DNA from: Pseudomonas sp. MM213
GTDB taxonomy: Bacteria > Pseudomonadota > Gammaproteobacteria > Pseudomonadales > Pseudomonadaceae
Direction of reading: 5' to 3'
NCBI RefSeq assembly: GCF_020423045.1
Contig: NZ_CP081943.1
Location: 5,332,001-5,396,000, forward strand
DNA length: 64,000 nt
Below the pieces are notes generated by a model. It was not told the DNA's origin. It ran no database searches and was given only the letters and a program-made list of their open reading frames with translations. Both the position numbers and the translations under genes were made by a program. Below are positions 1-64,000 of the stretch, one piece after another (position 1 is the stretch's first letter; each line of letters opens with the position of its first letter).

Positions 1-807
1 GCGCAGACCTTCGTGGAAGCGGCCGTTGATCAATGGCGTGCCGAAGTAGTTCATCGGGTTCTGGTCGCCGTAGTCGTGGGCGAGGGTGAATGCCAGATCG
101 TCCGTGGCCTGCCAGCGCAGGGCCGCGCTGACGAAGTCGCTGGAGGAATCGCCGCGATCGACCCAACCGTTGCTGCGCAGGCGATTGAGGTTCAAGCGAT
201 AACTCAGGGTATCGCTCAGCGAACCGCCGCTGTCGAACGCTTGTTGCTGACTGTCGTAAGAGCCGTAGCCGAGACGCACGTGGTTTTCGATCTCGCCTTC
301 GAAGGGCTTTTTCGGGATCACATTGACCACCGCCCCCGTCGCGCCTTCGCCATACAACACCGAAGCCGGGCCGCGCAGCACATCGACACGCTCCACCGAC
401 CAGGTGTCGACCGGGAAGGTCACGGTGCCCATGCCTGTGTACATCCGGTTGCCGTCATACAACTGCATCACCGAGTTCTGCCCGGTAAAGCCTCGTGCGG
501 ACAACGAGGTCCCGCCGTCGCCCGGCGTGCCGGTGCGGCTGATCCCGGTGCTGCGCGACGCCGCGTCCTGCACGCTGCGGTCACCGCGCGCGCGGATCTG
601 TTCGCCAGTCAGGCTTTCCACACTGGCGGGTGTTTCCAGAGCCGTGAGGTTCAGACGCGAACCGGCGGTGGTCGGCGTGTCGAGGTTGACGGTTTCGTCG
701 TCAACGGCCGGTGCGGTGATGGTGCCGGCGGGCAGCGTCAAGGATTGCGCGTGGGCGCTGTTGTTCAGGGCGAGCAGGCAGAGGCCGGACAAGAGGTACT
801 TGTTCAT
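1..807 (-). CDS. TonB-dependent siderophore-type receptor, N-terminal part (runs off window edge)
   Basis: The first 269 codons of an outer-membrane TonB-dependent receptor are present; the rest lies beyond base 1. The product starts MNKYLLSGLCLLALNNSAHA, a typical signal peptide. A plug domain follows with ARGF, a DGNRMY loop and the VDVLRGPASVLYGEGATGA segment typical of siderophore-type receptors, and then the first barrel strands. The ATG at 807 is preceded by GGAAGAAG. Upstream lie a perfect hairpin and a Zur-like palindrome. In P. aeruginosa a Zur-regulated TonB receptor (PA2911) lies near the cobalamin genes, so this could be its counterpart. That is inference from context; the substrate (metal complex or siderophore) is unknown. 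Confidence 0.88.
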   Translation of the reverse strand, partial: MNKYLLSGLCLLALNNSAHAQSLTLPAGTITAPAVDDETVNLDTPTTAGSRLNLTALETPASVESLTGEQIRARGDRSVQDAASRSTGISRTGTPGDGGTSLSARGFTGQNSVMQLYDGNRMYTGMGTVTFPVDTWSVERVDVLRGPASVLYGEGATGAVVNVIPKKPFEGEIENHVRLGYGSYDSQQQAFDSGGSLSDTLSYRLNLNRLRSNGWVDRGDSSSDFVSAALRWQATDDLAFTLAHDYGDQNPMNYFGTPLINGRFHEGLR

Positions 808-835
808 CGGGTGGGTGACACTTCTTCCAAAAGAA

Positions 836-859
836 AACCCGCAGCAATGGCTGCGGGTT
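836..859 (-). terminator. Perfect 10-bp hairpin, probable intrinsic terminator or attenuator
   Basis: AACCCGCAGC (836-845) pairs exactly with GCTGCGGGTT (850-859) around an AATG loop. Read on the minus strand the stem runs into TTTTCTTTT. It would end transcripts from the PepSY gene. It lies only about 28 bp before the ATG of the receptor gene, so it is also inside that gene's leader if the promoter is upstream. Confidence 0.55.
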
Positions 860-874
860 GGGCGGTGCATTTGC

Positions 875-887
875 GTTATACAGTAAC
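875..887. promoter_or_regulatory. Zur-like palindrome GTTATACAGTAAC
   Basis: GTTATACAGTAAC matches the proteobacterial Zur core GTTATAnTATAAC at 10 of its 12 defined positions. It lies about 70 bp upstream of the TonB receptor ATG. The flanks (TTTGC / ACTAA) do not extend the palindrome well. The motif match is seen directly; regulation by zinc is inferred. Confidence 0.35.
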
Positions 888-955
888 ACTAAAAATGACC
901 GTGCGATAAGCGCCCGAAGTCTACAGATCCCTCTAATACGCGCATCTCGCCTGTT

Positions 956-2335
956 TCATGATGAAGATGAGGCTGATTCAGTTTGTCGGGTGAATCGCGA
1001 CAACAGCACTCGGTCCAGCAACCAGACCACCACCAGCGACGCGCCCACCAACGGAAACGCCACTGCCAGCACCAGCATGATCGCTACCCCTGTTTTCCAT
1101 TTCGGCAGGTCGTGGCGCAGCGGTGGAACACCGAACTTGCCTTGTGGCCGACGCTTCCACCAGATCACCACGCCGCTGACGGCACTGAGCAGAATCATCA
1201 GGCAGATCAGCAGCACGATGATCTGGTTGAGCACACCGAACATCTTGCCTTCGTGCAACATCACGCCGGTTTCCGTGGCGCGGGCCACGGGGCCGTAATG
1301 TTCCCAGCGCACGTCGGCGAGGACGTTGCCGGTGTACTGATCGACGTGCAGGGTGGCATCGTTGCGCGGGTCATCGGCGAATACGGCGATGGTGAATACG
1401 CCGGTGGCCGTGGTCGGGAAAGTAATGCTGTAACCCGGCTCGACTTTGCGTTGCACGGCGATGTTCTGCAAGTCTTGCAGGCTGATGGTCGGGGCGGCGG
1501 GGCCGGGTTGCGCACTGTCGTGGGCCATGTGTTCGGCGTGGTCGCCGGACATCGGCATCGGCGTGTTTTCCATCGCCCATGGCACGGTCTGGCGCGTGGC
1601 GGTGTTGAGGCTGCGGGCCTCGACGTCGGACTTGGGCATGTCATTCCACATGGCATCCGGGAACACGTTCCAGACCCCGGCGTATTGCTTGCCCCAAAAC
1701 CCGGTCCAGGTCATGCCGCTGAGCAGCATCACCAGCAGAAACGCGGCGCCCCAGAACCCGGTGACGGCATGCAGGTCGCGCCACAGCACGCGACCGCGAC
1801 TGCTCAGGCGGGGCCATAAAATGCCGGCCGCCTGACCTCGTGGCCACCACAGAAAGACCCCGGAAACCACCAGCACGATGCCCCAGCCAGCGGCCAGTTC
1901 GATCAGCCGGTCACCGACCGTGCCGATCATCAACTCGCCATGAATCGCTCGCGCTATCGCTTGCAGATTCTTCTTGGCGTCTTGCTCGCCGAGGATGTCG
2001 CCGTGGTACGGGTCGACGAAAACGTTCAGCTCATTGCCGCCATTGAGTACGACAAATTGCGCGCTGCGTTCGGCGTTGACCGGTGGCAGGTATTGCTTGA
2101 TCGTCGCTTGTGGATACGCGTCTTTCACCCGCTTGAGCAAGTCGTCGGCCGGGACGCTGTGATGGCCGGCCGGGACGTTCATCAGGCTGTCGTACATCAA
2201 CGAGTCGAGTTGCGGCTTGAACAGGTAAATGACACCGGTCAGGGCCAGCATCACCATGAATGGCGCGACGAACAGACCGGCATAGAAATGCCAGCGCCAG
2301 GCCAGGTTATAGAAATTCGGTTTGGGCTGTTTCAT
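956..2335 (-). CDS. PepSY-associated transmembrane protein
   Basis: Inner-membrane protein of about 459 residues from the ATG at 2335, with PepSY_TM architecture. It has an N-terminal helix (FYNLAWRWHFYAGLFVAPFM), a periplasmic loop with PepSY-like segments, two central helices, a second large loop rich in Met/His (MENTPMPMSGDHAEHMAHD) and a C-terminal helical pair ending in a Ser-rich tail. Such proteins often accompany TonB receptors and are thought to help reduce or take up metals. An in-frame ATG at 2395 would add 20 residues, but it abuts a REP element with no ribosome site, whereas 2335 has GCGGAG about 8 nt upstream. It follows oprC on the same strand, so a role in copper handling is inferred. 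Confidence 0.85.
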   Translation of the reverse strand: MKQPKPNFYNLAWRWHFYAGLFVAPFMVMLALTGVIYLFKPQLDSLMYDSLMNVPAGHHSVPADDLLKRVKDAYPQATIKQYLPPVNAERSAQFVVLNGGNELNVFVDPYHGDILGEQDAKKNLQAIARAIHGELMIGTVGDRLIELAAGWGIVLVVSGVFLWWPRGQAAGILWPRLSSRGRVLWRDLHAVTGFWGAAFLLVMLLSGMTWTGFWGKQYAGVWNVFPDAMWNDMPKSDVEARSLNTATRQTVPWAMENTPMPMSGDHAEHMAHDSAQPGPAAPTISLQDLQNIAVQRKVEPGYSITFPTTATGVFTIAVFADDPRNDATLHVDQYTGNVLADVRWEHYGPVARATETGVMLHEGKMFGVLNQIIVLLICLMILLSAVSGVVIWWKRRPQGKFGVPPLRHDLPKWKTGVAIMLVLAVAFPLVGASLVVVWLLDRVLLSRFTRQTESASSSS

Positions 2336-2394
2336 CGGTTGTGCTCCGCTTGGCTTGGTACTTTTGTTGTTGTCTGGTGACTGCTGTGCAGTCA

Positions 2395-2460
2395 TTCGCG
2401 GGCGAGCCTCGCTCCTACTTGGACGGTGATAAACCTGTAGGAGCGAGGCTTGCCCGCGAA
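2395..2460. repeat. REP doublet, tail-to-tail
   Basis: Two inverted copies of the Pseudomonas REP core (GTAGGAGCGAGGCTTGC...CGCGAA), separated by about 17 nt, lie between oprC and the PepSY gene. The left copy has CGAGCC in place of CAAGCC. Confidence 0.85.
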
Positions 2461-2464
2461 GCTT

Positions 2465-4582
2465 TTAGAAGCTCATATCCACCTTGGTCCAGAGCGTTCG
2501 CCCCGGTTCTTTAATGGCCTGCGGGTCATTGGCCGGGTAGCCAAAACCGGCGTTGCCGGCCAGGTTCAAATGCTCGGCGTACGCCTTGCCGAACAGGTTG
2601 TCGACGCCGCTGCTGACCTTCCAGTTCTTGTTGATCCGATAGGCGCCATTGAGCGAGAACACGCCGAACCCGGAGGACTTGTCGAAGTCCTTGCCGACCA
2701 CGTTGCCCTTGTTCTGATCAATGCGGTTTTGCGCCGCGACCACCCGCCACAAGGCGCCGGCGCTCCAGTTGTCTTCGCTGTAGGTCAGGCCGAATCGCGC
2801 GTCCAGCGGCGGCATTTGCGGCAATGCCTTGCCGTCGCTGCTGTTCTTGCCCCAGGCGTAGGCCAGGGTTGCGTCGGCCTTCCAGTTCGACGTCAGCCTG
2901 TAGGCCGCCCCGAGTTCACCGCCCATGATCCGCGCGTCGATGTTCTCGGCTTGCGAGGTCGTGCCCATCATTCCCGTCTTGTAATTGAACAGGATGTAAT
3001 CGCGTACCTGTCCGACGTAACCCGAGGCCCAGGCTTCGAGGTCTTCGGTCTTGTATTGCAGGCCGAAGTCGAGCTGGGTGGTTTTTTCAGGCTTGATCGA
3101 GTCGAAGGCGTTTACCGAGCCGGCAGGTCCCGAGTTGGGCGAAAACAGCTCCCAGTAATCCGGGAAACGCTGGGTGTGACCGAGGCCTGCGTACAGCGTG
3201 GTCGGGCTGTCTGCCAGATCATGCTCGTAACGGACGAAGCCGCTTGGCAGGGTATCGGCGCGGGTGTCGTCGGCGGTTGGGTTGGCGCGGGTCATCATCC
3301 CCGAGCCAGTGGTCTGCCGAAAATCCTTGGCCGAAGCACGGTCCAGTCGCGCGCCGGTAATCAGTCGATCACGGTCGGCGGCGTACCAGGTCAGTTCGCC
3401 GAACACGCCGTAGTTATGGAAATCGGCGTCCTTGTTGCGCGGCAGATCCTTGTAGGTGTCGATGCCCATGGCGGCGCGCTTGCGGTGTTCGCTGGTCTGC
3501 GCGTCGATACCGCTGATCAATTGCACATCGGCCCAGCGCCACGTGGCTTTGATCCGTGCGCCGAGGGTTCGGCGATCGACACTGGAAGCCATCGGGCCGG
3601 CCATCATCCCGGTGCCGGACGGCGTGCGCAGGGTGTAGTTGTCCATCACGTGGTCGGCGTAGTTGTAGTAGATCTGTGCTTCGACCTTGTCGAGCACGTC
3701 GCCGATATTGGACTTCTCGAAACGCAGGCCGAGGCTTTCGCGCTTGAACTGCGCGCCGTCCATGCCGCGTCCGGCGTAGCGGGCTTCGCCATCGCCCTTG
3801 CCGGCGGTCAGCTCCAGCAGGGTGTCGGCGTCCGGGGTCCAGCCGAGTGCCACGTCGCCATTCCACTTGTCGTAACGCGAGGCCACGGTGTCGTTGTTGC
3901 CGTCCCGATAGTCGTCGGAATGCGCGGTGTTGCCGATCACTCGCACGTAACCCAATGACCCGCCGGCAGCGGCGTCCACTAGTTTGTCGAAACGGCCGTT
4001 GGAGCCGGCCAGTACGCTGGCATTCACTCGGGTGCCGAGTTCGCCGAAGCTTTCCGGGTCACGGTCGAACAAGATGGTGCCGGCGGATGCGCCCGGCCCC
4101 CAAAGCACCGTTTGCGGGCCTTTGATGACGGTGAGTTTGTCGTAGGTTTCCGGTGAGATGTAGGAGGTCGGTGCGTCCATCCGGCCGGGGCAGGCGCCGA
4201 GCATCTGGCCGCCGTTGGTGAGGATGTTCAGGCGCGAGCCGAACATGCCGCGCAGCACCGGGTCACCGTTGGTGCCGCCATTGCGCACCAGGGCGAAGCC
4301 GGGGATGGTCTTCAAGTAGTCACCACCGTCGCTGGCCGGTACCGGTTGGCGTGGGTCTTTGGGGTTGGTGACGATGGTCAGCGGTGAACTCGGTGCGATG
4401 GCGGTGATCACCGTCGGGCTCAGTTCTTCACTGTGGCCGGCATGATCATCGGCCAACACCATCGGTGTCAGCAGTACGCCGCAAAGAACGGCGGTGGCGT
4501 GCCTGAAACGAACGCGCGTTTCGTTCAGGGCAAAAGAAGCTTGGGCGGCGCTCAAGCGTGTGTCAGCAGAAAACCTGGACAT
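2465..4582 (-). CDS. oprC: TonB-dependent copper receptor OprC
   Basis: Outer-membrane receptor of about 705 residues. The N-terminus has a signal sequence ending near VLADDHAGH, then a plug domain and a 22-strand-type barrel ending in the aromatic VDMSF. The plug contains MLGACPGRMDAPTSYIS; Cys131 and Met135 form the CxxxM copper site described for P. aeruginosa OprC. The ATG at 4582 has GGAAA at good spacing; a second in-frame ATG at 4594 lies inside that ribosome site. The gene is in the middle of a same-strand copper set (DUF2946, PCu(A)C, DUF2946, OprC, PepSY) and is expected to bind or import Cu at the cell surface. Confidence 0.93.
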   Translation of the reverse strand: MSRFSADTRLSAAQASFALNETRVRFRHATAVLCGVLLTPMVLADDHAGHSEELSPTVITAIAPSSPLTIVTNPKDPRQPVPASDGGDYLKTIPGFALVRNGGTNGDPVLRGMFGSRLNILTNGGQMLGACPGRMDAPTSYISPETYDKLTVIKGPQTVLWGPGASAGTILFDRDPESFGELGTRVNASVLAGSNGRFDKLVDAAAGGSLGYVRVIGNTAHSDDYRDGNNDTVASRYDKWNGDVALGWTPDADTLLELTAGKGDGEARYAGRGMDGAQFKRESLGLRFEKSNIGDVLDKVEAQIYYNYADHVMDNYTLRTPSGTGMMAGPMASSVDRRTLGARIKATWRWADVQLISGIDAQTSEHRKRAAMGIDTYKDLPRNKDADFHNYGVFGELTWYAADRDRLITGARLDRASAKDFRQTTGSGMMTRANPTADDTRADTLPSGFVRYEHDLADSPTTLYAGLGHTQRFPDYWELFSPNSGPAGSVNAFDSIKPEKTTQLDFGLQYKTEDLEAWASGYVGQVRDYILFNYKTGMMGTTSQAENIDARIMGGELGAAYRLTSNWKADATLAYAWGKNSSDGKALPQMPPLDARFGLTYSEDNWSAGALWRVVAAQNRIDQNKGNVVGKDFDKSSGFGVFSLNGAYRINKNWKVSSGVDNLFGKAYAEHLNLAGNAGFGYPANDPQAIKEPGRTLWTKVDMSF

Positions 4583-4636
4583 GACAATTTCCATCGAACA
4601 GTCGTAAACGACACGGCCGGCAGCCTGCGCAATGCC

Positions 4637-4707
4637 TGTGGGGGCGGGCGTGCTCGCGATGTGGGTGGGTCAGCCCCACCGCTTTCACGAGCAAACCCGC
4701 TCCCACA
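4637..4707. repeat. REP-like inverted pair (TGTGGG type)
   Basis: Inverted copies of the TGTGGGAGCGGG...GCTCGCGA REP variant lie between the DUF2946 gene and oprC. They could form a large stem-loop inside the copper operon transcript. Confidence 0.75.
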
Positions 4708-4750
4708 GGTTGCTTTGCTGTCTTCTAACCGTGTGAGATTGGGGAGATGT

Positions 4751-5200
4751 TTACGTGACGATGGGTGGTGCGCGGGTGCGGGCGCCGGGGAAGAAGGTTT
4801 GCCGGGCGTGGCCCAGGCGGGTGGCGGGTGTACTGAAGGTGCTGGTTTTTGGGGCGTCGAATGCAACGAAAGACTGGCCGCCCGTCAGCGCCGGGCAGTT
4901 GAACAGCAGGCTGCAATAGCCGCACTTTTCCCAGATCGCATGATGGGAGGTTTTGGGTGGACAGTGCTCGGCGGCGGGTGTCGCGCCGTGCTCGCCGTGC
5001 GCCATCGCTGACATGTCCATGCTCATGTCCATCGACATGTTCATGGACATCGAAGAGGCGCGCTGATCCATCGGCATCGACTGAGAAATCAGCGGGCCGA
5101 TGAAGATCATCAACATGGCGAACAGGCTGATCCAGCTACCGCGTGTCAGGCTCAATGGCTGACGACGGGGCGCGGATGGCCTGGCGCTAAGCGGGCGCAT
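4751..5200 (-). CDS. DUF2946 family Met/His-rich copper-associated protein
   Basis: 149 residues. One N-terminal hydrophobic segment (ISLFAMLMIFIGPLIS) looks like a signal anchor. It is followed by a striking metal-ligand tract of repeated S-M-N/D-M units ending in AMAHGEHG, then a DUF2946 core with CPPKTSHHAIWEKCGYCSLL. The Met/His tract and CGYC motif suggest periplasmic copper binding. It lies 21 bp after the PCu(A)C gene and upstream of oprC on the same strand. The biochemical function of DUF2946 is not established. Confidence 0.8.
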   Translation of the reverse strand: MRPLSARPSAPRRQPLSLTRGSWISLFAMLMIFIGPLISQSMPMDQRASSMSMNMSMDMSMDMSAMAHGEHGATPAAEHCPPKTSHHAIWEKCGYCSLLFNCPALTGGQSFVAFDAPKTSTFSTPATRLGHARQTFFPGARTRAPPIVT

Positions 5201-5221
5201 GGGCGTATTCAGCTCTGGCAG

Positions 5222-5701
5222 TTACGGATTGTGTGCGTGCACTTGCACGCCGCCCGGTGCGGTTTTCTGCACCGAGACTTCGACCGTCACATCACCGGAC
5301 TTTTCGAAATGCATCGTCAGCGGGAACCGCTTGCCGTCGCTCAGCAGGCTGCGGTCTTTCAGTTCCAGCAGCATCACGTGGTACGCCATCGGTGCAAACG
5401 TGACGTCGCCGCCAGCCGGGATTTCGACGGTTGGCACCTGCTGCATTTTCATCAGATCGTTCTGCATCACGTGCTCGTGCAACTGGGCGATGCCCGCAAT
5501 CGGCGAGTCGACGCTGAGCAGTTTGTCGGCGGTTTTGCCGGGGTTTTGAATCACGAAGTAAGCCGCAACGGTCGGCGCGTTCGGTGGCAATTCCTGTGAC
5601 CACGGATGAGCGATTTGCAGTTCGCCAGCCTTGTATTCATGGGCATTGGCAAAGCAGGCAGGCAGCAGCAATGCAGCCAGAACGATGAGTTTGTTCAACA
5701 T
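5222..5701 (-). CDS. Periplasmic copper chaperone PCu(A)C
   Basis: 159 residues with a cleavable signal peptide ending at NAHA. The mature part carries the complete family copper site H-X10-M-X21-H-X-M, here His75, Met86, His108 and Met110. PCu(A)C proteins hold Cu(I) in the periplasm and in some bacteria deliver it to the CuA site of cytochrome oxidase. Here it sits between two DUF2946 genes and upstream of oprC, so it probably receives copper entering through the outer membrane. The ATG at 5701 is preceded by GGAGAACTGCC, a good ribosome site. Confidence 0.9.
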   Translation of the reverse strand: MLNKLIVLAALLLPACFANAHEYKAGELQIAHPWSQELPPNAPTVAAYFVIQNPGKTADKLLSVDSPIAGIAQLHEHVMQNDLMKMQQVPTVEIPAGGDVTFAPMAYHVMLLELKDRSLLSDGKRFPLTMHFEKSGDVTVEVSVQKTAPGGVQVHAHNP

Positions 5702-5749
5702 GGCAGTTCTCCAGAACGATTCAAAACGCAGGTCAATTGCGAGAAGGAA

Positions 5750-6148
5750 TCACACCAGAGGGGATGCGCGGGGGTTGAGATTCGGCCATTGCTGGCGCGG
5801 AGTGGGAGTGTCGAGTGCGGTGGCGGGCAGGCTTCGATTGGTTTCGAAGCGCGCGAAATACAACTGCGGCACATGCCCGGGCAACGCCACCAATGGCGCA
5901 GAACCGGAACAGCACCAGCAATGCTGCATGTTGGAATGAATGTCGTTCTGCGGAGCTTTCTGATCAAGCGTCCCCAGCGAAATCGCCACCATCTTCGTGC
6001 CGGTGGACGAGCAGAAACTGCCCCACAACACCTGTTCGGCCGGCGATTTCGCCGTCTGCGCCATCGCTCCTGTCATCGGCATGGCGAGCATGTTGAACAG
6101 CACTGCGAAGCAGGCTATCCAGGCAATTGCGAGCCGTTGTCGGGACAT
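5750..6148 (-). CDS. DUF2946 family protein, first gene of the copper set
   Basis: 132 residues with an N-terminal hydrophobic segment (IAWIACFAVLFNMLAMPMTG), then a core with CSSTGTKM and CWCCSGSAP motifs and a Pro-rich tail. Its cysteines and methionines fit a copper-handling role, but no activity is known for DUF2946. It is the promoter-proximal gene of the minus-strand copper cluster, 48 bp before the PCu(A)C gene. The upstream gap holds a perfect inverted repeat (6246-6277) that may be its operator. Confidence 0.75.
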   Translation of the reverse strand: MSRQRLAIAWIACFAVLFNMLAMPMTGAMAQTAKSPAEQVLWGSFCSSTGTKMVAISLGTLDQKAPQNDIHSNMQHCWCCSGSAPLVALPGHVPQLYFARFETNRSLPATALDTPTPRQQWPNLNPRASPLV

Positions 6149-6245
6149 GGGACAGATCCGGTTGGGTGGGAGATCAGGCGCGGCTATTTAGCCTGATCAG
6201 TGCCGATAAGTAAAAACGCGGCCTGCGGTTTGGTGTCGCAGCGTG

Positions 6246-6277
6246 TTTCAAATGAGTGTAGCGGCTCCCATTTGAAA
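6246..6277. promoter_or_regulatory. Perfect 9-bp inverted repeat upstream of the copper cluster
   Basis: TTTCAAATG (6246-6254) and CATTTGAAA (6269-6277) are exact inverted copies separated by 14 nt. The element sits about 100 bp upstream of the first DUF2946 gene and 36 bp beyond the cobK stop. It has no T tail, so an operator is at least as likely as a terminator. It does not resemble the CueR box seen upstream of copA. Confidence 0.4.
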
Positions 6278-6312
6278 TGCCGGGGGCTGGCCCGGGAATA
6301 ATTACTGATCGG

Positions 6313-7035
6313 TCAGAGTATTTCGGCGAGCGCCTCCAACACCTGCACTACCGACCCAAGCTCCCGCTCCACCCCCGGCAACACCGGCCGCTTCAACACC
6401 AGCACCGGCACCCCACGCTCCCGCGCCACTTCCAGTTTCGGCTCGGTGGCGGTGCTGCCGCTGTTTTTGCTGATCAGCACATCGATCTGCCGGCGTTCGA
6501 ACAACTCACGTTCATCCTCGATCAGAAACGGCCCGCGTGCGCCGATCACTTCGCAGCGCTCGTTGCCCGGATAAACGTCCAGGGCGCGCAGCGTCCAGAA
6601 TTGCTGCTCAGGGATTTCATGCAGGTGTTGCAAGGGTTCGCGGCCGAGGGTGAACAGTGGTCGGCGGAACGGTTTGAGTGCTTCGATCAACTCGGCCCAG
6701 TCACTGACTTCGCACCAGTCATCCCCGGCTTGTGGTTGCCAGGCCGGGCGGCGCAGTGCCCAGCAGGGGATGCCGGACACTTGAGCGGCGGTCGCGGCGT
6801 TCTGGCTGATTTGCGCAGCGTAGGGATGAGTCGCGTCCAGCAGCAGATCGATCCCTTCGTCGCGGATGAACTGCGCCAGGCCGTCCGCGCCGCCATAACC
6901 GCCAACGCGAACCCGACAGGTCAGATCGGTCGGTACACGGCCGACGCCGGCCAGGCTGTAGATGTGTTCCGGCCCCAACGTGCGGGCGATGGCCAGCGCT
7001 TCCGTCACACCGCCGAGCAGCAATAGGCGTTTCAT
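6313..7035 (-). CDS. cobK: Precorrin-6A reductase CobK
   Basis: 240 residues. CobK reduces precorrin-6A to dihydro-precorrin-6 with NADPH in aerobic cobalamin synthesis. The N-terminal [11 protein letters not shown] dinucleotide-binding segment, [11 protein letters not shown] and [18 protein letters not shown] are family signatures. The start at 7035 has GGAGC 9 nt upstream and overlaps the cbiD stop in an ATGA, indicating translational coupling. It is the last gene of the cobL-cbiD-cobK operon. Confidence 0.93.
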
Positions 7036-8129
7036 TGAAAAGCTCCTGCGTGGCCGACAATCCCGCCTTGTCGATCGATGGCAAACACTTCGACCTGAAC
7101 CTGTGCCGGCACCACACTGCGGGCAAAATCCAGTGCGTGCTGGCATACCGCGTCGCCGAGTGCGATGCCGGCGGCGCTGGCCATGGCCAACGCCTGTTGA
7201 CTGGTGTTGGCTTCACGCATTGCCTGCTGCAACGCTTCATCCGCGCCGACCGCCGCAGCCCATTCGGCCAGTTGCGGCAGGTCGATGCTCGAATGCCGAC
7301 TGTGCAGATCCATGTGCCCGGCCGCCAGTTTGCTGATCTTGCCGAAACCACCACAAATGCTGAGTTTGGCCACCGGCACTTTGCGAAGGTGTTTGAGCAC
7401 CGCACCGACGAAGTCGCCCATTTCGATCAGGGCGATTTCCGGCAGGTCGTAGACTCGGCGCATGGTGTCTTCGCTGGCGTTGCCGGTGCACGCGGCGATG
7501 TGCAGGTAACCGTTGGTTTTCGCCACGTCGATGCCCTGATGGATCGAGGCAATGTACGCCGCACAGGAAAACGGCCGGACGATGCCGCTGGTGCCGAGAA
7601 TCGACAGGCCGCCGAGAATGCCCAGCCGTGGGTTCATGGTTTTCAACGCCAGCGCCTCGCCGCCCTCGACATTCACCGTGACCTCAAAGCCGCCGGGGTA
7701 ATCGAGTTCTTGCGCGAGTGAGGTCAAATGATCGCTGATCATCTTGCGCGGCACCGGGTTGATCGCCGGCTCGCCGACGCCCAGCACCAGGCCCGGACGG
7801 GTGACGGTGCCGACACCACGGCCGGCACAGAAACGAATGCCCGGTTCTGCGCTCAGGCGCACTCGGGAATAGAGCAGCGCGCCGTGGGTCACGTCCGGAT
7901 CGTCCCCCGCATCCTTGATCGTTCCTGCTTCGGCGCCGTCATCCAGCAACCGGCAGAATTCCAGGCGCATCTGCACGCGCTTGCCTTTGGGCAGGACGAT
8001 GTCCACGGCGTCTGCACTCGTTCCGCCGAGCAGCAATCGAGCGGCCGCCAGGCTGGTGGCGGTGGCGCAGCTGCCGGTGGTCAGGCCGCTGCGCAACGGT
8101 GCGGGTTGTTCGGCGGTTTCGTCACGCAT
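7032..8129 (-). CDS. cbiD: Cobalt-precorrin-5B C1-methyltransferase CbiD
   Basis: 365 residues, full family length. It begins with [19 protein letters not shown] and contains [14 protein letters not shown] and [18 protein letters not shown], all CbiD hallmarks. CbiD performs C1 methylation of the corrin ring with SAM and is the anaerobic-pathway counterpart of CobF. Here it accompanies CobG and CobK of the aerobic route, a mixed arrangement known in pseudomonads. The start overlaps the end of cobL by 8 nt and the stop overlaps cobK. Confidence 0.94.
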
Positions 8130-9333
8130 CGAAAGGTTTGACCACGTCCAGCAAAGTAATCGGCAAGGCCTGGCGCCAGGTATCGAAGTCGCCCAGCGGT
8201 TGCGCCTGGGCGATATGGATACGCGTCAGCTCGCCGCCGTGTTGCTCGCGCCAGGCCATCAGGGTCATTTCACTTTGTAGCGTGACCGCGTTGGCGATCA
8301 GTCGGCCACCGGGTTTGAGCCCCGCCCAGCAAGTGTCCAGCACGCCTTCGCGGGTGACGCCGCCACCGATGAAGATCGCGTCCGGGCGTTCCAGACCTGT
8401 GAGGGCTTGCGGCGCACTGCCACGAACCAATTGCAGGTCGGGCACGCCGAGCGCGTCGCGGTTGTGCTCGATCAACAGTTGCCGACCTTCATCGGCCTCG
8501 ATCGCCAGCGCCCGGCAACCCGGATGGGCGCGCATCCACTCGATGCCGATCGAGCCGCTGCCGGCGCCGACGTCCCACAACAGTTCACCGGGAACCGGGG
8601 CCAGGCGCGCGAGGGTGATTGCACGCACATCACGCTTGGTCAGTTGACCGTCGTGCCTGAACGCCGAATCCGGCAGGCCGGCCAGTCGCGAAAGGCGCGG
8701 CGTGTCGGGGTCGGCGATGCACTCGATGGCGATCAGGTTGAGGTCGGCGATTGCCGGGTCGGCCCAGTCGTTGGCGACACCGTCGATGCGTCGCTCGGCC
8801 TCGCCACCCAAATGTTCCAGCACGCTCAGGCGGCTCGGCCCGAAACCACGTTCACGCAACAACGCCGTTATTGCGGCGGGGCTTTGCCCGTCGTTGCTGA
8901 GCACCAACAAGCGAACACCGCTGAACAACTGCGCGTTAAGTGCCGCGACCGGGCGAGCGACCACCGACAGCGTGACGACATCCTGCAACGGCCAGCCCAT
9001 TCGCGCGGCCGCCAGAGAGCAGGAAGAGGGCGCCGGCAGGATCAGCATTTCCGCGCTGGGCAATTGCCGGGCGAGGCTGGCGCCGACACCGAAGAACATC
9101 GGATCGCCGCTGGCCAGCACGCACACCGGCTCACCCCGCAAGGCCAACAACGCATCGAGGGAGAACGGCGTCGGCCAGAGTTTGCGTTCGCCACGGATGC
9201 AGGGCGGCAGCAGGTCCAGTTGCCGCTGACTGCCGAAGATCTTCGAGGCAGCCAGCAACGCATGCCGGGCATTCCTGCCCAAACCCTTGAAGCCGTCTTC
9301 ACCAATGCCTGTCACGGTCAGCCAGCGAGCCAT
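8122..9333 (-). CDS. cobL: Precorrin-6Y C5,15-methyltransferase (decarboxylating) CobL
   Basis: 403 residues, a CbiE-CbiT fusion as usual for CobL. The N-terminal half (to about residue 200) is a tetrapyrrole methylase with [12 protein letters not shown]. The C-terminal half is a class I methyltransferase with [18 protein letters not shown] and IFIGGG. It methylates C5 and C15 and decarboxylates the C12 acetate of dihydro-precorrin-6. It is the first gene of the left-hand cobalamin operon, divergent from cobG with one orphan gene between them. Confidence 0.94.
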
Positions 9334-9502
9334 GTGTGATCTCTATTCATCTGCATAAAGCGGCACATGATAACGCGGCAGACGCGGAGGCGAGTAATAG
9401 AATGTTTTAAGTTGGTTTTATTAGTCTGTGGCTGGTCATGGTTAAGTTATGTAGTTTGAATGCTCGTGCACTAACTTGATAATGGTTTAAAAGGAATTGA
9501 CT

Positions 9503-10255
9503 ATGGTTATTGATACAACAGGAAGCCTGGACTTGATGGCTTATTCTGATGCGTTCAACCGAGACTTCGCGCCACGGCAAACAAAGAACTCTCGACTTTA
9601 CGTCGCGCAGGATCAGCAAGGCGCTGCCGGGTCGCTATCGGGTGGCAACCTGATCAGCACGGCCAGGGGCGTGTCGCGTCAGGACAAGCGTGACGTCAAC
9701 TCCAGCGTGCGCTATGCGCAGTGGTATGCGAGTCAGCAGCGCAATAGGGACACAGATCCGCAAGGCTGGTTTTCCTTGTTTGCCGTGGTGTTATGGGACT
9801 TGGGCTGGGAAATTGACGAACGCAGGGTTGTCGAGAAAAGTTACAGTCACTTTGCAGGTAAAGTGACTCAGATTTATTTGAACAGAATTGCCGCTGTTAA
9901 CAGTCAGATGGCGATAGTTACAAAAGACATGTTTGAATCATTGTTGGCTAATTCGTCGGCGCTTTGGTCATTGGCCACTGAAAGTCGACGTGGCAGGGAG
10001 TTTTCCATTGCTCCCGCTGAATACGACAAACAAGGGAAGTTATCACTGGACCTGAATGACTTTTCGCTTCGGGCGCTGGCACAGCGGGAAGATTTTCTGT
10101 TTTGGGACTGGAAGGAAGGCAACGTGACGCTCACGCATCGAGCCGCTCCCTTGACCCTGAACAGAGCCCGCTTCGACGAAGTCCGCCCGGAGTTGAACGA
10201 TCGGCTCGACCGGATCGCTGACGCCATTTTCGAGTTTTATTCAGAGCGCCTGTGA
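9503..10255 (+). CDS. Orphan protein, member A of a two-gene family flanking cobG-J
   Basis: 250 residues, no signal peptide or membrane segment, function unknown. The ATG at 9503 has AAGGA 7 nt upstream; the in-frame TTG at 9497 is less likely. Key segments are GVSRQDKRDV (56-65), YAQWYAS (71-77), GW (101-102), LFWDW (199-203) and AIFEF (241-245). The same ordered motifs occur in the product of 15176-15970, at similar spacing, so the two are probably distant homologs. The gene sits alone between divergent cobL and cobG, with an AT-rich upstream gap, and looks inserted into a normally contiguous cobalamin locus. The predicted mix is helical N-terminal, beta-rich C-terminal. Confidence 0.75.
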   Translation: MVIDTTGSLDLMAYSDAFNRDFAPRQTKNSRLYVAQDQQGAAGSLSGGNLISTARGVSRQDKRDVNSSVRYAQWYASQQRNRDTDPQGWFSLFAVVLWDLGWEIDERRVVEKSYSHFAGKVTQIYLNRIAAVNSQMAIVTKDMFESLLANSSALWSLATESRRGREFSIAPAEYDKQGKLSLDLNDFSLRALAQREDFLFWDWKEGNVTLTHRAAPLTLNRARFDEVRPELNDRLDRIADAIFEFYSERL

Positions 10256-10400
10256 GGGAGGCCGCCTGACGGATTCAAGGTCGGAGCAAATGCGACACGT
10301 GGTCTTATGATGCTGCGCGGCAAAGCAGGCATAATACCGCTCGCCTCCGACGGGGGGCGCTCCCACTTCAGATCCGGTCATCCCTTTGAACGAACTCCCT

Positions 10401-11708
10401 ATGTCCCGCGCTTTACGCCCCTCGGCCTGTCCGGGGCTGCTGCGTATCGTCCAGGCCAGAGACGGCGGTATCTGCCGGATAAAACTGGCGGGCGGCACCC
10501 TCACTTCCGAGCAGGCCAATGCTGTCGCCGAAGGTGCGCAGCGTTATGCCGGCTCAGTGATCGAGGCCACTAACCGGGCCAACCTGCAGATTCGCGGCAT
10601 CGTCAAAGAGCAGGAAGCGTTGATCGATAGTCTGCTCGCCGCAGGCCTTGGCCCTTCGCATGCGGCGGGCGACGATGTACGTAATCTGATGCTGAGCCCG
10701 AGCGCAGGTATCGATCGGCAGATGCTGTTCGACACGCGTGAATTGGCCGCACAGATCCTCGCCACCTTGCAAGGGCAAGAACGCTTTCACGACCTCAGCG
10801 CCAAATTCGCCGTGCAACTGGATGGCGGTGAACGCCTGGCGATGCTCGAACACCCCCACGATCTGTGGTTGTCCGCGGTCGAGCGAGAGGGCGAGCGATG
10901 GCTGGCTTTCGGTCTGGCGGGATGCCCCACCGATCAACCGGCCGGTTGTGTTCCACTGGAAGATGGCCACGCGCTGGTGGTCGCCGTGCTTGAACTTTTC
11001 CTGGAACTGGCGGGACCTGAACACACGCGGATGCGCCACTTGCTGGTCGACGTCCCTCAAGCCGAATTTCTCGCTCGCCTCGCCTGGCGACTGCCTTTCC
11101 AGCCCGTTAGCATCTGGCAACGTTCAGTCAGTAACGAGGTGCTGCACATTGGCGCGCACCCGCAGGCGCAAGCCGGTCATGTCTATGTCGGGGCCGTGCC
11201 ACCTCTCGGACGTCTCGATAGCACCATGCTTCGGGGCGCCGCTCGACTGGCGCAGGAATACGGCGATGCAACGCTGCGGTTCACGCCATGGCAAAGCCTG
11301 TTGTTGCCGAACATTCACCACGACAACGCCGATGAAGTCATCCGCCGCCTGCACGCGTTGGGCCTGGTCTGCGATGCCGGTCAGGCCTTGTCGCGGTTGA
11401 TTGCCTGCACTGGCTCGACAGGCTGCGCCAAGGGCCTGGCCGATACCAAGCAGGACGCTCTGCAACTCGCCGCGTTGCTGCAACGCCATGGCCAGCTGCT
11501 GAGCGTGCATCTGAGTGGTTGCCCGCGTTCCTGTGCCGCCGCGCACAGTGCGCCGGTCACTTTGCTGGCCGTCACCCCCGGTCATTACGACCTCTATTTT
11601 CGCGAAGCGGGGCAGCCGGGTTTCGGCGCCCTGCACGCACGCAACCTTACTATTGAAGCGGTCGACGCCTTGCTCGACGCCCGCTCACGGAGCCCCCTTG
11701 ATGCTTGA
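10401..11708 (+). CDS. cobG: Precorrin-3B synthase CobG
   Basis: 435 residues from the ATG at 10401 (an in-frame TTG lies 15 nt earlier; neither has a strong ribosome site). It belongs to the nitrite/sulfite reductase-like family. CACTGSTGCAKG and the later HLSGCPRSCA supply cysteines for a 4Fe-4S cluster. CobG is the oxygen-dependent mono-oxygenase that converts precorrin-3A to precorrin-3B, which marks the aerobic route. The stop overlaps cobH by 8 nt, starting a four-gene overlapping operon. No cobalamin riboswitch is evident in the 145-bp leader. Confidence 0.92.
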   Translation: MSRALRPSACPGLLRIVQARDGGICRIKLAGGTLTSEQANAVAEGAQRYAGSVIEATNRANLQIRGIVKEQEALIDSLLAAGLGPSHAAGDDVRNLMLSPSAGIDRQMLFDTRELAAQILATLQGQERFHDLSAKFAVQLDGGERLAMLEHPHDLWLSAVEREGERWLAFGLAGCPTDQPAGCVPLEDGHALVVAVLELFLELAGPEHTRMRHLLVDVPQAEFLARLAWRLPFQPVSIWQRSVSNEVLHIGAHPQAQAGHVYVGAVPPLGRLDSTMLRGAARLAQEYGDATLRFTPWQSLLLPNIHHDNADEVIRRLHALGLVCDAGQALSRLIACTGSTGCAKGLADTKQDALQLAALLQRHGQLLSVHLSGCPRSCAAAHSAPVTLLAVTPGHYDLYFREAGQPGFGALHARNLTIEAVDALLDARSRSPLDA

Positions 11709-12327
11709 TTACATCCGCGACGGTCAGGAGATCTATCGCAACTCCTTCGCGATCATTCGTGCCGAGGCCAACCTCGAGCGAATCCCGGCCGATCTGGAAA
11801 AACTCGCGGTGCGGGTGATACACGCCTGCGGCATGGTCGATGCGATTGACGGCCTGCAATTTTCGGAAGGCGCGGGCAAGGCCGGGCGCGATGCTTTGGC
11901 CGCCGGTGCACCGATCCTGTGTGATGCGCGGATGGTCTCCGAAGGCGTGACCCGCACGCGTTTGCCGGCGAACAATGAAGTCATCTGCACCCTGCGCGAT
12001 GAAAGCGTTCCGGAGCTTGCCCGTGAACTGGGCAATACCCGTTCCGCCGCCGCGCTGGAACTGTGGCGCCCGCACCTGGAAGGCAGCGTGGTGGTGATTG
12101 GCAACGCGCCGACCGCTTTGTTTTATCTGCTGGAAATGCTCGACGCCGGCGCGCCGAAGCCGGCACTGATCCTTGGCTTCCCGGTGGGCTTCGTCGGTGC
12201 CGCCGAATCCAAGGCCGCACTCGCCGCCGACAGTCGCGGTGTGCCGTTTGTCATCATGCAAGGCCGGCTGGGCGGTAGCGCCATGGCCGCCGCCGCCGTC
12301 AATGCCCTCGCCACGGAGATCGAATGA
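11701..12327 (+). CDS. cobH: Precorrin-8X methylmutase CobH
   Basis: 208 residues. CobH moves the C11 methyl to C12, giving hydrogenobyrinic acid. Family features include the [17 protein letters not shown] segment and [10 protein letters not shown] followed by [13 protein letters not shown]. The ATG at 11701 lies inside the end of cobG, and the stop overlaps the cobI start, so expression is translationally coupled. Length is normal for the family. Confidence 0.94.
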
Positions 12328-13058
12328 TGCAGCAACCTGGACGTTTGATCGGCCTCGGCGTCGGCCCCGGTGATCCGGAACTGATTACAGTCAAGGCCCT
12401 GCGCCTGCTGCGCGAATCGCCGGTGGTGGCGTACTTCGTTGCCAAGGGCAAAAAGGGCAACGCCTTCGGCATCATCGAAGCGCATTTGCAGGACGCTCAG
12501 ACCCTGCTGCCGCTGGTGTATCCGGTGACCACCGAAGCCTTGCCGGCACCGCTGTCCTATGAACAAGTGATCAGCGATTTCTACGATGCGGCCGGCGAAG
12601 AACTCGCCGCGCACATGGATGCAGGCCGAGACGTGGCGGTGATCTGCGAAGGCGACCCGTTCTTCTACGGTTCCTACATGTACCTGCACGATCGCCTGGC
12701 CGAGCGATATGAGGCCGAAGTCGTGCCCGGTGTCTGTTCGATGCTCGGCGGCGCTTCGGTACTTGGCGCGCCATTGGTGTATCGCAATCAGAGCCTGTCG
12801 GTACTGTCCGGCGTGTTGCCGCACGACGATCTCAAGCGGCGTCTCGCCGATGCGGATGCGGCGGTGATCATGAAGCTGGGGCGCAACTTTCCCAAAGTCC
12901 GTCAGGTGCTGGAAGAACTCGGGTTGGCCGAGCGTGCGCTGTACGTCGAACGCGCGACCATGGCCAATCAGAAAATCGTGCCGCTGGATCAGGTCGAGCC
13001 GATGTCCTCGCCGTACTTCTCGCTGATCATCGTTCCAGGCGAAAGGTGGCAAGGCTGA
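12324..13058 (+). CDS. cobI: Precorrin-2 C20-methyltransferase CobI
   Basis: 244 residues of a SAM-dependent tetrapyrrole methylase. It shows the N-terminal [20 protein letters not shown] and the [13 protein letters not shown] loop that bind SAM. CobI adds the C20 methyl to precorrin-2, the committing step to B12. Two adjacent ATGs (12324, 12327) are possible starts. The end overlaps cobJ in a TGATG arrangement. Confidence 0.94.
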
Positions 13059-14761
13059 TGACTCGTCCAGTTCCGGCGATTGTCATTCTCGGCAATGGCA
13101 GCCTCGCGACCGCACGCAAAATTCAGCAGGTGTACCCGGGCGCCTTGATCCACGGTCTGGCCGAGCGGGTCGAGGGCGCGGACCGCATCTATCACGAGTT
13201 CGGCGCGACCCTGCGTGAGCTCTATCAGCAGGACACGCCGATCATTGCCCTGTGCGCCGCTGGCATCGTGATTCGCACCCTGGCGCCGTTGCTGCTGGAA
13301 AAGGGCGCCGAGCCGCCGGTGCTGGCCGTTGCTGAAGATGGCAGCGCAGTGGTGCCGTTGCTGGGCGGTCTGGGTGGCGTGAACGTGCTGGCGCGAGAAA
13401 TTGCGGCTGCACTGGACGTCGCGGCGGCGATCACCACCAGTGGCGAATTGCGCTTCGGTACCTGCCTGCTCAATCCACCCAGCGGTTATGCCTTGGGCGA
13501 TCTGGAGCTGGGCAAGCGCTTCGTTTCCGATTTGCTCGCCGGTGAAACGGTGCGCATCGAAGGCGCGGCCCCGTGGTTGGCGCAGGCGCAGTTGCCCGAG
13601 GACCCGCAGGCGCGGCTGGCTGTTCACGTCGGTCATGCCGAGCGTGCACCGGCGGCCAACGAGCTGTTGATCTATCCGCGCAACGTGTTGGTGGCCGTCG
13701 GGACCGGCGTGGCCGATCTGCCGGGTGCGATTCGCGAGGCGTTGCATCAGGCAAAGATCGCCGTGCAATCGGTGGCCTGTCTGCTGGCCGCCGATAGCGA
13801 AATGTCGAGTGCGGCGCTGCGTGAAGCGGCGCTTGAGCTGGGCGTGCCGCTGCGTTTTGGCAACGATGTCGGCGCAGTCAGTGAGCTGGCACGCAACGCC
13901 CTCGGTCAGTCTGTGAAGATCTTCGGCGACGACACCCTTGCTATCGCAGTGGCCGAGCAACCTCTGGACCCATTGTCGATCGGTCGTCCTCGCGGTCGCT
14001 TGGCGGTGATCGGTCTTGGCCCTGGTGCTGCCGAGCTGATGGTACCGGCGGTCAAGGCCGAACTGGCGCGCGCCAATGATGTGCTCGGTTATGAAACCTA
14101 TGTGCGCATGGCCGGCCCGTTCCGTGCGGATCAAGTCATGCATTGCACCGACAACCGCGAAGAGATGCAGCGCGCACGTCACGCGTTTGAACTGGCGGCG
14201 CAAGGACGGTCGGTGGTGGTGGTTTCTTCCGGTGATCCGGGAGTGTTCGCCATGGCGGCTGCGGTGCTCGAAGCCCTTCACGAGTCCAGCGATGCCGCGT
14301 GGCACAACGTCGATCTGGAAATTCTGCCGGGGGTTTCTGCGTCACTGGCGACGGCGGCTCAGGCCGGTGCGCCGCTGGGACATGACTTCTGTGTGTTGTC
14401 GCTGTCGGACAACCTCAAGCCTTGGGAGATCATCGAGAAGCGTCTGGACCTTGCATCACAGGCCGACCTCGCCCTGGCGTTCTACAACCCGATCTCTCGG
14501 TCCCGTCCATGGCAACTTGGCCGGGCGCTGGAGATCGTCGCGCAATACCGCACACCTGCGACGCCGGTGGTGTTGGGGCGTGACATCGGTCGCCCAGGAC
14601 AGACACTGCGAGTGACGACGCTTGGCCAGTTGACCCCGGACCAGGTGGATATGCGCACCATGGTCCTGGTGGGTTCGTCTACGACCTGCGTGTTTTCGCG
14701 TATGGGTGGCGGTGACTGGGTGTACACGCCGCGTTGGTATGGAGAAAAGCCTGCCACCTGA
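13058..14761 (+). CDS. cobJ: CobE/CbiG-CobJ fusion: precorrin-3B C17-methyltransferase
   Basis: 567 residues in two parts. Residues 1 to about 300 resemble CbiG/CobE (IIALCAAGIVIRTLAPLL, GGVNVLAREIA, and VAVGTGVADLPGAI for the C-terminal CobE part). Residues from about 310 form a tetrapyrrole methylase with VIGLGPGAAELM, SSGDPGVFAMAAA and LPGVSASLATAAQAG, which is CobJ. CobJ methylates C17 with ring contraction. The ATG at 13058 overlaps the cobI stop and has AAGG just upstream; a GTG 12 nt earlier is possible. It is the last gene of the cobGHIJ operon and is followed by an intrinsic terminator. Confidence 0.92.
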   Translation: MTRPVPAIVILGNGSLATARKIQQVYPGALIHGLAERVEGADRIYHEFGATLRELYQQDTPIIALCAAGIVIRTLAPLLLEKGAEPPVLAVAEDGSAVVPLLGGLGGVNVLAREIAAALDVAAAITTSGELRFGTCLLNPPSGYALGDLELGKRFVSDLLAGETVRIEGAAPWLAQAQLPEDPQARLAVHVGHAERAPAANELLIYPRNVLVAVGTGVADLPGAIREALHQAKIAVQSVACLLAADSEMSSAALREAALELGVPLRFGNDVGAVSELARNALGQSVKIFGDDTLAIAVAEQPLDPLSIGRPRGRLAVIGLGPGAAELMVPAVKAELARANDVLGYETYVRMAGPFRADQVMHCTDNREEMQRARHAFELAAQGRSVVVVSSGDPGVFAMAAAVLEALHESSDAAWHNVDLEILPGVSASLATAAQAGAPLGHDFCVLSLSDNLKPWEIIEKRLDLASQADLALAFYNPISRSRPWQLGRALEIVAQYRTPATPVVLGRDIGRPGQTLRVTTLGQLTPDQVDMRTMVLVGSSTTCVFSRMGGGDWVYTPRWYGEKPAT

Positions 14762-14783
14762 AGCGTTGCGCTTCGCTAAAAAA

Positions 14784-14826
14784 AAGCCACGGCCGGGTTT
14801 CCACTCGATTTGCCGTGGCTTTTTCT
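14784..14826 (+). terminator. Intrinsic terminator after cobJ
   Basis: AAGCCACGGC pairs with GCCGTGGCTT across an 18-nt loop, followed by TTTTCTTT on the plus strand and preceded by an A run. It ends the cobGHIJ transcript. Confidence 0.85.
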
Positions 14827-14829
14827 TTG

Positions 14830-15175
14830 CGCTGTCGTAAAAAACATTCGCCAGAGGATGTAGGTTAATTCCTGAATGAATAGAGGATGTTTATCTTCTA
14901 GCTCTCTTGGTGAGTCGGATTATTTACATTTCTGTGTAAGTTGAGTTCTTGTTTTTTAATGGGGCGTGCAGGCGTGTGCGGATCTATTGGGTTTTTCTCT
15001 TGTTTGGTTTTTATTGATTTGTTGTAATTAATTATGGTTCGTTACATCTCGATATTTGTAGGTTGTTTTGTTGTTTTTTTATAAGTTCTGGTGCTGTTGA
15101 ATCTGTCGGGTGGGTGCGATAGTTTTTCGACGGAGCCAGTTCGGCTTTTATATATTTGAATTTAAGGTTTATAAG
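14830..15175. other. AT-rich intergenic segment upstream of orphan gene B
   Basis: About 345 bp with no convincing gene. Base composition drops sharply toward A+T compared with the neighbours, with many T runs. Several weak minus-10-like boxes (TATATTTG, TTATAAG) lie near its right end. It is likely the promoter region of the 15176 gene and looks foreign to the surrounding GC-rich chromosome. Confidence 0.6.
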
Positions 15176-15970
15176 ATGAATAAAATGAATGAAGCAGAAG
15201 CCAGTCTTTATTTCGATCAATGTCTTGAACAATGTCGAGCCAAACTTGAACTTGCCGGTCCGAAAATCCAGGCGCGCTCCGCAGTAAAGCTACCGTTTGA
15301 CCGGGATGAAATGAATGCCGCGATCATGGGCAGTGGTGTAGTGGGCTTCCTGGACGGGATGTCGCGGCGCAACAAGCGCATCGTAAAAAACACCTACGCG
15401 TATGCCGATATCGCTTCAAAAATTCTGTTTCCTGCTAAAGAACAGAAAATTGCACGATATGAGAGCTTTAAAAAGCTGATGTTTGCCACGGGCTGGACCG
15501 AATACCACAGTGCCTTTACCCAGTACAAATCCACCTCCGCCAAGTTGACGCTGGATAATGTAGCTCTGGATATTGTTCATTCTGTGGCCGGTGGCCTGGC
15601 GGGTACGGCCGCGAATGCGCTTAAGGTTGTCGCAGACAAAACTATTGATGCACTGAAAAAACAACCTGAAGCCGTCAAACTGTTTGAACGTCATGCGACT
15701 GAAGCCAGTGGTGGTAATTTTGGCGTGTCTGTTTGCAAACAAGACGAAGACGCTGAAGTGACGATGGCCGTGGCGACTGTCCGTTACGACTCATCGGACA
15801 AGGATGCAAAAGTTCTTTTTGTAGAGTGGGATACTTCCGAACTTCCGATCTTTCAAGGTAAGGCGCACTTTACCATTCACGAAGAAGACTTGAGGAGAGA
15901 GGCTGATTGCATCAAGTTCCTTGATGATCTCAGAGAGGCCGTTTTCATGGAGTTTTCGCCGGTTAAATGA
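15176..15970 (+). CDS. Orphan protein, member B of the family flanking the cobalamin genes
   Basis: 264 residues, no signal peptide, function unknown. The ATG at 15176 has AAGG 8 nt upstream. The N-terminal half is helical and basic. GMSRRNKRIV (61-70), YADIAS (76-81), GW (106-107), LFVEW (214-218) and AVFMEF (255-260) match the ordered motifs of the 9503 gene product. A central Gly/Ala-rich stretch (HSVAGGLAGTAANALK, 135-150) could be a hydrophobic helix. It is monocistronic, with an AT-rich upstream region and a hairpin after the stop. Confidence 0.75.
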   Translation: MNKMNEAEASLYFDQCLEQCRAKLELAGPKIQARSAVKLPFDRDEMNAAIMGSGVVGFLDGMSRRNKRIVKNTYAYADIASKILFPAKEQKIARYESFKKLMFATGWTEYHSAFTQYKSTSAKLTLDNVALDIVHSVAGGLAGTAANALKVVADKTIDALKKQPEAVKLFERHATEASGGNFGVSVCKQDEDAEVTMAVATVRYDSSDKDAKVLFVEWDTSELPIFQGKAHFTIHEEDLRREADCIKFLDDLREAVFMEFSPVK

Positions 15971-15980
15971 AGCCCGGCCG

Positions 15981-16007
15981 CCAGGGGCTAAAAAGCCCCT
16001 GGCTTTC
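15981..16007. terminator. Hairpin between convergent genes
   Basis: CCAGGGGCT and AGCCCCTGG form a perfect 9-bp stem around AAAA, between the stop of orphan gene B and the stop of the minus-strand MarC gene. The T tail is weak on both strands, so it may serve as a modest bidirectional terminator. Confidence 0.6.
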
Positions 16008-16022
16008 AGTGAAGGATTGTCA

Positions 16023-16619
16023 CTAAGGCACCAGGTACCCTTTTACGCCCGTGAAGATGATTTGTGCTGCCAGTGCACACACAAACAACCCCATCAATCG
16101 GCTGACAATCTGCAAACCCTGGTCGCCGAGAATGCGCTCGATGCGGTTCGACAGGTAAAGCACCACACCAACGGTAAAGCTGGCCAGGGCAATGCTGAGG
16201 ATGGCGGTGAGCTTGTCATCCCAGTGGGGCTGGCTCACGCCCATCACCAGCAAGGCGCCGATGGTGCCGGGGCCGACGGTCAGGGGGATGGTCAGCGGGA
16301 CGATGGTGACGTCCTGCTGCACGTTATCGGTCTGGACCGCCGACTTGCCTTGGGCCATGCCCAGTGCCGAGATAAACAGCACGCTGCCGGCACCGATGCG
16401 GAACGCGTCCACGGTAATGCCGAAAACACTGAAAATGTACCGTCCGAACAAGTACAGCAAGACACTGGAAATCAGTGTGGCCGTTGCCACTTTCCAGGCC
16501 AGCCGCCGTTGTTCCTTGCGCGAATAACCGCGGGTCAGGCTGATGAAACAGGACAACACGAAGAACGGGCTGTAGAGCACCAGCATCTTCAGGTAAACGC
16601 TGAACAACACGTGGAGCAT
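16023..16619 (-). CDS. MarC family integral membrane protein
   Basis: 198 residues with about six membrane helices. Family marks include the SPFFVLSCFISLTRG segment near the N-terminus, FRIGAGSVLFISALGM, and VPLTIPLTVGPGTIGALLV. MarC/YhgN proteins are inner-membrane proteins of unclear transport function. The early link to multiple antibiotic resistance was not upheld. It lies 5' of retS on the opposite end of that gene's transcript direction (both minus strand), so it is downstream of retS, 65 bp away. Confidence 0.88.
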   Translation of the reverse strand: MLHVLFSVYLKMLVLYSPFFVLSCFISLTRGYSRKEQRRLAWKVATATLISSVLLYLFGRYIFSVFGITVDAFRIGAGSVLFISALGMAQGKSAVQTDNVQQDVTIVPLTIPLTVGPGTIGALLVMGVSQPHWDDKLTAILSIALASFTVGVVLYLSNRIERILGDQGLQIVSRLMGLFVCALAAQIIFTGVKGYLVP

Positions 16620-16683
16620 GATGCAGGCTCACTGGCGAGAGAAGTCGTGGGGGAGTCTATCAGGCGTTGCAGGGTCTGTCGGC

Positions 16684-19461
16684 TCAGGACGGTTGTGTTG
16701 CCGTCCGTTGCTGTTGATCGCGCTGGGCAACCCAATGTTCGATCAGCTCGCGCAACTGCGACAGCTCGACCGGTTTGGCCATGTGGCCGTCCATGCCGGC
16801 CTGACGTGCGCGCTCTTTATGCTCGGCGAGGATGTGTGCGGTCAATGCCACCACCGGGGTGCGAATCCGTTGGTTGCCGACTTCCCAGGCACGCAATTGC
16901 TGGGTGGCGGAGAAACCGTCGAGGATCGGCATTTCACAATCCATCAGCACCAGGTCGTAACGTTGGGCTTTCATTGCCTGCAAGGCTTCTTCGCCATTGC
17001 TGGCGGTGTCCGGTTGCAAGTTGAGTTTGCCCAGCATGCCGCGAATCACCTTGGTCGAGATGCTGTTGTCTTCGGCCACCAGAATGCGGAAGTCGCTGGG
17101 AACCTTGACCGGCAGGGTCGGGCCGGTGGATGGGAACTGCGATACCGCGAGGCCCTTGTTGCGTTGATTCAGTTCATCCGCCAGCGTGGTCTTCAGGGTG
17201 TAGCCGGCCACCGGTTTGGCGAGGATGCGCTTGATCCCGGAGTTGCGCGCGATGATCTTGCTCGGCGCATTGCTGATGCCTGTGAGCATGATCAGCAGGA
17301 TGTCGTGGTTCAGGCTCGGGTCTTCCTTGATCTTGGCCGCCAGTTGCATGCCGGTCATGCCGGGCATGTTCTGGTCCAGCAGGACCACGTCGAAGTAATC
17401 GCGCAGGTGAGCCTTGGTGCGCAGCAGCGCCAGGGCTTCCTTGCCGGACGGCACCGCGCTGACATTCAGGCCCCAGGCACTGCACTGCTGCACGAGTACC
17501 TTGCGGCAAGTGTCGTTGTCGTCCACCACCAATACCCGTGCGCCTTGCAGCGGGCCATCGAGGTCGGACGTCGGGTGTTCGAGGCGGTCGGGGTCCAGCG
17601 GCAAGGTCAGCCATAAGGTGCTGCCCTGGCTGGCGCCGCTCTTGATGCCGAACTCCCCTTGCATCAGGCGAATCAACTGACGGGCGATCACCAGCCCCAG
17701 GTTGCCGCCCAGGCGGGTGGTCGAGAGGAAGTTCTTGCTGTGCAGTTCGGCGTGCATCAGCGCGTCGCGTTCTTCGGCGTCCATCGGCTCGCCGCTGTCT
17801 TGTACGGCAATGCGCAAGCGCGGTTTGGCCGTGCGCTCGTCGAGGGCGACGACAATCAGGATCTCGCCTTCGTCGGTTTTCTTCAGGGCGTTTTCCAGCA
17901 GGCTCAGCAGCGTCTGGCGCAGGCGCGTCGGGTCACCGCTGATGACCCGCGGCACTTGTGGCTGGATAAAGCTGATCAGCTCGACGTTCTGCTGTTCGGC
18001 CTTGGCGCGGAAGATACTCAGGCAGTCTTCGATCAGCGCATTGAGATCGAACTGCACATCGTCGAGCTCGATCTGCCCGGATTCGAGCTTGGAAATGTCG
18101 AGAATCTCGTTGATCAGGGTCAGCAGTTCGTTGCCGGCGCTGTGAATGGTTTGCACGTAATCGCGCTGCTTGACCGAGAGTGGCGTGCCCAACAACAGTT
18201 CGGTCATGCCCAGTACGCCATTCATCGGGGTACGGATTTCATGACTGATCTTCGCCAGGAATTCGGCCTTGGCATTGATCTCGGCGTTGCTGGCGGCCAG
18301 ATCGCGGCTGACGCTGAAACGGTCTTCGGTGATGCTGCGCTGGCGTTCGCTCAGGGCAATGCTCATCAACAGGCCGCTGATGCAAATGAACACCAGCAGG
18401 GCAATGATCAGGCCTTGCGGTTCTACCAGCGTCAGGCCCAGCAGCGCCGGCAGGATAATCAGCGTGCCGACGTTGAACACCACCATGGCGGCCACGAACA
18501 GTCGGGCCGGGCGATAGCCTTTTTGCCAGTGCCAGGCGCTGACGAACAACATCGTGAGGCCCGCGAGGGCGACCAGCGCGTAGGTGATGATGTTCAGCGG
18601 TAGCGTGTTGACGAACAACAGCAGCAGACCGCAAGCCACAATGAACAGGATGTCGCCCAGCAGCAGCTTGTTCAGCGGGTGCGGGCCGAGCGGGGCGAAG
18701 AAACGGTAGGCGAACATCAGCCCGCACGGTGCGGTCAGTAGCAGGGCGAGGTAAGCGCCCGGTGTTTGCACCGCATGCCAGTCCGACAGCCATGGGCCCG
18801 CGAGATTCAGCAGCAGCGCCAGGCTGATCATCAGCAACGCTTCACAACCTGCCAGCCACAGGCTGCTGCGCGAGCGGGTGTAAGCGTAACGGATCAGGTT
18901 GTGCAGGATCAGCATCCCGATGCAGCCGAACAGCAGACCGTAAATCAGCGTCTGGCTCTGATTGGCTGCGGTCATGATTGCCGATTGCAGGGTGATGTAA
19001 GGCCGCATCTGGTGGTCGGACACCAGGCGCAGGTAGACGTCGAGGGGTTTTTCGCTTTGCGGCAACGGCAACATGAAGTCGCTGTTGGGTAGTGGCCGTT
19101 CTGCCTGAGGCTGTTCGGTGCCGGTGTTCAGTTGCTCGATCAGCTTGTCGCCGTCCAGCACATAAAGATTGAGGTGCGACAGGTCGGGAGCGAACACCCG
19201 CAGCAACTGCTCATGCTTGCCGGGTGCCAGCCTGAAGCGCAACCAGAGTGCACCGCCGGGCTCGGCCGCGGTGAGGCGTTCGAGTTCGATGGGGCTGAAT
19301 TGATTGGTGAAACGAGCGGAACGGATGTCGCTGAGTTGCAGGTCGCCCTGTTCGTCAAGCAATAGCGCCCAGCCACTGCCTTGCGCGGCCTGGGCCGGAA
19401 GCATGCAGAGCAGCGTCAGCAGCGTGACTGTGAAACCTATGGCAATCCTGAGCCAGCGCAC
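16684..19461 (-). CDS. retS: Hybrid sensor kinase RetS
   Basis: 925 residues. Layout: signal peptide to about 26, periplasmic 7TMR-DISMED2 domain (30-165), seven membrane helices (170-370), HisKA with SHEIRTPMNG (His407), HATPase (500-625), and two receiver domains with VVDDND and D696, and VAEDNS and D841. RetS binds GacS and blocks GacA phosphorylation, favouring acute over biofilm/T6SS lifestyles. The ATPase region is poorly conserved in its glycine boxes (DSGEPM; LGGNLGL), in keeping with a kinase acting mainly by heterodimer contact. Identity is supported by architecture and by purD-purH-fis upstream, as in P. aeruginosa. Confidence 0.9.
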   Translation of the reverse strand: MRWLRIAIGFTVTLLTLLCMLPAQAAQGSGWALLLDEQGDLQLSDIRSARFTNQFSPIELERLTAAEPGGALWLRFRLAPGKHEQLLRVFAPDLSHLNLYVLDGDKLIEQLNTGTEQPQAERPLPNSDFMLPLPQSEKPLDVYLRLVSDHQMRPYITLQSAIMTAANQSQTLIYGLLFGCIGMLILHNLIRYAYTRSRSSLWLAGCEALLMISLALLLNLAGPWLSDWHAVQTPGAYLALLLTAPCGLMFAYRFFAPLGPHPLNKLLLGDILFIVACGLLLLFVNTLPLNIITYALVALAGLTMLFVSAWHWQKGYRPARLFVAAMVVFNVGTLIILPALLGLTLVEPQGLIIALLVFICISGLLMSIALSERQRSITEDRFSVSRDLAASNAEINAKAEFLAKISHEIRTPMNGVLGMTELLLGTPLSVKQRDYVQTIHSAGNELLTLINEILDISKLESGQIELDDVQFDLNALIEDCLSIFRAKAEQQNVELISFIQPQVPRVISGDPTRLRQTLLSLLENALKKTDEGEILIVVALDERTAKPRLRIAVQDSGEPMDAEERDALMHAELHSKNFLSTTRLGGNLGLVIARQLIRLMQGEFGIKSGASQGSTLWLTLPLDPDRLEHPTSDLDGPLQGARVLVVDDNDTCRKVLVQQCSAWGLNVSAVPSGKEALALLRTKAHLRDYFDVVLLDQNMPGMTGMQLAAKIKEDPSLNHDILLIMLTGISNAPSKIIARNSGIKRILAKPVAGYTLKTTLADELNQRNKGLAVSQFPSTGPTLPVKVPSDFRILVAEDNSISTKVIRGMLGKLNLQPDTASNGEEALQAMKAQRYDLVLMDCEMPILDGFSATQQLRAWEVGNQRIRTPVVALTAHILAEHKERARQAGMDGHMAKPVELSQLRELIEHWVAQRDQQQRTATQPS

Positions 19462-19560
19462 GGCGAAATCCCTTCGTAGGTTGATGCCAGAATATAACTA
19501 TGCGCGGCGCCGGAATAGTCCGGCAAGGGCCTGAATCCCAAGCCCTGCCGAATGGATCGC

Positions 19561-20856
19561 TTATTCCTGATTTTCGCCACGCTCACGGGCAATGGCACGG
19601 TAGCCAATGTCCTTGCGATAGAAGCAGCCTTCCCAGTCAATCTTCGCGGCCAGCTTGTAAGCCTGCTGCTGGGCAGCATCGACGCTGGCACCCATGGCAG
19701 TGGCGCAAAGCACCCGACCGCCGGCCGTCACCACTTGACCGTCCTTGAGCGCAGTACCGGCGTGGAAGACTTTGCCTTCCAGCGCTGCGGCTGCATCCAG
19801 ACCGTTGATGGCGACGCCTTTAGCGTAGTCGCCAGGATAGCCGCCTGCCGCCAAAACAATACCGACGCTCGGGCGTGGATCCCATTGGGCTTCGACCTTG
19901 TCCAGCGCTTGCGCCAGGGCCGCCTCGACCAGCAACACCAGGCTCGACTGCAAGCGCAGCATAACCGGTTGGGTCTCAGGGTCGCCGAAACGGCAGTTGA
20001 ATTCGATGACTTTTGGGTTACCAGCCTTGTCGATCATCAAGCCAGCGTAGAGGAAACCGGTGTAAACATTGCCTTCCTCGGCCATGCCGCGCACGGTCGG
20101 CCAGATCACCAGGTCCATGACGCGCTTGTGCACTTCGCTGGTGACGACTGGCGCAGGGGAGTAAGCACCCATGCCGCCGGTGTTCGGGCCGGTATCGCCG
20201 TCGCCGACGCGTTTGTGGTCCTGGCTGGTGGCCATCGGCAGGACGTTCTTGCCGTCGACCATGACGATGAAGCTGGCTTCCTCGCCGTCCAGGAATTCTT
20301 CGATGACCACGCGCGAACCGGCTTCGCCAAACGCGTTACCCGCGAGCATGTCGCGCACGGCGTCTTCGGCTTCGGCCAGTGTCATGGCAACGATCACGCC
20401 TTTACCGGCGGCCAGGCCATCGGCCTTGATCACGATCGGTGCGCCTTTTTCACGCAGATAAGCCAGGGCTGGCTCGATCTCGGTGAAGTTCTGGTAGTCG
20501 GCGGTCGGGATCTTGTGGCGTGCCAGGAAATCCTTGGTGAAGGCTTTCGAACCTTCCAGCTGCGCGGCGCCAGCGGTCGGACCGAAGCAGTCCAGGCCAC
20601 GGGAGCGGAACAGATCGACGACGCCGGCAACCAGCGGCACTTCCGGACCGACGATGGTCAGGGAAACGTTTTTCTCGGCGAAGTCGGCCAGTTGCTCCAG
20701 TGCGAGCACATCGATAGCGACGTTTTCGCACTTGGCTTCAATGGCGGTGCCGGCGTTGCCCGGAGCCACGAAAACTTTCTGCACGCGCGGATCCTGAGCC
20801 ACTTTCCAGGCCAGGGCGTGTTCACGGCCACCGCTGCCAATGATCAAAACATTCAT
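19561..20856 (-). CDS. purD: Phosphoribosylamine-glycine ligase PurD
   Basis: 431 residues, normal for GAR synthetase. It joins glycine to phosphoribosylamine using ATP in purine synthesis. Motifs: N-terminal MNVLIIGSGGREHALAWK, FGPTAGAAQLEGSKAF, PIVIKADGLAAGKGVIVA (ATP-grasp), and GFLYAGLMIDKAGNPKVIEF. The ATG at 20856 has GAGG at good spacing. It lies between purH and retS on the minus strand; a REP pair separates it from purH. Confidence 0.97.
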   Translation of the reverse strand: MNVLIIGSGGREHALAWKVAQDPRVQKVFVAPGNAGTAIEAKCENVAIDVLALEQLADFAEKNVSLTIVGPEVPLVAGVVDLFRSRGLDCFGPTAGAAQLEGSKAFTKDFLARHKIPTADYQNFTEIEPALAYLREKGAPIVIKADGLAAGKGVIVAMTLAEAEDAVRDMLAGNAFGEAGSRVVIEEFLDGEEASFIVMVDGKNVLPMATSQDHKRVGDGDTGPNTGGMGAYSPAPVVTSEVHKRVMDLVIWPTVRGMAEEGNVYTGFLYAGLMIDKAGNPKVIEFNCRFGDPETQPVMLRLQSSLVLLVEAALAQALDKVEAQWDPRPSVGIVLAAGGYPGDYAKGVAINGLDAAAALEGKVFHAGTALKDGQVVTAGGRVLCATAMGASVDAAQQQAYKLAAKIDWEGCFYRKDIGYRAIARERGENQE

Positions 20857-20909
20857 TTCAAAAACCTCGGATGACGCTAATTCTGTTGAGCGCCGCAAGG
20901 GCGCTTTTC

Positions 20910-20996
20910 TGTGGGAGCTGGCCTGCCGGCGATGCAAACAACTCGGTTTATCGGCTAAACCGAGGGGATGCTATCGCTGGCAGGCCAGCTCCCACA
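20910..20996. repeat. REP-like inverted pair (TGTGGGAGCTGGCCTGC type)
   Basis: Inverted copies of TGTGGGAGCTGGCCTGCC flank a short ACTCGGTTTATCGGCTAAACCGAG-like stem in the gap between purH and purD. The variant differs from the GTAGGAGCGAGG type used elsewhere in the window. Confidence 0.8.
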
Positions 20997-21010
20997 GTTG
21001 ATCGTCGTGC

Positions 21011-22618
21011 TTAGTGACGGAAGTGGCGCATGCCGGTGAAGACCATGGCAATGCCGGCTTCATCAGCTGCTGCAATCACTTCGTTGTCACGCATCGAGCC
21101 GCCTGGCTGGATCACCGCAGTGATGCCGACCTTGGCCGCGTTGTCCAGGCCGTCGCGGAACGGGAAGAACGCGTCGGATGCCATGACCGAACCCGCCACC
21201 TGCAAGCCGGCATGTTCAGCCTTGATCGCGGCAATGCGCGCGGAGTTCACGCGGCTCATCTGGCCTGCGCCGACACCGATGGTCTGACGGTTCTTGGCGT
21301 AGACGATGGCGTTGGACTTGACGTACTTGGCGACTTTCCAGGCGAAGATCAGGTCGTGGATTTCCTGTTCGGTCGGTGCACGCTTGGTCACGACTTTCAG
21401 GTCATCGGCGCTGATCATGCCGATGTCGCGGCTCTGCACCAGCAGGCCACCGTTGACGCGTTTGTAGTCCCAGGCAGCCGCGCGGTCAGCCGACCACTCG
21501 CCGCAGGCCAGCAGGCGCACGTTGGCTTTTGCCGCGACGATGGCACGGGCTTCTTCGCTGACGCTCGGGGCGATGATCACTTCGACGAACTGACGCTCGA
21601 CGATCGCCTTGGCGGTCTCGGCATCCAGCTCGCGGTTGAAGGCGATGATGCCGCCGAACGCGGATTCAGTGTCGGTGGCGTAGGCCAGTTCGTAGGCCTG
21701 ACGGATGCCGCCTTCGGCGTCCGGGCTCACGGCAACACCACACGGGTTGGCGTGCTTGACGATCACGCAGGCCGGCTTGACGAAGCTCTTCACACATTCC
21801 AGCGCGGCGTCGGTGTCGGCCACGTTGTTGTAGGACAGCTCCTTGCCTTGCAGTTGGGTCGCGGTGGCGATACCGACTTCGGCAGGCTTGGCTTCAACGT
21901 AGAACGCCGCGCTCTGGTGCGGGTTCTCGCCGTAGCGCATTTCCTGAGCCTTGATGAACTGGCTGTTGAAGGTGCGCGGGAACTCGCTGCGACCTTCGGT
22001 GCTGAGGGTGTCAGCGGCCTGGTTCACGGTGCCCATGTAGTTGGCGATCATGCCGTCGTAGGCGGCGGTGTGTTCGAAGGCCTTGAGCATCAGGTCGAAA
22101 CGCTGAGCGTAGGTCAGGCCGCCGGCCTTCAGGCTTTCCAGCACGTTGGCGTAGTCGCTGGCATTCACCACGATGGCCACGTCTTTATGGTTTTTTGCCG
22201 CCGAACGGACCATGGTCGGGCCGCCGATGTCGATGTTCTCGATGGCGGTCGGCAGGTCACAGCCTGGCTTGTTGATGGTGGCTTCGAACGGGTACAGGTT
22301 GACGGCCACCAGATCGATCGGCTTGATGCCGTGCTCGTTCATGATCGCGTCGTCGATACCGCGACGACCGAGGATCCCGCCGTGGATTTTCGGGTGCAGG
22401 GTTTTCACCCGACCGTCCATCATTTCTGCGAAACCGGTGTAATCCGCGACTTCCACTGCGGCAACACCGTTGTCACGCAGCAGCTTGAACGTTCCGCCGG
22501 TGGAGAGGATCTCGACGCCCAGGGCTTCAAGCTCTTTGGCGAATTCGAGGATCCCGGTCTTGTCGGAAACGCTGATCAAGGCGCGGCGGATCGGCAGGCG
22601 GGTAGTCTGGTCGGTCAT
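21011..22618 (-). CDS. purH: Bifunctional AICAR formyltransferase / IMP cyclohydrolase PurH
   Basis: 535 residues, the usual length. The N-terminal IMP cyclohydrolase (to about 200) starts with [20 protein letters not shown] and has [15 protein letters not shown]. The C-terminal transformylase has [19 protein letters not shown] and [10 protein letters not shown]. It carries out the last two steps of IMP synthesis. The ATG at 22618 is preceded by GGAAATTGAA; an upstream in-frame ATG (22651) would add an unlikely leader. Confidence 0.97.
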
Positions 22619-22699
22619 TTCAATTTCCATCAAAAGCAAAGGAGTCAGCAAAAAAGGCGACCGTTTTTACGCGGGCGCCTTTCTGGTTTGATTGAATGC

Positions 22700-23020
22700 T
22701 TACAGCAAATCGTACTGCTTGAGTTTCTTGCGCAGGGTGCCTCGGTTCAGCCCGAGCAGCTCGCTGGCCTTGGTCTGGTTACCCTTGACGTAGTTCATCA
22801 CGCACTCGAGCAGGGGCGCCTCGACTTCGGAGAGCACCAGGTTGTACACATCCGTGACGGCAGCGCCCTCAAGGTGGGCGAAATAATTGTGCAGCGCCTT
22901 CTCGACACTCCCGCGAAGGGTCTGGCCTTCTTCGCTCGGCGTATTGAGGTGCTGTTTCAAATTCACGTTGTCGCTCACGGGTGTTGTTCCACTCACTAAA
23001 GTCTCGGTCATCATCGTCAT
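22700..23020 (-). CDS. fis: DNA-binding protein Fis
   Basis: 106 residues, as in other pseudomonads. The C-terminal helix-turn-helix reads [20 protein letters not shown] (80-100). Fis is a nucleoid protein that bends DNA and activates rRNA, tRNA and other growth-phase genes. The start overlaps the dusB stop in ATGA, the classic dusB-fis operon. Translation of fis is therefore likely coupled to dusB. Confidence 0.97.
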
Positions 23021-24027
23021 GCGGCCACCTCTTCTCCGTCCCCTGTCAGGCTCTTGTAACGTTCGGCGAAGAAGCCCTGAACGTTGGCGCATTGTGCTTC
23101 CGTATCTTCCAAACGATTGAAGTGGGCGCGAAACTCCCTGGCGCCCGGCAAGGTTGCGAGATACCAGCCCACATGCTTCCGAGCGATCCGGACACCCATG
23201 ACATCTCCATAGAAGACGTGCAGTGCGGCCAGATGCTCTAGCAGAATGCGTTCCACCTCGATCAGGTCCAGCGCCGGGAGTTTTTCGCCGGTACGCAGGA
23301 AATGGTCGATCTCGCGAAAAATCCATGGCCGCCCCTGGGCAGCCCGTCCAACCAACAGTCCATCGGCACCGGTCGCGTCGAGCACGTAGCGGGCCTTTTC
23401 CGGCGAATCGATGTCGCCATTGGCGAAGACCGGCATCGACACGGCCTGCTTGATCGCGGCAATGGTGTCGTACTCGGCTTCACCGGTGTACAGATCGGCA
23501 CGGGTGCGGCCATGGACCGCCAACGCCGTAATGCCTGCCTGCTCGGCGATCTTCGCCACCGTCAGACCGTTCTTGTTGTCCCGGTCCCAGCCGGTACGGA
23601 TCTTCAAGGTAACCGGCACATCAACCGCAGCCACCACGGCCTGCAGGATCTCGGTCACCAGTGCTTCATCCTTCAACAATGCGGAACCGGCGGCCTTGTT
23701 GCAGACCTTCTTTGCCGGACAGCCCATGTTGATATCAATAATCTGTGCGCCCAGTTCGACGTTGGCCCTGGCCGCATCCGCCAGCATCTGTGCATCACCA
23801 CCGGCGATCTGCACCGAGCGTGGCTCGGGATCACCTTCGTGGATCATGCGCATGCGCGATTTGCGGGTGTTCCACAAACTCATGTCGCTGGTGACCATTT
23901 CCGAGACTACAAGTCCTGCGCCCAGTCGCTTGCACAGCTGACGAAAGGGTTGGTCGGTGACACCCGCCATAGGGGCGAGAATCAAGCCGTTGTGCAATGT
24001 GTATGGACCGATGCGTACCGCCGACAT
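23017..24027 (-). CDS. dusB: tRNA-dihydrouridine synthase DusB
   Basis: 336 residues. An FMN-dependent enzyme that reduces uridine to dihydrouridine in the tRNA D-loop. Seen: [19 protein letters not shown] at the N-terminus, [19 protein letters not shown] (catalytic Cys), [16 protein letters not shown], and [10 protein letters not shown]. It is the first gene of the dusB-fis pair. Confidence 0.96.
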
Positions 24028-24212
24028 AGGACTTTCCAGTTGTGGGGCCGGATCATGAGAGTTCGAAAAAGGGTTGGCATGATACCCGCTCTCGATGACT
24101 GGATAAAGGCTGAATTGAACAAAATCTGAACAGTTATTCTGTTATTGCCAGCAGTTTGGTATGAGCGGTCTCTGCCAGAAATGTGCCGTCAAACCCGTAA
24201 CACTGAAGCGTT

Positions 24213-25463
24213 TCACTCGGGTGAGTGAAAGCTCAGGCTGTAGTTCACGGCTTTGGCGCCTGGGTCGAGGATGTCCAGGGCGATGTGGATCGGCGTTTGC
24301 GGCGGCATTTCCGCCATGCCTTCAAGATCGCCGTTGAGGTACTCGCCGGGCTTGAAACGACGGCTGGCGATCAGGTGACCGTTGAGGTCGGCAAAGCGCA
24401 GCTCCAGCAACGGGAACGGCTGGGAGAACGGCGCGCGGTTGTAGATGATCGCGTCGACCACCAGCGCGCCATTGAATTCTGGATGGCTGCGCACCACCAG
24501 GTTGCTGCTCTTGATTTTCGCGATGTCGACTTTTGACGGCACGGTGCAGCCGATTTGCGGGCAGAACTGCTGGAACCACGGACGGTACTGATCCTGGCGA
24601 GCCAGTTCGTCAAAATGGTAAGCGATGTATTGACCCGCGAGTGCGCCAGCGCCGAGCAGGATCAGCAGCAACCAGAAAAACCGTCGGCCCCAGGGTGAGC
24701 GGCGTTTTTGCCAGTCAAGTTGCAGCGGGTCATCGGTCAGGTCTTGCAGCACCTCGGCGCGTACGCCCGGTTCGCTGCGTTCACGGCGTTTGCGCAGCGG
24801 TTCGATCGAAGGCAGGTCGTCATCGATATCGTCACTGGCGTCGGTGGCTGACAGGCGTTCGTGATGGAGCGGGGCGTCGAGTGGATCGTTCAGGCGCAGT
24901 TGCGGCGGCAGAGGCTCGTCGTCCAGTTCCACGGGTTCCAGGGACAGCGAGGGTTCGGTGCGCGAAGGTTTGCTCGGCTCGATCGCCGGCTCGGGCGTGA
25001 GGGGGACTTCGGCAGCTTCTGTCGCTTGCGCCGCTTCGGCGCGATCGGCAGCGGATTCGCTGAACAGGCTGTCGGACCACGGCTCTTCGTCGTGCTCGGC
25101 GCTATCGCGGCGGGCGCTCAGGCTGTCTTCGCGGTGGCGACCGAATTCGGTGGTCGGCTGGATTTCCCGCTGTTCCAGTCGAGCGAGTTCTTCATCCAGG
25201 TCCAGGCTGTCCAGGTCCAGTTCGGCGGCAGTCCACTGCTTCTGGCTGATGGCCCGTGGTTCTGGCTCGGCTGTCTCGACGATGGCCGGAGCCGCCGGGG
25301 GGATCACTTCCTTGCCTGCCTGCTCAAGCAGTTGCTTGGCGGCGTTGAACACCTGCAGGCACGAGCCGCAACGAACCACTCCACGGGCCACGCTCAACTG
25401 AGCATGGCTGACGCGGAAGCTGGTTTGGCAATGCGGGCACTGGGTGACGAAGCTGTCGGTCAT
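24213..25463 (-). CDS. Zinc-ribbon and DUF3426 membrane protein
   Basis: 416 residues. The N-terminus has a MJ0042-type zinc finger: Cys9, Cys12, Cys32, Cys35. A long acidic, low-complexity linker follows (about 45-245), then one membrane helix (FFWLLLILLGAGALAGQYIA) and a C-terminal DUF3426 domain. Orthologs sit between prmA and dusB in other pseudomonads. The role is unknown; the topology places the zinc finger in the cytoplasm and DUF3426 in the periplasm. Confidence 0.85.
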   Translation of the reverse strand: MTDSFVTQCPHCQTSFRVSHAQLSVARGVVRCGSCLQVFNAAKQLLEQAGKEVIPPAAPAIVETAEPEPRAISQKQWTAAELDLDSLDLDEELARLEQREIQPTTEFGRHREDSLSARRDSAEHDEEPWSDSLFSESAADRAEAAQATEAAEVPLTPEPAIEPSKPSRTEPSLSLEPVELDDEPLPPQLRLNDPLDAPLHHERLSATDASDDIDDDLPSIEPLRKRRERSEPGVRAEVLQDLTDDPLQLDWQKRRSPWGRRFFWLLLILLGAGALAGQYIAYHFDELARQDQYRPWFQQFCPQIGCTVPSKVDIAKIKSSNLVVRSHPEFNGALVVDAIIYNRAPFSQPFPLLELRFADLNGHLIASRRFKPGEYLNGDLEGMAEMPPQTPIHIALDILDPGAKAVNYSLSFHSPE

Positions 25464-25493
25464 GCGGCGATCCGGATTATGCAGGCGCTCATT

Positions 25494-26372
25494 CTAGCGC
25501 CGACGGCCAGTGATGCGCACCCAGCCATCGCGATTGGCGATCGGGTCCAGATCGAAGTCCTGCGCGTAGGCGGCGGCTACTTCATCACCTTGCTCGGCGA
25601 GGATGCCCGACAGCGCCAGGCGACCACCCGGCTTGACCAGGCTCGACAGTTGCGGTGCGAGGGAGACCAGCGGGCCGGCGAGGATGTTGGCCACCAGCAC
25701 GTCGGCCTTAACCTGTGGCAGATCTTCCGGCAGATACAGCGGGAAGAGCGCATCGGCGATGTTGTTGCGACCGGCGTTGTCGCGCGAGGCTTCCAGCGCC
25801 TGCACGTCGATGTCAGTGCCGACGGCTTCCTTGGCGCCGAGCAGCAGGGCGGCAATCGCCAGGATCCCCGAGCCGCAACCGAAGTCCAGCACGTTGCAGC
25901 CTTTCAAGTCCTGACCGTCGAGCCATTCCAGGCACAGCGCGGTGGTCGGGTGCGTGCCGGTGCCGAACGCGAGGCCCGGGTCCAGCAGGATGTTCACGGC
26001 GTCGGGTTCAGGCGCGGCGTGCCAGCTCGGCACGATCCACAGGCGTTGGCCGAAGCGCATTGGCTGGAAATCGTCCATCCAGCTGCGTTCCCAGTCCTGG
26101 TCTTCGATGACTTCGCTGTGATGCTCGGGCAGCGGGCTGCCGGTCAGCAGCTCCAGATGCGCCAGGACCGAAGCGGCTTCGGTGCCGCCTTCGAACAGGG
26201 CCAGCAGGTGCGTGTGGGACCACAGCGGGGTGGTGTTGAGTTCCGGTTCGAAGATCGGCTGGTCTTCGGCGTCCATGAAAGTCACCGACACGGCGCCCAC
26301 TTCAAGGAAAGCGTCTTCGTAGGTTTCGGCTTGTTCTGGGCTGATGGCGAGACGGACTTGCAGCCAAGGCAT
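25494..26372 (-). CDS. prmA: Ribosomal protein L11 methyltransferase PrmA
   Basis: 292 residues. PrmA trimethylates L11 on several amino groups with SAM. Family features: MPWLQVRL start, [39 protein letters not shown] and [15 protein letters not shown] (SAM site). The start at 26372 has AAAGG about 8 nt upstream. The zinc-ribbon gene follows 30 bp downstream. Confidence 0.96.
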
Positions 26373-26481
26373 GGCGGGTACCTTTGAAAAATATTGATTG
26401 CAGCCTAGCGGGCTGCGAGAAGCGCGCAAGTTTACGCGAGCGCGAGGCAGAAGACGACAAGGTCGACATATGCGTGTTCTT

Positions 26482-26585
26482 CGTAGGAGCGAGCGGTGCG
26501 ACGATTCGACTTGCCCGCGAACCAGGCGCTGCGGTATGTCTGTACGATTGAGGCGCGCCCTTCGCGGGCAAGCCTCGCTCCTACA
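26482..26585. repeat. REP doublet with an extended left arm
   Basis: The right copy is a normal REP. The left copy reads GTAGGAGCGAG, then about 16 extra bases (CGGTGCGACGATTCGA), then CTTGCCCGCGAA. It looks like a longer REP subtype paired with the common type. Confidence 0.75.
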
Positions 26586-26608
26586 GAAAGATATGAAACC
26601 TTCAGAAA

Positions 26609-26638
26609 CAACAAAGCCGCCCGAAGGCGGCTTTGTTG
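26609..26638 (-). terminator. Intrinsic terminator after accC
   Basis: A 13-bp perfect stem (CAACAAAGCCGCC / GGCGGCTTTGTTG) with a 4-nt loop (CGAA on the plus strand, TTCG on the transcript) lies 14 bp past the accC stop and runs into TTTCTG on the minus strand. It probably ends the aroQ-accB-accC transcript. Confidence 0.8.
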
Positions 26639-26651
26639 ATCAGGCTAAAGC

Positions 26652-28010
26652 TTAGTGCTTTTCGCCAGCCAGCTTGTGTTCCAGGTAGTGAATGTTCACA
26701 CCACCTTTGCAGAAGCCTTCATCGCGGGTCAGGTCGCGGTGCAGCGGGATGTTGGTCTTGATCCCGTCGACAACGATTTCGTCCAGCGCATTGCGCATGC
26801 GCGCCATGGCTTCGTCACGGGTTGCGCCGTAGGTGATCAGCTTGCCGATCAACGAATCGTAGTTCGGCGGAACGGCATAACCGCTGTACAGGTGCGAATC
26901 GACGCGAACGCCGTTGCCGCCTGGAGCGTGGAAATGCTTGACCGTGCCCGGGCTTGGCATGAAGGTTTTCGGGTCTTCGGCGTTGATCCGGCATTCCAGC
27001 GCGTGACCGCGGATGACTACGTCATCCTGGGTGAACGACAGCTTGTTGCCGGCGGCGATGCTGAGCATCTCCTTGACGATGTCGATACCGGTGACCATTT
27101 CCGAAACCGGGTGCTCTACCTGGACACGAGTGTTCATCTCGATGAAGTAGAAGTGACCGTTTTCGTAAAGGAACTCAAAGGTGCCGGCGCCGCGGTAGCC
27201 GATGTCGATGCATGCCTTGACGCAGCGAGCGAGGACTTCCTGACGTGCTTTCTCGTCGATGCCCGGTGCCGGCGCTTCTTCGAGAACCTTCTGGTGACGA
27301 CGTTGCAGCGAGCAATCGCGGTCGCCCAGATGAATGGCGTGACCCTGGCCGTCGGAAAGTACCTGGACTTCCACGTGACGTGGGTTGGTCAGGAATTTTT
27401 CCAGATAGACCATCGGGTTGCCGAACGCCGCGCCGGCTTCGGAGCGGGTCAGTTTCGCCGAGGAGATCAGGTCTTCTTCGCTATGCACAACGCGCATGCC
27501 GCGACCACCACCGCCGCCAGCGGCTTTGATGATCACCGGGTAACCGACTTCGCGACCGATGCGCAGAGCGGTTTCTTCGTCTTCCGGCAGCGGGCCGTCA
27601 GAGCCCGGAACGGTTGGAACGCCAGCAGCGATCATCGCGTGCTTGGCCGATACCTTGTCGCCCATCAGGCGAATGGTGTCGGCTTTCGGACCAATGAAGG
27701 CGAAGCCGGAGTTCTCGACCTGCTCAGCGAAATCAGCGTTTTCCGCAAGGAAACCGTAGCCTGGGTGAATGGCGGTGGCGCCGGTCACTTCAGCCGCGGC
27801 GATGATTGCCGGGATGTGCAGGTAAGAGTGGGCGGCCGAGGCCGGACCGATGCAGACGGACTCGTCTGCCAGGCCCAGGTGCATCAGCTCTTTGTCGGCC
27901 TTGGAGTAAACGGCGACGGTCTTGATGCCCATCTCTTTGCAGGCACGCAGAATCCGCAGTGCGATCTCACCGCGGTTGGCGATCAGAACTTTTTCCAACT
28001 TCGCAGTCAT
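26652..28010 (-). CDS. accC: Acetyl-CoA carboxylase biotin carboxylase AccC
   Basis: 452 residues, family length. It carboxylates biotin on AccB with ATP and bicarbonate, the first step of fatty acid synthesis. Seen: [46 protein letters not shown] (ATP-grasp), [20 protein letters not shown] and [16 protein letters not shown]. The ATG at 28010 has GCGGAG upstream. accB lies 17 bp upstream in the same operon. Confidence 0.98.
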
Positions 28011-28027
28011 CAAAGTTTCTCCGCGGT

Positions 28028-28492
28028 TCAAACGATGGTGAACAGCGGTTGGTCGTACTCAACCGGCTGGCCGTCTTCGACGAGGATGGATTCGATCACA
28101 CCGCTGGTTTCAGCTTCGATGTGGTTCATCATCTTCATGGCTTCGACGATGCACAGGGTGTCGCCTTTCTTCACGGTCTGGCCGACTTCAACGAAGGACG
28201 GCGAGCTTGGCGAAGATTTGCGATAGAAGGTGCCGACCATTGGCGAACGGGCAACGGCGCCGTTCAGGGCAGGGGCGGACGGTGCAGCAGGAGCGGCAGC
28301 GGCGGCAACCGGGGCAGCAGCGGCAGGCGCTGGAGCCGGAGCGTGCATTGGCGCCGGAGCGTAGTATTGCTGAGCCGGGGTTTTGCTATGGCGGCTGATG
28401 CGAACGGACTCTTCGCCTTCCTTGATCTCGAGCTCGTCGATGCCGGACTCTTCCAGCAGTTCGATCAGTTTCTTAACTTTACGGATATCCAT
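28028..28492 (-). CDS. accB: Biotin carboxyl carrier protein AccB
   Basis: 154 residues. The N-terminal [20 protein letters not shown] is typical. It is followed by an Ala/Pro-rich flexible linker (about 45-80) and the biotinyl domain with [12 protein letters not shown], where the Lys carries biotin. It forms the accB-accC operon, with aroQ 24 bp upstream. Confidence 0.98.
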
Positions 28493-28516
28493 GAATCATC
28501 AACTCCCAAGGGTCGG

Positions 28517-28972
28517 TCAGGGGCGTATAGCTTGTTGTTCAAGCTGCTCTAGTGCAGCCTCCAGGGCCAGTCGATAACCGCTGGCGCCAAGGCCGCAGAT
28601 CACTCCCACCGCTACGTCGGAGAAGTAAGAGTGATGGCGGAAAGGTTCGCGTTTGTGCACGTTAGACAAATGCACTTCGATGAATGGGATGCTCACCGCC
28701 AGCAGCGCGTCACGTAATGCGACACTTGTGTGTGTAAAAGCTGCTGGATTGATCAGAATGAAGTCCACACCTTCGCTGCGGGCAGCGTGGATGCGGTCGA
28801 TCAATTCGTACTCGGCGTTGCTTTGCAGGTGCAGCAAATGATGGCCGGCTTCACGAGCGCGGCGTTCCAGGTCCTGATTGATCTGCGCCAGTGTCGTAGC
28901 GCCATAGGTGCCCGGTTCACGGGTGCCGAGCATGTTCAGGTTGGGGCCGTGCAGAACCAATAGGGTCGCCAT
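28517..28972 (-). CDS. aroQ: Type II 3-dehydroquinate dehydratase AroQ
   Basis: 151 residues. It dehydrates 3-dehydroquinate in the shikimate pathway. Motifs: [51 protein letters not shown] (catalytic His) and [15 protein letters not shown]. The ATG at 28972 has GAGGAACAGCAG upstream; an ATG 27 nt earlier is less likely. The aroQ-accB-accC order is conserved in gamma-proteobacteria. Confidence 0.97.
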
Positions 28973-29103
28973 CTGCTGTTCCTCGTTATCCGTGTGCATT
29001 TGTCAGAACCCGGCGACTATGCCGCAAAGCCTTTGTGACTGTCCAGTTCTATGCAATAGCCAGCACGATGGCCGATGTTTGCGCGAAATATGTGACCGGG
29101 TGA

Positions 29104-30843
29104 TTAAATCCGGTCATTTGCTTTGGATACACGTTCGGCGAAGTCCGTGGCGCTGATTTCGCCGATCACTCGTACATCGGCGCGTTCGACACCGTCCTTG
29201 CCGAAAAACATCAGCGCCGGTGGGCCGAATAGTGTGTAGCGGTCGAGGAGTGCGCGTTGCTCGGCGTTGCTGGCGGTGATGTCGAAGCGAATCAGCCGAT
29301 ACCCCTTGAGGCGTTCGACGACCTGCGCGTCGTTAAGCACTTTGTGTTCGATGACTTTGCAGCTGATGCACCAGTCGGCGTACCAGTCGAGCAGCAGCGG
29401 GGTGCCGGAGGATTTGGCTTCGGCGAGGACGTGATCGAGTTCTGCCGGAGTCGTGACGGTTTGCCAGTCGCTGGTGTTTTGCGACTGCTCATTGTTGCTG
29501 ACGACACGCGGCTGGCCGATTGGATTGAACGGATCGGTCTGGCCACTGAAGGCGCCATACCAACAGGCCAGTGCATAAAACAGCAGGAACATCCCGAGCA
29601 ACTGACCCAGGCGTTTTCGCGGAGGTTTGTAGACGAACTCCAGCGCGCCCATGAACAAACCGACACCACCGGCCAGCAAGCCGATCAGCAACAAAGTGAT
29701 CTGCCCCGGCAGCACGCGACTGAGCAGGCCGATCGCCAGACCCAGCAACAACACGCCAATCGCGTTTTTCACGTAGACCAGCCATGGTCCGCTTTTCGGC
29801 AGCCAGGCGGCGCCGCCAGTGGCCACCAGCAACAGCGGTGCGCCCATGCCGAGGCCGAGCATGAACAGTTTCAAGCCGCCGCCCAACGCATCGCCACTGG
29901 CGCTGATGTACAGCAGCGCGCCGGCCAGCGGTGCCGAGACGCAGGGTGAAACCAACAGACTGGAAACCACGCCCAGCACCGCCGCGCCCCACAACGAACC
30001 GCCTTCGGTGCGCCCGGCAATTCGGTCCAGCCGACTGCTGATCGCGTGCGGCAACTTGAGTTCGAAGACACCGAACATCGCCAGGGCAAACAGCGCAAAA
30101 AACATTGCGAACGGCACCAGCACCCACGCCGATTGCAGCCGCGCCTGAAGGTTGAGCTGCGCGCCGAACATCCCCATCAACGCACCGAGCAGGGCGAAGC
30201 AGGCGGCCATCGGCAGCACGTAAGCGAGCGACAGGTTGAAGCCGCGCAAGCCACCCACCTGGCCACGCAACACCACGCCGGAGAGGATCGGCAGCATCGG
30301 CAACACGCAAGGGGTGAAGGTCAGGCCAAGGCCCGCAAGGAAGAATAATGCCAGCTCCCGCCAGCTCCAACTCGTGGTGGCGCCGCCACTGCCGTCGATA
30401 CTCAGGCGTTCGGTCTCGGGCGGATAGCACAGGCCTTTGTCGGCACACCCTTGATAGGTCACCGCCAGCGTGAAGGCGCGTTGATCGCTGCGCGGCAGTT
30501 CGACATCGAGAATCCCGTGGTAAACCTCGACGTCGCCGAAGTACTCATCGTGCTTCTGCTCGCCTTTGGGCAGCTGTGCCGGGCCGACTACGATCTCGGC
30601 AGGGTCGGCGCGAAACTGAAAGCGATGGCGGTAGAGGTAATAACCCTCGGTGGCGACAAAACGCAGCTTGATCGATTGTGGCGTGCTGTCTATCAGGCTC
30701 AGTTGAAAGGCTTCGCGCACCGGCAGGAAGTCGGCGCTGTTGTTGATCGAGCCCAGGGTGGAACTGGGTCGACTCTCCAGCAAACCGGCGGCGGTGGCCG
30801 GCAGGGCGAGCACTAAAAGCAGCAGGCAGAGCAAACGGCGCAT
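29104..30843 (-). CDS. dsbD: Thiol:disulfide interchange protein DsbD
   Basis: 579 residues. Signal peptide (RRLLCLLLLVLALPATAA), an N-terminal periplasmic DsbD-alpha domain with CADKGLCYPPETE, eight membrane helices carrying TPCVLPMLPI and SPCVSAPLAGA (the redox Cys pair in the membrane), and a C-terminal thioredoxin domain with YADWCISCKVIE. DsbD moves electrons from cytoplasmic thioredoxin to periplasmic DsbC/DsbG and cytochrome c maturation. A second ATG at 30873 would add ten residues. The alternative name is dipZ. Confidence 0.95.
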   Translation of the reverse strand: MRRLLCLLLLVLALPATAAGLLESRPSSTLGSINNSADFLPVREAFQLSLIDSTPQSIKLRFVATEGYYLYRHRFQFRADPAEIVVGPAQLPKGEQKHDEYFGDVEVYHGILDVELPRSDQRAFTLAVTYQGCADKGLCYPPETERLSIDGSGGATTSWSWRELALFFLAGLGLTFTPCVLPMLPILSGVVLRGQVGGLRGFNLSLAYVLPMAACFALLGALMGMFGAQLNLQARLQSAWVLVPFAMFFALFALAMFGVFELKLPHAISSRLDRIAGRTEGGSLWGAAVLGVVSSLLVSPCVSAPLAGALLYISASGDALGGGLKLFMLGLGMGAPLLLVATGGAAWLPKSGPWLVYVKNAIGVLLLGLAIGLLSRVLPGQITLLLIGLLAGGVGLFMGALEFVYKPPRKRLGQLLGMFLLFYALACWYGAFSGQTDPFNPIGQPRVVSNNEQSQNTSDWQTVTTPAELDHVLAEAKSSGTPLLLDWYADWCISCKVIEHKVLNDAQVVERLKGYRLIRFDITASNAEQRALLDRYTLFGPPALMFFGKDGVERADVRVIGEISATDFAERVSKANDRI

Positions 30844-30906
30844 GACGATCTCGCGTATCGGAATTGGGGGCATGATAGCGGACAGTTGCACGGATTGCCC
30901 CGCCCC

Positions 30907-30997
30907 TGTAGGAGCGAGGCTTGCCCGCGAAGAACGATGACACGGTTCGCCTGATAAACCGTGTCGTTTGGTTCGCGGGCAAGCCTCGCTCCTACAG
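30907..30997. repeat. REP doublet, head-to-head
   Basis: Inverted REP copies flank a CGACACGGTTT-like inner stem in the gap between dsbD and the chemoreceptor gene. Confidence 0.85.
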
Positions 30998-31012
30998 GTA
31001 TGTGGTGGTCTG

Positions 31013-32958
31013 TCAGACGCGGAATGCCTGAACGGCCGTATGCAACCGCCCGCCCAATACCAACAAATGCTCGCCTTGCTCACGCCCCTCACCGATACGC
31101 AGCAAGTTATCCCCGCCCAATTGGTGAATCCGCTCACTGTGATCGCGGATTTCGCTGACGGCTCCGCTCTGCTGAGCCGTGACATCGGCAATGCGTACGG
31201 CGGTGTCGGAAATCGTCTGGATCGCCCCGACGATTTTATCCAGCGCACCGTCGGCCGCCTGGGCCTGATTGGCTGTCGCCTCCGCGTGTTCAACCTGCGC
31301 TCGCATGCCTTCCACCGACTCTCGGGCCGCTGTCTGCAGCCCGGCGATCAAGTTCTGGATCTCCGCCGTAGCGCCTGCGGTGCGCTGCGCCAATGACCGA
31401 ACCTCTTCCGCCACGACGGCAAACCCGCGTCCCATTTCCCCGGCGCGGGCCGCTTCGATGGCGGCGTTCAGGGCCAGCAGGTTGGTCTGGTCGGCAATCG
31501 AGCGGATCACCGTCAGCACGCCGCCGATGGTGGCGGACTCCTCTGCCAGGTGTTCGATCATCTGTGCATTGCTTTGTACTTCGCCCACCAGCGCATGCAG
31601 CCCGGTGAGGCTCAATCCGATGACTTTCTGTCCATGTTCCACCGCCAATCCAGCATGGCGGCTGGCGTCGGCAGCCTGGCTGGCATCGCCGGCGACTTGT
31701 TGAATGGTCGCTTCCAGTTCACCGAGGGAGTCGCGGATCAACGCGGTGTCACCCGCCTGATGTTCGGCGCCGCTGTGCAAATCATTGCTCAACTCGGCCA
31801 GGGTGCGGCTGCTGCCGGCAACCTGCTCGGCGTTGAGGCGAATGGTTCCGACCAGATCGACGAGGTAGGCGCGCAGTCGATTGAGCGAGGCCTGGATGTC
31901 ATGCAGTTCGCGATTGGTCTTGCCCAATTCGATGTCGCGGCTGAAGTCGCCTTCGGCCCAGGTCGAGAGTGCTGGCGCGAGGTTGGTCAGCGTTCGGGCC
32001 AGGCGCCGCTGCAGGGTGTCGATGAGTAATGCGATCAGCAGAATCAGGCCGATCATCACCCCTTGCATCAGCCGCACTTCGCTCTGGATCTGCCCGTGCT
32101 GGGCACGGACTACCGGTTCCAGCCCGGCGATGGACTGTTGCACGGCAGCGATTTTCTGGTGAGTCGCGGCGCTGAGGTCGGCGCGTTTCTGGATCTGCTC
32201 GCGGGTGCGCGCCAGCTCTGCGGGATAGCGCGTGAGCAGGCCGTTGAGCTCGCGCTTGAGGCCGACGCCGGCATCTTCCGCAACGGTTTTTTCGGTGTTC
32301 TCCAGGCCCATCATTGCAGCGAAATCGTCGGTGCCCGATTCACTTTTACTGGTCACGCCCAAGAGCGGCAAGGCGTTCAGAAGCTCGGCTTGCGTGCGGA
32401 TGTTGGTGACTTCGCGCTCGACATCGGCGGCCAGTTCGCTGCGACCGCTGCTGACCAGTTTGTCCCGCGCCAAAGAGAGTTTGCCCAGGTGTTGGGAGGC
32501 TGCGAGCAATGGCGTCAGATAGTTCGCGTTGCTGCTGGCGTATTGACTCAACTGGTCGAGGCTGGCGCCGAGTTCGCGTTCGGCTTGCAGCAACAACGCC
32601 TGAGGATCGCCCGCAAGTTTGCCAGCGGCCAACAGGTCGGTTTTGCTGAATTCATCCAGGTTCGACAGGCTCGGCCGCAAGCTGTCGGCCAACGTCGGCG
32701 GTAACTCGGCGAGTTCCTTTTGCAGGCCGTCGATGGCTTGGCTGGCGCTGCTCAGGCGCAGCGCATCGCCGCTGGCCAGGTAGTCCTCGATGTTGCGCGC
32801 CACTTCATTCTGGAATTGCTGGGACAACCCGAGGTAGCGCTCCATCAATAGATAGGGGCGCTCCAGGGTTTTTGCGACCACCAAAGCGTGGCGCCGAGGG
32901 CCACGCACACGGCGACTAAAAGGAGGGTGTTGAGATTGGTCAGCAGCTTCAGGCGCAT
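31013..32958 (-). pseudogene. Methyl-accepting chemotaxis protein (CtpL-type) with a 5' frameshift
   Basis: The main reading frame (31013-32908) encodes a chemoreceptor with a long helical sensor region, one membrane helix ([13 protein letters not shown]), a HAMP region and an MCP signalling domain with the hairpin [20 protein letters not shown]. It has no ATG and no first membrane helix. Upstream, in another frame, an ATG at 32958 encodes [27 protein letters not shown], an ideal first helix. The frames would join as WWSQKTLERPY if the A5 run (32869-32873, T on plus) had six bases. So the gene is broken by a 1-base loss, or the assembly has an error. The position between dsbD and gcbA matches ctpL of P. 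aeruginosa, a phosphate-related receptor. Confidence 0.8.
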
Positions 32959-33010
32959 CAAGGGACTACCAACGGCGAAATGGTAAGTGCCTGAAGTTAT
33001 TGCGTTTCTG

Positions 33011-34681
33011 TTACAGGGTTATGACTGAATGGGTCGATTCCGATGAAAAAGTGGCACTTTGCTTTGATGTCCGTGCGGCTTGTACGCGGTTGCGTCCGGC
33101 ATGCTTGGCACGGTACAGCGCCTCGTCTGCCTGGCTGGCCATCATCAAGCCGTCGGAGTCTTCGCACAGCTCGACCACCCCGGCGCTGAACGTGCACCAG
33201 AGGTCCTGGGGCTGAGCGGGGTAATGGATTTCGGCGAAGCGCTGACGGATTTCGTCGAGGACTTTGCAGGCCGCTTCGATATCGGTGTCCGGCATGACGA
33301 TGGCAAACTCTTCACCGCCGTAGCGGCCGATGAAATCGGTCTTGCGCAATCGTTGCTTGAGGAACAGCGCCAGGCTCTTGATCACACGGTCGCCCATGGG
33401 GTGGCCGTGGCTGTCGTTGACCCGTTTGAAGTGGTCGATGTCGAGCATCGCAAAGCTCAGCGGCTTGCTCTCGCGGCGGGCGCGGAAGCTGCAGTCTTCG
33501 AGCAATTGCAGAATGTGCGTGTGGTTGTACAGCCCGGTGAGGCTGTCGCGGACCATCCGCGCTTTCAGATTGCGCGCCCGCGCCGCGCGGTTGCGCACGG
33601 TGGTGATCAGGTGCCGGGGCTTGATCGGTTTGGTCAGGAAGTCGTCGCCGCCCTCGCTCATGGCGTCGAGCTGCTTGTCCAGATCGTCTTCGGCCGACAG
33701 GTAAATGATCGGCACGCTGACATAGCGGTCATTGTGGCGGATCACTTTGGCCAGTTCCGTACCGGTGCAGGCCGGCATGTACATGTCGAGAATGATCAGG
33801 TCGGGCTGGAAATCCGCCAGTTCGGCCATGGCCTGGATCGGCTCGATCAAGGTGCGCGTGACGATCCCGGCGCTGTTGAGCAGGCGCTCGGTGTGCAAGG
33901 CCTGGGCGCGGGAATCGTCGATGATCAGCACTTTATAAGGTTCGTACTGCGCGACGCAGGTCAGGACTTCGATTTTCTCCAGCAGGCTCGAGGCTTCGAG
34001 GGTGCCGGTGAGAAACTCCTGGCCACCGGCACGCACGGCGGCGAGGCGGGTCGGGGTGTCGGTTTCGAGCAGGCTGAAAAACAGCAACGGCAACGGTTCA
34101 TCCAGGCCGACCTGGGCTTCGGCGGCCAGTTTCAGGCCGACGCCGGGGCCGCTGAAGTCCACGTCCATGACAATCGCGGCAGGCAAACGCTCGACCATCG
34201 AGGAGCGAAACGCCGACACGCTGTCGAGGGACTGGGCGCTGAGGCCGAAAAATTCCAGTTGTTTGGCCAGTCGCTCGGCACGGTCGTGATCCTGCAGCAT
34301 CACGTAGATCGGCTTGCGCAACGGCGGCAGGAAGGTTTGTTCGAGCTGATCGCCATGGCGCAGGCCGGTACGCGACAGGCGCTGCATCAAGCGATTGAGG
34401 TCAGTGATCAGGCCGCTGCTGAGGCGTCCGCGATTGGCGTCGACAGCCTCCAGCGACTGGCCGATGTGGCGTGCCAGTTGCGTGTGTTCCGGTTGTTCGA
34501 AGCGCTCGGCGAAACGCAGCAGGCGCAGGTTGGCTTCACTCAGTTCCGATAAGTCGGTGGTGGACCACTCACTGCGTTGCAGGCGCTGCCAGATCTCAAG
34601 AATTTGACGTGCCTGATGAATTACCCGCTGGGCAAAGTGGTGCTTGAGGCGCTCACGGCTGGGGTCTTCTGGCTCGGTCAT
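33011..34681 (-). CDS. gcbA: Diguanylate cyclase GcbA
   Basis: 556 residues. A helical N-terminal region (1-120), a degenerate receiver (125-240), an intact receiver (250-370, VLIIDDS and acceptor D299) and a C-terminal GGDEF domain with RYGGEEF (455-459). The allosteric I-site RxxD is present as RKTD (446-449), five residues before the active site. It makes c-di-GMP from GTP. Orthologs (PA4843, P. fluorescens gcbA) promote surface attachment and are reported to affect biofilm dispersion. The ATG at 34681 opens the gene; the receptor gene is downstream. Confidence 0.9.
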   Translation of the reverse strand: MTEPEDPSRERLKHHFAQRVIHQARQILEIWQRLQRSEWSTTDLSELSEANLRLLRFAERFEQPEHTQLARHIGQSLEAVDANRGRLSSGLITDLNRLMQRLSRTGLRHGDQLEQTFLPPLRKPIYVMLQDHDRAERLAKQLEFFGLSAQSLDSVSAFRSSMVERLPAAIVMDVDFSGPGVGLKLAAEAQVGLDEPLPLLFFSLLETDTPTRLAAVRAGGQEFLTGTLEASSLLEKIEVLTCVAQYEPYKVLIIDDSRAQALHTERLLNSAGIVTRTLIEPIQAMAELADFQPDLIILDMYMPACTGTELAKVIRHNDRYVSVPIIYLSAEDDLDKQLDAMSEGGDDFLTKPIKPRHLITTVRNRAARARNLKARMVRDSLTGLYNHTHILQLLEDCSFRARRESKPLSFAMLDIDHFKRVNDSHGHPMGDRVIKSLALFLKQRLRKTDFIGRYGGEEFAIVMPDTDIEAACKVLDEIRQRFAEIHYPAQPQDLWCTFSAGVVELCEDSDGLMMASQADEALYRAKHAGRNRVQAARTSKQSATFSSESTHSVITL

Positions 34682-34996
34682 ATCCTGACTACTAGTTAGG
34701 GTGCATGCTGAGATCGACTGGTGGCTCTATGCTAGCACCTCTTTTCAGTCGCATGAGTGTCGTATGTCAATAATCTGCAATGCGACGTCATTCAGTTTCT
34801 GACTGGCGGGTCTGAAAATGTGTGTCGGTGATCTGGCATTACCCATGATCAGGGCCTCTCCTGCCTGTTTTCGCGAATCGTCTGTCATCCCGGCGAGCGA
34901 TACTTGTCAGGGAGTTCTGATTTTTCGCCGGCAGACTTGAACCGGATTTTCGGCTGGTAGGGTGTCAGGGAAACCCTTAGATGCCATCGGCCCATT
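34682..34996. other. Intergenic region between divergent gcbA and the T6SS-type operon
   Basis: 315 bp without a convincing gene. A TTGACA (minus strand, about 34769-34774) could be part of the gcbA promoter, with a TAGCAT box nearer the gene but at poor spacing. No operator-like palindrome stands out. The start region of the next operon lacks a clear ribosome site. Confidence 0.5.
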
Positions 34997-36148
34997 ATGA
35001 CCCAGTGTTTCAAAGAACATCCCAGCGACGAGCAGCGGCTGAATCACAACAGCACGCCCGTTGCTGATTGTGAATGCAAAGAGGAACTGCTCTATGGGAG
35101 CAAGACGTTTGTTACCGACGTCCCGATTCTGACGTGCGCGTGCCTATGGCGACACTACCAGCGGGAGGCGGAGGACATCGTCGCACCTGGAGGGGTATTG
35201 ATTGCCGACCCTGTTGAGCGCAACCGCGTTATCAACGCTGCGTACGCTCGACTCTGGCTGCACGATTCAAGATTTCAGTGGGCCGGGCTGGCGGCGTTTG
35301 CCTCCAAGCAGGTGGGCTGCGGGTTGCTCCATGCGGCGGACAGTATCGATCTCATTCGCGATGAGCATGAGTCGCGGGAGCGTATGCGAGATAGCCGCCG
35401 AGAGCATGGTTTGCTGACGCCTGACAGGATGGCCGGGCAGGCGGATGAGTTGCGTGAATATAAGGAAGCGGATGCGCGAAATCCGGTGCCCTCTGTGGAT
35501 TTTCATTCAACGGGTGAGGAGCTGTCGCTGGTGCAGCAGCAGTTCAGGCATGTGCACGACATGATGGCGCTGGGGAATACCACGCTGTTTCTGGATGTTT
35601 TTCCGTTGCATGAGTTTTATGCGAAGCGGGGTTTGAGGGAGTTGAAGAAGTGCCTGGACGCCCGGAAGAGAATTTACGGGCATCCGAAGTTCCCGGTGTT
35701 GTGGCCAGCGGGGGAGGAAACGCTGAAGTTCGGGGTGGCTCACTTCGAAATTTTGCTGGGCTTTGAGGCGATAGAGGACGGAGACATCGCCGCAAGTGTT
35801 GAACATTTGGCGCGGCATGAGCAGAACAATATCCTCCAGCCGACGATTTACCAGAACCGTCAATTGGTGGCGTTGCTGCGTGCCAACCACGCTTCCTACG
35901 TCACGGGGTTTCCTTCAGGCGTTGCTCAGGCAATTGAGTTGACGCTTACCAGTCAATGCCAACGTGTCGAGGATGGGCGCACCATCGATTTTGGCGACAA
36001 CCCGTTGGCGGACTTGTCCGACATCAAGCAGCGAATGGCATTCGTGCTGCAGGCCGCCGCACGTTTTGACCAGATGCTCGGGGACCACAACCGTTATGCA
36101 TTGGAGCAGTCGATCAACGAGATCGCAGCAAGCGGTAGTAGTCAATGA
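34997..36148 (+). CDS. DUF2515 family protein, probable T6SS-associated cargo
   Basis: 383 residues, no signal peptide. Resembles DUF2515 proteins (NAAYARLWLHDSRFQWAGLA, FASKQVGCGLLHAA, LFLDVFPLHEFYAKRGL). Its N-terminus holds four cysteines (CF, CECKEE, CACLW). It is the first gene of a four-gene operon that includes hcp; the next gene overlaps by 4 nt. Position upstream of a membrane-anchored protein and Hcp suggests an effector delivered by Hcp, with the next gene as immunity, but this is inference. The ATG at 34997 has no clear ribosome site. Confidence 0.7.
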   Translation: MTQCFKEHPSDEQRLNHNSTPVADCECKEELLYGSKTFVTDVPILTCACLWRHYQREAEDIVAPGGVLIADPVERNRVINAAYARLWLHDSRFQWAGLAAFASKQVGCGLLHAADSIDLIRDEHESRERMRDSRREHGLLTPDRMAGQADELREYKEADARNPVPSVDFHSTGEELSLVQQQFRHVHDMMALGNTTLFLDVFPLHEFYAKRGLRELKKCLDARKRIYGHPKFPVLWPAGEETLKFGVAHFEILLGFEAIEDGDIAASVEHLARHEQNNILQPTIYQNRQLVALLRANHASYVTGFPSGVAQAIELTLTSQCQRVEDGRTIDFGDNPLADLSDIKQRMAFVLQAAARFDQMLGDHNRYALEQSINEIAASGSSQ

Positions 36149-36876
36149 CTCTTCGATCACATTGGTTCGGCTGGCGCTGCGGCGCCTATCTTCTTGTCCT
36201 GGCTGTCCTGGCGTGGGCCTCCATTCAGCAACTGACGCAACCTCTCTGGGATGAACCCGAAATCGTCTTGGAAATAGGCGGGACGTATGAAGATCTACGC
36301 AGAAAATCTTCAGCCCCCTTTAGTCCGGAGATACGCGGACATATCTGGTCCGGTATCCCCATGACCGATGCGAAATTGCGATTCGTCGACCCGCAGTTTG
36401 GGTTCACCACTCCCGCTGCGCGCTTCTTTAGTGTTGGATTTGACGACAACATCATTTTCGGTATCCGCATGTCCCCGCAGATCGAGCCACTACTGCTCGA
36501 TGATGCCCTGGAAGTAGCGCTGGATTTACAAGACCAGTGGCGCGGGGGCGGATGGAGGGTGGCCGGTAGGACACGCTATCCACCCTTTGCCGACACGCCT
36601 GAATGGCGAGCACAGCTGCGAGACAAAGGAGGCTCGGTTTACTGGAAGGCCGGCAAAAAATATCAAGTCTTGATGTACGTCCACCGTTTCAAATACGACC
36701 AACGGCCTGATGAAGAGCGCTACCTCATCACACTGTCGATCAGCAAACCGTGGACGCCTTTCGCAGAAGATGGGGATGAAGACGCTCTAATCGAATTGGA
36801 TCAATCCATCCCGCTCACCCCCTTGTTTCCCAAAAAAACCAAAGGAGCCCCACCATGCCAACTCCCGCCTTCATGA
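36145..36876 (+). CDS. Membrane-anchored protein of the DUF2515-hcp operon
   Basis: 243 residues with a single N-terminal hydrophobic segment (YLLVLAVLAWASIQQL), then a periplasmic domain with no recognised fold (GGTYEDLRRKSS, PQFGFTTPAARFFSVGFDD, TRYPPFADTPEW). The start overlaps the DUF2515 stop in ATGA, and the end overlaps hcp by 22 nt. A periplasmic, membrane-tethered protein coupled to a candidate effector fits an immunity protein, though it could also be part of the cargo. No function is established. Confidence 0.65.
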   Translation: MTLRSHWFGWRCGAYLLVLAVLAWASIQQLTQPLWDEPEIVLEIGGTYEDLRRKSSAPFSPEIRGHIWSGIPMTDAKLRFVDPQFGFTTPAARFFSVGFDDNIIFGIRMSPQIEPLLLDDALEVALDLQDQWRGGGWRVAGRTRYPPFADTPEWRAQLRDKGGSVYWKAGKKYQVLMYVHRFKYDQRPDEERYLITLSISKPWTPFAEDGDEDALIELDQSIPLTPLFPKKTKGAPPCQLPPS

Positions 36877-37361
36877 CCCTCCACGGCGAACACCAAGGCC
36901 TGATCAGCGCTGGTGCTTTTACTGAGGCGTCGGTGGGCAACATCTATCAAAAGGGGCGTGAGGACCAAATCATGATCCAGGCCCTGAGCCACGGGATCTT
37001 CGTACCGAAAGGGTCGGGCGCAGGTCGTCGGATGCACAAGCCCTTGATCGTCACCAAGGCCATCGACAAAGCGACACCGCTGATCAACAACGCTTTATGT
37101 TCTGGAGAATTGCTAAAAATATGCCGCGTCGAGTGGTATCGCACCTCGGCTAAGGGAACCCAGGAACACTTTTATACGATGGAACTGGAAGACGCGGTCA
37201 TCATCGGTGCCGATGTGCTCATGCCCCACTGTCAGGACCCCGACACCGCTTACCTCACTCAACTGGAAAAGGTTCATTTCAGTTACCGGCGAATCTATTG
37301 GCGGCATGAAATCAGCCGAACCATGGGCTCCGATGAGTGGAACACCGAGGTGCCGGGATGA
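36855..37361 (+). CDS. hcp: Type VI secretion tube protein Hcp
   Basis: 168 residues of the Hcp family. Seen: MTLHGEHQGLISAG at the N-terminus, then HGIFVPKGSGAGRRMHKPL, ITKAIDKATP-like segment (VTKAIDKATPLINNAL), and VHFSYRRIYWRHE near the end. Hcp hexamers stack as the inner tube of the T6SS and carry small effectors in the lumen. No sheath, baseplate or ClpV genes are in this window, so this is an orphan hcp serving an apparatus encoded elsewhere. It overlaps both neighbours. Confidence 0.93.
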   Translation: MPTPAFMTLHGEHQGLISAGAFTEASVGNIYQKGREDQIMIQALSHGIFVPKGSGAGRRMHKPLIVTKAIDKATPLINNALCSGELLKICRVEWYRTSAKGTQEHFYTMELEDAVIIGADVLMPHCQDPDTAYLTQLEKVHFSYRRIYWRHEISRTMGSDEWNTEVPG

Positions 37362-37834
37362 GGTTGGTCAACGAGCTCGATCTGTCCGAGTGGGAGCGTC
37401 AACATGCCTGGCCCAGTGAGCAAGCGCTGGAGCTTGTGCGCCAGGCGCTGCAAGATCGGCAGCTTATCGATGGAATGGACGAGTTGCGTGCCGGCCTGTT
37501 GATCGATATCGAGAGCGAGGTGCTCGACCCGATCGAGCGGGGAGAATGGCGGTTGGTCAGGCCTGAAGCCGATTACGCTGACTGGGTAATGCCGGAGCGG
37601 ACCTTTGATCCAAAGGTAATGGAGCTGATGCAAAATCCGCCTGTTCAGCCGTCGAGAACGCCAAGGGTCTTTCGCCTCCTGGACAGCGCAACCGGTGAGC
37701 CGCTGGCGCTGCATGACTACATTGCGACGGTGGATGGGGACACGGCACCACGCAGGACCGACGGCAAGGGCATTGCTCATCTGTTTACATCAACGGGGTG
37801 GCAGCAAATCTCAATGAAGGTCATTGGCGTTTAA
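37358..37834 (+). CDS. Small protein with TTR-like C-terminus, last gene of hcp operon
   Basis: 158 residues, starting in an ATGA overlap with hcp. The first 100 residues are acidic and helical. The last 50 (FRLLDSATGEPLALHDYIAT followed by a TDGKGIAHLF segment) resemble the transthyretin-like repeats found at VgrG tips and in T6SS cargo, which bind or recruit effectors. A role as adaptor, tip cap or cargo is inferred from that and from the operon. No catalytic motif is seen. Confidence 0.65.
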   Translation: MRLVNELDLSEWERQHAWPSEQALELVRQALQDRQLIDGMDELRAGLLIDIESEVLDPIERGEWRLVRPEADYADWVMPERTFDPKVMELMQNPPVQPSRTPRVFRLLDSATGEPLALHDYIATVDGDTAPRRTDGKGIAHLFTSTGWQQISMKVIGV

Positions 37835-37987
37835 CCCTGGCAGGGCGACTAGAATTCATCGGCGCTCGGTTGTCACAGACCTGACGCTAATTTCTGCGGA
37901 TAACCCGACGACGGGTGCCGGGCAAAGGCACGTTGTTGTATGGTTGTGGTCGAACCGATGAACTCAAGTGATTGAAAGGATATCGCC

Positions 37988-39055
37988 ATGCTGGACTGGA
38001 AGAACCGCGCGGGCAGCGCGCCTGAACGTGCCGCTGAACCGAAATCGGCTACCCGCAGTTACATCGGTGGCCTTTTGTTCAGTCGGGCGCTGGCCACGCT
38101 GATCGGCCTCTATCTGATTGTGGCCTTTGTGCTTGGCTGGTATTGGAGCCAGGAGCCGGCGCTGTTCCCGGTCCAACAGAATGCTCAAGTGGCGGCCGAG
38201 AAAGAAGGCAAGCAAATGGTCATCGGCTACACCACGGTCGAAACGCTCAAGACCGTCGCCGACACCTTGCTGACCAAACCGGGCGGCTACATCTCCAACG
38301 ACCGTTTCCCGCCGGGCCTGTGGATGGACAACACACCGAGCTGGGAATATGGCGTGCTGGTCCAGGTCCGCGATCTGACGCGGGCGCTGCGCAAAGACTT
38401 CGCCCGTTCGCAGTCGCAATCGGCCGAAGACGCCGATCTGGCGAAAGCCGAGCCGCGTTTCAACTTCGACAATAAAAGCTGGGTGCTGCCCTCCAGCGAG
38501 TCCGAGTATCAGGAAGGCATCAATTCCCTGAGCCGCTATCAGGCGCGTCTGTCCGACCCTTTGCAGAAAAACGCGCTGTTCTATGCTCGCGCCGACAACC
38601 TGAACAACTGGCTGGGCGATGTGGGCACCCGTTTGGGTTCGCTGTCGCAACGCCTGTCGGCCAGCGTTGGCCGGGTCAAACTGAACACCGCGCTGAAGAC
38701 CGAAGTGGTCGCGCCGGGTCAGGTGCCACAGGTTGACGAGGAAATCGTCGAAACCCCGTGGATGCAGATCGACAACGTGTTCTATGAAGCTCGCGGTCAG
38801 GCCTGGGCCTTGTCCCACTTGCTGCGTGCCATCGAAGTCGACTTCGCCGATGTGCTGGCGAAGAAGAACGCGACCGTCAGCGTGCGCCAGATCATTCGTG
38901 AACTGGAAGCGTCGCAGGAACCGGTCTGGAGCCCGATGATTCTCAATGGTAGCGGCTTCGGCGTACTGGCCAACCACTCACTGGTCATGGCCAATTACAT
39001 TTCCCGGGCCAACGCCGCAGTGATCGATTTGCGTCAACTGCTCAATCAGGGCTGA
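37988..39055 (+). CDS. DUF2333 family membrane protein
   Basis: 355 residues. A cytoplasmic N-terminus, one membrane helix (LATLIGLYLIVAFVLGWYW) and a large helical periplasmic domain with the conserved ISNDRFPPGLWMDNTPSWE, FARSQSQS and SGFGVLANHSLVMANYISRAN. DUF2333 is conserved in Pseudomonas beside the NUDIX and Sui1 genes, with no known function. The NUDIX gene starts 3 bp after the stop, indicating an operon. Confidence 0.88.
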   Translation: MLDWKNRAGSAPERAAEPKSATRSYIGGLLFSRALATLIGLYLIVAFVLGWYWSQEPALFPVQQNAQVAAEKEGKQMVIGYTTVETLKTVADTLLTKPGGYISNDRFPPGLWMDNTPSWEYGVLVQVRDLTRALRKDFARSQSQSAEDADLAKAEPRFNFDNKSWVLPSSESEYQEGINSLSRYQARLSDPLQKNALFYARADNLNNWLGDVGTRLGSLSQRLSASVGRVKLNTALKTEVVAPGQVPQVDEEIVETPWMQIDNVFYEARGQAWALSHLLRAIEVDFADVLAKKNATVSVRQIIRELEASQEPVWSPMILNGSGFGVLANHSLVMANYISRANAAVIDLRQLLNQG

Positions 39056-39058
39056 GTC

Positions 39059-39616
39059 ATGGTCGATAACGCGAGAGAGGCCGCCCACCGCGCGGCCTCG
39101 GATGCCGAACAGATCGCCTGGGTCGACGAGCAGGACAACCTGCTCGGCGCTCTGGTCCGCTCGGACCTGCGCGAGCGCGGGCTGATCGGGCGCGGCACCT
39201 ACATCATGCTGTTCAATTCGGCTGGCGAACTCTGCGTTCACCGGCGCACCCTGAGCAAAGCGATTTATCCGGGTTACTGGGACGTGGCGGCGGGGGGTAT
39301 GGTGCTCGTCAGCGAAACCTACGCCGAATCGGCCGCCCGCGAGCTTGAAGAAGAGTTGGGCGTGAGCGGGGTGGAACTCACTGCCCATGATCATTTTTTC
39401 TTCGAAGACACCGGCAATCGTTTGTGGTGTTCGGCGTTTTCGGCGGTGTGGGACGGCCCGTTGATCCTGCAACCGGAAGAGGTGCTCGAAGCGCGCTTTT
39501 TGCCAATCGATGAAGTGCTTCGGGAAATCGACGAAAAGCCTTACTGCCCGGACTCTCTGGCCGCGTTGAAGCGCTATCTCCGGGCTCGTGGCGGGGACGT
39601 CGCAAAAGAGGCATAA
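39059..39616 (+). CDS. NUDIX hydrolase
   Basis: 185 residues. The NUDIX box GX5EX7REUXEEXGU is complete: GMVLVSE, then ARELEEELG. Substrate is not predictable from sequence; its start (AWVDEQDNLLGALVRSDLRE) and LFNSAGELCVHRR resemble the YfcD subgroup. It is cotranscribed with DUF2333. Confidence 0.92.
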   Translation: MVDNAREAAHRAASDAEQIAWVDEQDNLLGALVRSDLRERGLIGRGTYIMLFNSAGELCVHRRTLSKAIYPGYWDVAAGGMVLVSETYAESAARELEEELGVSGVELTAHDHFFFEDTGNRLWCSAFSAVWDGPLILQPEEVLEARFLPIDEVLREIDEKPYCPDSLAALKRYLRARGGDVAKEA

Positions 39617-39697
39617 ATTGGCGCCGATTGGCTCTTAGCAAGTCGGCTTTTTGCCGTTACACTGCGCGACCTTTTCAAGCTGAACCGTATTGCTCTT

Positions 39698-39799
39698 TGT
39701 AGGAGCGAAGCTTGCTCGCGATGGACGTTAACGATAACGCGTGCATCCAGATTGTACGCATCGTCCTTGCGTTCTTCGCGAGCAAGCTTCGCTCCTACA
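39698..39799. repeat. REP doublet, head-to-head (CTTGCTCGCGA subtype)
   Basis: Inverted copies of TGTAGGAGCGAAGCTTGC separated by about 55 nt, between the NUDIX and Sui1 genes. Confidence 0.85.
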
Positions 39800-39907
39800 G
39801 GGTTGTTTCGGTTCAGTAGCGCTGCCCCTGCCTGAGTGGGGCTTCGCGGTCGATGGCACCTGCCCAGGTTGCCGCGACCAGTCTTTGTCCTCCCAAGAGG
39901 ATTGCCG

Positions 39908-40279
39908 GTGGCCAAAAAAGCCGCATCCTTCGCCGCCCTTGGTGGCCTGGTATTTTCCACCGACGCAGGTCGTCATTGCCCGGATTGCAGTAAGCCGGTG
40001 GACGCCTGTATCTGCAAACAGACCGTTATCCCGGCCGGCGACGGCATCGCTCGCGTGCGTCGCGAAAGCAAGGGCCGTGGCGGCAAGACGGTGACCACCA
40101 TCACCGGCGTGCCGTTGGCTGAAGACGCGCTCAAGGACCTGGCCACCACGTTGAAGAAACGCTGTGGCACCGGTGGGGCGTTGAAAGACGGAATCATTGA
40201 GATCCAGGGCGATCATGTCGAGCTGCTGTTGGGCGAGCTGATCAAACTCGGTTTCAAGGCAAAGAAGTCCGGCGGCTAG
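39908..40279 (+). CDS. Sui1 / eIF1-like translation factor
   Basis: 123 residues, starting at a GTG with AGAGGA 8 nt upstream. The core KTVTTITGVPLAEDALKDLA and ELLIKLGF-like end (GELIKLGFKAKK) match bacterial YciH/Sui1. It has a CPDCSKPVDACIC cysteine cluster near residue 30 that could bind zinc. YciH-type proteins influence start-site choice in vitro. Conserved neighbour of speA in Pseudomonas. Confidence 0.92.
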   Translation: MAKKAASFAALGGLVFSTDAGRHCPDCSKPVDACICKQTVIPAGDGIARVRRESKGRGGKTVTTITGVPLAEDALKDLATTLKKRCGTGGALKDGIIEIQGDHVELLLGELIKLGFKAKKSGG

Positions 40280-40283
40280 CAGC

Positions 40284-40360
40284 CTCTGTGAAAACCACCC
40301 TCGGCTTGACCCGGTCCTGATTTCTTCTGACCTGGCGTCGCCTACATGGTTTTCACAGAG
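40284..40360. repeat. 14-bp perfect inverted repeat between Sui1 and speA genes
   Basis: CTCTGTGAAAACCA (40284-40297) and TGGTTTTCACAGAG (40347-40360) are exact inverses around a 49-nt GC-rich spacer, starting 5 bp after the Sui1 stop. There is no T tail. It could be a mobile-type repeat, a REP-unrelated stem-loop or a 3' processing structure. Confidence 0.6.
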
Positions 40361-40413
40361 CCTGTTCTGACCGGTTTCTAAACTCACTGCGGTCAGCGAG
40401 GTCTATCCCCTCG

Positions 40414-40444
40414 TTGACGAACCGTCATTTTCATCCTTTAGACT
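40414..40444 (+). promoter_or_regulatory. Candidate speA promoter
   Basis: TTGACG (40414-40419) is followed at 17-19 bp by TTTAGACT, a fair minus-10 region, about 55 bp upstream of the speA ATG. Seen by eye only. Confidence 0.4.
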
Positions 40445-40496
40445 GCGCCGGCCTGAACACAGGCGACGCTCTATGACTTCTTTATAGGGGACTTCA

Positions 40497-42410
40497 ATGT
40501 CCGTACGACGCACACGCAAAGACGATGGCAGCCAATGGACAGTTGCGGACAGCCGCAGTGTTTACGGGATTCGCCATTGGGGGGCCGGGTATTTCGCGAT
40601 CAATGACGCCGGTCGCGTCGAAGTTCGTCCGAACGGTCCGGCCAGTTCGCCTATCGACCTGTTCGAGCAAGTCGACCAGCTGCGCAAAAGCGGCTTGTCC
40701 TTGCCGCTGCTGGTGCGTTTCCCGGACATTCTGCAAGACCGCGTGCGTCAGCTGACCGGCGCCTTCGATGCCAACATCGAGCGCCTGGAATACCAGAGCA
40801 AGTACACCGCGCTGTACCCGATCAAGGTTAACCAGCAAGAAGCGGTGATCGAAAACATCATCGCCACGCAGAACGTGTCCATCGGCCTGGAAGCCGGCTC
40901 CAAGCCTGAGCTGCTGGCCGTGCTGGCACTGGCGCCGAAGGGCGGCACCATCGTGTGCAACGGTTACAAGGACCGCGAGTTCATTCGGCTGGCGCTGATG
41001 GGCCAGAAGCTTGGCCACAACGTGTTCATCGTGATCGAGAAAGAATCCGAAGTCGGCCTGGTGATCGAAGAAGCCGCCTCGCTGAAGGTCAAGCCGCAGG
41101 TCGGCTTGCGCGTGCGCCTGTCGTCCCTGGCTTCGAGCAAGTGGGCGGACACCGGTGGCGAGAAATCCAAGTTCGGTCTGTCGGCGGCGCAACTGCTGTC
41201 GGTGGTCGAGCGTTTCCGCGCGGCGGGTCTGGACCAGGGCATTCGTCTGCTGCACTTCCACATGGGCTCGCAGATCGCCAACCTGGCGGACTACCAGCAC
41301 GGTTTCAAGGAAGCGATTCGTTACTACGGCGAACTGCGCAACCTCGGCCTGCCGGTTGACCACATCGACGTCGGTGGCGGTCTGGGCGTCGACTACGACG
41401 GCACGCACTCGCGTAACGCCAGCTCGATCAACTACGACATGGACGATTACGCCGGTGTCGTGGTCGGGATGCTCAAGGAGTTCTGCGACGCGCAGAGCCT
41501 GCCGCACCCGAACATTTTCTCCGAAAGCGGCCGTTCCCTGACCGCCCACCACGCCATGCTGGTGGTGCAAGTCACCGACGTTGAAAAACACAACGACGAC
41601 GTGCCGAAGATCGACAACAAGGAAGAGCTGCCGGAAACCGTGCAGTGGCTGGTTGACCTGCTCGGCCCGACCGACATCGAAATGGTCACCGAAACCTACT
41701 GGCGCGCCACTCACTACATGAGCGACGTGGCCACCCAGTACGCCGACGGCAAGCTGACCCTGGCGCAAAAAGCCCTGGCCGAGCAATGCTACTTCGCCGT
41801 GTGCCGTCGCCTGCACAACTCGTTGAAGGCACGTCAGCGTTCCCACCGTCAGGTGCTCGACGAACTCAACGACAAGCTGGCCGACAAGTACATCTGCAAC
41901 TTCTCGGTATTCCAGAGCCTGCCGGATACCTGGGCCATCGGCCAGGTCCTGCCGATCCTGCCGCTGCACCGTCTCGACGAAGAGCCGCTGCGCCGCGCGG
42001 TGCTGCAAGACCTGACCTGCGACTCCGACGGCAAGATCAAGCAATACGTCGACGAGCAGAGCATCGAGACCAGCCTGCCCGTGCACGCTCTGAATGAGGG
42101 CGAAGACTACCTGCTGGGGATCTTCCTGGTCGGCGCTTACCAGGAAATTCTTGGCGACATGCACAACCTGTTCGGTGACACCGACTCGGTGAACATCTAC
42201 CAGAATGCCGACGGCAGCGTGTACCACGCGGGTATCGAAACCCACGACACCATCGAAGACATGCTGCGTTACGTGCATTTGTCGCCGGAAGAGCTGATGA
42301 CCCACTACCGCGACAAGTGCGCCAGTGCGCGCATCAGCGCGGCCGAGCGCACCCAGTTCCTCGACGCCCTGCGTCTGGGTCTGACCCGTTCGTCTTACCT
42401 GTCTTCCTGA
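40497..42410 (+). CDS. speA: Biosynthetic arginine decarboxylase SpeA
   Basis: 637 residues of the PLP-dependent alanine-racemase-fold decarboxylase class. It converts arginine to agmatine for putrescine synthesis. Seen: [16 protein letters not shown] (PLP lysine), [56 protein letters not shown] and [16 protein letters not shown] with the family's active-site acid. ATG at 40497 has a GGGGACTTCA leader. Confidence 0.97.
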
Positions 42411-42428
42411 GGTAAGTCGCCGTTCTCG

Positions 42429-42479
42429 CCAGGTTGTCTGAAAATGTTCCGCGCGCTGCGGAAATTTCAGATGACCTGG
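42429..42479 (+). terminator. Nested stem-loop after speA
   Basis: Outer arms CCAGGTTGTCTGAAA (42429-42443) and TTTCAGATGACCTGG (42465-42479) pair with two mismatches, and an inner TTCCGC/GCGGAA stem sits inside. It begins 19 bp after the speA stop. A T-rich tail (TTCTCTGTTTT) follows 10 bp later. It may be a terminator or a 3' stabilising structure. Confidence 0.5.
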
Positions 42480-42643
42480 TGCGGCGGTTCTCTGTTTTCA
42501 AGCGAAACGTCCCACACTCCCGGCTATCAAAGCCATATGGTCTTCTTTTCGCGTAGGCCATTTCCTAAGTTGTACTTCGGCACTCTACTCGGCCATGTCT
42601 CTCGGCGAGAATCCCCGGCCGCCCCTCCTGTAGAGAATCGCCG

Positions 42644-43960
42644 ATGTTCGATCCAGTCAACGAACCTTCATTTCGTCTGGATGTAGCCGGTCTGCCCGAC
42701 CCTTTCGAAGTCCTGGCCTTTACCGGTAGAGAAGCGATCAGCGAGCCCTTTGTGTTCGATGTGGATCTGCTGATCAATGACCCGAAGCTGGACCTCGCTA
42801 GCCTGCTGTACCGCCCGGCCGTTTTGCATTTCGGGCCAGAGGGCAGCGCTTTCCATGGCCAACTGCATGAACTGGTCCAGCGTGACCATGGTCCGAGCGT
42901 CAGGCTTTGCCACGTGCGTCTGGGGCCGAAGCTGACGTGCCTGTCCCAGCGTTTCAGCCAGCGGATTTTCAGTACGTTGTCGGTGCCCGAGATCCTCAGC
43001 CAGGTGCTCAAGGAACACGGCATTACCGGCAGGGACCGACGCTTCGAATTGACTGGCGATTACCCGCCCCGTGATTTCTGCACGCAGTATCGGGAATCGG
43101 ATCTGCAGTTTCTCCAGCGCCTGTGTGCCCAGGAACGTCTTCACTACCATTTCGAGCATCAGAGCGATGGGCATTGCGTGGTGTTCGGTGACGGCCACGG
43201 GCATTTTCGTCTCGGCGAAACCGCGGTGTTCGCGGTCGGGCAAGCTTCTCCTGCGGTGCGCCGGTTTCAGCTTCAGGCAGAGCAACGCACCGCGCAAAGT
43301 GCCGAAGGTTGCACGGACCTGCCGACGCTGCGCAGCGGTCAGTTGATGCCCTTGTCTGGCCATCCGGTCGCCGATTGGAATCATCTGTGGTTGCTGACCC
43401 ATGTCGACCATCAGGGCAGTCAGGATCCATTGGTCCCGTACAGCAACCAGATCCGTGCGATTCACTGGGAGTTGCCTTTCGTCTCGCCGCATTGCGCGGT
43501 GAAACCACGGATGCACAGCCTGCAACGAGCCTGGGTGGTCGACGTGGATGAGCCACGGCCCGATCCTTCCAGACCGATTGCTGTGCAGTTTGACTGGCTC
43601 TATCAGGGCGAAGGCGCGACGCCCAGTCATTGTTGGCTGCCGTTGGCGGCTGAGCTGGAAGGGCCGACCGCCTCGCCACTGAGCGAAGGGACCGAGGTGG
43701 TGGTGAGCTTTATCGAGGGCGATCCGGATCAGCCGTTGATATGCGGGTTTCTTCACGCGCCGTCGTCGGTCGAAGAGGTTGAGGAGCCCAGCCCGCCTGA
43801 GGACGGATCACCCCATGACGGCTTGCTGGAACTCCTGCGCTCGGGCGAGCCCTTGGTGTTGTTGTGCCTGTTGCCCGGCGGCGGCAGCTTCAGTCACTGC
43901 CCGCAGGCGCTTTGCACCTGTCGGGCGGCGACGCTGTTTGGCCAGAGCGGTGCGGCATGA
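42644..43960 (+). CDS. vgrG: Short type VI secretion spike protein VgrG
   Basis: 438 residues, well below the usual 600-1000. The N-terminal gp27-like part (to about 300) has RFSQRIFSTLSVPEILSQVL, FCTQYRESDLQFLQRL and ERLHYHFEH. The gp5-like OB fold (about 305-375) has IAVQFDWLYQGEG, SCW-equivalent HCWLPL and SFIEGDPDQPLICGFLH. It then stops with a 60-residue Pro/Glu- and Cys-rich tail (CPQALCTCRAA) in place of the triple-stranded beta-helix. It overlaps the DUF4123 gene by 4 nt. An orphan spike gene inserted between speA and the MATE gene. Confidence 0.85.
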   Translation: MFDPVNEPSFRLDVAGLPDPFEVLAFTGREAISEPFVFDVDLLINDPKLDLASLLYRPAVLHFGPEGSAFHGQLHELVQRDHGPSVRLCHVRLGPKLTCLSQRFSQRIFSTLSVPEILSQVLKEHGITGRDRRFELTGDYPPRDFCTQYRESDLQFLQRLCAQERLHYHFEHQSDGHCVVFGDGHGHFRLGETAVFAVGQASPAVRRFQLQAEQRTAQSAEGCTDLPTLRSGQLMPLSGHPVADWNHLWLLTHVDHQGSQDPLVPYSNQIRAIHWELPFVSPHCAVKPRMHSLQRAWVVDVDEPRPDPSRPIAVQFDWLYQGEGATPSHCWLPLAAELEGPTASPLSEGTEVVVSFIEGDPDQPLICGFLHAPSSVEEVEEPSPPEDGSPHDGLLELLRSGEPLVLLCLLPGGGSFSHCPQALCTCRAATLFGQSGAA

Positions 43961-44742
43961 TTGGCGCAACCCCGCAATGGCTGTTGCTGGATGTCCCGAG
44001 TGCAGCCCAAGCGAGCGCAGCACTGCATCAGGTGTTCGCGCAGGCCCAGTGGTTCTGGTTGTTCGAGGGCACCGAATTGCAGGCGCTGCGCGAAGACGGC
44101 CCGGTACTCATTGACCTTCGAACGTGCCCGGCACTGGCCGAGTTGTGCTACAGCCAAACGCAGGTCTGGCGTGGCTTGCTGATCGTCAGCGAGGTGTCGT
44201 CCTCACAGTTGCTGGAGCATTTGCGCCGCATGCTCATCGTCTCTTGCGGGCTGCACCATCGAGCCTTGTTGAGTTATTACAACCCGAACACGGCCAGTTA
44301 CTTTTTCGATGCCTGTGATGCCCGGGAATTGAGTCGCTGGCTGGGCCCGATCAGCCAGTTGCACTGGTTCGGCGGGTCCTGGGCCGATCGCGCGATCGGC
44401 AGCGAGGGCTGGCAGCAGTTGCTCAACCCGGGGCTCGCCGTCAGCCCGCTGGCGGTCGAAGAAAGCCTCAGCCCTCGACAGCGCGAAACCCTGCAAACCT
44501 GCCTGCTGGAGCAGCATGCCTGGCACTGGAGCCAATCCATCGGGGCCGATTTCAGCAGCCTGTGGTCCCATGTGCAGGAAGGGCTGGCGCTGGGTTTCAG
44601 TGAGCGGCCGGTACTCGATGGCTGGTTATGGCTGCGCCTGCAGAACCCCCGAGCTTCGCTGGTGCAGCCGTTGTCGGGGCTTACGCAGCAGGAGCGTCTC
44701 GATAGCCTGCGCAAATGCTGGCAGAACAATCAGCCTCAATGA
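43957..44742 (+). CDS. DUF4123 T6SS adaptor/chaperone
   Basis: 261 residues from an ATG that overlaps the vgrG stop. DUF4123 proteins (TEC/TAP-1) load effectors on VgrG. Features: WLLLDVPSAAQASAALHQVF, LCYSQTQVWRGLLIVS, LLEHLRRMLIV and RPVLDGWLWL. The effector gene expected next is absent; the convergent MATE gene begins at once and the two 3' ends overlap by 7 nt. Domain call is from overall pattern. Confidence 0.8.
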   Translation: MIGATPQWLLLDVPSAAQASAALHQVFAQAQWFWLFEGTELQALREDGPVLIDLRTCPALAELCYSQTQVWRGLLIVSEVSSSQLLEHLRRMLIVSCGLHHRALLSYYNPNTASYFFDACDARELSRWLGPISQLHWFGGSWADRAIGSEGWQQLLNPGLAVSPLAVEESLSPRQRETLQTCLLEQHAWHWSQSIGADFSSLWSHVQEGLALGFSERPVLDGWLWLRLQNPRASLVQPLSGLTQQERLDSLRKCWQNNQPQ

Positions 44743-46085
44743 GCCCGGCCCGCGAACCAGCCATCGTTGTTGCGCAGCACCCAGGCGATTGCGCCGAGGG
44801 TCACGCTGCGCAACACCATGAACAACAGGAAAGTTATCCACAGCCCGTGGTTACCCAAACCTTGCAGCGCCCAGGCGAACGGCAGCAGCAGGATCACGGT
44901 CAACAGCATGCCGTTGCGCATTTCCCGGGCGCGGGTTGCGCCTATAAACAGCCCGTCGAGCAAATAGCTCCAGACCGCGATCAACGGCAGCGCGGCGAGG
45001 TAGGGCAGGTAGATGAACGCCGTGTCGCGTACGTTCTGAATGTCGGTCTGCATCTCGATGAACAAGTGCCCGGCAAACAGGAACAACACCGCAAACCCCA
45101 GGCTCGCCAACAGCGACCATCCGCAAGCGACGACCAATGAACGACGCAGGGCGTCCCGGTCGCGGGCGCCAATCGCGTGCCCGCACAGCGCTTCCACGGC
45201 ATGGGCCAACCCGTCGAGCGCGTGGGCCGTCAGCAGCAAACCATTGAGCAGCAAAGCGTTGGCGGCGACCGTGGCGTCACCCAGCCGCGCACCTTGTACG
45301 GTGATGAGGAAAAACACCGATTGCAGCAACAGGCTGCGGATGAAGATGTCGCGGTTCACGGCCAGGAGCGGTCGCCAACTCTGCCACAGCGCCAATGCGG
45401 CCCAGGCGATGTGACCGGGGTAGGCGCGCAGTGCCTTGCGGGTCATCAGCAGGCCGATCAGCGCGCCGGTCCATTCGGCGATCACCGAGGCCCGGGCCGC
45501 ACCGACCACGCCCCATTCCAGGCCGAGGACGAACCACAGGTTCAGCGCAATGTTGACCAGGTTGGTGCTCAGTAAAATCGCCAGCGGCGCCCGGGCGTTT
45601 TGCGTGCCGAGGAACCAGCCGACCAACGCGTAACTGGCCAGCGCCGCAGGCAGACCGAACAATCGCGTGTGGAAGAATTCGCGGGTCAGTTGATCCAGTT
45701 CCGCCGAAGGTTGCATGAAGTGCAGCGCGACACCGCTCAACGGAATGCCCAGCGCACCCAAGGCAATGGCCAGTCCCATGGCCAGCAACAGGCCTTGCAA
45801 CAGGATCTGCCGCAACGCCGCGCCATCCCCGCGTCCGGCGGCCTGGGCGGCAAACCCGGTGGAGCCCATGCGCAGAAAGCCCATGGCCCAGGCGAGAAAC
45901 GTGTACAGACTGGCCCCGACCGCGACTGCGCCCAACTGATGGGCGTGGGGCAAGTGACCGATCACCGTACTGTCGACCAGCGCCACCAGCGGCACGGAAA
46001 TGTTCGAAAGAATCATGGGCGCGGCGAGCGCCCAGACCCGGCGATGGGTCGGGCGGTCGCGCCAGTCGGCAATCAGGTTGGACAT
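44736..46085 (-). CDS. MATE family efflux transporter (DinF subgroup)
   Basis: 449 residues, about twelve membrane helices. It begins HRRVWALAAPMILSNISVPL followed by VDSTVIGHLP, a DinF-like MATE signature, with the twofold-repeat element in the second half (LLLTAHALDGLAHAVEALCGHAIGA). It likely exports organic cations by Na+ or H+ antiport. The ATG at 46085 has CAAGGAGCC upstream. It converges on the DUF4123 gene. Confidence 0.92.
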   Translation of the reverse strand: MSNLIADWRDRPTHRRVWALAAPMILSNISVPLVALVDSTVIGHLPHAHQLGAVAVGASLYTFLAWAMGFLRMGSTGFAAQAAGRGDGAALRQILLQGLLLAMGLAIALGALGIPLSGVALHFMQPSAELDQLTREFFHTRLFGLPAALASYALVGWFLGTQNARAPLAILLSTNLVNIALNLWFVLGLEWGVVGAARASVIAEWTGALIGLLMTRKALRAYPGHIAWAALALWQSWRPLLAVNRDIFIRSLLLQSVFFLITVQGARLGDATVAANALLLNGLLLTAHALDGLAHAVEALCGHAIGARDRDALRRSLVVACGWSLLASLGFAVLFLFAGHLFIEMQTDIQNVRDTAFIYLPYLAALPLIAVWSYLLDGLFIGATRAREMRNGMLLTVILLLPFAWALQGLGNHGLWITFLLFMVLRSVTLGAIAWVLRNNDGWFAGRAH

Positions 46086-46144
46086 GCAGGCTCCTTGGGG
46101 AGCGGGCATTGTAGCGATACATCCGGCATCTGCGCCGATCCATT

Positions 46145-46238
46145 GTGGGAGCGAGACCGGCTTGCCGGCGATGGTGTGTCAGCCGACACCTGCGTAGCTG
46201 ACACACCATCGCCGGCAAGCCGGTCTCACTCCTACAGG
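46145..46238. repeat. REP-like doublet (GAGACCGGCTTGCCGGCGATGG subtype)
   Basis: Long inverted copies of GAGACCGGCTTGCCGGC with inner ATGGTGTGTCAGC / GCTGACACACCAT arms, making an almost perfect hairpin of more than 40 bp between the MATE and small-protein genes. Confidence 0.85.
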
Positions 46239-46250
46239 AGATTGGTGGTG

Positions 46251-46544
46251 TCAGTGGATTATCCAGCTAAGCAACCACAACCCCAGCAGCAACCAGATGA
46301 TCCCCATGATGATCGACGCATTCATGAACGCCCGGATCGCCGACCACAACAGCATCAGCCCCAGGATCAGCGCGATGATGCTGATGATCGACGTGTCCAT
46401 GCCCAGCGCGCTGGACAACCCTTCGACGAAGTTGCTACCGGCGTTGCTCAACTGATTGAACAGGCCGCTGAGGGCGTCAACGATAAAACGGATGACCGAG
46501 CCGAGCGCCTGGCCGAGCCATTCGAAAAAACTGTCTACCTGCAT
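46251..46544 (-). CDS. Small two-helix membrane protein
   Basis: 97 residues from the ATG at 46544 (AGGA 11 nt upstream). An amphipathic start (FFEWLGQALGSVIRFIVDAL) is followed by a hydrophobic hairpin (ISIIALILGLMLLWSAI and ASIIMGIIWLLLGLWLLSWI). It has no recognised domain and no obvious partner. A longer reading from 46715 would start in a REP-flanked gap and is not favoured. Confidence 0.65.
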   Translation of the reverse strand: MQVDSFFEWLGQALGSVIRFIVDALSGLFNQLSNAGSNFVEGLSSALGMDTSIISIIALILGLMLLWSAIRAFMNASIIMGIIWLLLGLWLLSWIIH

Positions 46545-46658
46545 GTCGTTAACGTCCTGATGTAAGTGGTTGAGCCTTGGGCCAGTCATCGCAGCGCCGA
46601 GTTCCCCGATACGGCAATCGTATGAGTATGACGCAAGATTCTGCTTCGTTGATGCACT

Positions 46659-46750
46659 TGTAGGAGCAGAGCTTGCTCGCGAAAGCGGTGGAACATCCAA
46701 CATAAATGCCGCCATTTACACCGCCATCGCGAGCAAGCTCAGCTCCTACA
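46659..46750. repeat. REP doublet (GAGCAGAGCTTGCTCGC subtype)
   Basis: Inverted copies of TGTAGGAGCAGAGCTTGC flank AAAGCGGTGG.../...CCGCC, just upstream of the MazG-like gene. Confidence 0.85.
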
Positions 46751-46814
46751 GGAGCTAACGCCACTTGCCATCCCCGGCCATCCCCCCGAAGCTATACGCC
46801 TTCAGGAGAGCCCG

Positions 46815-47117
46815 ATGAACCTTGTTGAACTGACCGAACGCCTGCACGCCATCCGTGACCGCAATGACTGGCGGCAATTTCACAGCCCGAAAAACCTGGC
46901 CATGGCCGCGAGCGTGGAAATGTCCGAGCTGGTGGAGATCTTCCAGTGGCTGACCGAAGACCAGTCGCGCCAGTTGCCGGCGGACAAACTCGCCCATGCC
47001 GGGCAGGAAGTCGGCGACATCGTGCTCTATCTACTGCTGCTGTGCAGCGAGTTGGGGTTGGACATGAATGAAGTGGTGCGCAGCAAACTCGCGGACAGTG
47101 AACGGAGGTTCAGCTGA
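46815..47117 (+). CDS. MazG-like nucleotide pyrophosphohydrolase
   Basis: 100 residues, one all-alpha NTP-PPase domain. The metal-binding EXXE...EXXD pattern is present as EMSELVEIFQW and EVGDIVLYLL; the HSPKNLAMAASVE lead is typical. Such enzymes remove noncanonical nucleotides such as dCTP variants. It overlaps the cmoM start by one base, so it is cotranscribed. Confidence 0.9.
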   Translation: MNLVELTERLHAIRDRNDWRQFHSPKNLAMAASVEMSELVEIFQWLTEDQSRQLPADKLAHAGQEVGDIVLYLLLLCSELGLDMNEVVRSKLADSERRFS

Positions 47118-47866
47118 TGAGCGACCGTCATTTCGATCAACTGGCGACCCGCTTCGCCGAAAAGATTTACGGCGGTGCCAAAGGTGCGATCCGTCTGGCG
47201 GTGCTACAGGCCGACCTGGCGGAAACCCTGCCGGACCGCCCCTTGCGCGTACTCGACATCGGCGCCGGCCTGGGCCACATGTCGTTGTGGCTGGCCCAGC
47301 GCGGGCATGACGTGACACTGGCCGAACCTGCCGAACCCATGCTTGAAGGGGCGCGCCAGCGCTTTGCCGATGCAGGCCAGACGGCCACTTTTATTCAGGC
47401 GCCGTGGCAGGACCTGCTCGGTCAGCTCACCGAACCCTACGACCTGGTGCTGTGCCATGCGGTACTGGAATGGCTGGCCGAACCTCACGCGATTCTGCCG
47501 GTGCTGCATCAGTTGACGAAGCAGGACGGCTGGTTGTCCCTGGCGTTTTACAACCGCGATGCACTGATCTACCGCAACCTGCTCAAGGGCCACTTCCGCA
47601 AAATGCGCAAGAACGACATGGCCGGCGAAAAGCAAAGCCTGACGCCGCAACAGCCCCTTGATCCGCGTGAATTGGCGATGCAACTTGAAGGTTTGTGGCA
47701 GGTCGAAACCCAGAGCGGGGTTCGTGTTTTTCACGACTACATGCCAGTGGAATTTCAGGCTCGCGCCGAACTGGTGGACTTGCTCGAAATGGAACTGGCC
47801 CACCGGCGTCACCCAAGTTTTGCCGGGCTTGGGCGCTACCTGCACTGGATCTGTCGGCCGGTCTGA
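47117..47866 (+). CDS. cmoM: tRNA 5-carboxymethoxyuridine methyltransferase CmoM
   Basis: 249 residues. A SAM-dependent enzyme that methylates cmo5U34 to mcmo5U34. Matches E. coli CmoM/SmtA: HFDQLATRFAEKIYGGAKGAIRLAVL start, VLDIGAGLGHMSLWLAQRGH (SAM site), LCHAVLEWLAEP, LSLAFYNRDAL, SGVRVFHDY and LGRYLHWI. The alternative start of the adjacent gene is not affected. Confidence 0.9.
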   Translation: MSDRHFDQLATRFAEKIYGGAKGAIRLAVLQADLAETLPDRPLRVLDIGAGLGHMSLWLAQRGHDVTLAEPAEPMLEGARQRFADAGQTATFIQAPWQDLLGQLTEPYDLVLCHAVLEWLAEPHAILPVLHQLTKQDGWLSLAFYNRDALIYRNLLKGHFRKMRKNDMAGEKQSLTPQQPLDPRELAMQLEGLWQVETQSGVRVFHDYMPVEFQARAELVDLLEMELAHRRHPSFAGLGRYLHWICRPV

Positions 47867-47878
47867 TCGGAGCGCGAA

Positions 47879-48493
47879 ATGAAACGTCGTACCGGGTTAT
47901 TGGTGATCTGTCTGGGATTGGCTGCCTGCCAGGGCAGCAACCCTTATGTGGCGACATCCAACCCTTTACCGCCGGCACCGCCCGAGGCCGCCAACACGTT
48001 CGACCGCAGCGCCTATCCGGCCCCGCCGCGTGACTATGGCCGCTACCGCAGTTGGGCCTGGCTCAATGGGCAACTGCCGCCGGGTTCGGCGTGGGCGGAC
48101 TCGGCGCAAGTCGCCGAAGCCGTGAGCAACGCCCTCGATCAGCGCGGCTTGCGCCCACTGCACGACAATCGTCCGGCGGACCTGTTCGTCAGCGCCAATC
48201 TGCATCTGGAAACCCGCTTGCGGCAGGTTCAGGACGACTACGGTTACTACGGCGGCGGGTATGGCGGCTACAACCGCTACGGCAGCGGTTATGGCATGTA
48301 CAACACGGTGCCGATCGTTCGCACCTATTCGGAACAGGTCGTGGTGGTGCAGGTGGACATGTTCGATGCTCAAAGCGGTCAACCCGTCTGGAGTTCGAGC
48401 GCCGAAACCAGCAACAAGGGCAGTCAGAGTGCACGCGCCGATGCCATTCGGGAGGCTGTGGAAAAGGCCATGTCGGCGTATCCTCCTAGTTAG
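47879..48493 (+). CDS. DUF4136 lipoprotein (first of tandem pair)
   Basis: 204 residues, lipobox LAAC at residues 14-17, then DUF4136 features ([25 protein letters not shown] end). A Tyr/Gly-rich insert ([19 protein letters not shown]) precedes the last third. DUF4136 lipoproteins are periplasmic or outer-membrane with unknown role. Located 12 bp after cmoM. Confidence 0.85.
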
Positions 48494-48547
48494 CTTCTGC
48501 AAAAAAGAAGCGTTTCACAGGTTCATGTCTTCAATCGGAGAATCATC

Positions 48548-49105
48548 ATGTTCCGCCGTCTCGTTTTACTGGCAGTGGCCGCGCTCCTGACAGCCTGCGC
48601 CGCCAACCAGGTCAATCATGACTTCGACGCCAGCCGCGATTTTGCCGCCTATCGCAGCTGGAGCTGGAAAGACCCCGCCCTGCAATATCGCCCCGATGAC
48701 CCACGGATCAAGAGCGACCTGACCGAACAGCGCATCCGCCAATCGGTGGCCGATCAGCTGGACCAGCGTGGCCTTCGTCCTGCCGCTGCGGGCAAAAAGG
48801 GTGATGTGAGTGTGCAAACCTACCTGATCGTCGAAGACCGTCAGCAACAAGTGACCACCAACTACGGCGGCGCTTGGGGTAACCCGTGGAATGGCTACTG
48901 GGGCGGGCCGATGTACAACGAAACCCGCAACATCAGCTACAAAGTGGCGATCATCCAGATCGACCTGCTCGACGGCAAGGACGGCAAACTGGTGTGGCGC
49001 GGCAGTGACGAACAAATCCTCAGCCGCACGCCGAACCCGTCGGACCGCAGCACAGCGATACGTGAGACGGTCGGGCGGATACTCGCCAATTACCCACCCA
49101 AATAA
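48548..49105 (+). CDS. DUF4136 lipoprotein (second of tandem pair)
   Basis: 185 residues, lipobox LTAC near residue 17, then [29 protein letters not shown], and a Gly/Trp-rich stretch (YGGAWGNPWNGYWGGP) that replaces the Tyr/Gly insert of the first copy. Same layout as the upstream gene, so a tandem duplication with divergence. It has its own spacer (54 bp) and a clear ribosome site GGAGAATCATC. Confidence 0.87.
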   Translation: MFRRLVLLAVAALLTACAANQVNHDFDASRDFAAYRSWSWKDPALQYRPDDPRIKSDLTEQRIRQSVADQLDQRGLRPAAAGKKGDVSVQTYLIVEDRQQQVTTNYGGAWGNPWNGYWGGPMYNETRNISYKVAIIQIDLLDGKDGKLVWRGSDEQILSRTPNPSDRSTAIRETVGRILANYPPK

Positions 49106-49118
49106 ACACCACATCCCC

Positions 49119-49207
49119 TGTAGGAGCGAGGCTTGCCCGCGAAGGAGTCGCTTCGGTCATTCAGTTAGACCGAGTCGCCTCATTCGCGGGCAAGCCTCGC
49201 TCCTACA
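49119..49207. repeat. REP doublet, head-to-head
   Basis: Inverted REP copies flank AAGGAGTCGCTTCGG.../...GAGTCGCCT just after the second lipoprotein gene. Confidence 0.85.
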
Positions 49208-49255
49208 GGGGTTTTTATTGTCTGGGCTGGCGGTTGGCAGCCAGAAAGGCAAAGC

Positions 49256-51244
49256 CTATCGGGTGACTTGATCGTCCACTGCTATCGGCAACTCGACACA
49301 GAACCGAGCACCCTCGGCCGAGTTGCTCGCACGCAGTGTTCCACCCATGTTCTCGACGATGCCAACGCTCACCGACAACCCCAGCCCCGTACCCACACCC
49401 ACCGGTTTAGTGGTGAAAAACGGTTCGAAAATCCGCTCCAGCAACTGCGGATCGATACCGCCACCGTTGTCCTCGACCCACAGTCGCACTGAATGTTCGT
49501 CACGTTCGGTGTGCAGCGAAATCCACGGCTTGAAATCCCCATCCGTTTCGCATTTGCTCAGCAATGCATCCCGCGCGTTGACCATCAGGTTAATCAGCAC
49601 CTGTTCCAGCTGATCGACATTGCCACGCACCTGAACCTGGAAACCGGTCTCGCTGACCCTGAGCTCGACGCCTTTGCCTCGCAACTCCTCGGCCAGCAGC
49701 GACAGCGTGCCCGCGATGGCGTCAACCGGATTGAAAGGATGCTGCTCGGCCTCCGAGCGGCGGCCGAACACCCGCATGTGATCCACCACCCGCGCCGCAC
49801 GCTGGACCTGGGCATCGATGCGGTTGAGTTTGTCGATCAGGAAGTCGACCTGCACTTCACCGCTGTCCAGGCGCTTGAGCACGTTGACGATGGCCAGACG
49901 CATCACGTTCAGCGGCTGGCTGATTTCATGCGCCAGGCCCGTGGCCATTTCGCCAAGGGTGGCCATTTTCGCGCTCTGTGCCGTCGCGGCGTCCTGCTGC
50001 TGGTTTTTGATGTCGCTGATGTCGAGCATGAAACCCACCAGCCGCCGATCTTTGCCGACGCCCATGGCTTGGCCTTGCAGGCGATACCAGGTCGGCGTGT
50101 CGGGGTGATGCAGGCGCACGCAGAGCAATAAAGGTGTGCCGTCGTCCTGCAAGTCTTGCAGGCGACTGCGCAGCGCTTTGCGGTCGGCAGGGTGGACTTG
50201 CTCGAGCCAGGCGTGCAGCGGCATGCGTGTGCTGATCAGGTTCAGTGTGTTGGCCAGCGACGACGCCAATTGCACCTCGGCGCTGTCGCTGAAAATTTCC
50301 CACCATCCGCTGCCGAGCAAAGCTTGAAGCGATTCCAGTCGCTCCAGTTGCAGATGGTGCTGATGCTCACGCAAACGCTCCAGCAATGGCCCGGCGAGCG
50401 CGGCGGCGAGCTGCAGCCAGTCGCGCTCTCCGACGTCGGGTGCACGTTGTTGCACCGGGTAAAAACCACAGAGCAACCACGCGACCACGCCTTGCGCATC
50501 GTGGTAAGGCACCGCAAGCCCTTCGGCATTACCGAAGAGGCTGTGCAGGCGCGGGTGCTCGCCGAGGGTCAAATGCTGCGGGGCGGAGCCGTTCAAACTG
50601 TCGAGCCCGGTGCCCAGGCGTTGACCGTTTTGCCACAGCCGGGGCGCATCAAAGGCCGCGTAATGTTGATGGATCTGCCAGCCGTCTTCCTGTTCATCCA
50701 GCAACGCCACGGCCATGCACGGGATTTGAAAACGCCGCGCCAGATGTTGCAGTTGTTCCAACAGTACGTCGGGCAGGCGCGCCAGGCTGCACAGGCGCAA
50801 CTGGTCGCCGATCTGTGTCGCGAGCAACTGGCAGAGTTCGCGGCTGCGCGCTTGCCGGCGTTCGTACAACAAATCGCCGATGTCCAGTAACTGCAGCAGC
50901 CAGGCATCGGCCAACGGCTGCACCCAGCCGCGCAGGTGCAGGGGTTGCCCGCTGAGGCTGAAAAAGTCCAGGTCCAGACTTTGTCCTTGCCAGTCGGCCG
51001 GTGTGCCTTGGACGGCGAGGCTGCTGTGCGGCATGAGGTAATCGTGTAGAAGCGGCGCCTGCGCGGCGGGGTGCTGCTGGGCCAGGCCATGGCGCAGCGG
51101 GCCAGCCAGATGAATGACCCGGCCTTCGGCGTCCAGGCGCATCTGTAAACCGACACCGGGCACGCTCAGGGCGCTGGGGACTTCCGGTGGCGGCGGTGGA
51201 TGGCGGTTGAGCAGACGCCCGAACAGCTTGTCCCCGGAACTCAA
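49256..51244 (-). CDS. PAS-type sensor histidine kinase
   Basis: 662 residues, no membrane helix. N-terminal sensor region with PAS-like segments, a GAF-like middle (about 130-290), a PAS (about 310-400), then HisKA with ATGLAHEISQPLNVMRLA (phospho-His) and HATPase with NLMVNARDAL, VEDNGGGID, GTGLGLSVSVGIVENMGG. It starts at a TTG that overlaps the stop of the preceding small gene (TTGA), implying translational coupling. No response regulator is adjacent. Soluble architecture suggests sensing of a cytoplasmic signal. Confidence 0.87.
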   Translation of the reverse strand: MSSGDKLFGRLLNRHPPPPPEVPSALSVPGVGLQMRLDAEGRVIHLAGPLRHGLAQQHPAAQAPLLHDYLMPHSSLAVQGTPADWQGQSLDLDFFSLSGQPLHLRGWVQPLADAWLLQLLDIGDLLYERRQARSRELCQLLATQIGDQLRLCSLARLPDVLLEQLQHLARRFQIPCMAVALLDEQEDGWQIHQHYAAFDAPRLWQNGQRLGTGLDSLNGSAPQHLTLGEHPRLHSLFGNAEGLAVPYHDAQGVVAWLLCGFYPVQQRAPDVGERDWLQLAAALAGPLLERLREHQHHLQLERLESLQALLGSGWWEIFSDSAEVQLASSLANTLNLISTRMPLHAWLEQVHPADRKALRSRLQDLQDDGTPLLLCVRLHHPDTPTWYRLQGQAMGVGKDRRLVGFMLDISDIKNQQQDAATAQSAKMATLGEMATGLAHEISQPLNVMRLAIVNVLKRLDSGEVQVDFLIDKLNRIDAQVQRAARVVDHMRVFGRRSEAEQHPFNPVDAIAGTLSLLAEELRGKGVELRVSETGFQVQVRGNVDQLEQVLINLMVNARDALLSKCETDGDFKPWISLHTERDEHSVRLWVEDNGGGIDPQLLERIFEPFFTTKPVGVGTGLGLSVSVGIVENMGGTLRASNSAEGARFCVELPIAVDDQVTR

Positions 51245-51423
51245 AGTTGCAGGCTCGAACGGGCGGCAAGGGTCGCCGGCAAATCAGGGAACTTCAACAT
51301 CCCGCTCACATAAGTGGCGCTGACGACATTGAAATTCAGCTCGGCGGGAATCCAGTCCAATTGCCGGCTCGGCTCCGTGGTGGCCACGGCACTGTTTTGC
51401 TTGCGAGAGAGGTTTGTTTGCAT
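51241..51423 (-). CDS. Small protein coupled to the histidine kinase
   Basis: 60 residues starting at ATG 51423 (AGGG about 12 nt upstream). No known domain; it has no signal peptide. It ends SLQL, and its TGA overlaps the kinase TTG start. The arrangement suggests that kinase translation depends on this frame. It could encode a partner, a leader peptide or be non-functional as protein. Confidence 0.5.
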   Translation of the reverse strand: MQTNLSRKQNSAVATTEPSRQLDWIPAELNFNVVSATYVSGMLKFPDLPATLAARSSLQL

Positions 51424-51538
51424 GAGTGCGTCTACCCTGACTATCACTATGTAATGTCAGCATAGAATCATTCAGCCAAAACGTTCGTTTTTTGCCGGAT
51501 GCAGAGCTTTGTCCTGCTGATTTGGTTGATGCGAACGA

Positions 51539-52393
51539 TCAGGCAACCGGTCGCCAATGCCCGGCCATGTGCTCCAGATCCCCGGCACCCAGCAACTGAA
51601 AATCTCCACTGGACCCCGCCGCACTGGCGAGCAGTGTCACCTCGCCGGGCAGACGCACCGGTTTGCGAAACTGCACGGCAATCTCGACGTTCGCCGTGGG
51701 CAAATGATCGGCAAGCGCAGCCAGCGTTCGCGCCTTGTTCCATAACCCATGGGCAATGGCCGTCGGGAAGCCGAACAGTTTGGCGCTCACCGCACTCAGG
51801 TGAATCGGGTTGTAGTCGCCGGACACTTTGGCGTATTGCCGACCGATGTCCGCCGGCGCTTTCCAGCGGGTGACTTCGCTCAACGGCAACGTCGGGGCCA
51901 GCACTTCCTCGACCGGTTCGCCTTCGAGTTTGACCCCGCGACAGAGCATCCGGCTTTCAGCCTCCCACAACGGCCCCAACTGATCATCGAGCGTTGTCAG
52001 CAGCTCGAACGTCGCCCCCTTCGCATGGGGTTGCAGATTCTGCACCTGCACGCTGATGCGCGCGCGGTTCACGCCGCCCATGGGCCGCAAGACGCGAATG
52101 CGGTTGCTCAGGTGAATCAGTCCCAGCAGCGGAAACGGAAAATCCCTGGCGGTCAGCAGTTGCATCTGCAGCGCGAACGCCAGGATGTGTGGATAAGTCG
52201 GCGGCAACAAACCGTTGTCGGCAAACCCGCAGACGTTGCGATAGGCCGCCAGGCGTTTCGGGTCAACATCGACCCAGCAACGCAAACCCGCATCGGGCAG
52301 CGTGGTGCCGGTGATCTTGCGACGCGTAGCGGCCTGCACATACAACCCTGGCAGGCTCGGTTCGCGGTTGAGTGTGTGCCAATCGGTGATCAT
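51539..52393 (-). CDS. MaoC-like hotdog dehydratase
   Basis: 284 residues. The C-terminal half carries the hydratase-2 signature YAKVSGDYNPIHLSAVSAK and FPTAIAHGLWN (active Asp/His); the N-terminal half is a second, degenerate hotdog. Resembles mycobacterial HtdX. It follows the FabG4-like gene by 2 bp and probably dehydrates 3-hydroxyacyl thioesters made by it. Confidence 0.85.
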   Translation of the reverse strand: MITDWHTLNREPSLPGLYVQAATRRKITGTTLPDAGLRCWVDVDPKRLAAYRNVCGFADNGLLPPTYPHILAFALQMQLLTARDFPFPLLGLIHLSNRIRVLRPMGGVNRARISVQVQNLQPHAKGATFELLTTLDDQLGPLWEAESRMLCRGVKLEGEPVEEVLAPTLPLSEVTRWKAPADIGRQYAKVSGDYNPIHLSAVSAKLFGFPTAIAHGLWNKARTLAALADHLPTANVEIAVQFRKPVRLPGEVTLLASAAGSSGDFQLLGAGDLEHMAGHWRPVA

Positions 52394-52395
52394 CG

Positions 52396-53748
52396 CTAAG
52401 CCCCCAAGACACTTTGTCCACAGACCCGCAGCGCTTGCCCGGTGAACGCGCCGGTGCCAGGTTGCGCCAGCCAGGCCACCGCTTCGGCGACGTCCTGCGG
52501 CAGGCCGCCCTGGCCCAGCGAACTCATGCGCCGGCCGGCCTCACGCAAGCCAAAGGGAATGTGCGCGGTCATCTGTGTTTCGATGAATCCCGGTGCCACC
52601 GCGTTGATGCTGATGCCCCGCTCATTGAGCAACGGCGCCCAGGCTTGGGCCAGACCGATCAAACCCGCCTTGCTCGCCGCGTAATTGGTTTGCCCGCGAT
52701 TGCCGGCGATGCCGCTGATGGACGCCAGCAGAATCACCCGGCCGTTATCGTGCAAGGTGCCGCTGTCGAGCAGAGCCTTGGTCAGCACTTGTGGTGCATT
52801 GAGATTGACCGCGAGCACCGCGTCCCAGAATTCCGGGGTCATGTTGGCCAGGGTTTTATCGCGGGTGATGCCGGCGTTGTGCACCACGATATCGACGCCG
52901 TCAGGCAACTGCTCGATCAACTGCGTGGCGGCGTCTTCGGCGCAGATGTCCAGGGTGATGCTGCGTCCGCCGAGGCGTGCGGCGAGGGCGTCGAGATCGG
53001 TTTTCGCCGGTGGCACGTCGAGCAGGATCACGTCGGCGCCGTCACGGGCCAGGGTTTCGGCAATCGATGCACCGATGCCCCGCGCCGCGCCGGTGACCAG
53101 CGCCTTGCGCCCCGACAACGGGCGCGTCCAGTCCGTCACGGGCGTGGCGCAGGGGTTCAGGCGAATCACTTGCCCGGAGACGAACGCACTTTTGGGCGAA
53201 AGGAAAAACCGCAGCGGGCCTTCCAGTTGATCCTCGGCGCCTTCGCCGACGTGGATCAGTTGCAAGGTGCCGCCACTGCGCAGTTCCTTGGCCAGCGAAC
53301 GACTGAAGCCTTCCAGGGCGCGCTGGGCGCTGGCGGCAAACGGATCGCTCAACGTCTGCGGCGTGCGCCCGAGAATGACCAGGTGCGCACAGTGATCGAG
53401 GTTTTTCATCAGCGGCTGAAAGAACTCGCGCAGTTGCTTGAGTTGATCGGTTTGCACCAGATGACTGGCGTCGAACACCACCGCCTTGAGTTTCGGGCCG
53501 TGGCCGGGAATCCACGCGGTGGCGATCGAAGGTTCGCTGCCGTAGCTGTAAATCGCATCGGTCAGGCGGTTGGCGAAGGCGCTGACTTTTTCCGCCAGCG
53601 GCCCGCCGCCGATCAGCAGCGCCCCCTCGACAGGCCGTAGCCGGCCCGCCTGCCAGCGTTCCAGCCGAACCGGCGACGGCAGCCCCAAGGCCCCGACCAG
53701 ACGATGGCCGATGGATGAATTGGCGAAGTCGATATAGCGGTCAGACAT
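52396..53748 (-). CDS. High-molecular-weight 3-oxoacyl reductase (FabG4-like)
   Basis: 450 residues. Residues 1 to about 205 are a flavodoxin-like extra domain; 210-450 is a short-chain dehydrogenase with VTGAARGIGASIAE, HNAGITRDKTLANM and catalytic Ser343, Tyr356, Lys360 (YAASK). This layout matches M. tuberculosis FabG4. It reduces 3-oxoacyl-thioesters with NADH or NADPH. It is co-directional with the dehydratase and divergent from the thiolase. Confidence 0.87.
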   Translation of the reverse strand: MSDRYIDFANSSIGHRLVGALGLPSPVRLERWQAGRLRPVEGALLIGGGPLAEKVSAFANRLTDAIYSYGSEPSIATAWIPGHGPKLKAVVFDASHLVQTDQLKQLREFFQPLMKNLDHCAHLVILGRTPQTLSDPFAASAQRALEGFSRSLAKELRSGGTLQLIHVGEGAEDQLEGPLRFFLSPKSAFVSGQVIRLNPCATPVTDWTRPLSGRKALVTGAARGIGASIAETLARDGADVILLDVPPAKTDLDALAARLGGRSITLDICAEDAATQLIEQLPDGVDIVVHNAGITRDKTLANMTPEFWDAVLAVNLNAPQVLTKALLDSGTLHDNGRVILLASISGIAGNRGQTNYAASKAGLIGLAQAWAPLLNERGISINAVAPGFIETQMTAHIPFGLREAGRRMSSLGQGGLPQDVAEAVAWLAQPGTGAFTGQALRVCGQSVLGA

Positions 53749-53879
53749 GGAACGCGCTCCAGCAGCTGGGGTTCAAAGTGTGGACCATGAATGGCAATCA
53801 GTCGTTCGATCCACGAGATAAGGCCTACGCTTGGACATTGCAGATTGGTTTTATCCCGGGATTTTTATAGTGCGATCCT

Positions 53880-53970
53880 TGTAGGAGCGAAGCTTGCTCG
53901 CGAAGGCGGTATATCAGCTACATGGGTGCCGACTGACCCAACGCCTTCGCGAGCAAGCTTCGCTCCTACA
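53880..53970. repeat. REP doublet (CTTGCTCGCGAAGGCG subtype)
   Basis: Inverted REP copies in the divergent spacer between the FabG4-like gene and the thiolase gene. Confidence 0.85.
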
Positions 53971-54009
53971 GGGGTGGCGCGCATTTGGATTTTCATCAGG
54001 AGCTTTTTC

Positions 54010-55287
54010 ATGACTCAGCTGCGCCGCGTCGCGATCATCGGCGGTAACCGGATTCCCTTCGCACGCTCCAACGGGCCGTACGCCACCGCGAGTAACCAGG
54101 CGATGCTCACCGCCGCACTCGAAGGCCTGATCGAACGTTTCAACCTGCACGGCCTGCGCATGGGCGAAGTGGCGGCGGGCGCGGTGCTCAAGCATTCCCG
54201 GGACTTCAACCTGACCCGCGAATGCGTACTCGGCTCACGGCTGTCGCCGACCACGCCGGCCTATGACATCCAGCAAGCGTGCGGCACCGGGCTGGAAGCG
54301 GCGTTGCTGGTGGCGAATAAAATCGCCCTGGGCCAGATCGAGTGCGGCATTGCCGGCGGCGTCGACACCACGTCCGACGCGCCCATCGGCATCAACGAAG
54401 GTTTGCGCAAAATTCTCCTGCAAGCCAACCGCGCCAAGACCACTGCCGACAAACTGAAAACCTTTTTGCAGCTTCGACCGGGGCATCTCGTCCCTGAATT
54501 TCCGCGCAACGGCGAACCCCGTACCGGCCTGTCGATGGGCGAACACTGCGAACTGATGGCGCAGACCTGGAACATTGCGCGCGCCGAGCAGGATCAACTG
54601 GCGCTGGAAAGTCATCAGAAAATGGCGGCCTCCTACACCGAAGGCTGGCACAACGACCTGATGACGCCGTTCCTTGGCTTGACCCGCGACAACAACCTGC
54701 GCCCGGATCTGACCCTGGAAAAACTCGCGTCGCTGAAACCGGCGTTCGAGAAAAGCGCCAAAGGCACGCTGACCGCCGGTAACTCGACGCCGCTCACTGA
54801 CGGCGCGTCGCTGGTGCTGCTGGGCAGTGAAGAATGGGCGAAGGAACGCGGCTTGCCGATCCTTGCGTATTTGCGCGATGGCGAGGCGGCGGCGGTGGAT
54901 TTCGTCAACGGTGCCGAAGGGCTGTTGATGGCGCCGGTGTACGCGGTCCCGCGTTTGCTGGCGCGCAATGGCCTGACCTTGCAGGACTTTGATTACTACG
55001 AAATCCACGAAGCCTTCGCGGCACAAGTGCTCTGCACCTTGAAGGCCTGGGAAGACCCCGAGTACTGCAAAACCCGCCTTGGCCTCGACGCGCCACTGGG
55101 CTCCATCGACCGCAGCCGGCTCAACGTCAAAGGCAGTTCACTGGCGGCGGGGCATCCGTTTGCAGCGACGGGCGGGCGCATTGTCGCCAATCTGGCCAAG
55201 CTGCTCGACGCTGCCGGAAAGGGCCGGGGGCTGATCTCGATTTGTGCGGCGGGCGGGCAGGGCGTCACCGCAATCATCGAACGTTGA
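54010..55287 (+). CDS. Acetyl-CoA C-acyltransferase (FadA/FadI-like thiolase)
   Basis: 425 residues. Catalytic Cys91 in QQACGTGLEA, His in IHEAFAAQVL, GHPFAATGGRI, and second Cys in ISICAAGGQGVTA. ATG at 54010 has AGGAGC 9 nt upstream. The thiolase joins or cleaves acyl-CoA. With the divergent FabG4-like reductase and dehydratase it mirrors the mycobacterial Rv0243/Rv0242c/Rv0241c grouping. Confidence 0.9.
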   Translation: MTQLRRVAIIGGNRIPFARSNGPYATASNQAMLTAALEGLIERFNLHGLRMGEVAAGAVLKHSRDFNLTRECVLGSRLSPTTPAYDIQQACGTGLEAALLVANKIALGQIECGIAGGVDTTSDAPIGINEGLRKILLQANRAKTTADKLKTFLQLRPGHLVPEFPRNGEPRTGLSMGEHCELMAQTWNIARAEQDQLALESHQKMAASYTEGWHNDLMTPFLGLTRDNNLRPDLTLEKLASLKPAFEKSAKGTLTAGNSTPLTDGASLVLLGSEEWAKERGLPILAYLRDGEAAAVDFVNGAEGLLMAPVYAVPRLLARNGLTLQDFDYYEIHEAFAAQVLCTLKAWEDPEYCKTRLGLDAPLGSIDRSRLNVKGSSLAAGHPFAATGGRIVANLAKLLDAAGKGRGLISICAAGGQGVTAIIER

Positions 55288-55314
55288 TGATTTAACCGAA
55301 TAAAACCGGGAACC

Positions 55315-55405
55315 TGTGGGAGCGGGCTTGCCCGCGATAGCGGTGTATCAGGCAGTAGAGATGTTGAATGTGCTGGCCCTATCGCGAGCAGGCTCGCTCC
55401 CACAG
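55315..55405. repeat. REP doublet (TGTGGGAGCGGGCTTGCCC subtype)
   Basis: Inverted copies of TGTGGGAGCGGGCTTGC lie between the thiolase and AraC genes. Confidence 0.8.
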
Positions 55406-55484
55406 GGGATCACCGATATTGAATAGATGAGTGACATGGCCTAACGTCGCCTAAATCAGCAACCTCGCGACACAAGGCCAGTCA

Positions 55485-56276
55485 ATGCCGACTAACGGAC
55501 AACAATCCCTCGAACGGACCATCCCGGCCCTGACCGTGTTGCCGCGTCCGTTGTACGCACGTGCCGAAAGCCTCAATGCCGGTTCATGGACGCCGTCTCA
55601 CCGCCACGACTGGGTGCAATTCTCCTACGCCATCAGCGGGGTCCTCGGTGTGCACACCGCCGAGGGCAGTTTTTTTGCGCCGCCGCAGTGGGGGATCTGG
55701 ATTCCGGCGGATCTCGAACATCAGGTCGTGACCTCGATGCGCGCCGAAATGCGCAGCCTTTACGTGCGTCGCGAGGATTGCCAATGGGCGGACGGGCGTT
55801 GCCGGGTGCTGGAAGTGACGCCGCTGGCCCGGGAGCTGATCAAGAGTTTTTGTGCGCTGCCGGTGGAATATCCACAGGGCGACAGCCCGGAGGCGCGGCT
55901 GGTGAATGTGCTGCTGGATCAACTGGCGAATTTGCCGGAGGTCGGTTTCTCGCTGCCCCTGCCGCGCCATGAACGCTTGCTGGGCTTGTGCAACGAATTG
56001 ATCGAAAACCCGGAACACAACGTGACCCTGCAGGAATGGGCACAACGATTGGGTTCGTCGGAGAAGACTCTGATGCGCTTGTTCCAGCGTGAAACGGGGT
56101 TGAGTTTTCGTGGCTGGCGGCAACGGATGCGGCTGCTGTCGTCGTTGAATTTGCTGGAGGCGGGGGACAGCGTGACGAATGCGGCGTTGGCGTGTGGGTA
56201 TGACTCGACGTCGGCGTTTATTGCGGCGTTTAGAGGGTTGTTCGGGTTTACGCCTGGAGAGTTGTTCAGACAGTGA
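55485..56276 (+). CDS. AraC family transcriptional regulator
   Basis: 263 residues. An N-terminal cupin (SHRHDWVQFSYAISGVLGV, PPQWGIWIPADLEHQV) and a C-terminal double HTH (LQEWAQRLGSSEKTLMRLF and ALACGYDSTSAFIAAFRGLFG). The layout is that of NimR/YdeO-like regulators. Close to the fatty-acid genes, so it might control them, but that is inference. Start at 55485. Confidence 0.9.
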   Translation: MPTNGQQSLERTIPALTVLPRPLYARAESLNAGSWTPSHRHDWVQFSYAISGVLGVHTAEGSFFAPPQWGIWIPADLEHQVVTSMRAEMRSLYVRREDCQWADGRCRVLEVTPLARELIKSFCALPVEYPQGDSPEARLVNVLLDQLANLPEVGFSLPLPRHERLLGLCNELIENPEHNVTLQEWAQRLGSSEKTLMRLFQRETGLSFRGWRQRMRLLSSLNLLEAGDSVTNAALACGYDSTSAFIAAFRGLFGFTPGELFRQ

Positions 56277-56283
56277 CGGCCTC

Positions 56284-56350
56284 TTCGCGGGCAAGCCTCG
56301 CTCCTACAAAAACAGCGCAAAACCCTGTAGGAGCGAGGCTTGCCCGCGAA
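56284..56350. repeat. REP doublet, tail-to-tail
   Basis: Two inverted REPs, centres facing outward, separated by 17 nt, in the gap between convergent AraC and chemoreceptor genes. Confidence 0.85.
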
Positions 56351-56380
56351 TGGCCGCGAAGCGGCCACCGAGGTTCTGGA

Positions 56381-58327
56381 TCAGGTACGGAAACGGCGAA
56401 CCAACCCATCCAGCTCATTCGACAACCCGGCCAGGCTCTGCGAATCCAACCGCGCCGAGTTCGCCAGTTCTGCCACCAACTGCGCATCGCCATGAATCTG
56501 GCTGATGTGCCGATTGATGTCTTCGGCCACCTGATGCTGCTGTTCAGCCGCCGTGGCGATCTGGGTGTTCATGTCGCGGATCACGTCCACCGATTCACGG
56601 ATCTGCCCGAAGCTGCTGCGCGCCTCACCGATGCGAGTCACCGACTGCTGCGACACTTCCAGGCTCGCATGCATTTGCTGAGTCACCTGGCTGGTGCGCT
56701 TGGCGAGGTTGCCAAGCAGGCCGTCGATTTCCGCCGTGGAGTCAGCGGTGCGCTTGGCCAGGGCCCGCACTTCGTCCGCCACCACCGCAAAACCGCGACC
56801 TTGTTCACCGGCCCGTGCGGCCTCGATGGCAGCGTTCAACGCCAGCAGGTTGGTCTGTTCGGCGATTGAACGGATAGTCCCGAGAATCGACTGAATGTCG
56901 TTGCTGTCGCGCTCAAGTTGTTGCATCGACTGCGCCGACTGTTCGATTTCCTGGCTCAGGCGATCAACGCTGGTCACGGCGGCATCAATCTGTTGCTGAC
57001 CTTCGCGTGCCTGGCGCTGGCCACTGTCGGCCGACTCGGCCGCCTGGCTGCACGAGCGCGCGACTTCGTTGGCGGTGGCGACCATTTCGTGGAACGCGGT
57101 CGACACCATGTCCACGGCTTCACGTTGGCGTCCGGCGGCTTCGGCCATGTCGCTGGAGACCTGGGTCGAGCTCTTGGAGGTGGCGAGGATTTTGGTCGCG
57201 GCGCCGCCGATGCTTTGAATCAGGTTGCGAATCGCCGCCAGGAACTGGTTGAACCAGTTGGCCAGTTGCGCGGTTTCGTCGCTGCCACGGATTTGCAGGT
57301 TCTTGGTCAGGTCGCCTTCACCTTGGGCAATGCCTTCCAGGCCATCGGCCACACTGCGGATCGGACGCACGATGACGCTGGCGAAACTGGCGCCGACGAC
57401 GGCGAAGACCACGGCCAGCACGGCGGCGATGATTGCGATCAACCAGGTCAGTTGGGTCGCGGTGCTCATCACATCGCTCTGCTTGATCAGGCCGATGAAG
57501 GTCCAGCCCAGTTGCTCGGAAGGCCAGACGTTGGCCATGTAGCGCTCGCCATTGAGCTCGACTTCGACCAGGCCTTTGCCGGCCTTGGCCAGTTGCGCAT
57601 AACCCTCGCCGAGGCTGCCCAGTGCCTTGAAGTTGTGTTCCGGTTGTTTCGGATCGACCAGTACGGTGCCGGAGTTTTCCAGCAGCATCAGGTAGCCGGT
57701 TTCGCCGAGCTTGATCTGTTTGACCAGTTCGGTGAGCTGTTTGAGCGACACGTCGATGCTGACCACGCCACCGTTGGTGCCCAGCTTGTTGTCGATGGTG
57801 CGTACGGTGCTGACGTAGGACGTATCATTTTCGGCCCAGTAATAGGCCTCGGTACGGAACGGCTTGCCCGGTTTGGCCTGGGCCGCCTTGTACCACGGAC
57901 GCTGGCGCGGGTCGTAGTTGGCCAGCTTGGCATCGTCCGGCCACGACACATAACCACCGGCCGCAGTGCCGAGGATCGCGTAGGCGTAGGACGGATGGGC
58001 GTTGCCCAGGTCCTGCAGGAAGCCGAAGACTTTTTTGTCCGCCTCGCCTTGGGGAACGCTGGCGGCGTCGGCCTTCATGTAGGTCTTGAGGCTGTCGTCG
58101 GAGTTTGTGATCAGCGGTTGCTTGGCCAGGTATTCGACGTTCTGGCTGATGCCGTCGAAAAACAGTTGCATGGCATTGCTGACCTGACGGATTTCACGAC
58201 CGCTGTTGTCGACGAACTCGTCCTTGGCATCACTGCGCAAGTTCAACACAACGAGGGTGGCGACCAGCACCACGGGCAGGCAGGCGATGATTGCAAACGC
58301 CCACGTCAACTTCTGTTTGATGTTCAT
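56381..58327 (-). CDS. dCache chemoreceptor (methyl-accepting chemotaxis protein)
   Basis: 648 residues. First helix 8-30, periplasmic dCache_1 (about 35-275), second helix ([21 protein letters not shown]), HAMP, and MCP domain with [20 protein letters not shown]. In the Cache domain Y138, R143, W145, Y146, Y162 and D192 line up with the amino-acid binding pattern Y-x4-R-x-WY...Y...D of PctA-type receptors (the last Tyr is off by about one residue). An amino acid or amine ligand is likely but not proven. Uses CheA/CheW elsewhere. Confidence 0.93.
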
Positions 58328-58771
58328 CCGCGCTCCAGATTTTCTTGTAGGCCCACGCAGTGCAGATGACTCGCGGATTTATTGGCAGCCGTAAACGTTT
58401 TGTTGAACCCGATCCCTTGGGCACGCCATCGTTTTCTGTCGGAACGATCGTCGGACAATTCACTTTGTTACAGATGACTTCGGCTGCTAAAGGAGGAAAT
58501 TGAGGGCTGTTGAAAAAAATCTTGCGAACGGTAGGGACCGGTATGTCGGATTCTGTCGCAAATCCCCTCGCATCCCTTCTCCAACAAGTGCTGCCGGCTC
58601 GGCTATGATCCTTGGCGGCCGATGAGCATCGGCGGGTTTGCCGGGTTTTTTCGGCACATTGTGTGCATCCGCAACGTTCATAGGTCGGTAACCCCTCCCC
58701 CGAATGAGTGGATTGCCGTATAACGAATGACTTTCGCGTGTTTGGTAATAAAGGACCCACAATAAAAGCTG
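58328..58771. other. Divergent intergenic region between chemoreceptor and RIO kinase genes
   Basis: 444 bp. No convincing gene. A minus-10-like TATGAT (58604-58609) is followed 10 bp later by GCCGATGAGCATCGGC, then CGGCGGGTTTGCCG and a TTTTTT run ending at about 58651, which looks like a short transcript with its own terminator. A GGTAATAAAGGA stretch lies 16 nt before the RIO start. Confidence 0.5.
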
Positions 58772-59665
58772 ATGAAGACTCCAAAACGCATTGAACCCCT
58801 GATCGAGGACGGTCTGGTCGACGAGGTGCTGCGCCCACTCATGAGTGGTAAAGAAGCAGCTGTTTATGTGGTGCGCTGCGGCAACGAGTTGCGTTGCGCG
58901 AAGGTCTACAAGGAGGCGAATAAACGCAGTTTCCGCCAGGCGTCCGAGTACCAGGAAGGTCGCAAGGTACGCAACAGCCGTCAGGCTCGGGCGATGGCCA
59001 AGGGCTCCAAGTTCGGCAAGAAAGAAACCGAAGACGCCTGGCAGAACGCCGAAGTGGCGGCGCTGTTTCGTCTGGCCGGTGCGGGTGTGCGGGTTCCTCA
59101 GCCTTACGACTTCCTTGAAGGTGTGCTGCTGATGGAACTGGTGGCCGACGAGTACGGCGATGCCGCCCCGCGTCTGAACGACGTGGTGCTGGAGCCGGAC
59201 CAGGCGCGCGAATATCACGCGTTCCTGATCTCGCAGATCGTGCTGATGTTGTGTACCGGCCTGGTGCACGGTGACCTGTCCGAGTTCAACGTACTGTTGA
59301 CGCCGACCGGCCCGGTCATCATCGACTTGCCGCAAGCGGTCGACGCGGCGGGCAACAACCACGCGTTCAGCATGCTGGAGCGCGACGTGGGCAACATGGC
59401 GTCCTACTTCGGGCGGTTTGCCCCGGAGTTGAAAAAGACCAAATACGCCAAGGAAATGTGGGCCCTGTACGAAGCCGGCACCTTGCACCCGGCCAGTGTC
59501 TTGACCGGCGAGTTCGACGAACCGGAAGAGTTGCCTGACGTCGGCGGGATCATGCGCGAAATCGAGGCGGCACGCCTGGATGAAGAACGCAAACAAGCGA
59601 TACGCGCAGCAGACGATGCGCCACCGAGCAAAACCGAAGAACCGCCTCCACCGTGGATGCAGTGA
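58772..59665 (+). CDS. RIO-type serine kinase
   Basis: 297 residues. RIO1-like kinase with SGKEAAVYVVRC and CAKVYKEANKRSFRQ (ATP-binding lysine), catalytic LVHGDLSEFNVLL and metal-binding VIIDLPQAVD. It ends in a Pro-rich tail. In eukaryotes RIO kinases mature 40S ribosomes; the bacterial role is unknown. Long upstream region and a strong terminator after the stop. Confidence 0.92.
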   Translation: MKTPKRIEPLIEDGLVDEVLRPLMSGKEAAVYVVRCGNELRCAKVYKEANKRSFRQASEYQEGRKVRNSRQARAMAKGSKFGKKETEDAWQNAEVAALFRLAGAGVRVPQPYDFLEGVLLMELVADEYGDAAPRLNDVVLEPDQAREYHAFLISQIVLMLCTGLVHGDLSEFNVLLTPTGPVIIDLPQAVDAAGNNHAFSMLERDVGNMASYFGRFAPELKKTKYAKEMWALYEAGTLHPASVLTGEFDEPEELPDVGGIMREIEAARLDEERKQAIRAADDAPPSKTEEPPPPWMQ

Positions 59666-59675
59666 TCGGTTGACG

Positions 59676-59702
59676 AAAAACCCGGCTTCGGCCGGGTTTT
59701 TT
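59676..59702 (+). terminator. Intrinsic terminator after the RIO kinase gene
   Basis: AAAAA-CCCGGC-TTCG-GCCGGG-TTTTTT: a 6-bp GC stem with UUCG tetraloop and six-T tail, starting 11 bp past the stop. Confidence 0.9.
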
Positions 59703-59736
59703 GTTCGGGATGAAGACTCGGGACCGCGTCGTTTGG

Positions 59737-59802
59737 TTCGCGGGCAAGCCTCGCTCCTACAGGTTCAACGCTGTCCTTGTAGGAGCGAGGCTTGCCCGCG
59801 AA
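59737..59802. repeat. REP doublet, tail-to-tail
   Basis: Two inverted REPs separated by about 16 nt upstream of the MFS transporter gene. Confidence 0.85.
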
Positions 59803-59857
59803 GACGTCAACCCAGGCAACCCAAATGTGTCATACCCACCACACTCAAGGACTGAAT

Positions 59858-61075
59858 GTGAACACCTCCATCCGCAACGCCCGACTGATCATTGCCGCCC
59901 GTCTGGTCTCGGACTTCGGTGCGTTCCTCAACATGGTCGCCCTGGCCACCTACGTCTACCTGCTCAGCAACAGCGCCATGAGCGTCGGTATCTTCCTCGC
60001 CAGTCGCGTGGGCGGAGGGATTTTCGCCAGCCTGATCGGCACGAGTTTTTACCGCCGCTGGGCCGGGCGCCTGCCGTTGATCGCGTTCGACCTGCTGCGC
60101 GCTGGATTGCTGGGCCTGCTGCTGGTGTTGCCAGTCAGCCAGCAAGCGCTTTTGCTGCCGGTGATCGCTTTTGGCCTGGGCTTGGGCAATTCAATGTTCG
60201 CCATCGGCCTCAACAGCCAGTTGCCGCACTTGATCGATGGTGAGCAGTTGCTCAAGACCAACGCCTGGATCACCAGCGCATCGTCAGCGGCGATGGTCGG
60301 CGGAAGTCTGGTTGCGGGGTTGTTGGTGGCGGCGTTCGGCTTTGAAGCGGTCTTTGAGCTGAACGTGGTCACTTACCTGCTGGCTGCGTTGTTCATCCTG
60401 CCGCTGCGGTTTGCCGGACCGTCTCCCAGTGCCGGGCCCGATCATGAACGAAGCGAATGGTCAGCGCTGCGCCAAGGGCTGCGCACCACACCGGTGGTGG
60501 CCGCGATGCTCGCGGTCACCATGGCCGACACTCTGGGCAGCGCTGCACACAACGTGGGTTTGCCGATCATTTCAAAACTGCTGACACCCGAATCGGCCAG
60601 CACCACGTTGGGCCTGATGCTGGCGGTCTGGGCCAGTGGAAAATTGATCGGCGCACGGATTGCCAGTCGCCTGAAAGGCTCGGACAACGTGAACCTGGAG
60701 CGACGGTTTTTCTTCGGCGTGTTGCTGATGTCCTGCGGCTTCATCCTGATGTTCCAGCAGCAAACGCTCTACGGTTTGTTGCTGTTCTCACTGCCGGCGG
60801 GGCTGGGTGACGGCTTCTCGGAAGTCGGCCTGATGTCGCGTCTGCAACGTGAACCGGACAACCTGCGCCTGCCGATTTTCAGCTTTCTGACGTTGCTGCA
60901 AATGACCGGGTTCGGCATTGGCATGCTGGTCGCCGCGCCGTTCTATTCATGGTGGACGCCCGGCGCGGTGGTGCTGTTGTTCCACGGCATTCCCCTCACC
61001 ACCTTGTTGATGGTGAAGGTGCTCGCGATCAGGGGTGAGCGGGTACGGCGCAGCAACCCGACTCAAGATTTTTGA
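59858..61075 (+). CDS. MFS transporter
   Basis: 405 residues, twelve predicted helices. GTG at 59858 has AAGGA 8 nt upstream; the ATG 2 nt earlier is out of frame. It shows LVSDFGAFLNMVALATYVYLL at the start, as in small-molecule exporters. Substrate unknown. Its 3' end overlaps the end of cueR by 47 nt on the opposite strand. Confidence 0.88.
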   Translation: MNTSIRNARLIIAARLVSDFGAFLNMVALATYVYLLSNSAMSVGIFLASRVGGGIFASLIGTSFYRRWAGRLPLIAFDLLRAGLLGLLLVLPVSQQALLLPVIAFGLGLGNSMFAIGLNSQLPHLIDGEQLLKTNAWITSASSAAMVGGSLVAGLLVAAFGFEAVFELNVVTYLLAALFILPLRFAGPSPSAGPDHERSEWSALRQGLRTTPVVAAMLAVTMADTLGSAAHNVGLPIISKLLTPESASTTLGLMLAVWASGKLIGARIASRLKGSDNVNLERRFFFGVLLMSCGFILMFQQQTLYGLLLFSLPAGLGDGFSEVGLMSRLQREPDNLRLPIFSFLTLLQMTGFGIGMLVAAPFYSWWTPGAVVLLFHGIPLTTLLMVKVLAIRGERVRRSNPTQDF

Positions 61076-61442
61076 GGATCGGGCAGTCCGGGCGGTGATC
61101 GCCCTGGCAGTGCTCGACCAGGTCCTGCAACGTGTCGCGCAACTGACCGAGTTCGAGGATTTTCTGGTTCAGCTCGTCAATGTGCTGACGAGCCAGCGCT
61201 TTCACATCGGCGCTGGCGCGTTGGCGGTCCTGCCAGAGGGTCAGCAGTTTGCCGACCTCTTCCAGGGAAAACCCCAAATCACGCGAACGCTTGATAAAGG
61301 CCAGCGTGTGCAAGTCGTCGGCGCCGTAAACCCGGTAACCGCTGTCGGTGCGATGAGCCGCCTTGAGCAAGCCGATGGACTCGTAATAACGGATCATCTT
61401 CGCGCTCAGGCCACTTTGGCGGGCTGCTTGGCCGATGTTCAT
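61029..61442 (-). CDS. cueR: Copper-responsive MerR-family regulator CueR
   Basis: 137 residues. N-terminal MerR HTH ([21 protein letters not shown]), dimerisation helix, and Cu(I)-binding loop C112-x7-C120 (CQGDHRPDC) at the same positions as E. coli CueR. It binds the CueR box in front of copA and activates on Cu(I). The start overlaps the copA stop by 4 nt (ATGA). Confidence 0.93.
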
Positions 61443-63832
61443 CGGTTGTCCTCCAGATCCTTGGGTTTCCAGGTTTTCAACAGTAACGCATTGCTCACCA
61501 CGCTGACGCTCGACAACGCCATCGCCGCGCCGGCCAGCACCGGGTTGAGAAAACCGAATGCGGCCAGCGGAATGCCGATCAGGTTATAAACGAAGGCCCA
61601 GAACAGGTTCTGACGAATCTTCGCGTAGGTCTTGCGGCTGATCTCCAGCGCTGCCGGCACCAGTCGAGGATCGCCGCGCATCAGGGTGATGCCCGCCGCG
61701 TGCATGGCGACGTCGGTGCCGCCACCCATGGCAATGCCGATGTCGGCGGCGGCCAGGGCCGGGGCGTCGTTGATGCCGTCACCGACCATCGCTACCACGC
61801 CGGTCTTTTTCAGTTCCGCGACAGTGGCGGCTTTGTCGGCCGGCAGTACTTCGGCGTGCACGTCGGTGATGCCCAATGCCTCGGCGACCACTTTGGCGCT
61901 GCCGCGATTGTCGCCGGTCAGCAAGTGGCTGCTGATGTGGCGGGCGCTGAGTTGTTGCACCGCTTGCAGCGCGCCTGATTTGAGGGTGTCACCGAAGGCG
62001 AACAGCCCCAGCACGGTCGGCGTGGGTTTTTGCTCGATCAACCAGGACAGGGTCCGGCCTTCGGTTTCCCATGCGGTAGCAGCGTCGGCCAATGGGCCCG
62101 CGCTCAACCCGTTTTCTTCCAGCAGGCGACGATTGCCCAGCGCCAGGCGCCGACCTTCGAGGTTGCCGGCAATGCCGCGCCCGGTCAGGGACTGGCTGTC
62201 GCTGACATCGGCCACGGTCAAACCGCGTTCGGCGCACGCATCCAGAACCGCCTTGGCCAATGGATGCTCACTGCCGCGTTGCAGCGCGCCGGCCATTTGC
62301 AGCAGGGCGGCTTCGTCACCGTCGATGGCGCTCAAATGGGCGATACGCGGTGCGCCCGAGGTCAGCGTGCCGGTCTTGTCGAACACCACCGCGCTGACTT
62401 CATGGGCACGTTCCAGTGCTTCGGCGTCCTTGATCAGAATCCCGTGACGCGCCGCCACACCGGTGCCGGCCATGATCGCCGTTGGCGTGGCCAACCCGAG
62501 GGCGCAAGGGCAGGCGATCACCAATACCGCGACGGCGTTGATCAGCGCGGTTTCCATCGGTGCGCCGTATAGCCACCAACCGATCAAGGTCGCCAGTGCG
62601 ATCAGCAGCACCGTCGGCACAAACACCTGGCTGACTTTATCCACCAGTTTCTGGATCGGTGCTTTCGCCGCTTGCGCGTCTTCGACCAGGCGGATGATCC
62701 GCGCCAGTACGGTTTCCGCACCCAGCGCCTGGGTGCGAACCAACAGGCGACCTTCACCGTTGATGGCGCCGCCGGTGACTTTGTCGCCGGGTTGTTTTGG
62801 CACCGGCAGGCTTTCGCCGCTGATCAGAGCTTCGTCGGCATGGCTCTGGCCTTCGACCACTTCGCCGTCCACCGGGAAACGTTCGCCGGGTTTGACCAGC
62901 ACCAGATCATTCAGGCGCAAGGCGCTGATCGCCACGTCCTGCTCGCGACCGTCGATGACTTGAATCGCCCGCTCCGGGCGCAAGGCTTCGAGGGCGCGAA
63001 TGGCACTGGCGGTCTGGCGTTTGGCGCGGCTTTCGAGGTATTTGCCCAGCAGCACCAGCGCAATCACGACGGCAGAGGCTTCGAAATACAGGTGCGGCAT
63101 GCGTCCGGCGGCGGTGGCCCATTCGTAGAGGCTCAAGCCATAACCGGCGCTGGTGCCGAGGGCGACCAGCAGGTCCATGTTGCCGGCACCGGCGCGTACG
63201 GCTTTCCATGCCGCCACATAAAAGCGTGCGCCGAAGATGAATTGCACCGGTGTGGCCAGGGCGAACTGCACCCACGCCGGGAGCATCCAGTGCACGCCGA
63301 ACGGTTGCAGCAGCATCGGCAATACCAGCGGCAAGGCGAGGGCAATGGCCATGATCAACACCCAGCGTTCGCGGTGCAGGCGCTTTTGTTGCGTGTCGGT
63401 TGACGGGTGTTCGACTTCCCAGACGCTGGCGTTGTAACCCGCCTTGGTCACGGTAGCGATCAGGGTTTGCGGATCGATCTGCCCGAGCAGTTCGAGGTGG
63501 GCGCGTTCGTTGGCCAGGTTGACGCTGACGCTTTTGACGCCGGGCACTTTGGCCAGCGCCCGTTCGACCCGACCGACGCAGGACGCGCAGGTCATGCCGT
63601 CGATGCTCAATTCCAGACTCTGCTGCGGCACGCTGTAACCAGCCTGCTGCACTGCGTCCATCAACGCCGGCAGGCTGTCGCTGGGCGCTTGAACCCGCGC
63701 CTGCTCGGTGGCCAGGTTAACGCTGACCGCCGTGGCGCCGATGACTTTGCTCAAGGCACGCTCGACACGCCCGGCGCAACTGGCACAGGTCATGCCGGCA
63801 ATCGGCAGATCAAACGTGGTGGATTCGGACAT
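61439..63832 (-). CDS. copA: Cu(I)-exporting P-type ATPase CopA
   Basis: 797 residues. Two N-terminal heavy-metal domains, each GMTCASC (C16/C19 and C82/C85), eight membrane helices with the CPC channel motif ([15 protein letters not shown]), DKTGTLTSG phosphorylation site and [16 protein letters not shown] hinge. Pumps Cu(I) from cytoplasm to periplasm. ATG 63832 has AGGGAG 9 nt upstream; a GTG at 63841 would add three residues. Operon copA-cueR. Confidence 0.96.
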
Positions 63833-63868
63833 CGGTCGCACTCCCTGTAGTAGATGCCTACAGGATCA

Positions 63869-63892
63869 ACCTTGCCATGCGGGCAAGGTCAA
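63869..63892 (-). promoter_or_regulatory. CueR box and minus-35 of the copA-cueR promoter
   Basis: ACCTTGCC (63869-63876) and GGCAAGGT (63882-63889) form an 8-bp perfect dyad with a 5-bp centre, the standard CueR site. A TTGACC minus-35 (63887-63892 on the complement) overlaps its outer end, as in E. coli copA. The minus-10 would lie near 63862-63867 with long spacing, which CueR corrects by unwinding. Confidence 0.9.
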
Positions 63893-63917
63893 GCGCAAAG
63901 ATTGGCGTGGTGATATT

Positions 63918-64000
63918 TGTAGGAGCGAGGCTTGCCCGCGAAGGCGTCGTATCAGTCGACAAGGATGTGTCTGAAATACCGCCTTCGCGGGCAAGCCTCG
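63918..64000. repeat. REP doublet cut by the window end
   Basis: TGTAGGAGCGAGGCTTGC and its inverse, the second copy truncated at base 64000. Confidence 0.85.

What the first reader, a model, noticed from the sequence alone, without database searches (positions are those of the whole stretch)
9503..15970. Two orphan proteins at the cobalamin locus look like distant members of one undescribed family
The products of 9503-10255 and 15176-15970 share ordered motifs at matching spacing. These are GVSRQDKRDV versus GMSRRNKRIV, YAQWYAS versus YADIAS, a GW pair about 40 residues later, LFWDW versus LFVEW, and AIFEF versus AVFMEF near the C-terminus. Lengths are similar (250 and 264). Neither has a signal peptide or an obvious enzyme motif. 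One sits between divergent cobL and cobG, the other just past cobJ, so the cobalamin operons are bracketed. The split suggests insertion of a gene pair or of two separate copies. A role in secretion, toxicity or defence is possible but unsupported.
Basis: partly seen in the sequence, partly recalled or inferred. Interest (0 to 1): 0.72.

Follow-up and report, generated by a model that had tools for sequence, protein, structure and literature searches.

The report
Cyt-like protein cassette beside cobalamin genes
Two unnamed Pseudomonas proteins beside the vitamin B12 genes are distant relatives of each other and of known membrane-attacking toxins, and look like the remainder of a fast-changing three-gene set that may serve bacterial self-killing or attack on other organisms.

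Summary

They are not an isolated pair. Across Pseudomonas the cob-marC-kinase locus carries three paralogous types; I>II>III in 37 of 51 loci that have all three. B is type I, A a displaced type III; type II is missing here. Members occur at 90 of 121 loci examined and, in 16 of 149 genomes, elsewhere too. They diverge far faster than their neighbours.

Outside Pseudomonas the domain is rare, but in 8 of 14 stretches it lies beside, or is fused to, caspase, trypsin or CHAT proteases, often with peptidoglycan hydrolases, the setting of bacterial gasdermins. Best reading: a multi-component membrane-attacking system. Its target (self or others) is undecided, pore formation untested, and no such partners were found at the Pseudomonas loci.

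The parts
9503..10255 (+). protein A (250 aa): type III member of the family, in the cobL|cobG slot
   Evidence: GC 0.530 against 0.609 for the window
9334..9502 (.). AT-rich gap upstream of A (GC 0.402); one sigma-70-like match at 9456-9483
   Evidence: (3 promoter-like sites in 9300-16100, 1.9 expected by chance)
15176..15970 (+). protein B (264 aa): type I member, cytolysin fold predicted, conserved Cys187, in the cobJ|marC slot
   Evidence: GC 0.481
14762..15175 (.). AT-rich leader region of B (GC 0.394)
14780..14826 (+). hairpin with U-run after cobJ (GCCACGGC...GCCGTGGC then T-rich), likely terminator that separates B from the cob operon
   Evidence: read by eye from the sequence; not listed by the scan
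8122..9333 (-). flank: cobL
   Evidence: ORF; anchor; name from the finding and general knowledge
10401..11708 (+). flank: cobG
   Evidence: ORF (start taken by me); anchor; name as above
13046..14761 (+). flank: cobJ; used to find the locus in 140 of 149 genomes
   Evidence: name as above
16023..16619 (-). flank: MarC-like membrane protein
   Evidence: name from general knowledge, not from a family search
16684..19461 (-). flank: hybrid histidine kinase
   Evidence: name from general knowledge, not from a family search

Best explanation
A and B are paralogous cytolysin-fold (Cyt/Evf/volvatoxin-like) proteins, types III and I of a three-component cassette (I>II>III) whose main home is one rapidly turning-over spot of Pseudomonas chromosomes. 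Shown: homology of the three types, the locus, the conserved I>II gene order, allele divergence and at least one whole-cassette replacement, and the fold of B by prediction plus a sequence profile. Inferred: (1) the proteins are made without a signal peptide and act together on a membrane, where helices swing off the beta-sheet, the sheet inserts and mixed oligomers perforate the bilayer, as proposed for Cyt and volvatoxin; (2) type I may be lipidated on its conserved Cys, as Evf is on Cys209; (3) by the company the domain keeps elsewhere (caspase, trypsin or CHAT protease, peptidoglycan hydrolase, lipase, TIR-nSTAND), the ancestral job was most likely an intracellular membrane-attack effector of a bacterial self-killing or immune system, a Cyt-fold counterpart of bacterial gasdermins. 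In the window, with type II missing and no such partner found, activity may be reduced or depend on unlinked factors. My weights: homology 0.97, cytolysin fold 0.85, membrane action 0.7; for the Pseudomonas cassette self-killing/immunity 0.4 against attack on animals or protists 0.3.
Confidence: 0.6

Rival explanations
1. Host-directed cytolysin: the cassette makes an Evf/Cyt-like toxin that leaves the cell by lysis or an unlinked secretion route and acts on insect gut, amoeba or nematode membranes. Rapid divergence reflects differing hosts.
For: Closest solved folds are Cyt delta-endotoxins and Evf, an insect-gut factor (PMC7315124 and PMC5780409, passages). Dickeya carries a four-gene cyt cluster, three of whose products are toxic to pea aphid (PMC5390079, abstract and passages). 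Many plant-associated Pseudomonas meet insects (general knowledge).
Against: No signal peptide seen by eye, and the window genes around A and B are cob, marC and kinase genes. In 8 of 14 stretches outside Pseudomonas the domain sits with protease partners, often with peptidoglycan hydrolases.
Confidence: 0.3
2. Inter-bacterial or kin-discrimination effector: cassettes differ between strains and mark self from non-self. Mismatched components kill, matched ones are silent.
For: Whole-cassette replacement: cobJ 96-97% identical while all three genes are 15-19% identical.
Against: No immunity-like partner gene was noticed; one event probably underlies all 6 divergent pairs of 22; nothing shows export.
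Confidence: 0.12
3. Non-toxic lipid-binding protein: the fold serves fatty-acid binding (as the Evf pocket suggests) with a housekeeping role in the cell envelope or for the neighbouring genes.
For: Evf buries a palmitate; a lipid-binding site was proposed for Cyt1 and Cyt2 proteins (PMC5390079, passages). Type I keeps a Cys.
Against: Extreme divergence, absence from 31 of 121 loci and AT-rich composition do not fit housekeeping. The cob genes are present without the cassette.
Confidence: 0.1
4. Chance resemblance or separate orphan insertions: A and B are unrelated genes that happened to land near cob genes.
For: Only 18% identity in a direct comparison.
Against: Profile comparison E 4e-36 with clean controls; 214 relatives in 90 of 121 loci.
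Confidence: 0.02

Closest known systems
Evf, Erwinia virulence factor (PDB 2w3y)
   Different: 6-8% identity in these structural alignments and no sequence-level hit in any search. Evf is described as a single gene (title of a reference seen in PMC13207255), here up to three paralogues. Whether Cys187 of B is Evf's Cys209 could not be tested.
Cyt1/Cyt2 delta-endotoxins and Dickeya Cyt-like toxins
Volvatoxin A2
   Different: Single fungal protein of about 190 residues (origin recalled); no sequence match.
Bacterial gasdermins
   Same: Works-like comparison only: pore former encoded beside caspase-like, CHAT or trypsin-like proteases, with amidase, lysozyme or phospholipase genes, mostly palmitoylated (PMC9612521, passages).
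   Different: The predicted fold is Cyt-like; the protease link is seen in relatives, not at the Pseudomonas loci.
Peptidase-centred conflict systems of multicellular bacteria
   Same: PMC7159879 (passages) describes systems coupling trypsin, caspase and peptidoglycan-attacking effectors, the company kept by the outside relatives.
   Different: The terms Evf, Cyt1 and volvatoxin do not occur in the text held; its pore-forming effector is a two-helix membrane domain.
Tripartite pore-forming toxins (Hbl, Nhe, AhlABC)
   Same: Three related proteins from three neighbouring genes (recalled, from no call).
   Different: Recalled as ClyA-type helical toxins; the fold predicted here differs.

Membership tests
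Cytolysin-fold superfamily (Cyt, Evf, volvatoxin) | Alpha-helices packed on the Cyt-type beta-sheet | tested here: met
   B. For A alone inconclusive; its homology to B is.
Cytolysin-fold superfamily (Cyt, Evf, volvatoxin) | Detectable sequence relation to a known member | tested here: met
   Type I profile to Cyt1Aa E 0.003 and 9e-4, about 110 residues; modest. Not seen with single sequences, close-family alignments (37, 38) or broad type II or III profiles (69, 70).
Cytolysin-fold superfamily (Cyt, Evf, volvatoxin) | Membrane binding or pore formation | not testable with these tools
   -
Bacillus Cyt toxin family proper | Match to a curated Cyt toxin family model (that Pfam holds one is recalled) | tested here: not met
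   Pfam: none for A or B at E<=1, nor at E<=0.01 for 34 type I and 36 type III members; type II was not scanned with Pfam. Hence not filed as Cyt toxins.
Evf | S-acylated Cys inside the lipid pocket | tested here: inconclusive
   B Cys187 conserved in 80 of 89 type I proteins but no residue-level alignment with Evf was available; A has no Cys.
Evf | Insect-gut persistence phenotype | not testable with these tools
   -
Bacterial gasdermin | Gasdermin fold | tested here: inconclusive
   The Cyt/Evf/volvatoxin group is on top (50 rows shown each); absence of gasdermin from a list does not exclude it.
Bacterial gasdermin | Adjacent activating protease | tested here: not met
   For Pseudomonas: relatives of six partner proteins at 0 of 200 cob loci and 0 of 4 other sites; other kinds of protease were not sought. 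Outside Pseudomonas met in 8 of 14 stretches.
Known anti-phage systems (PADLOC) | Match to a PADLOC model | tested here: not met
   A none; B one weak partial match to a pAgo model, E 0.009, taken as chance.
ClyA-type tripartite toxins | ClyA-type helical fold | tested here: inconclusive
   No ClyA-type chain among the rows shown, which does not exclude it.

The most novel reading that the evidence does not exclude
The family is a second, gasdermin-independent class of bacterial pore-forming death effectors: Cyt/Evf-fold proteins switched on by caspase, trypsin or CHAT proteases and working with peptidoglycan hydrolases. Pseudomonas runs it as a three-component, cassette-exchanged set at one favoured chromosomal locus, and the Cyt and Evf toxins that act on insects would be offshoots of an intrabacterial immune effector.
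Probability: 0.3. Interest if true: 0.92.

Novelty: new variant of a known kind. Interest (0 to 1): 0.72.

Why it matters
It ties an unannotated gene set, present at 90 of 121 Pseudomonas cob loci examined, to the Cyt/Evf cytolysin fold, and shows that fold in three paralogous parts that travel together. A fusion and operons with caspase, trypsin, CHAT and cell-wall hydrolases make it testable whether this fold, known from toxins that act on insects, also serves bacterial programmed death. The favoured locus with diverged and exchanged cassettes gives a natural series of alleles for finding what they recognise. The conserved type I cysteine makes a further case of bacterial S-palmitoylation checkable.

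Tried and rejected
Pfam, NCBIfam and PADLOC scans of A and B gave only weak matches and PHROGs none. Single-sequence and close-family PDB sequence searches gave nothing relevant; only the broad type I profiles found Cyt1Aa. Type II and III profiles found no relevant chain, and the solitary outside member L176 none either. Rfam: no family at its gathering score in 5000-20000. The promoter and terminator scan was near its shuffles (3 against 1.9; 9 against 8.1). Phage records: no match to the L176 protein. A search of 367 genomes of G820's class found only G820 itself, so the fusion rests on one genome. A link to cobalamin function was considered and set aside: cob genes are present with or without the cassette, and the genes can stand beyond marC or elsewhere in the genome. 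No gasdermin or ClyA-type chain was among the rows shown by the fold searches, which does not exclude them. Residue matching of B Cys187 to Evf Cys209 was wanted but no tool gave the alignment. The last protein search, with A3, returned 32 proteins, 26 of them already known. Signal peptides were judged by eye only.

Rows dropped before counts: 19 of 139 other genomes with cobJ were not fetched (those with cobJ under about 68% identity and one contig-end copy) and 9 of 149 had no cobJ hit at E<=1e-100; one type I protein under 195 aa was left out of the 89; of 16 outside stretches two short ones (L177, L178) were not checked for partners.

Papers. Passages read by term search: PMC5390079, PMC7315124, PMC5780409, PMC13207255, PMC13076323, PMC8195603, PMC7159879, PMC9612521. 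For the others only search listings were seen. That I found no description of this Pseudomonas family in print rests on searches of the open-access library, by those terms only.
Full report
Observation. A (9503-10255, 250 aa) and B (15176-15970, 264 aa) are open frames as stated. Each close-family profile finds one convincing copy in the 6.75 Mb genome. A direct BLASTP gives 18% identity over 239 columns with E 0.001. Profiles of their close relatives (29 and 25 sequences; those with a source name are from Pseudomonas or a compost metagenome) align with probability 92 and E 5.8e-7 over 196 columns.

Homology, with controls. Broad profiles of B's type (A3, 34 rows) and A's type (A5, 36 rows) align with probability 99.9, E 4.4e-36, over 215 columns. 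Type I with type II: 99.2, E 5.4e-20; type II with type III: 99.4, E 4.9e-21. Two reversed profiles and three column-shuffled ones give probability 0.1 to 0.4 and E 0.17 to 0.7.

The locus. In 149 Pseudomonas genomes the close profiles alone hit 38 (A) and 76 (B). cobJ was found in 140 of 149. I fetched the cob region of 120 of the other 139; the 19 left out are mostly those with the most divergent cobJ. The first 20 regions were chosen because they held hits, the other 100 by cobJ alone, with coordinates shifted in a few to take in a known hit. With the window that makes 121 loci. An iterated profile converged at 214 members, in 90 of 121 loci: 20 of 20 chosen by hit, 69 of 100 fetched by cobJ, and the window. 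Four of the 31 empty stretches hold no marC match, so a member further on cannot be excluded there. Members lie in three slots: cobL|cobG, cobJ|marC and marC|histidine kinase. A tree splits them into type I (90, with B), type II (53) and type III (71, with A); support is 0.51 for I, 0.999 for II and 0.70 for III, so the split leans also on gene order. Contents per locus: I+II+III 47, none 31, I alone 22, I+III 14, I+II+2 III 4, I+II 2, I+2 III 1. Each of the 90 occupied loci has exactly one type I. All 53 loci with I and II have them adjacent as I>II, median spacing 47 bp by mechanical starts; 37 of the 51 loci with all three types read I>II>III. In 80 further named Pseudomonas loci found through MarC (they overlap in part with the anonymous set), 64 have members and 63 of these a type I; one, P. 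reinekei, shows only a type II above the threshold. The window is an I+III locus: type III sits in cobL|cobG, and apart from the match on A itself no type II match in the genome is better than E 0.04.

Members elsewhere. The locus is favoured, not exclusive: comparing, 16 of 149 genomes have a further match at E<=0.01 away from the cob region (over 40 kb off or on another contig), not counting one broken match in G054.

Empty sites. Without a member in the slot the cobL-cobG gap is 145 bp at the median (96 loci), with one 1076 (13 loci, the window's 1067 among them); marC-kinase 97 (94 loci) against 2461 (11 loci). For cobJ-marC the difference is not clear (1575 in 39, 2003 in 66), presumably because other genes can stand there.

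Turnover. Where cobJ is 80-85% identical, type I proteins are 20% identical at the median, type II 19%, type III 19%, while MarC is 95% and CobG 69%. At cobJ>=95% identity, 6 of 22 type I pairs fall below 40%. These compare two genomes (L042, L043) with three others, so they probably reflect one event, in which all three genes differ (15-19% identical in the pairs shown) and the cassette stands on the other side of marC. None of 32 such close pairs differs in presence. The genes are AT-rich (A 0.53, B 0.48, leader of B 0.39; window 0.61), consistent with foreign origin.

Cysteine. One Cys (B Cys187) is kept in 80 of 89 type I proteins although their median identity is 22%. In type III a Cys stands in 69% of 70 proteins at the column of A residue 172, which the profile alignment pairs with it; A itself has Ala there and no Cys at all. 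Of seven outside members aligned, two keep it and five do not. Evf is palmitoylated on Cys209 (PMC5780409, passage). Equivalence is a hypothesis.

Outside Pseudomonas. None of 89 genomes from 18 other genera of the family; of 369 genomes of the class, two strong hits in one genus plus two borderline ones; of 398 genomes of the phylum, G820 and, weakly, G952 besides Pseudomonas. Plasmids: 50 of 72,556 records with the L176 protein as query, 45 of them Sinorhizobium. Phages: none. I examined 14 stretches. A partner protease lies next to, or is fused with, the member in 8 of 14, representing five arrangements: the G820 fusion GDSL lipase-caspase-M15-Cyt-like, 1128 aa; a lipase-amidase-M15 protein plus trypsin in S. 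fredii and two S. meliloti, partly split into pieces in the latter; CHAT plus GH108 plus TIR-nSTAND1-WD40 in R. leguminosarum; Trypsin_2 in G232; a stretch similar to that trypsin (37% identity) after a tandem pair in two S. meliloti plasmids carrying nearly the same allele. In 6 of 14 none was found; three of those have no annotation and were checked with six query proteins only. Tandem I+II-like pairs occur in Sinorhizobium and in the actinobacterium Curtobacterium. The same six queries find nothing at 200 Pseudomonas cob loci, so these partners are not part of the Pseudomonas cassette.

Interpretation. The company of proteases, cell-wall hydrolases, lipase and TIR-nSTAND resembles that described for bacterial gasdermins (PMC9612521, passages), most of which are also palmitoylated. 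That is a likeness of working, not membership. Two eLife surveys of conflict systems were searched by term: PMC8195603 holds no Evf, delta-endotoxin or cytolytic, PMC7159879 no Evf, Cyt1 or volvatoxin. For Pseudomonas itself I weigh self-killing/immunity at 0.4 and attack on animals or protists at 0.3; rapid divergence fits both. Membrane action follows from the fold and is untested.

Noticed in passing
   Followed up: partly
L264, Rhizobium leguminosarum plasmid pRL31b3, 1469-10375: CHAT-TPR protease, GH108 endolysin-like protein, Cyt/Evf-like protein and TIR-nSTAND1-WD40 protein in a row: looks like a complete conflict system.
   Followed up: partly
L259:7598-8029 and L266:7920-8351, Sinorhizobium meliloti plasmids: Stretch similar to a trypsin-like peptidase (37% identity) directly after the tandem I+II pair; in L259 it is annotated only as a short hypothetical protein.
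   Followed up: no
L288:3748-6111, L290:3532-5094, L291:3840-5480; also L289:3585-4880: Pseudomonas members away from the cob locus; three of the four sites repeat the adjacent I+II pair, so the pair moves as a unit. Twelve more such sites were not fetched.
   Followed up: partly
L042, L043, L047, L050 (cobJ to the family genes): Several kilobases of further DNA lie between cobJ and the cassette in some Pseudomonas genomes; content not identified.
   Followed up: no
   Followed up: no
22 loci with type I alone: These genomes keep only a type I gene after cobJ, and in 20 of the 22 no cbiD was detected at the cob locus; type I may suffice alone there.
   Followed up: no
   Followed up: no
window 14780-14826: Clear hairpin with U-run after cobJ that the consensus scan did not list.
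   Followed up: no
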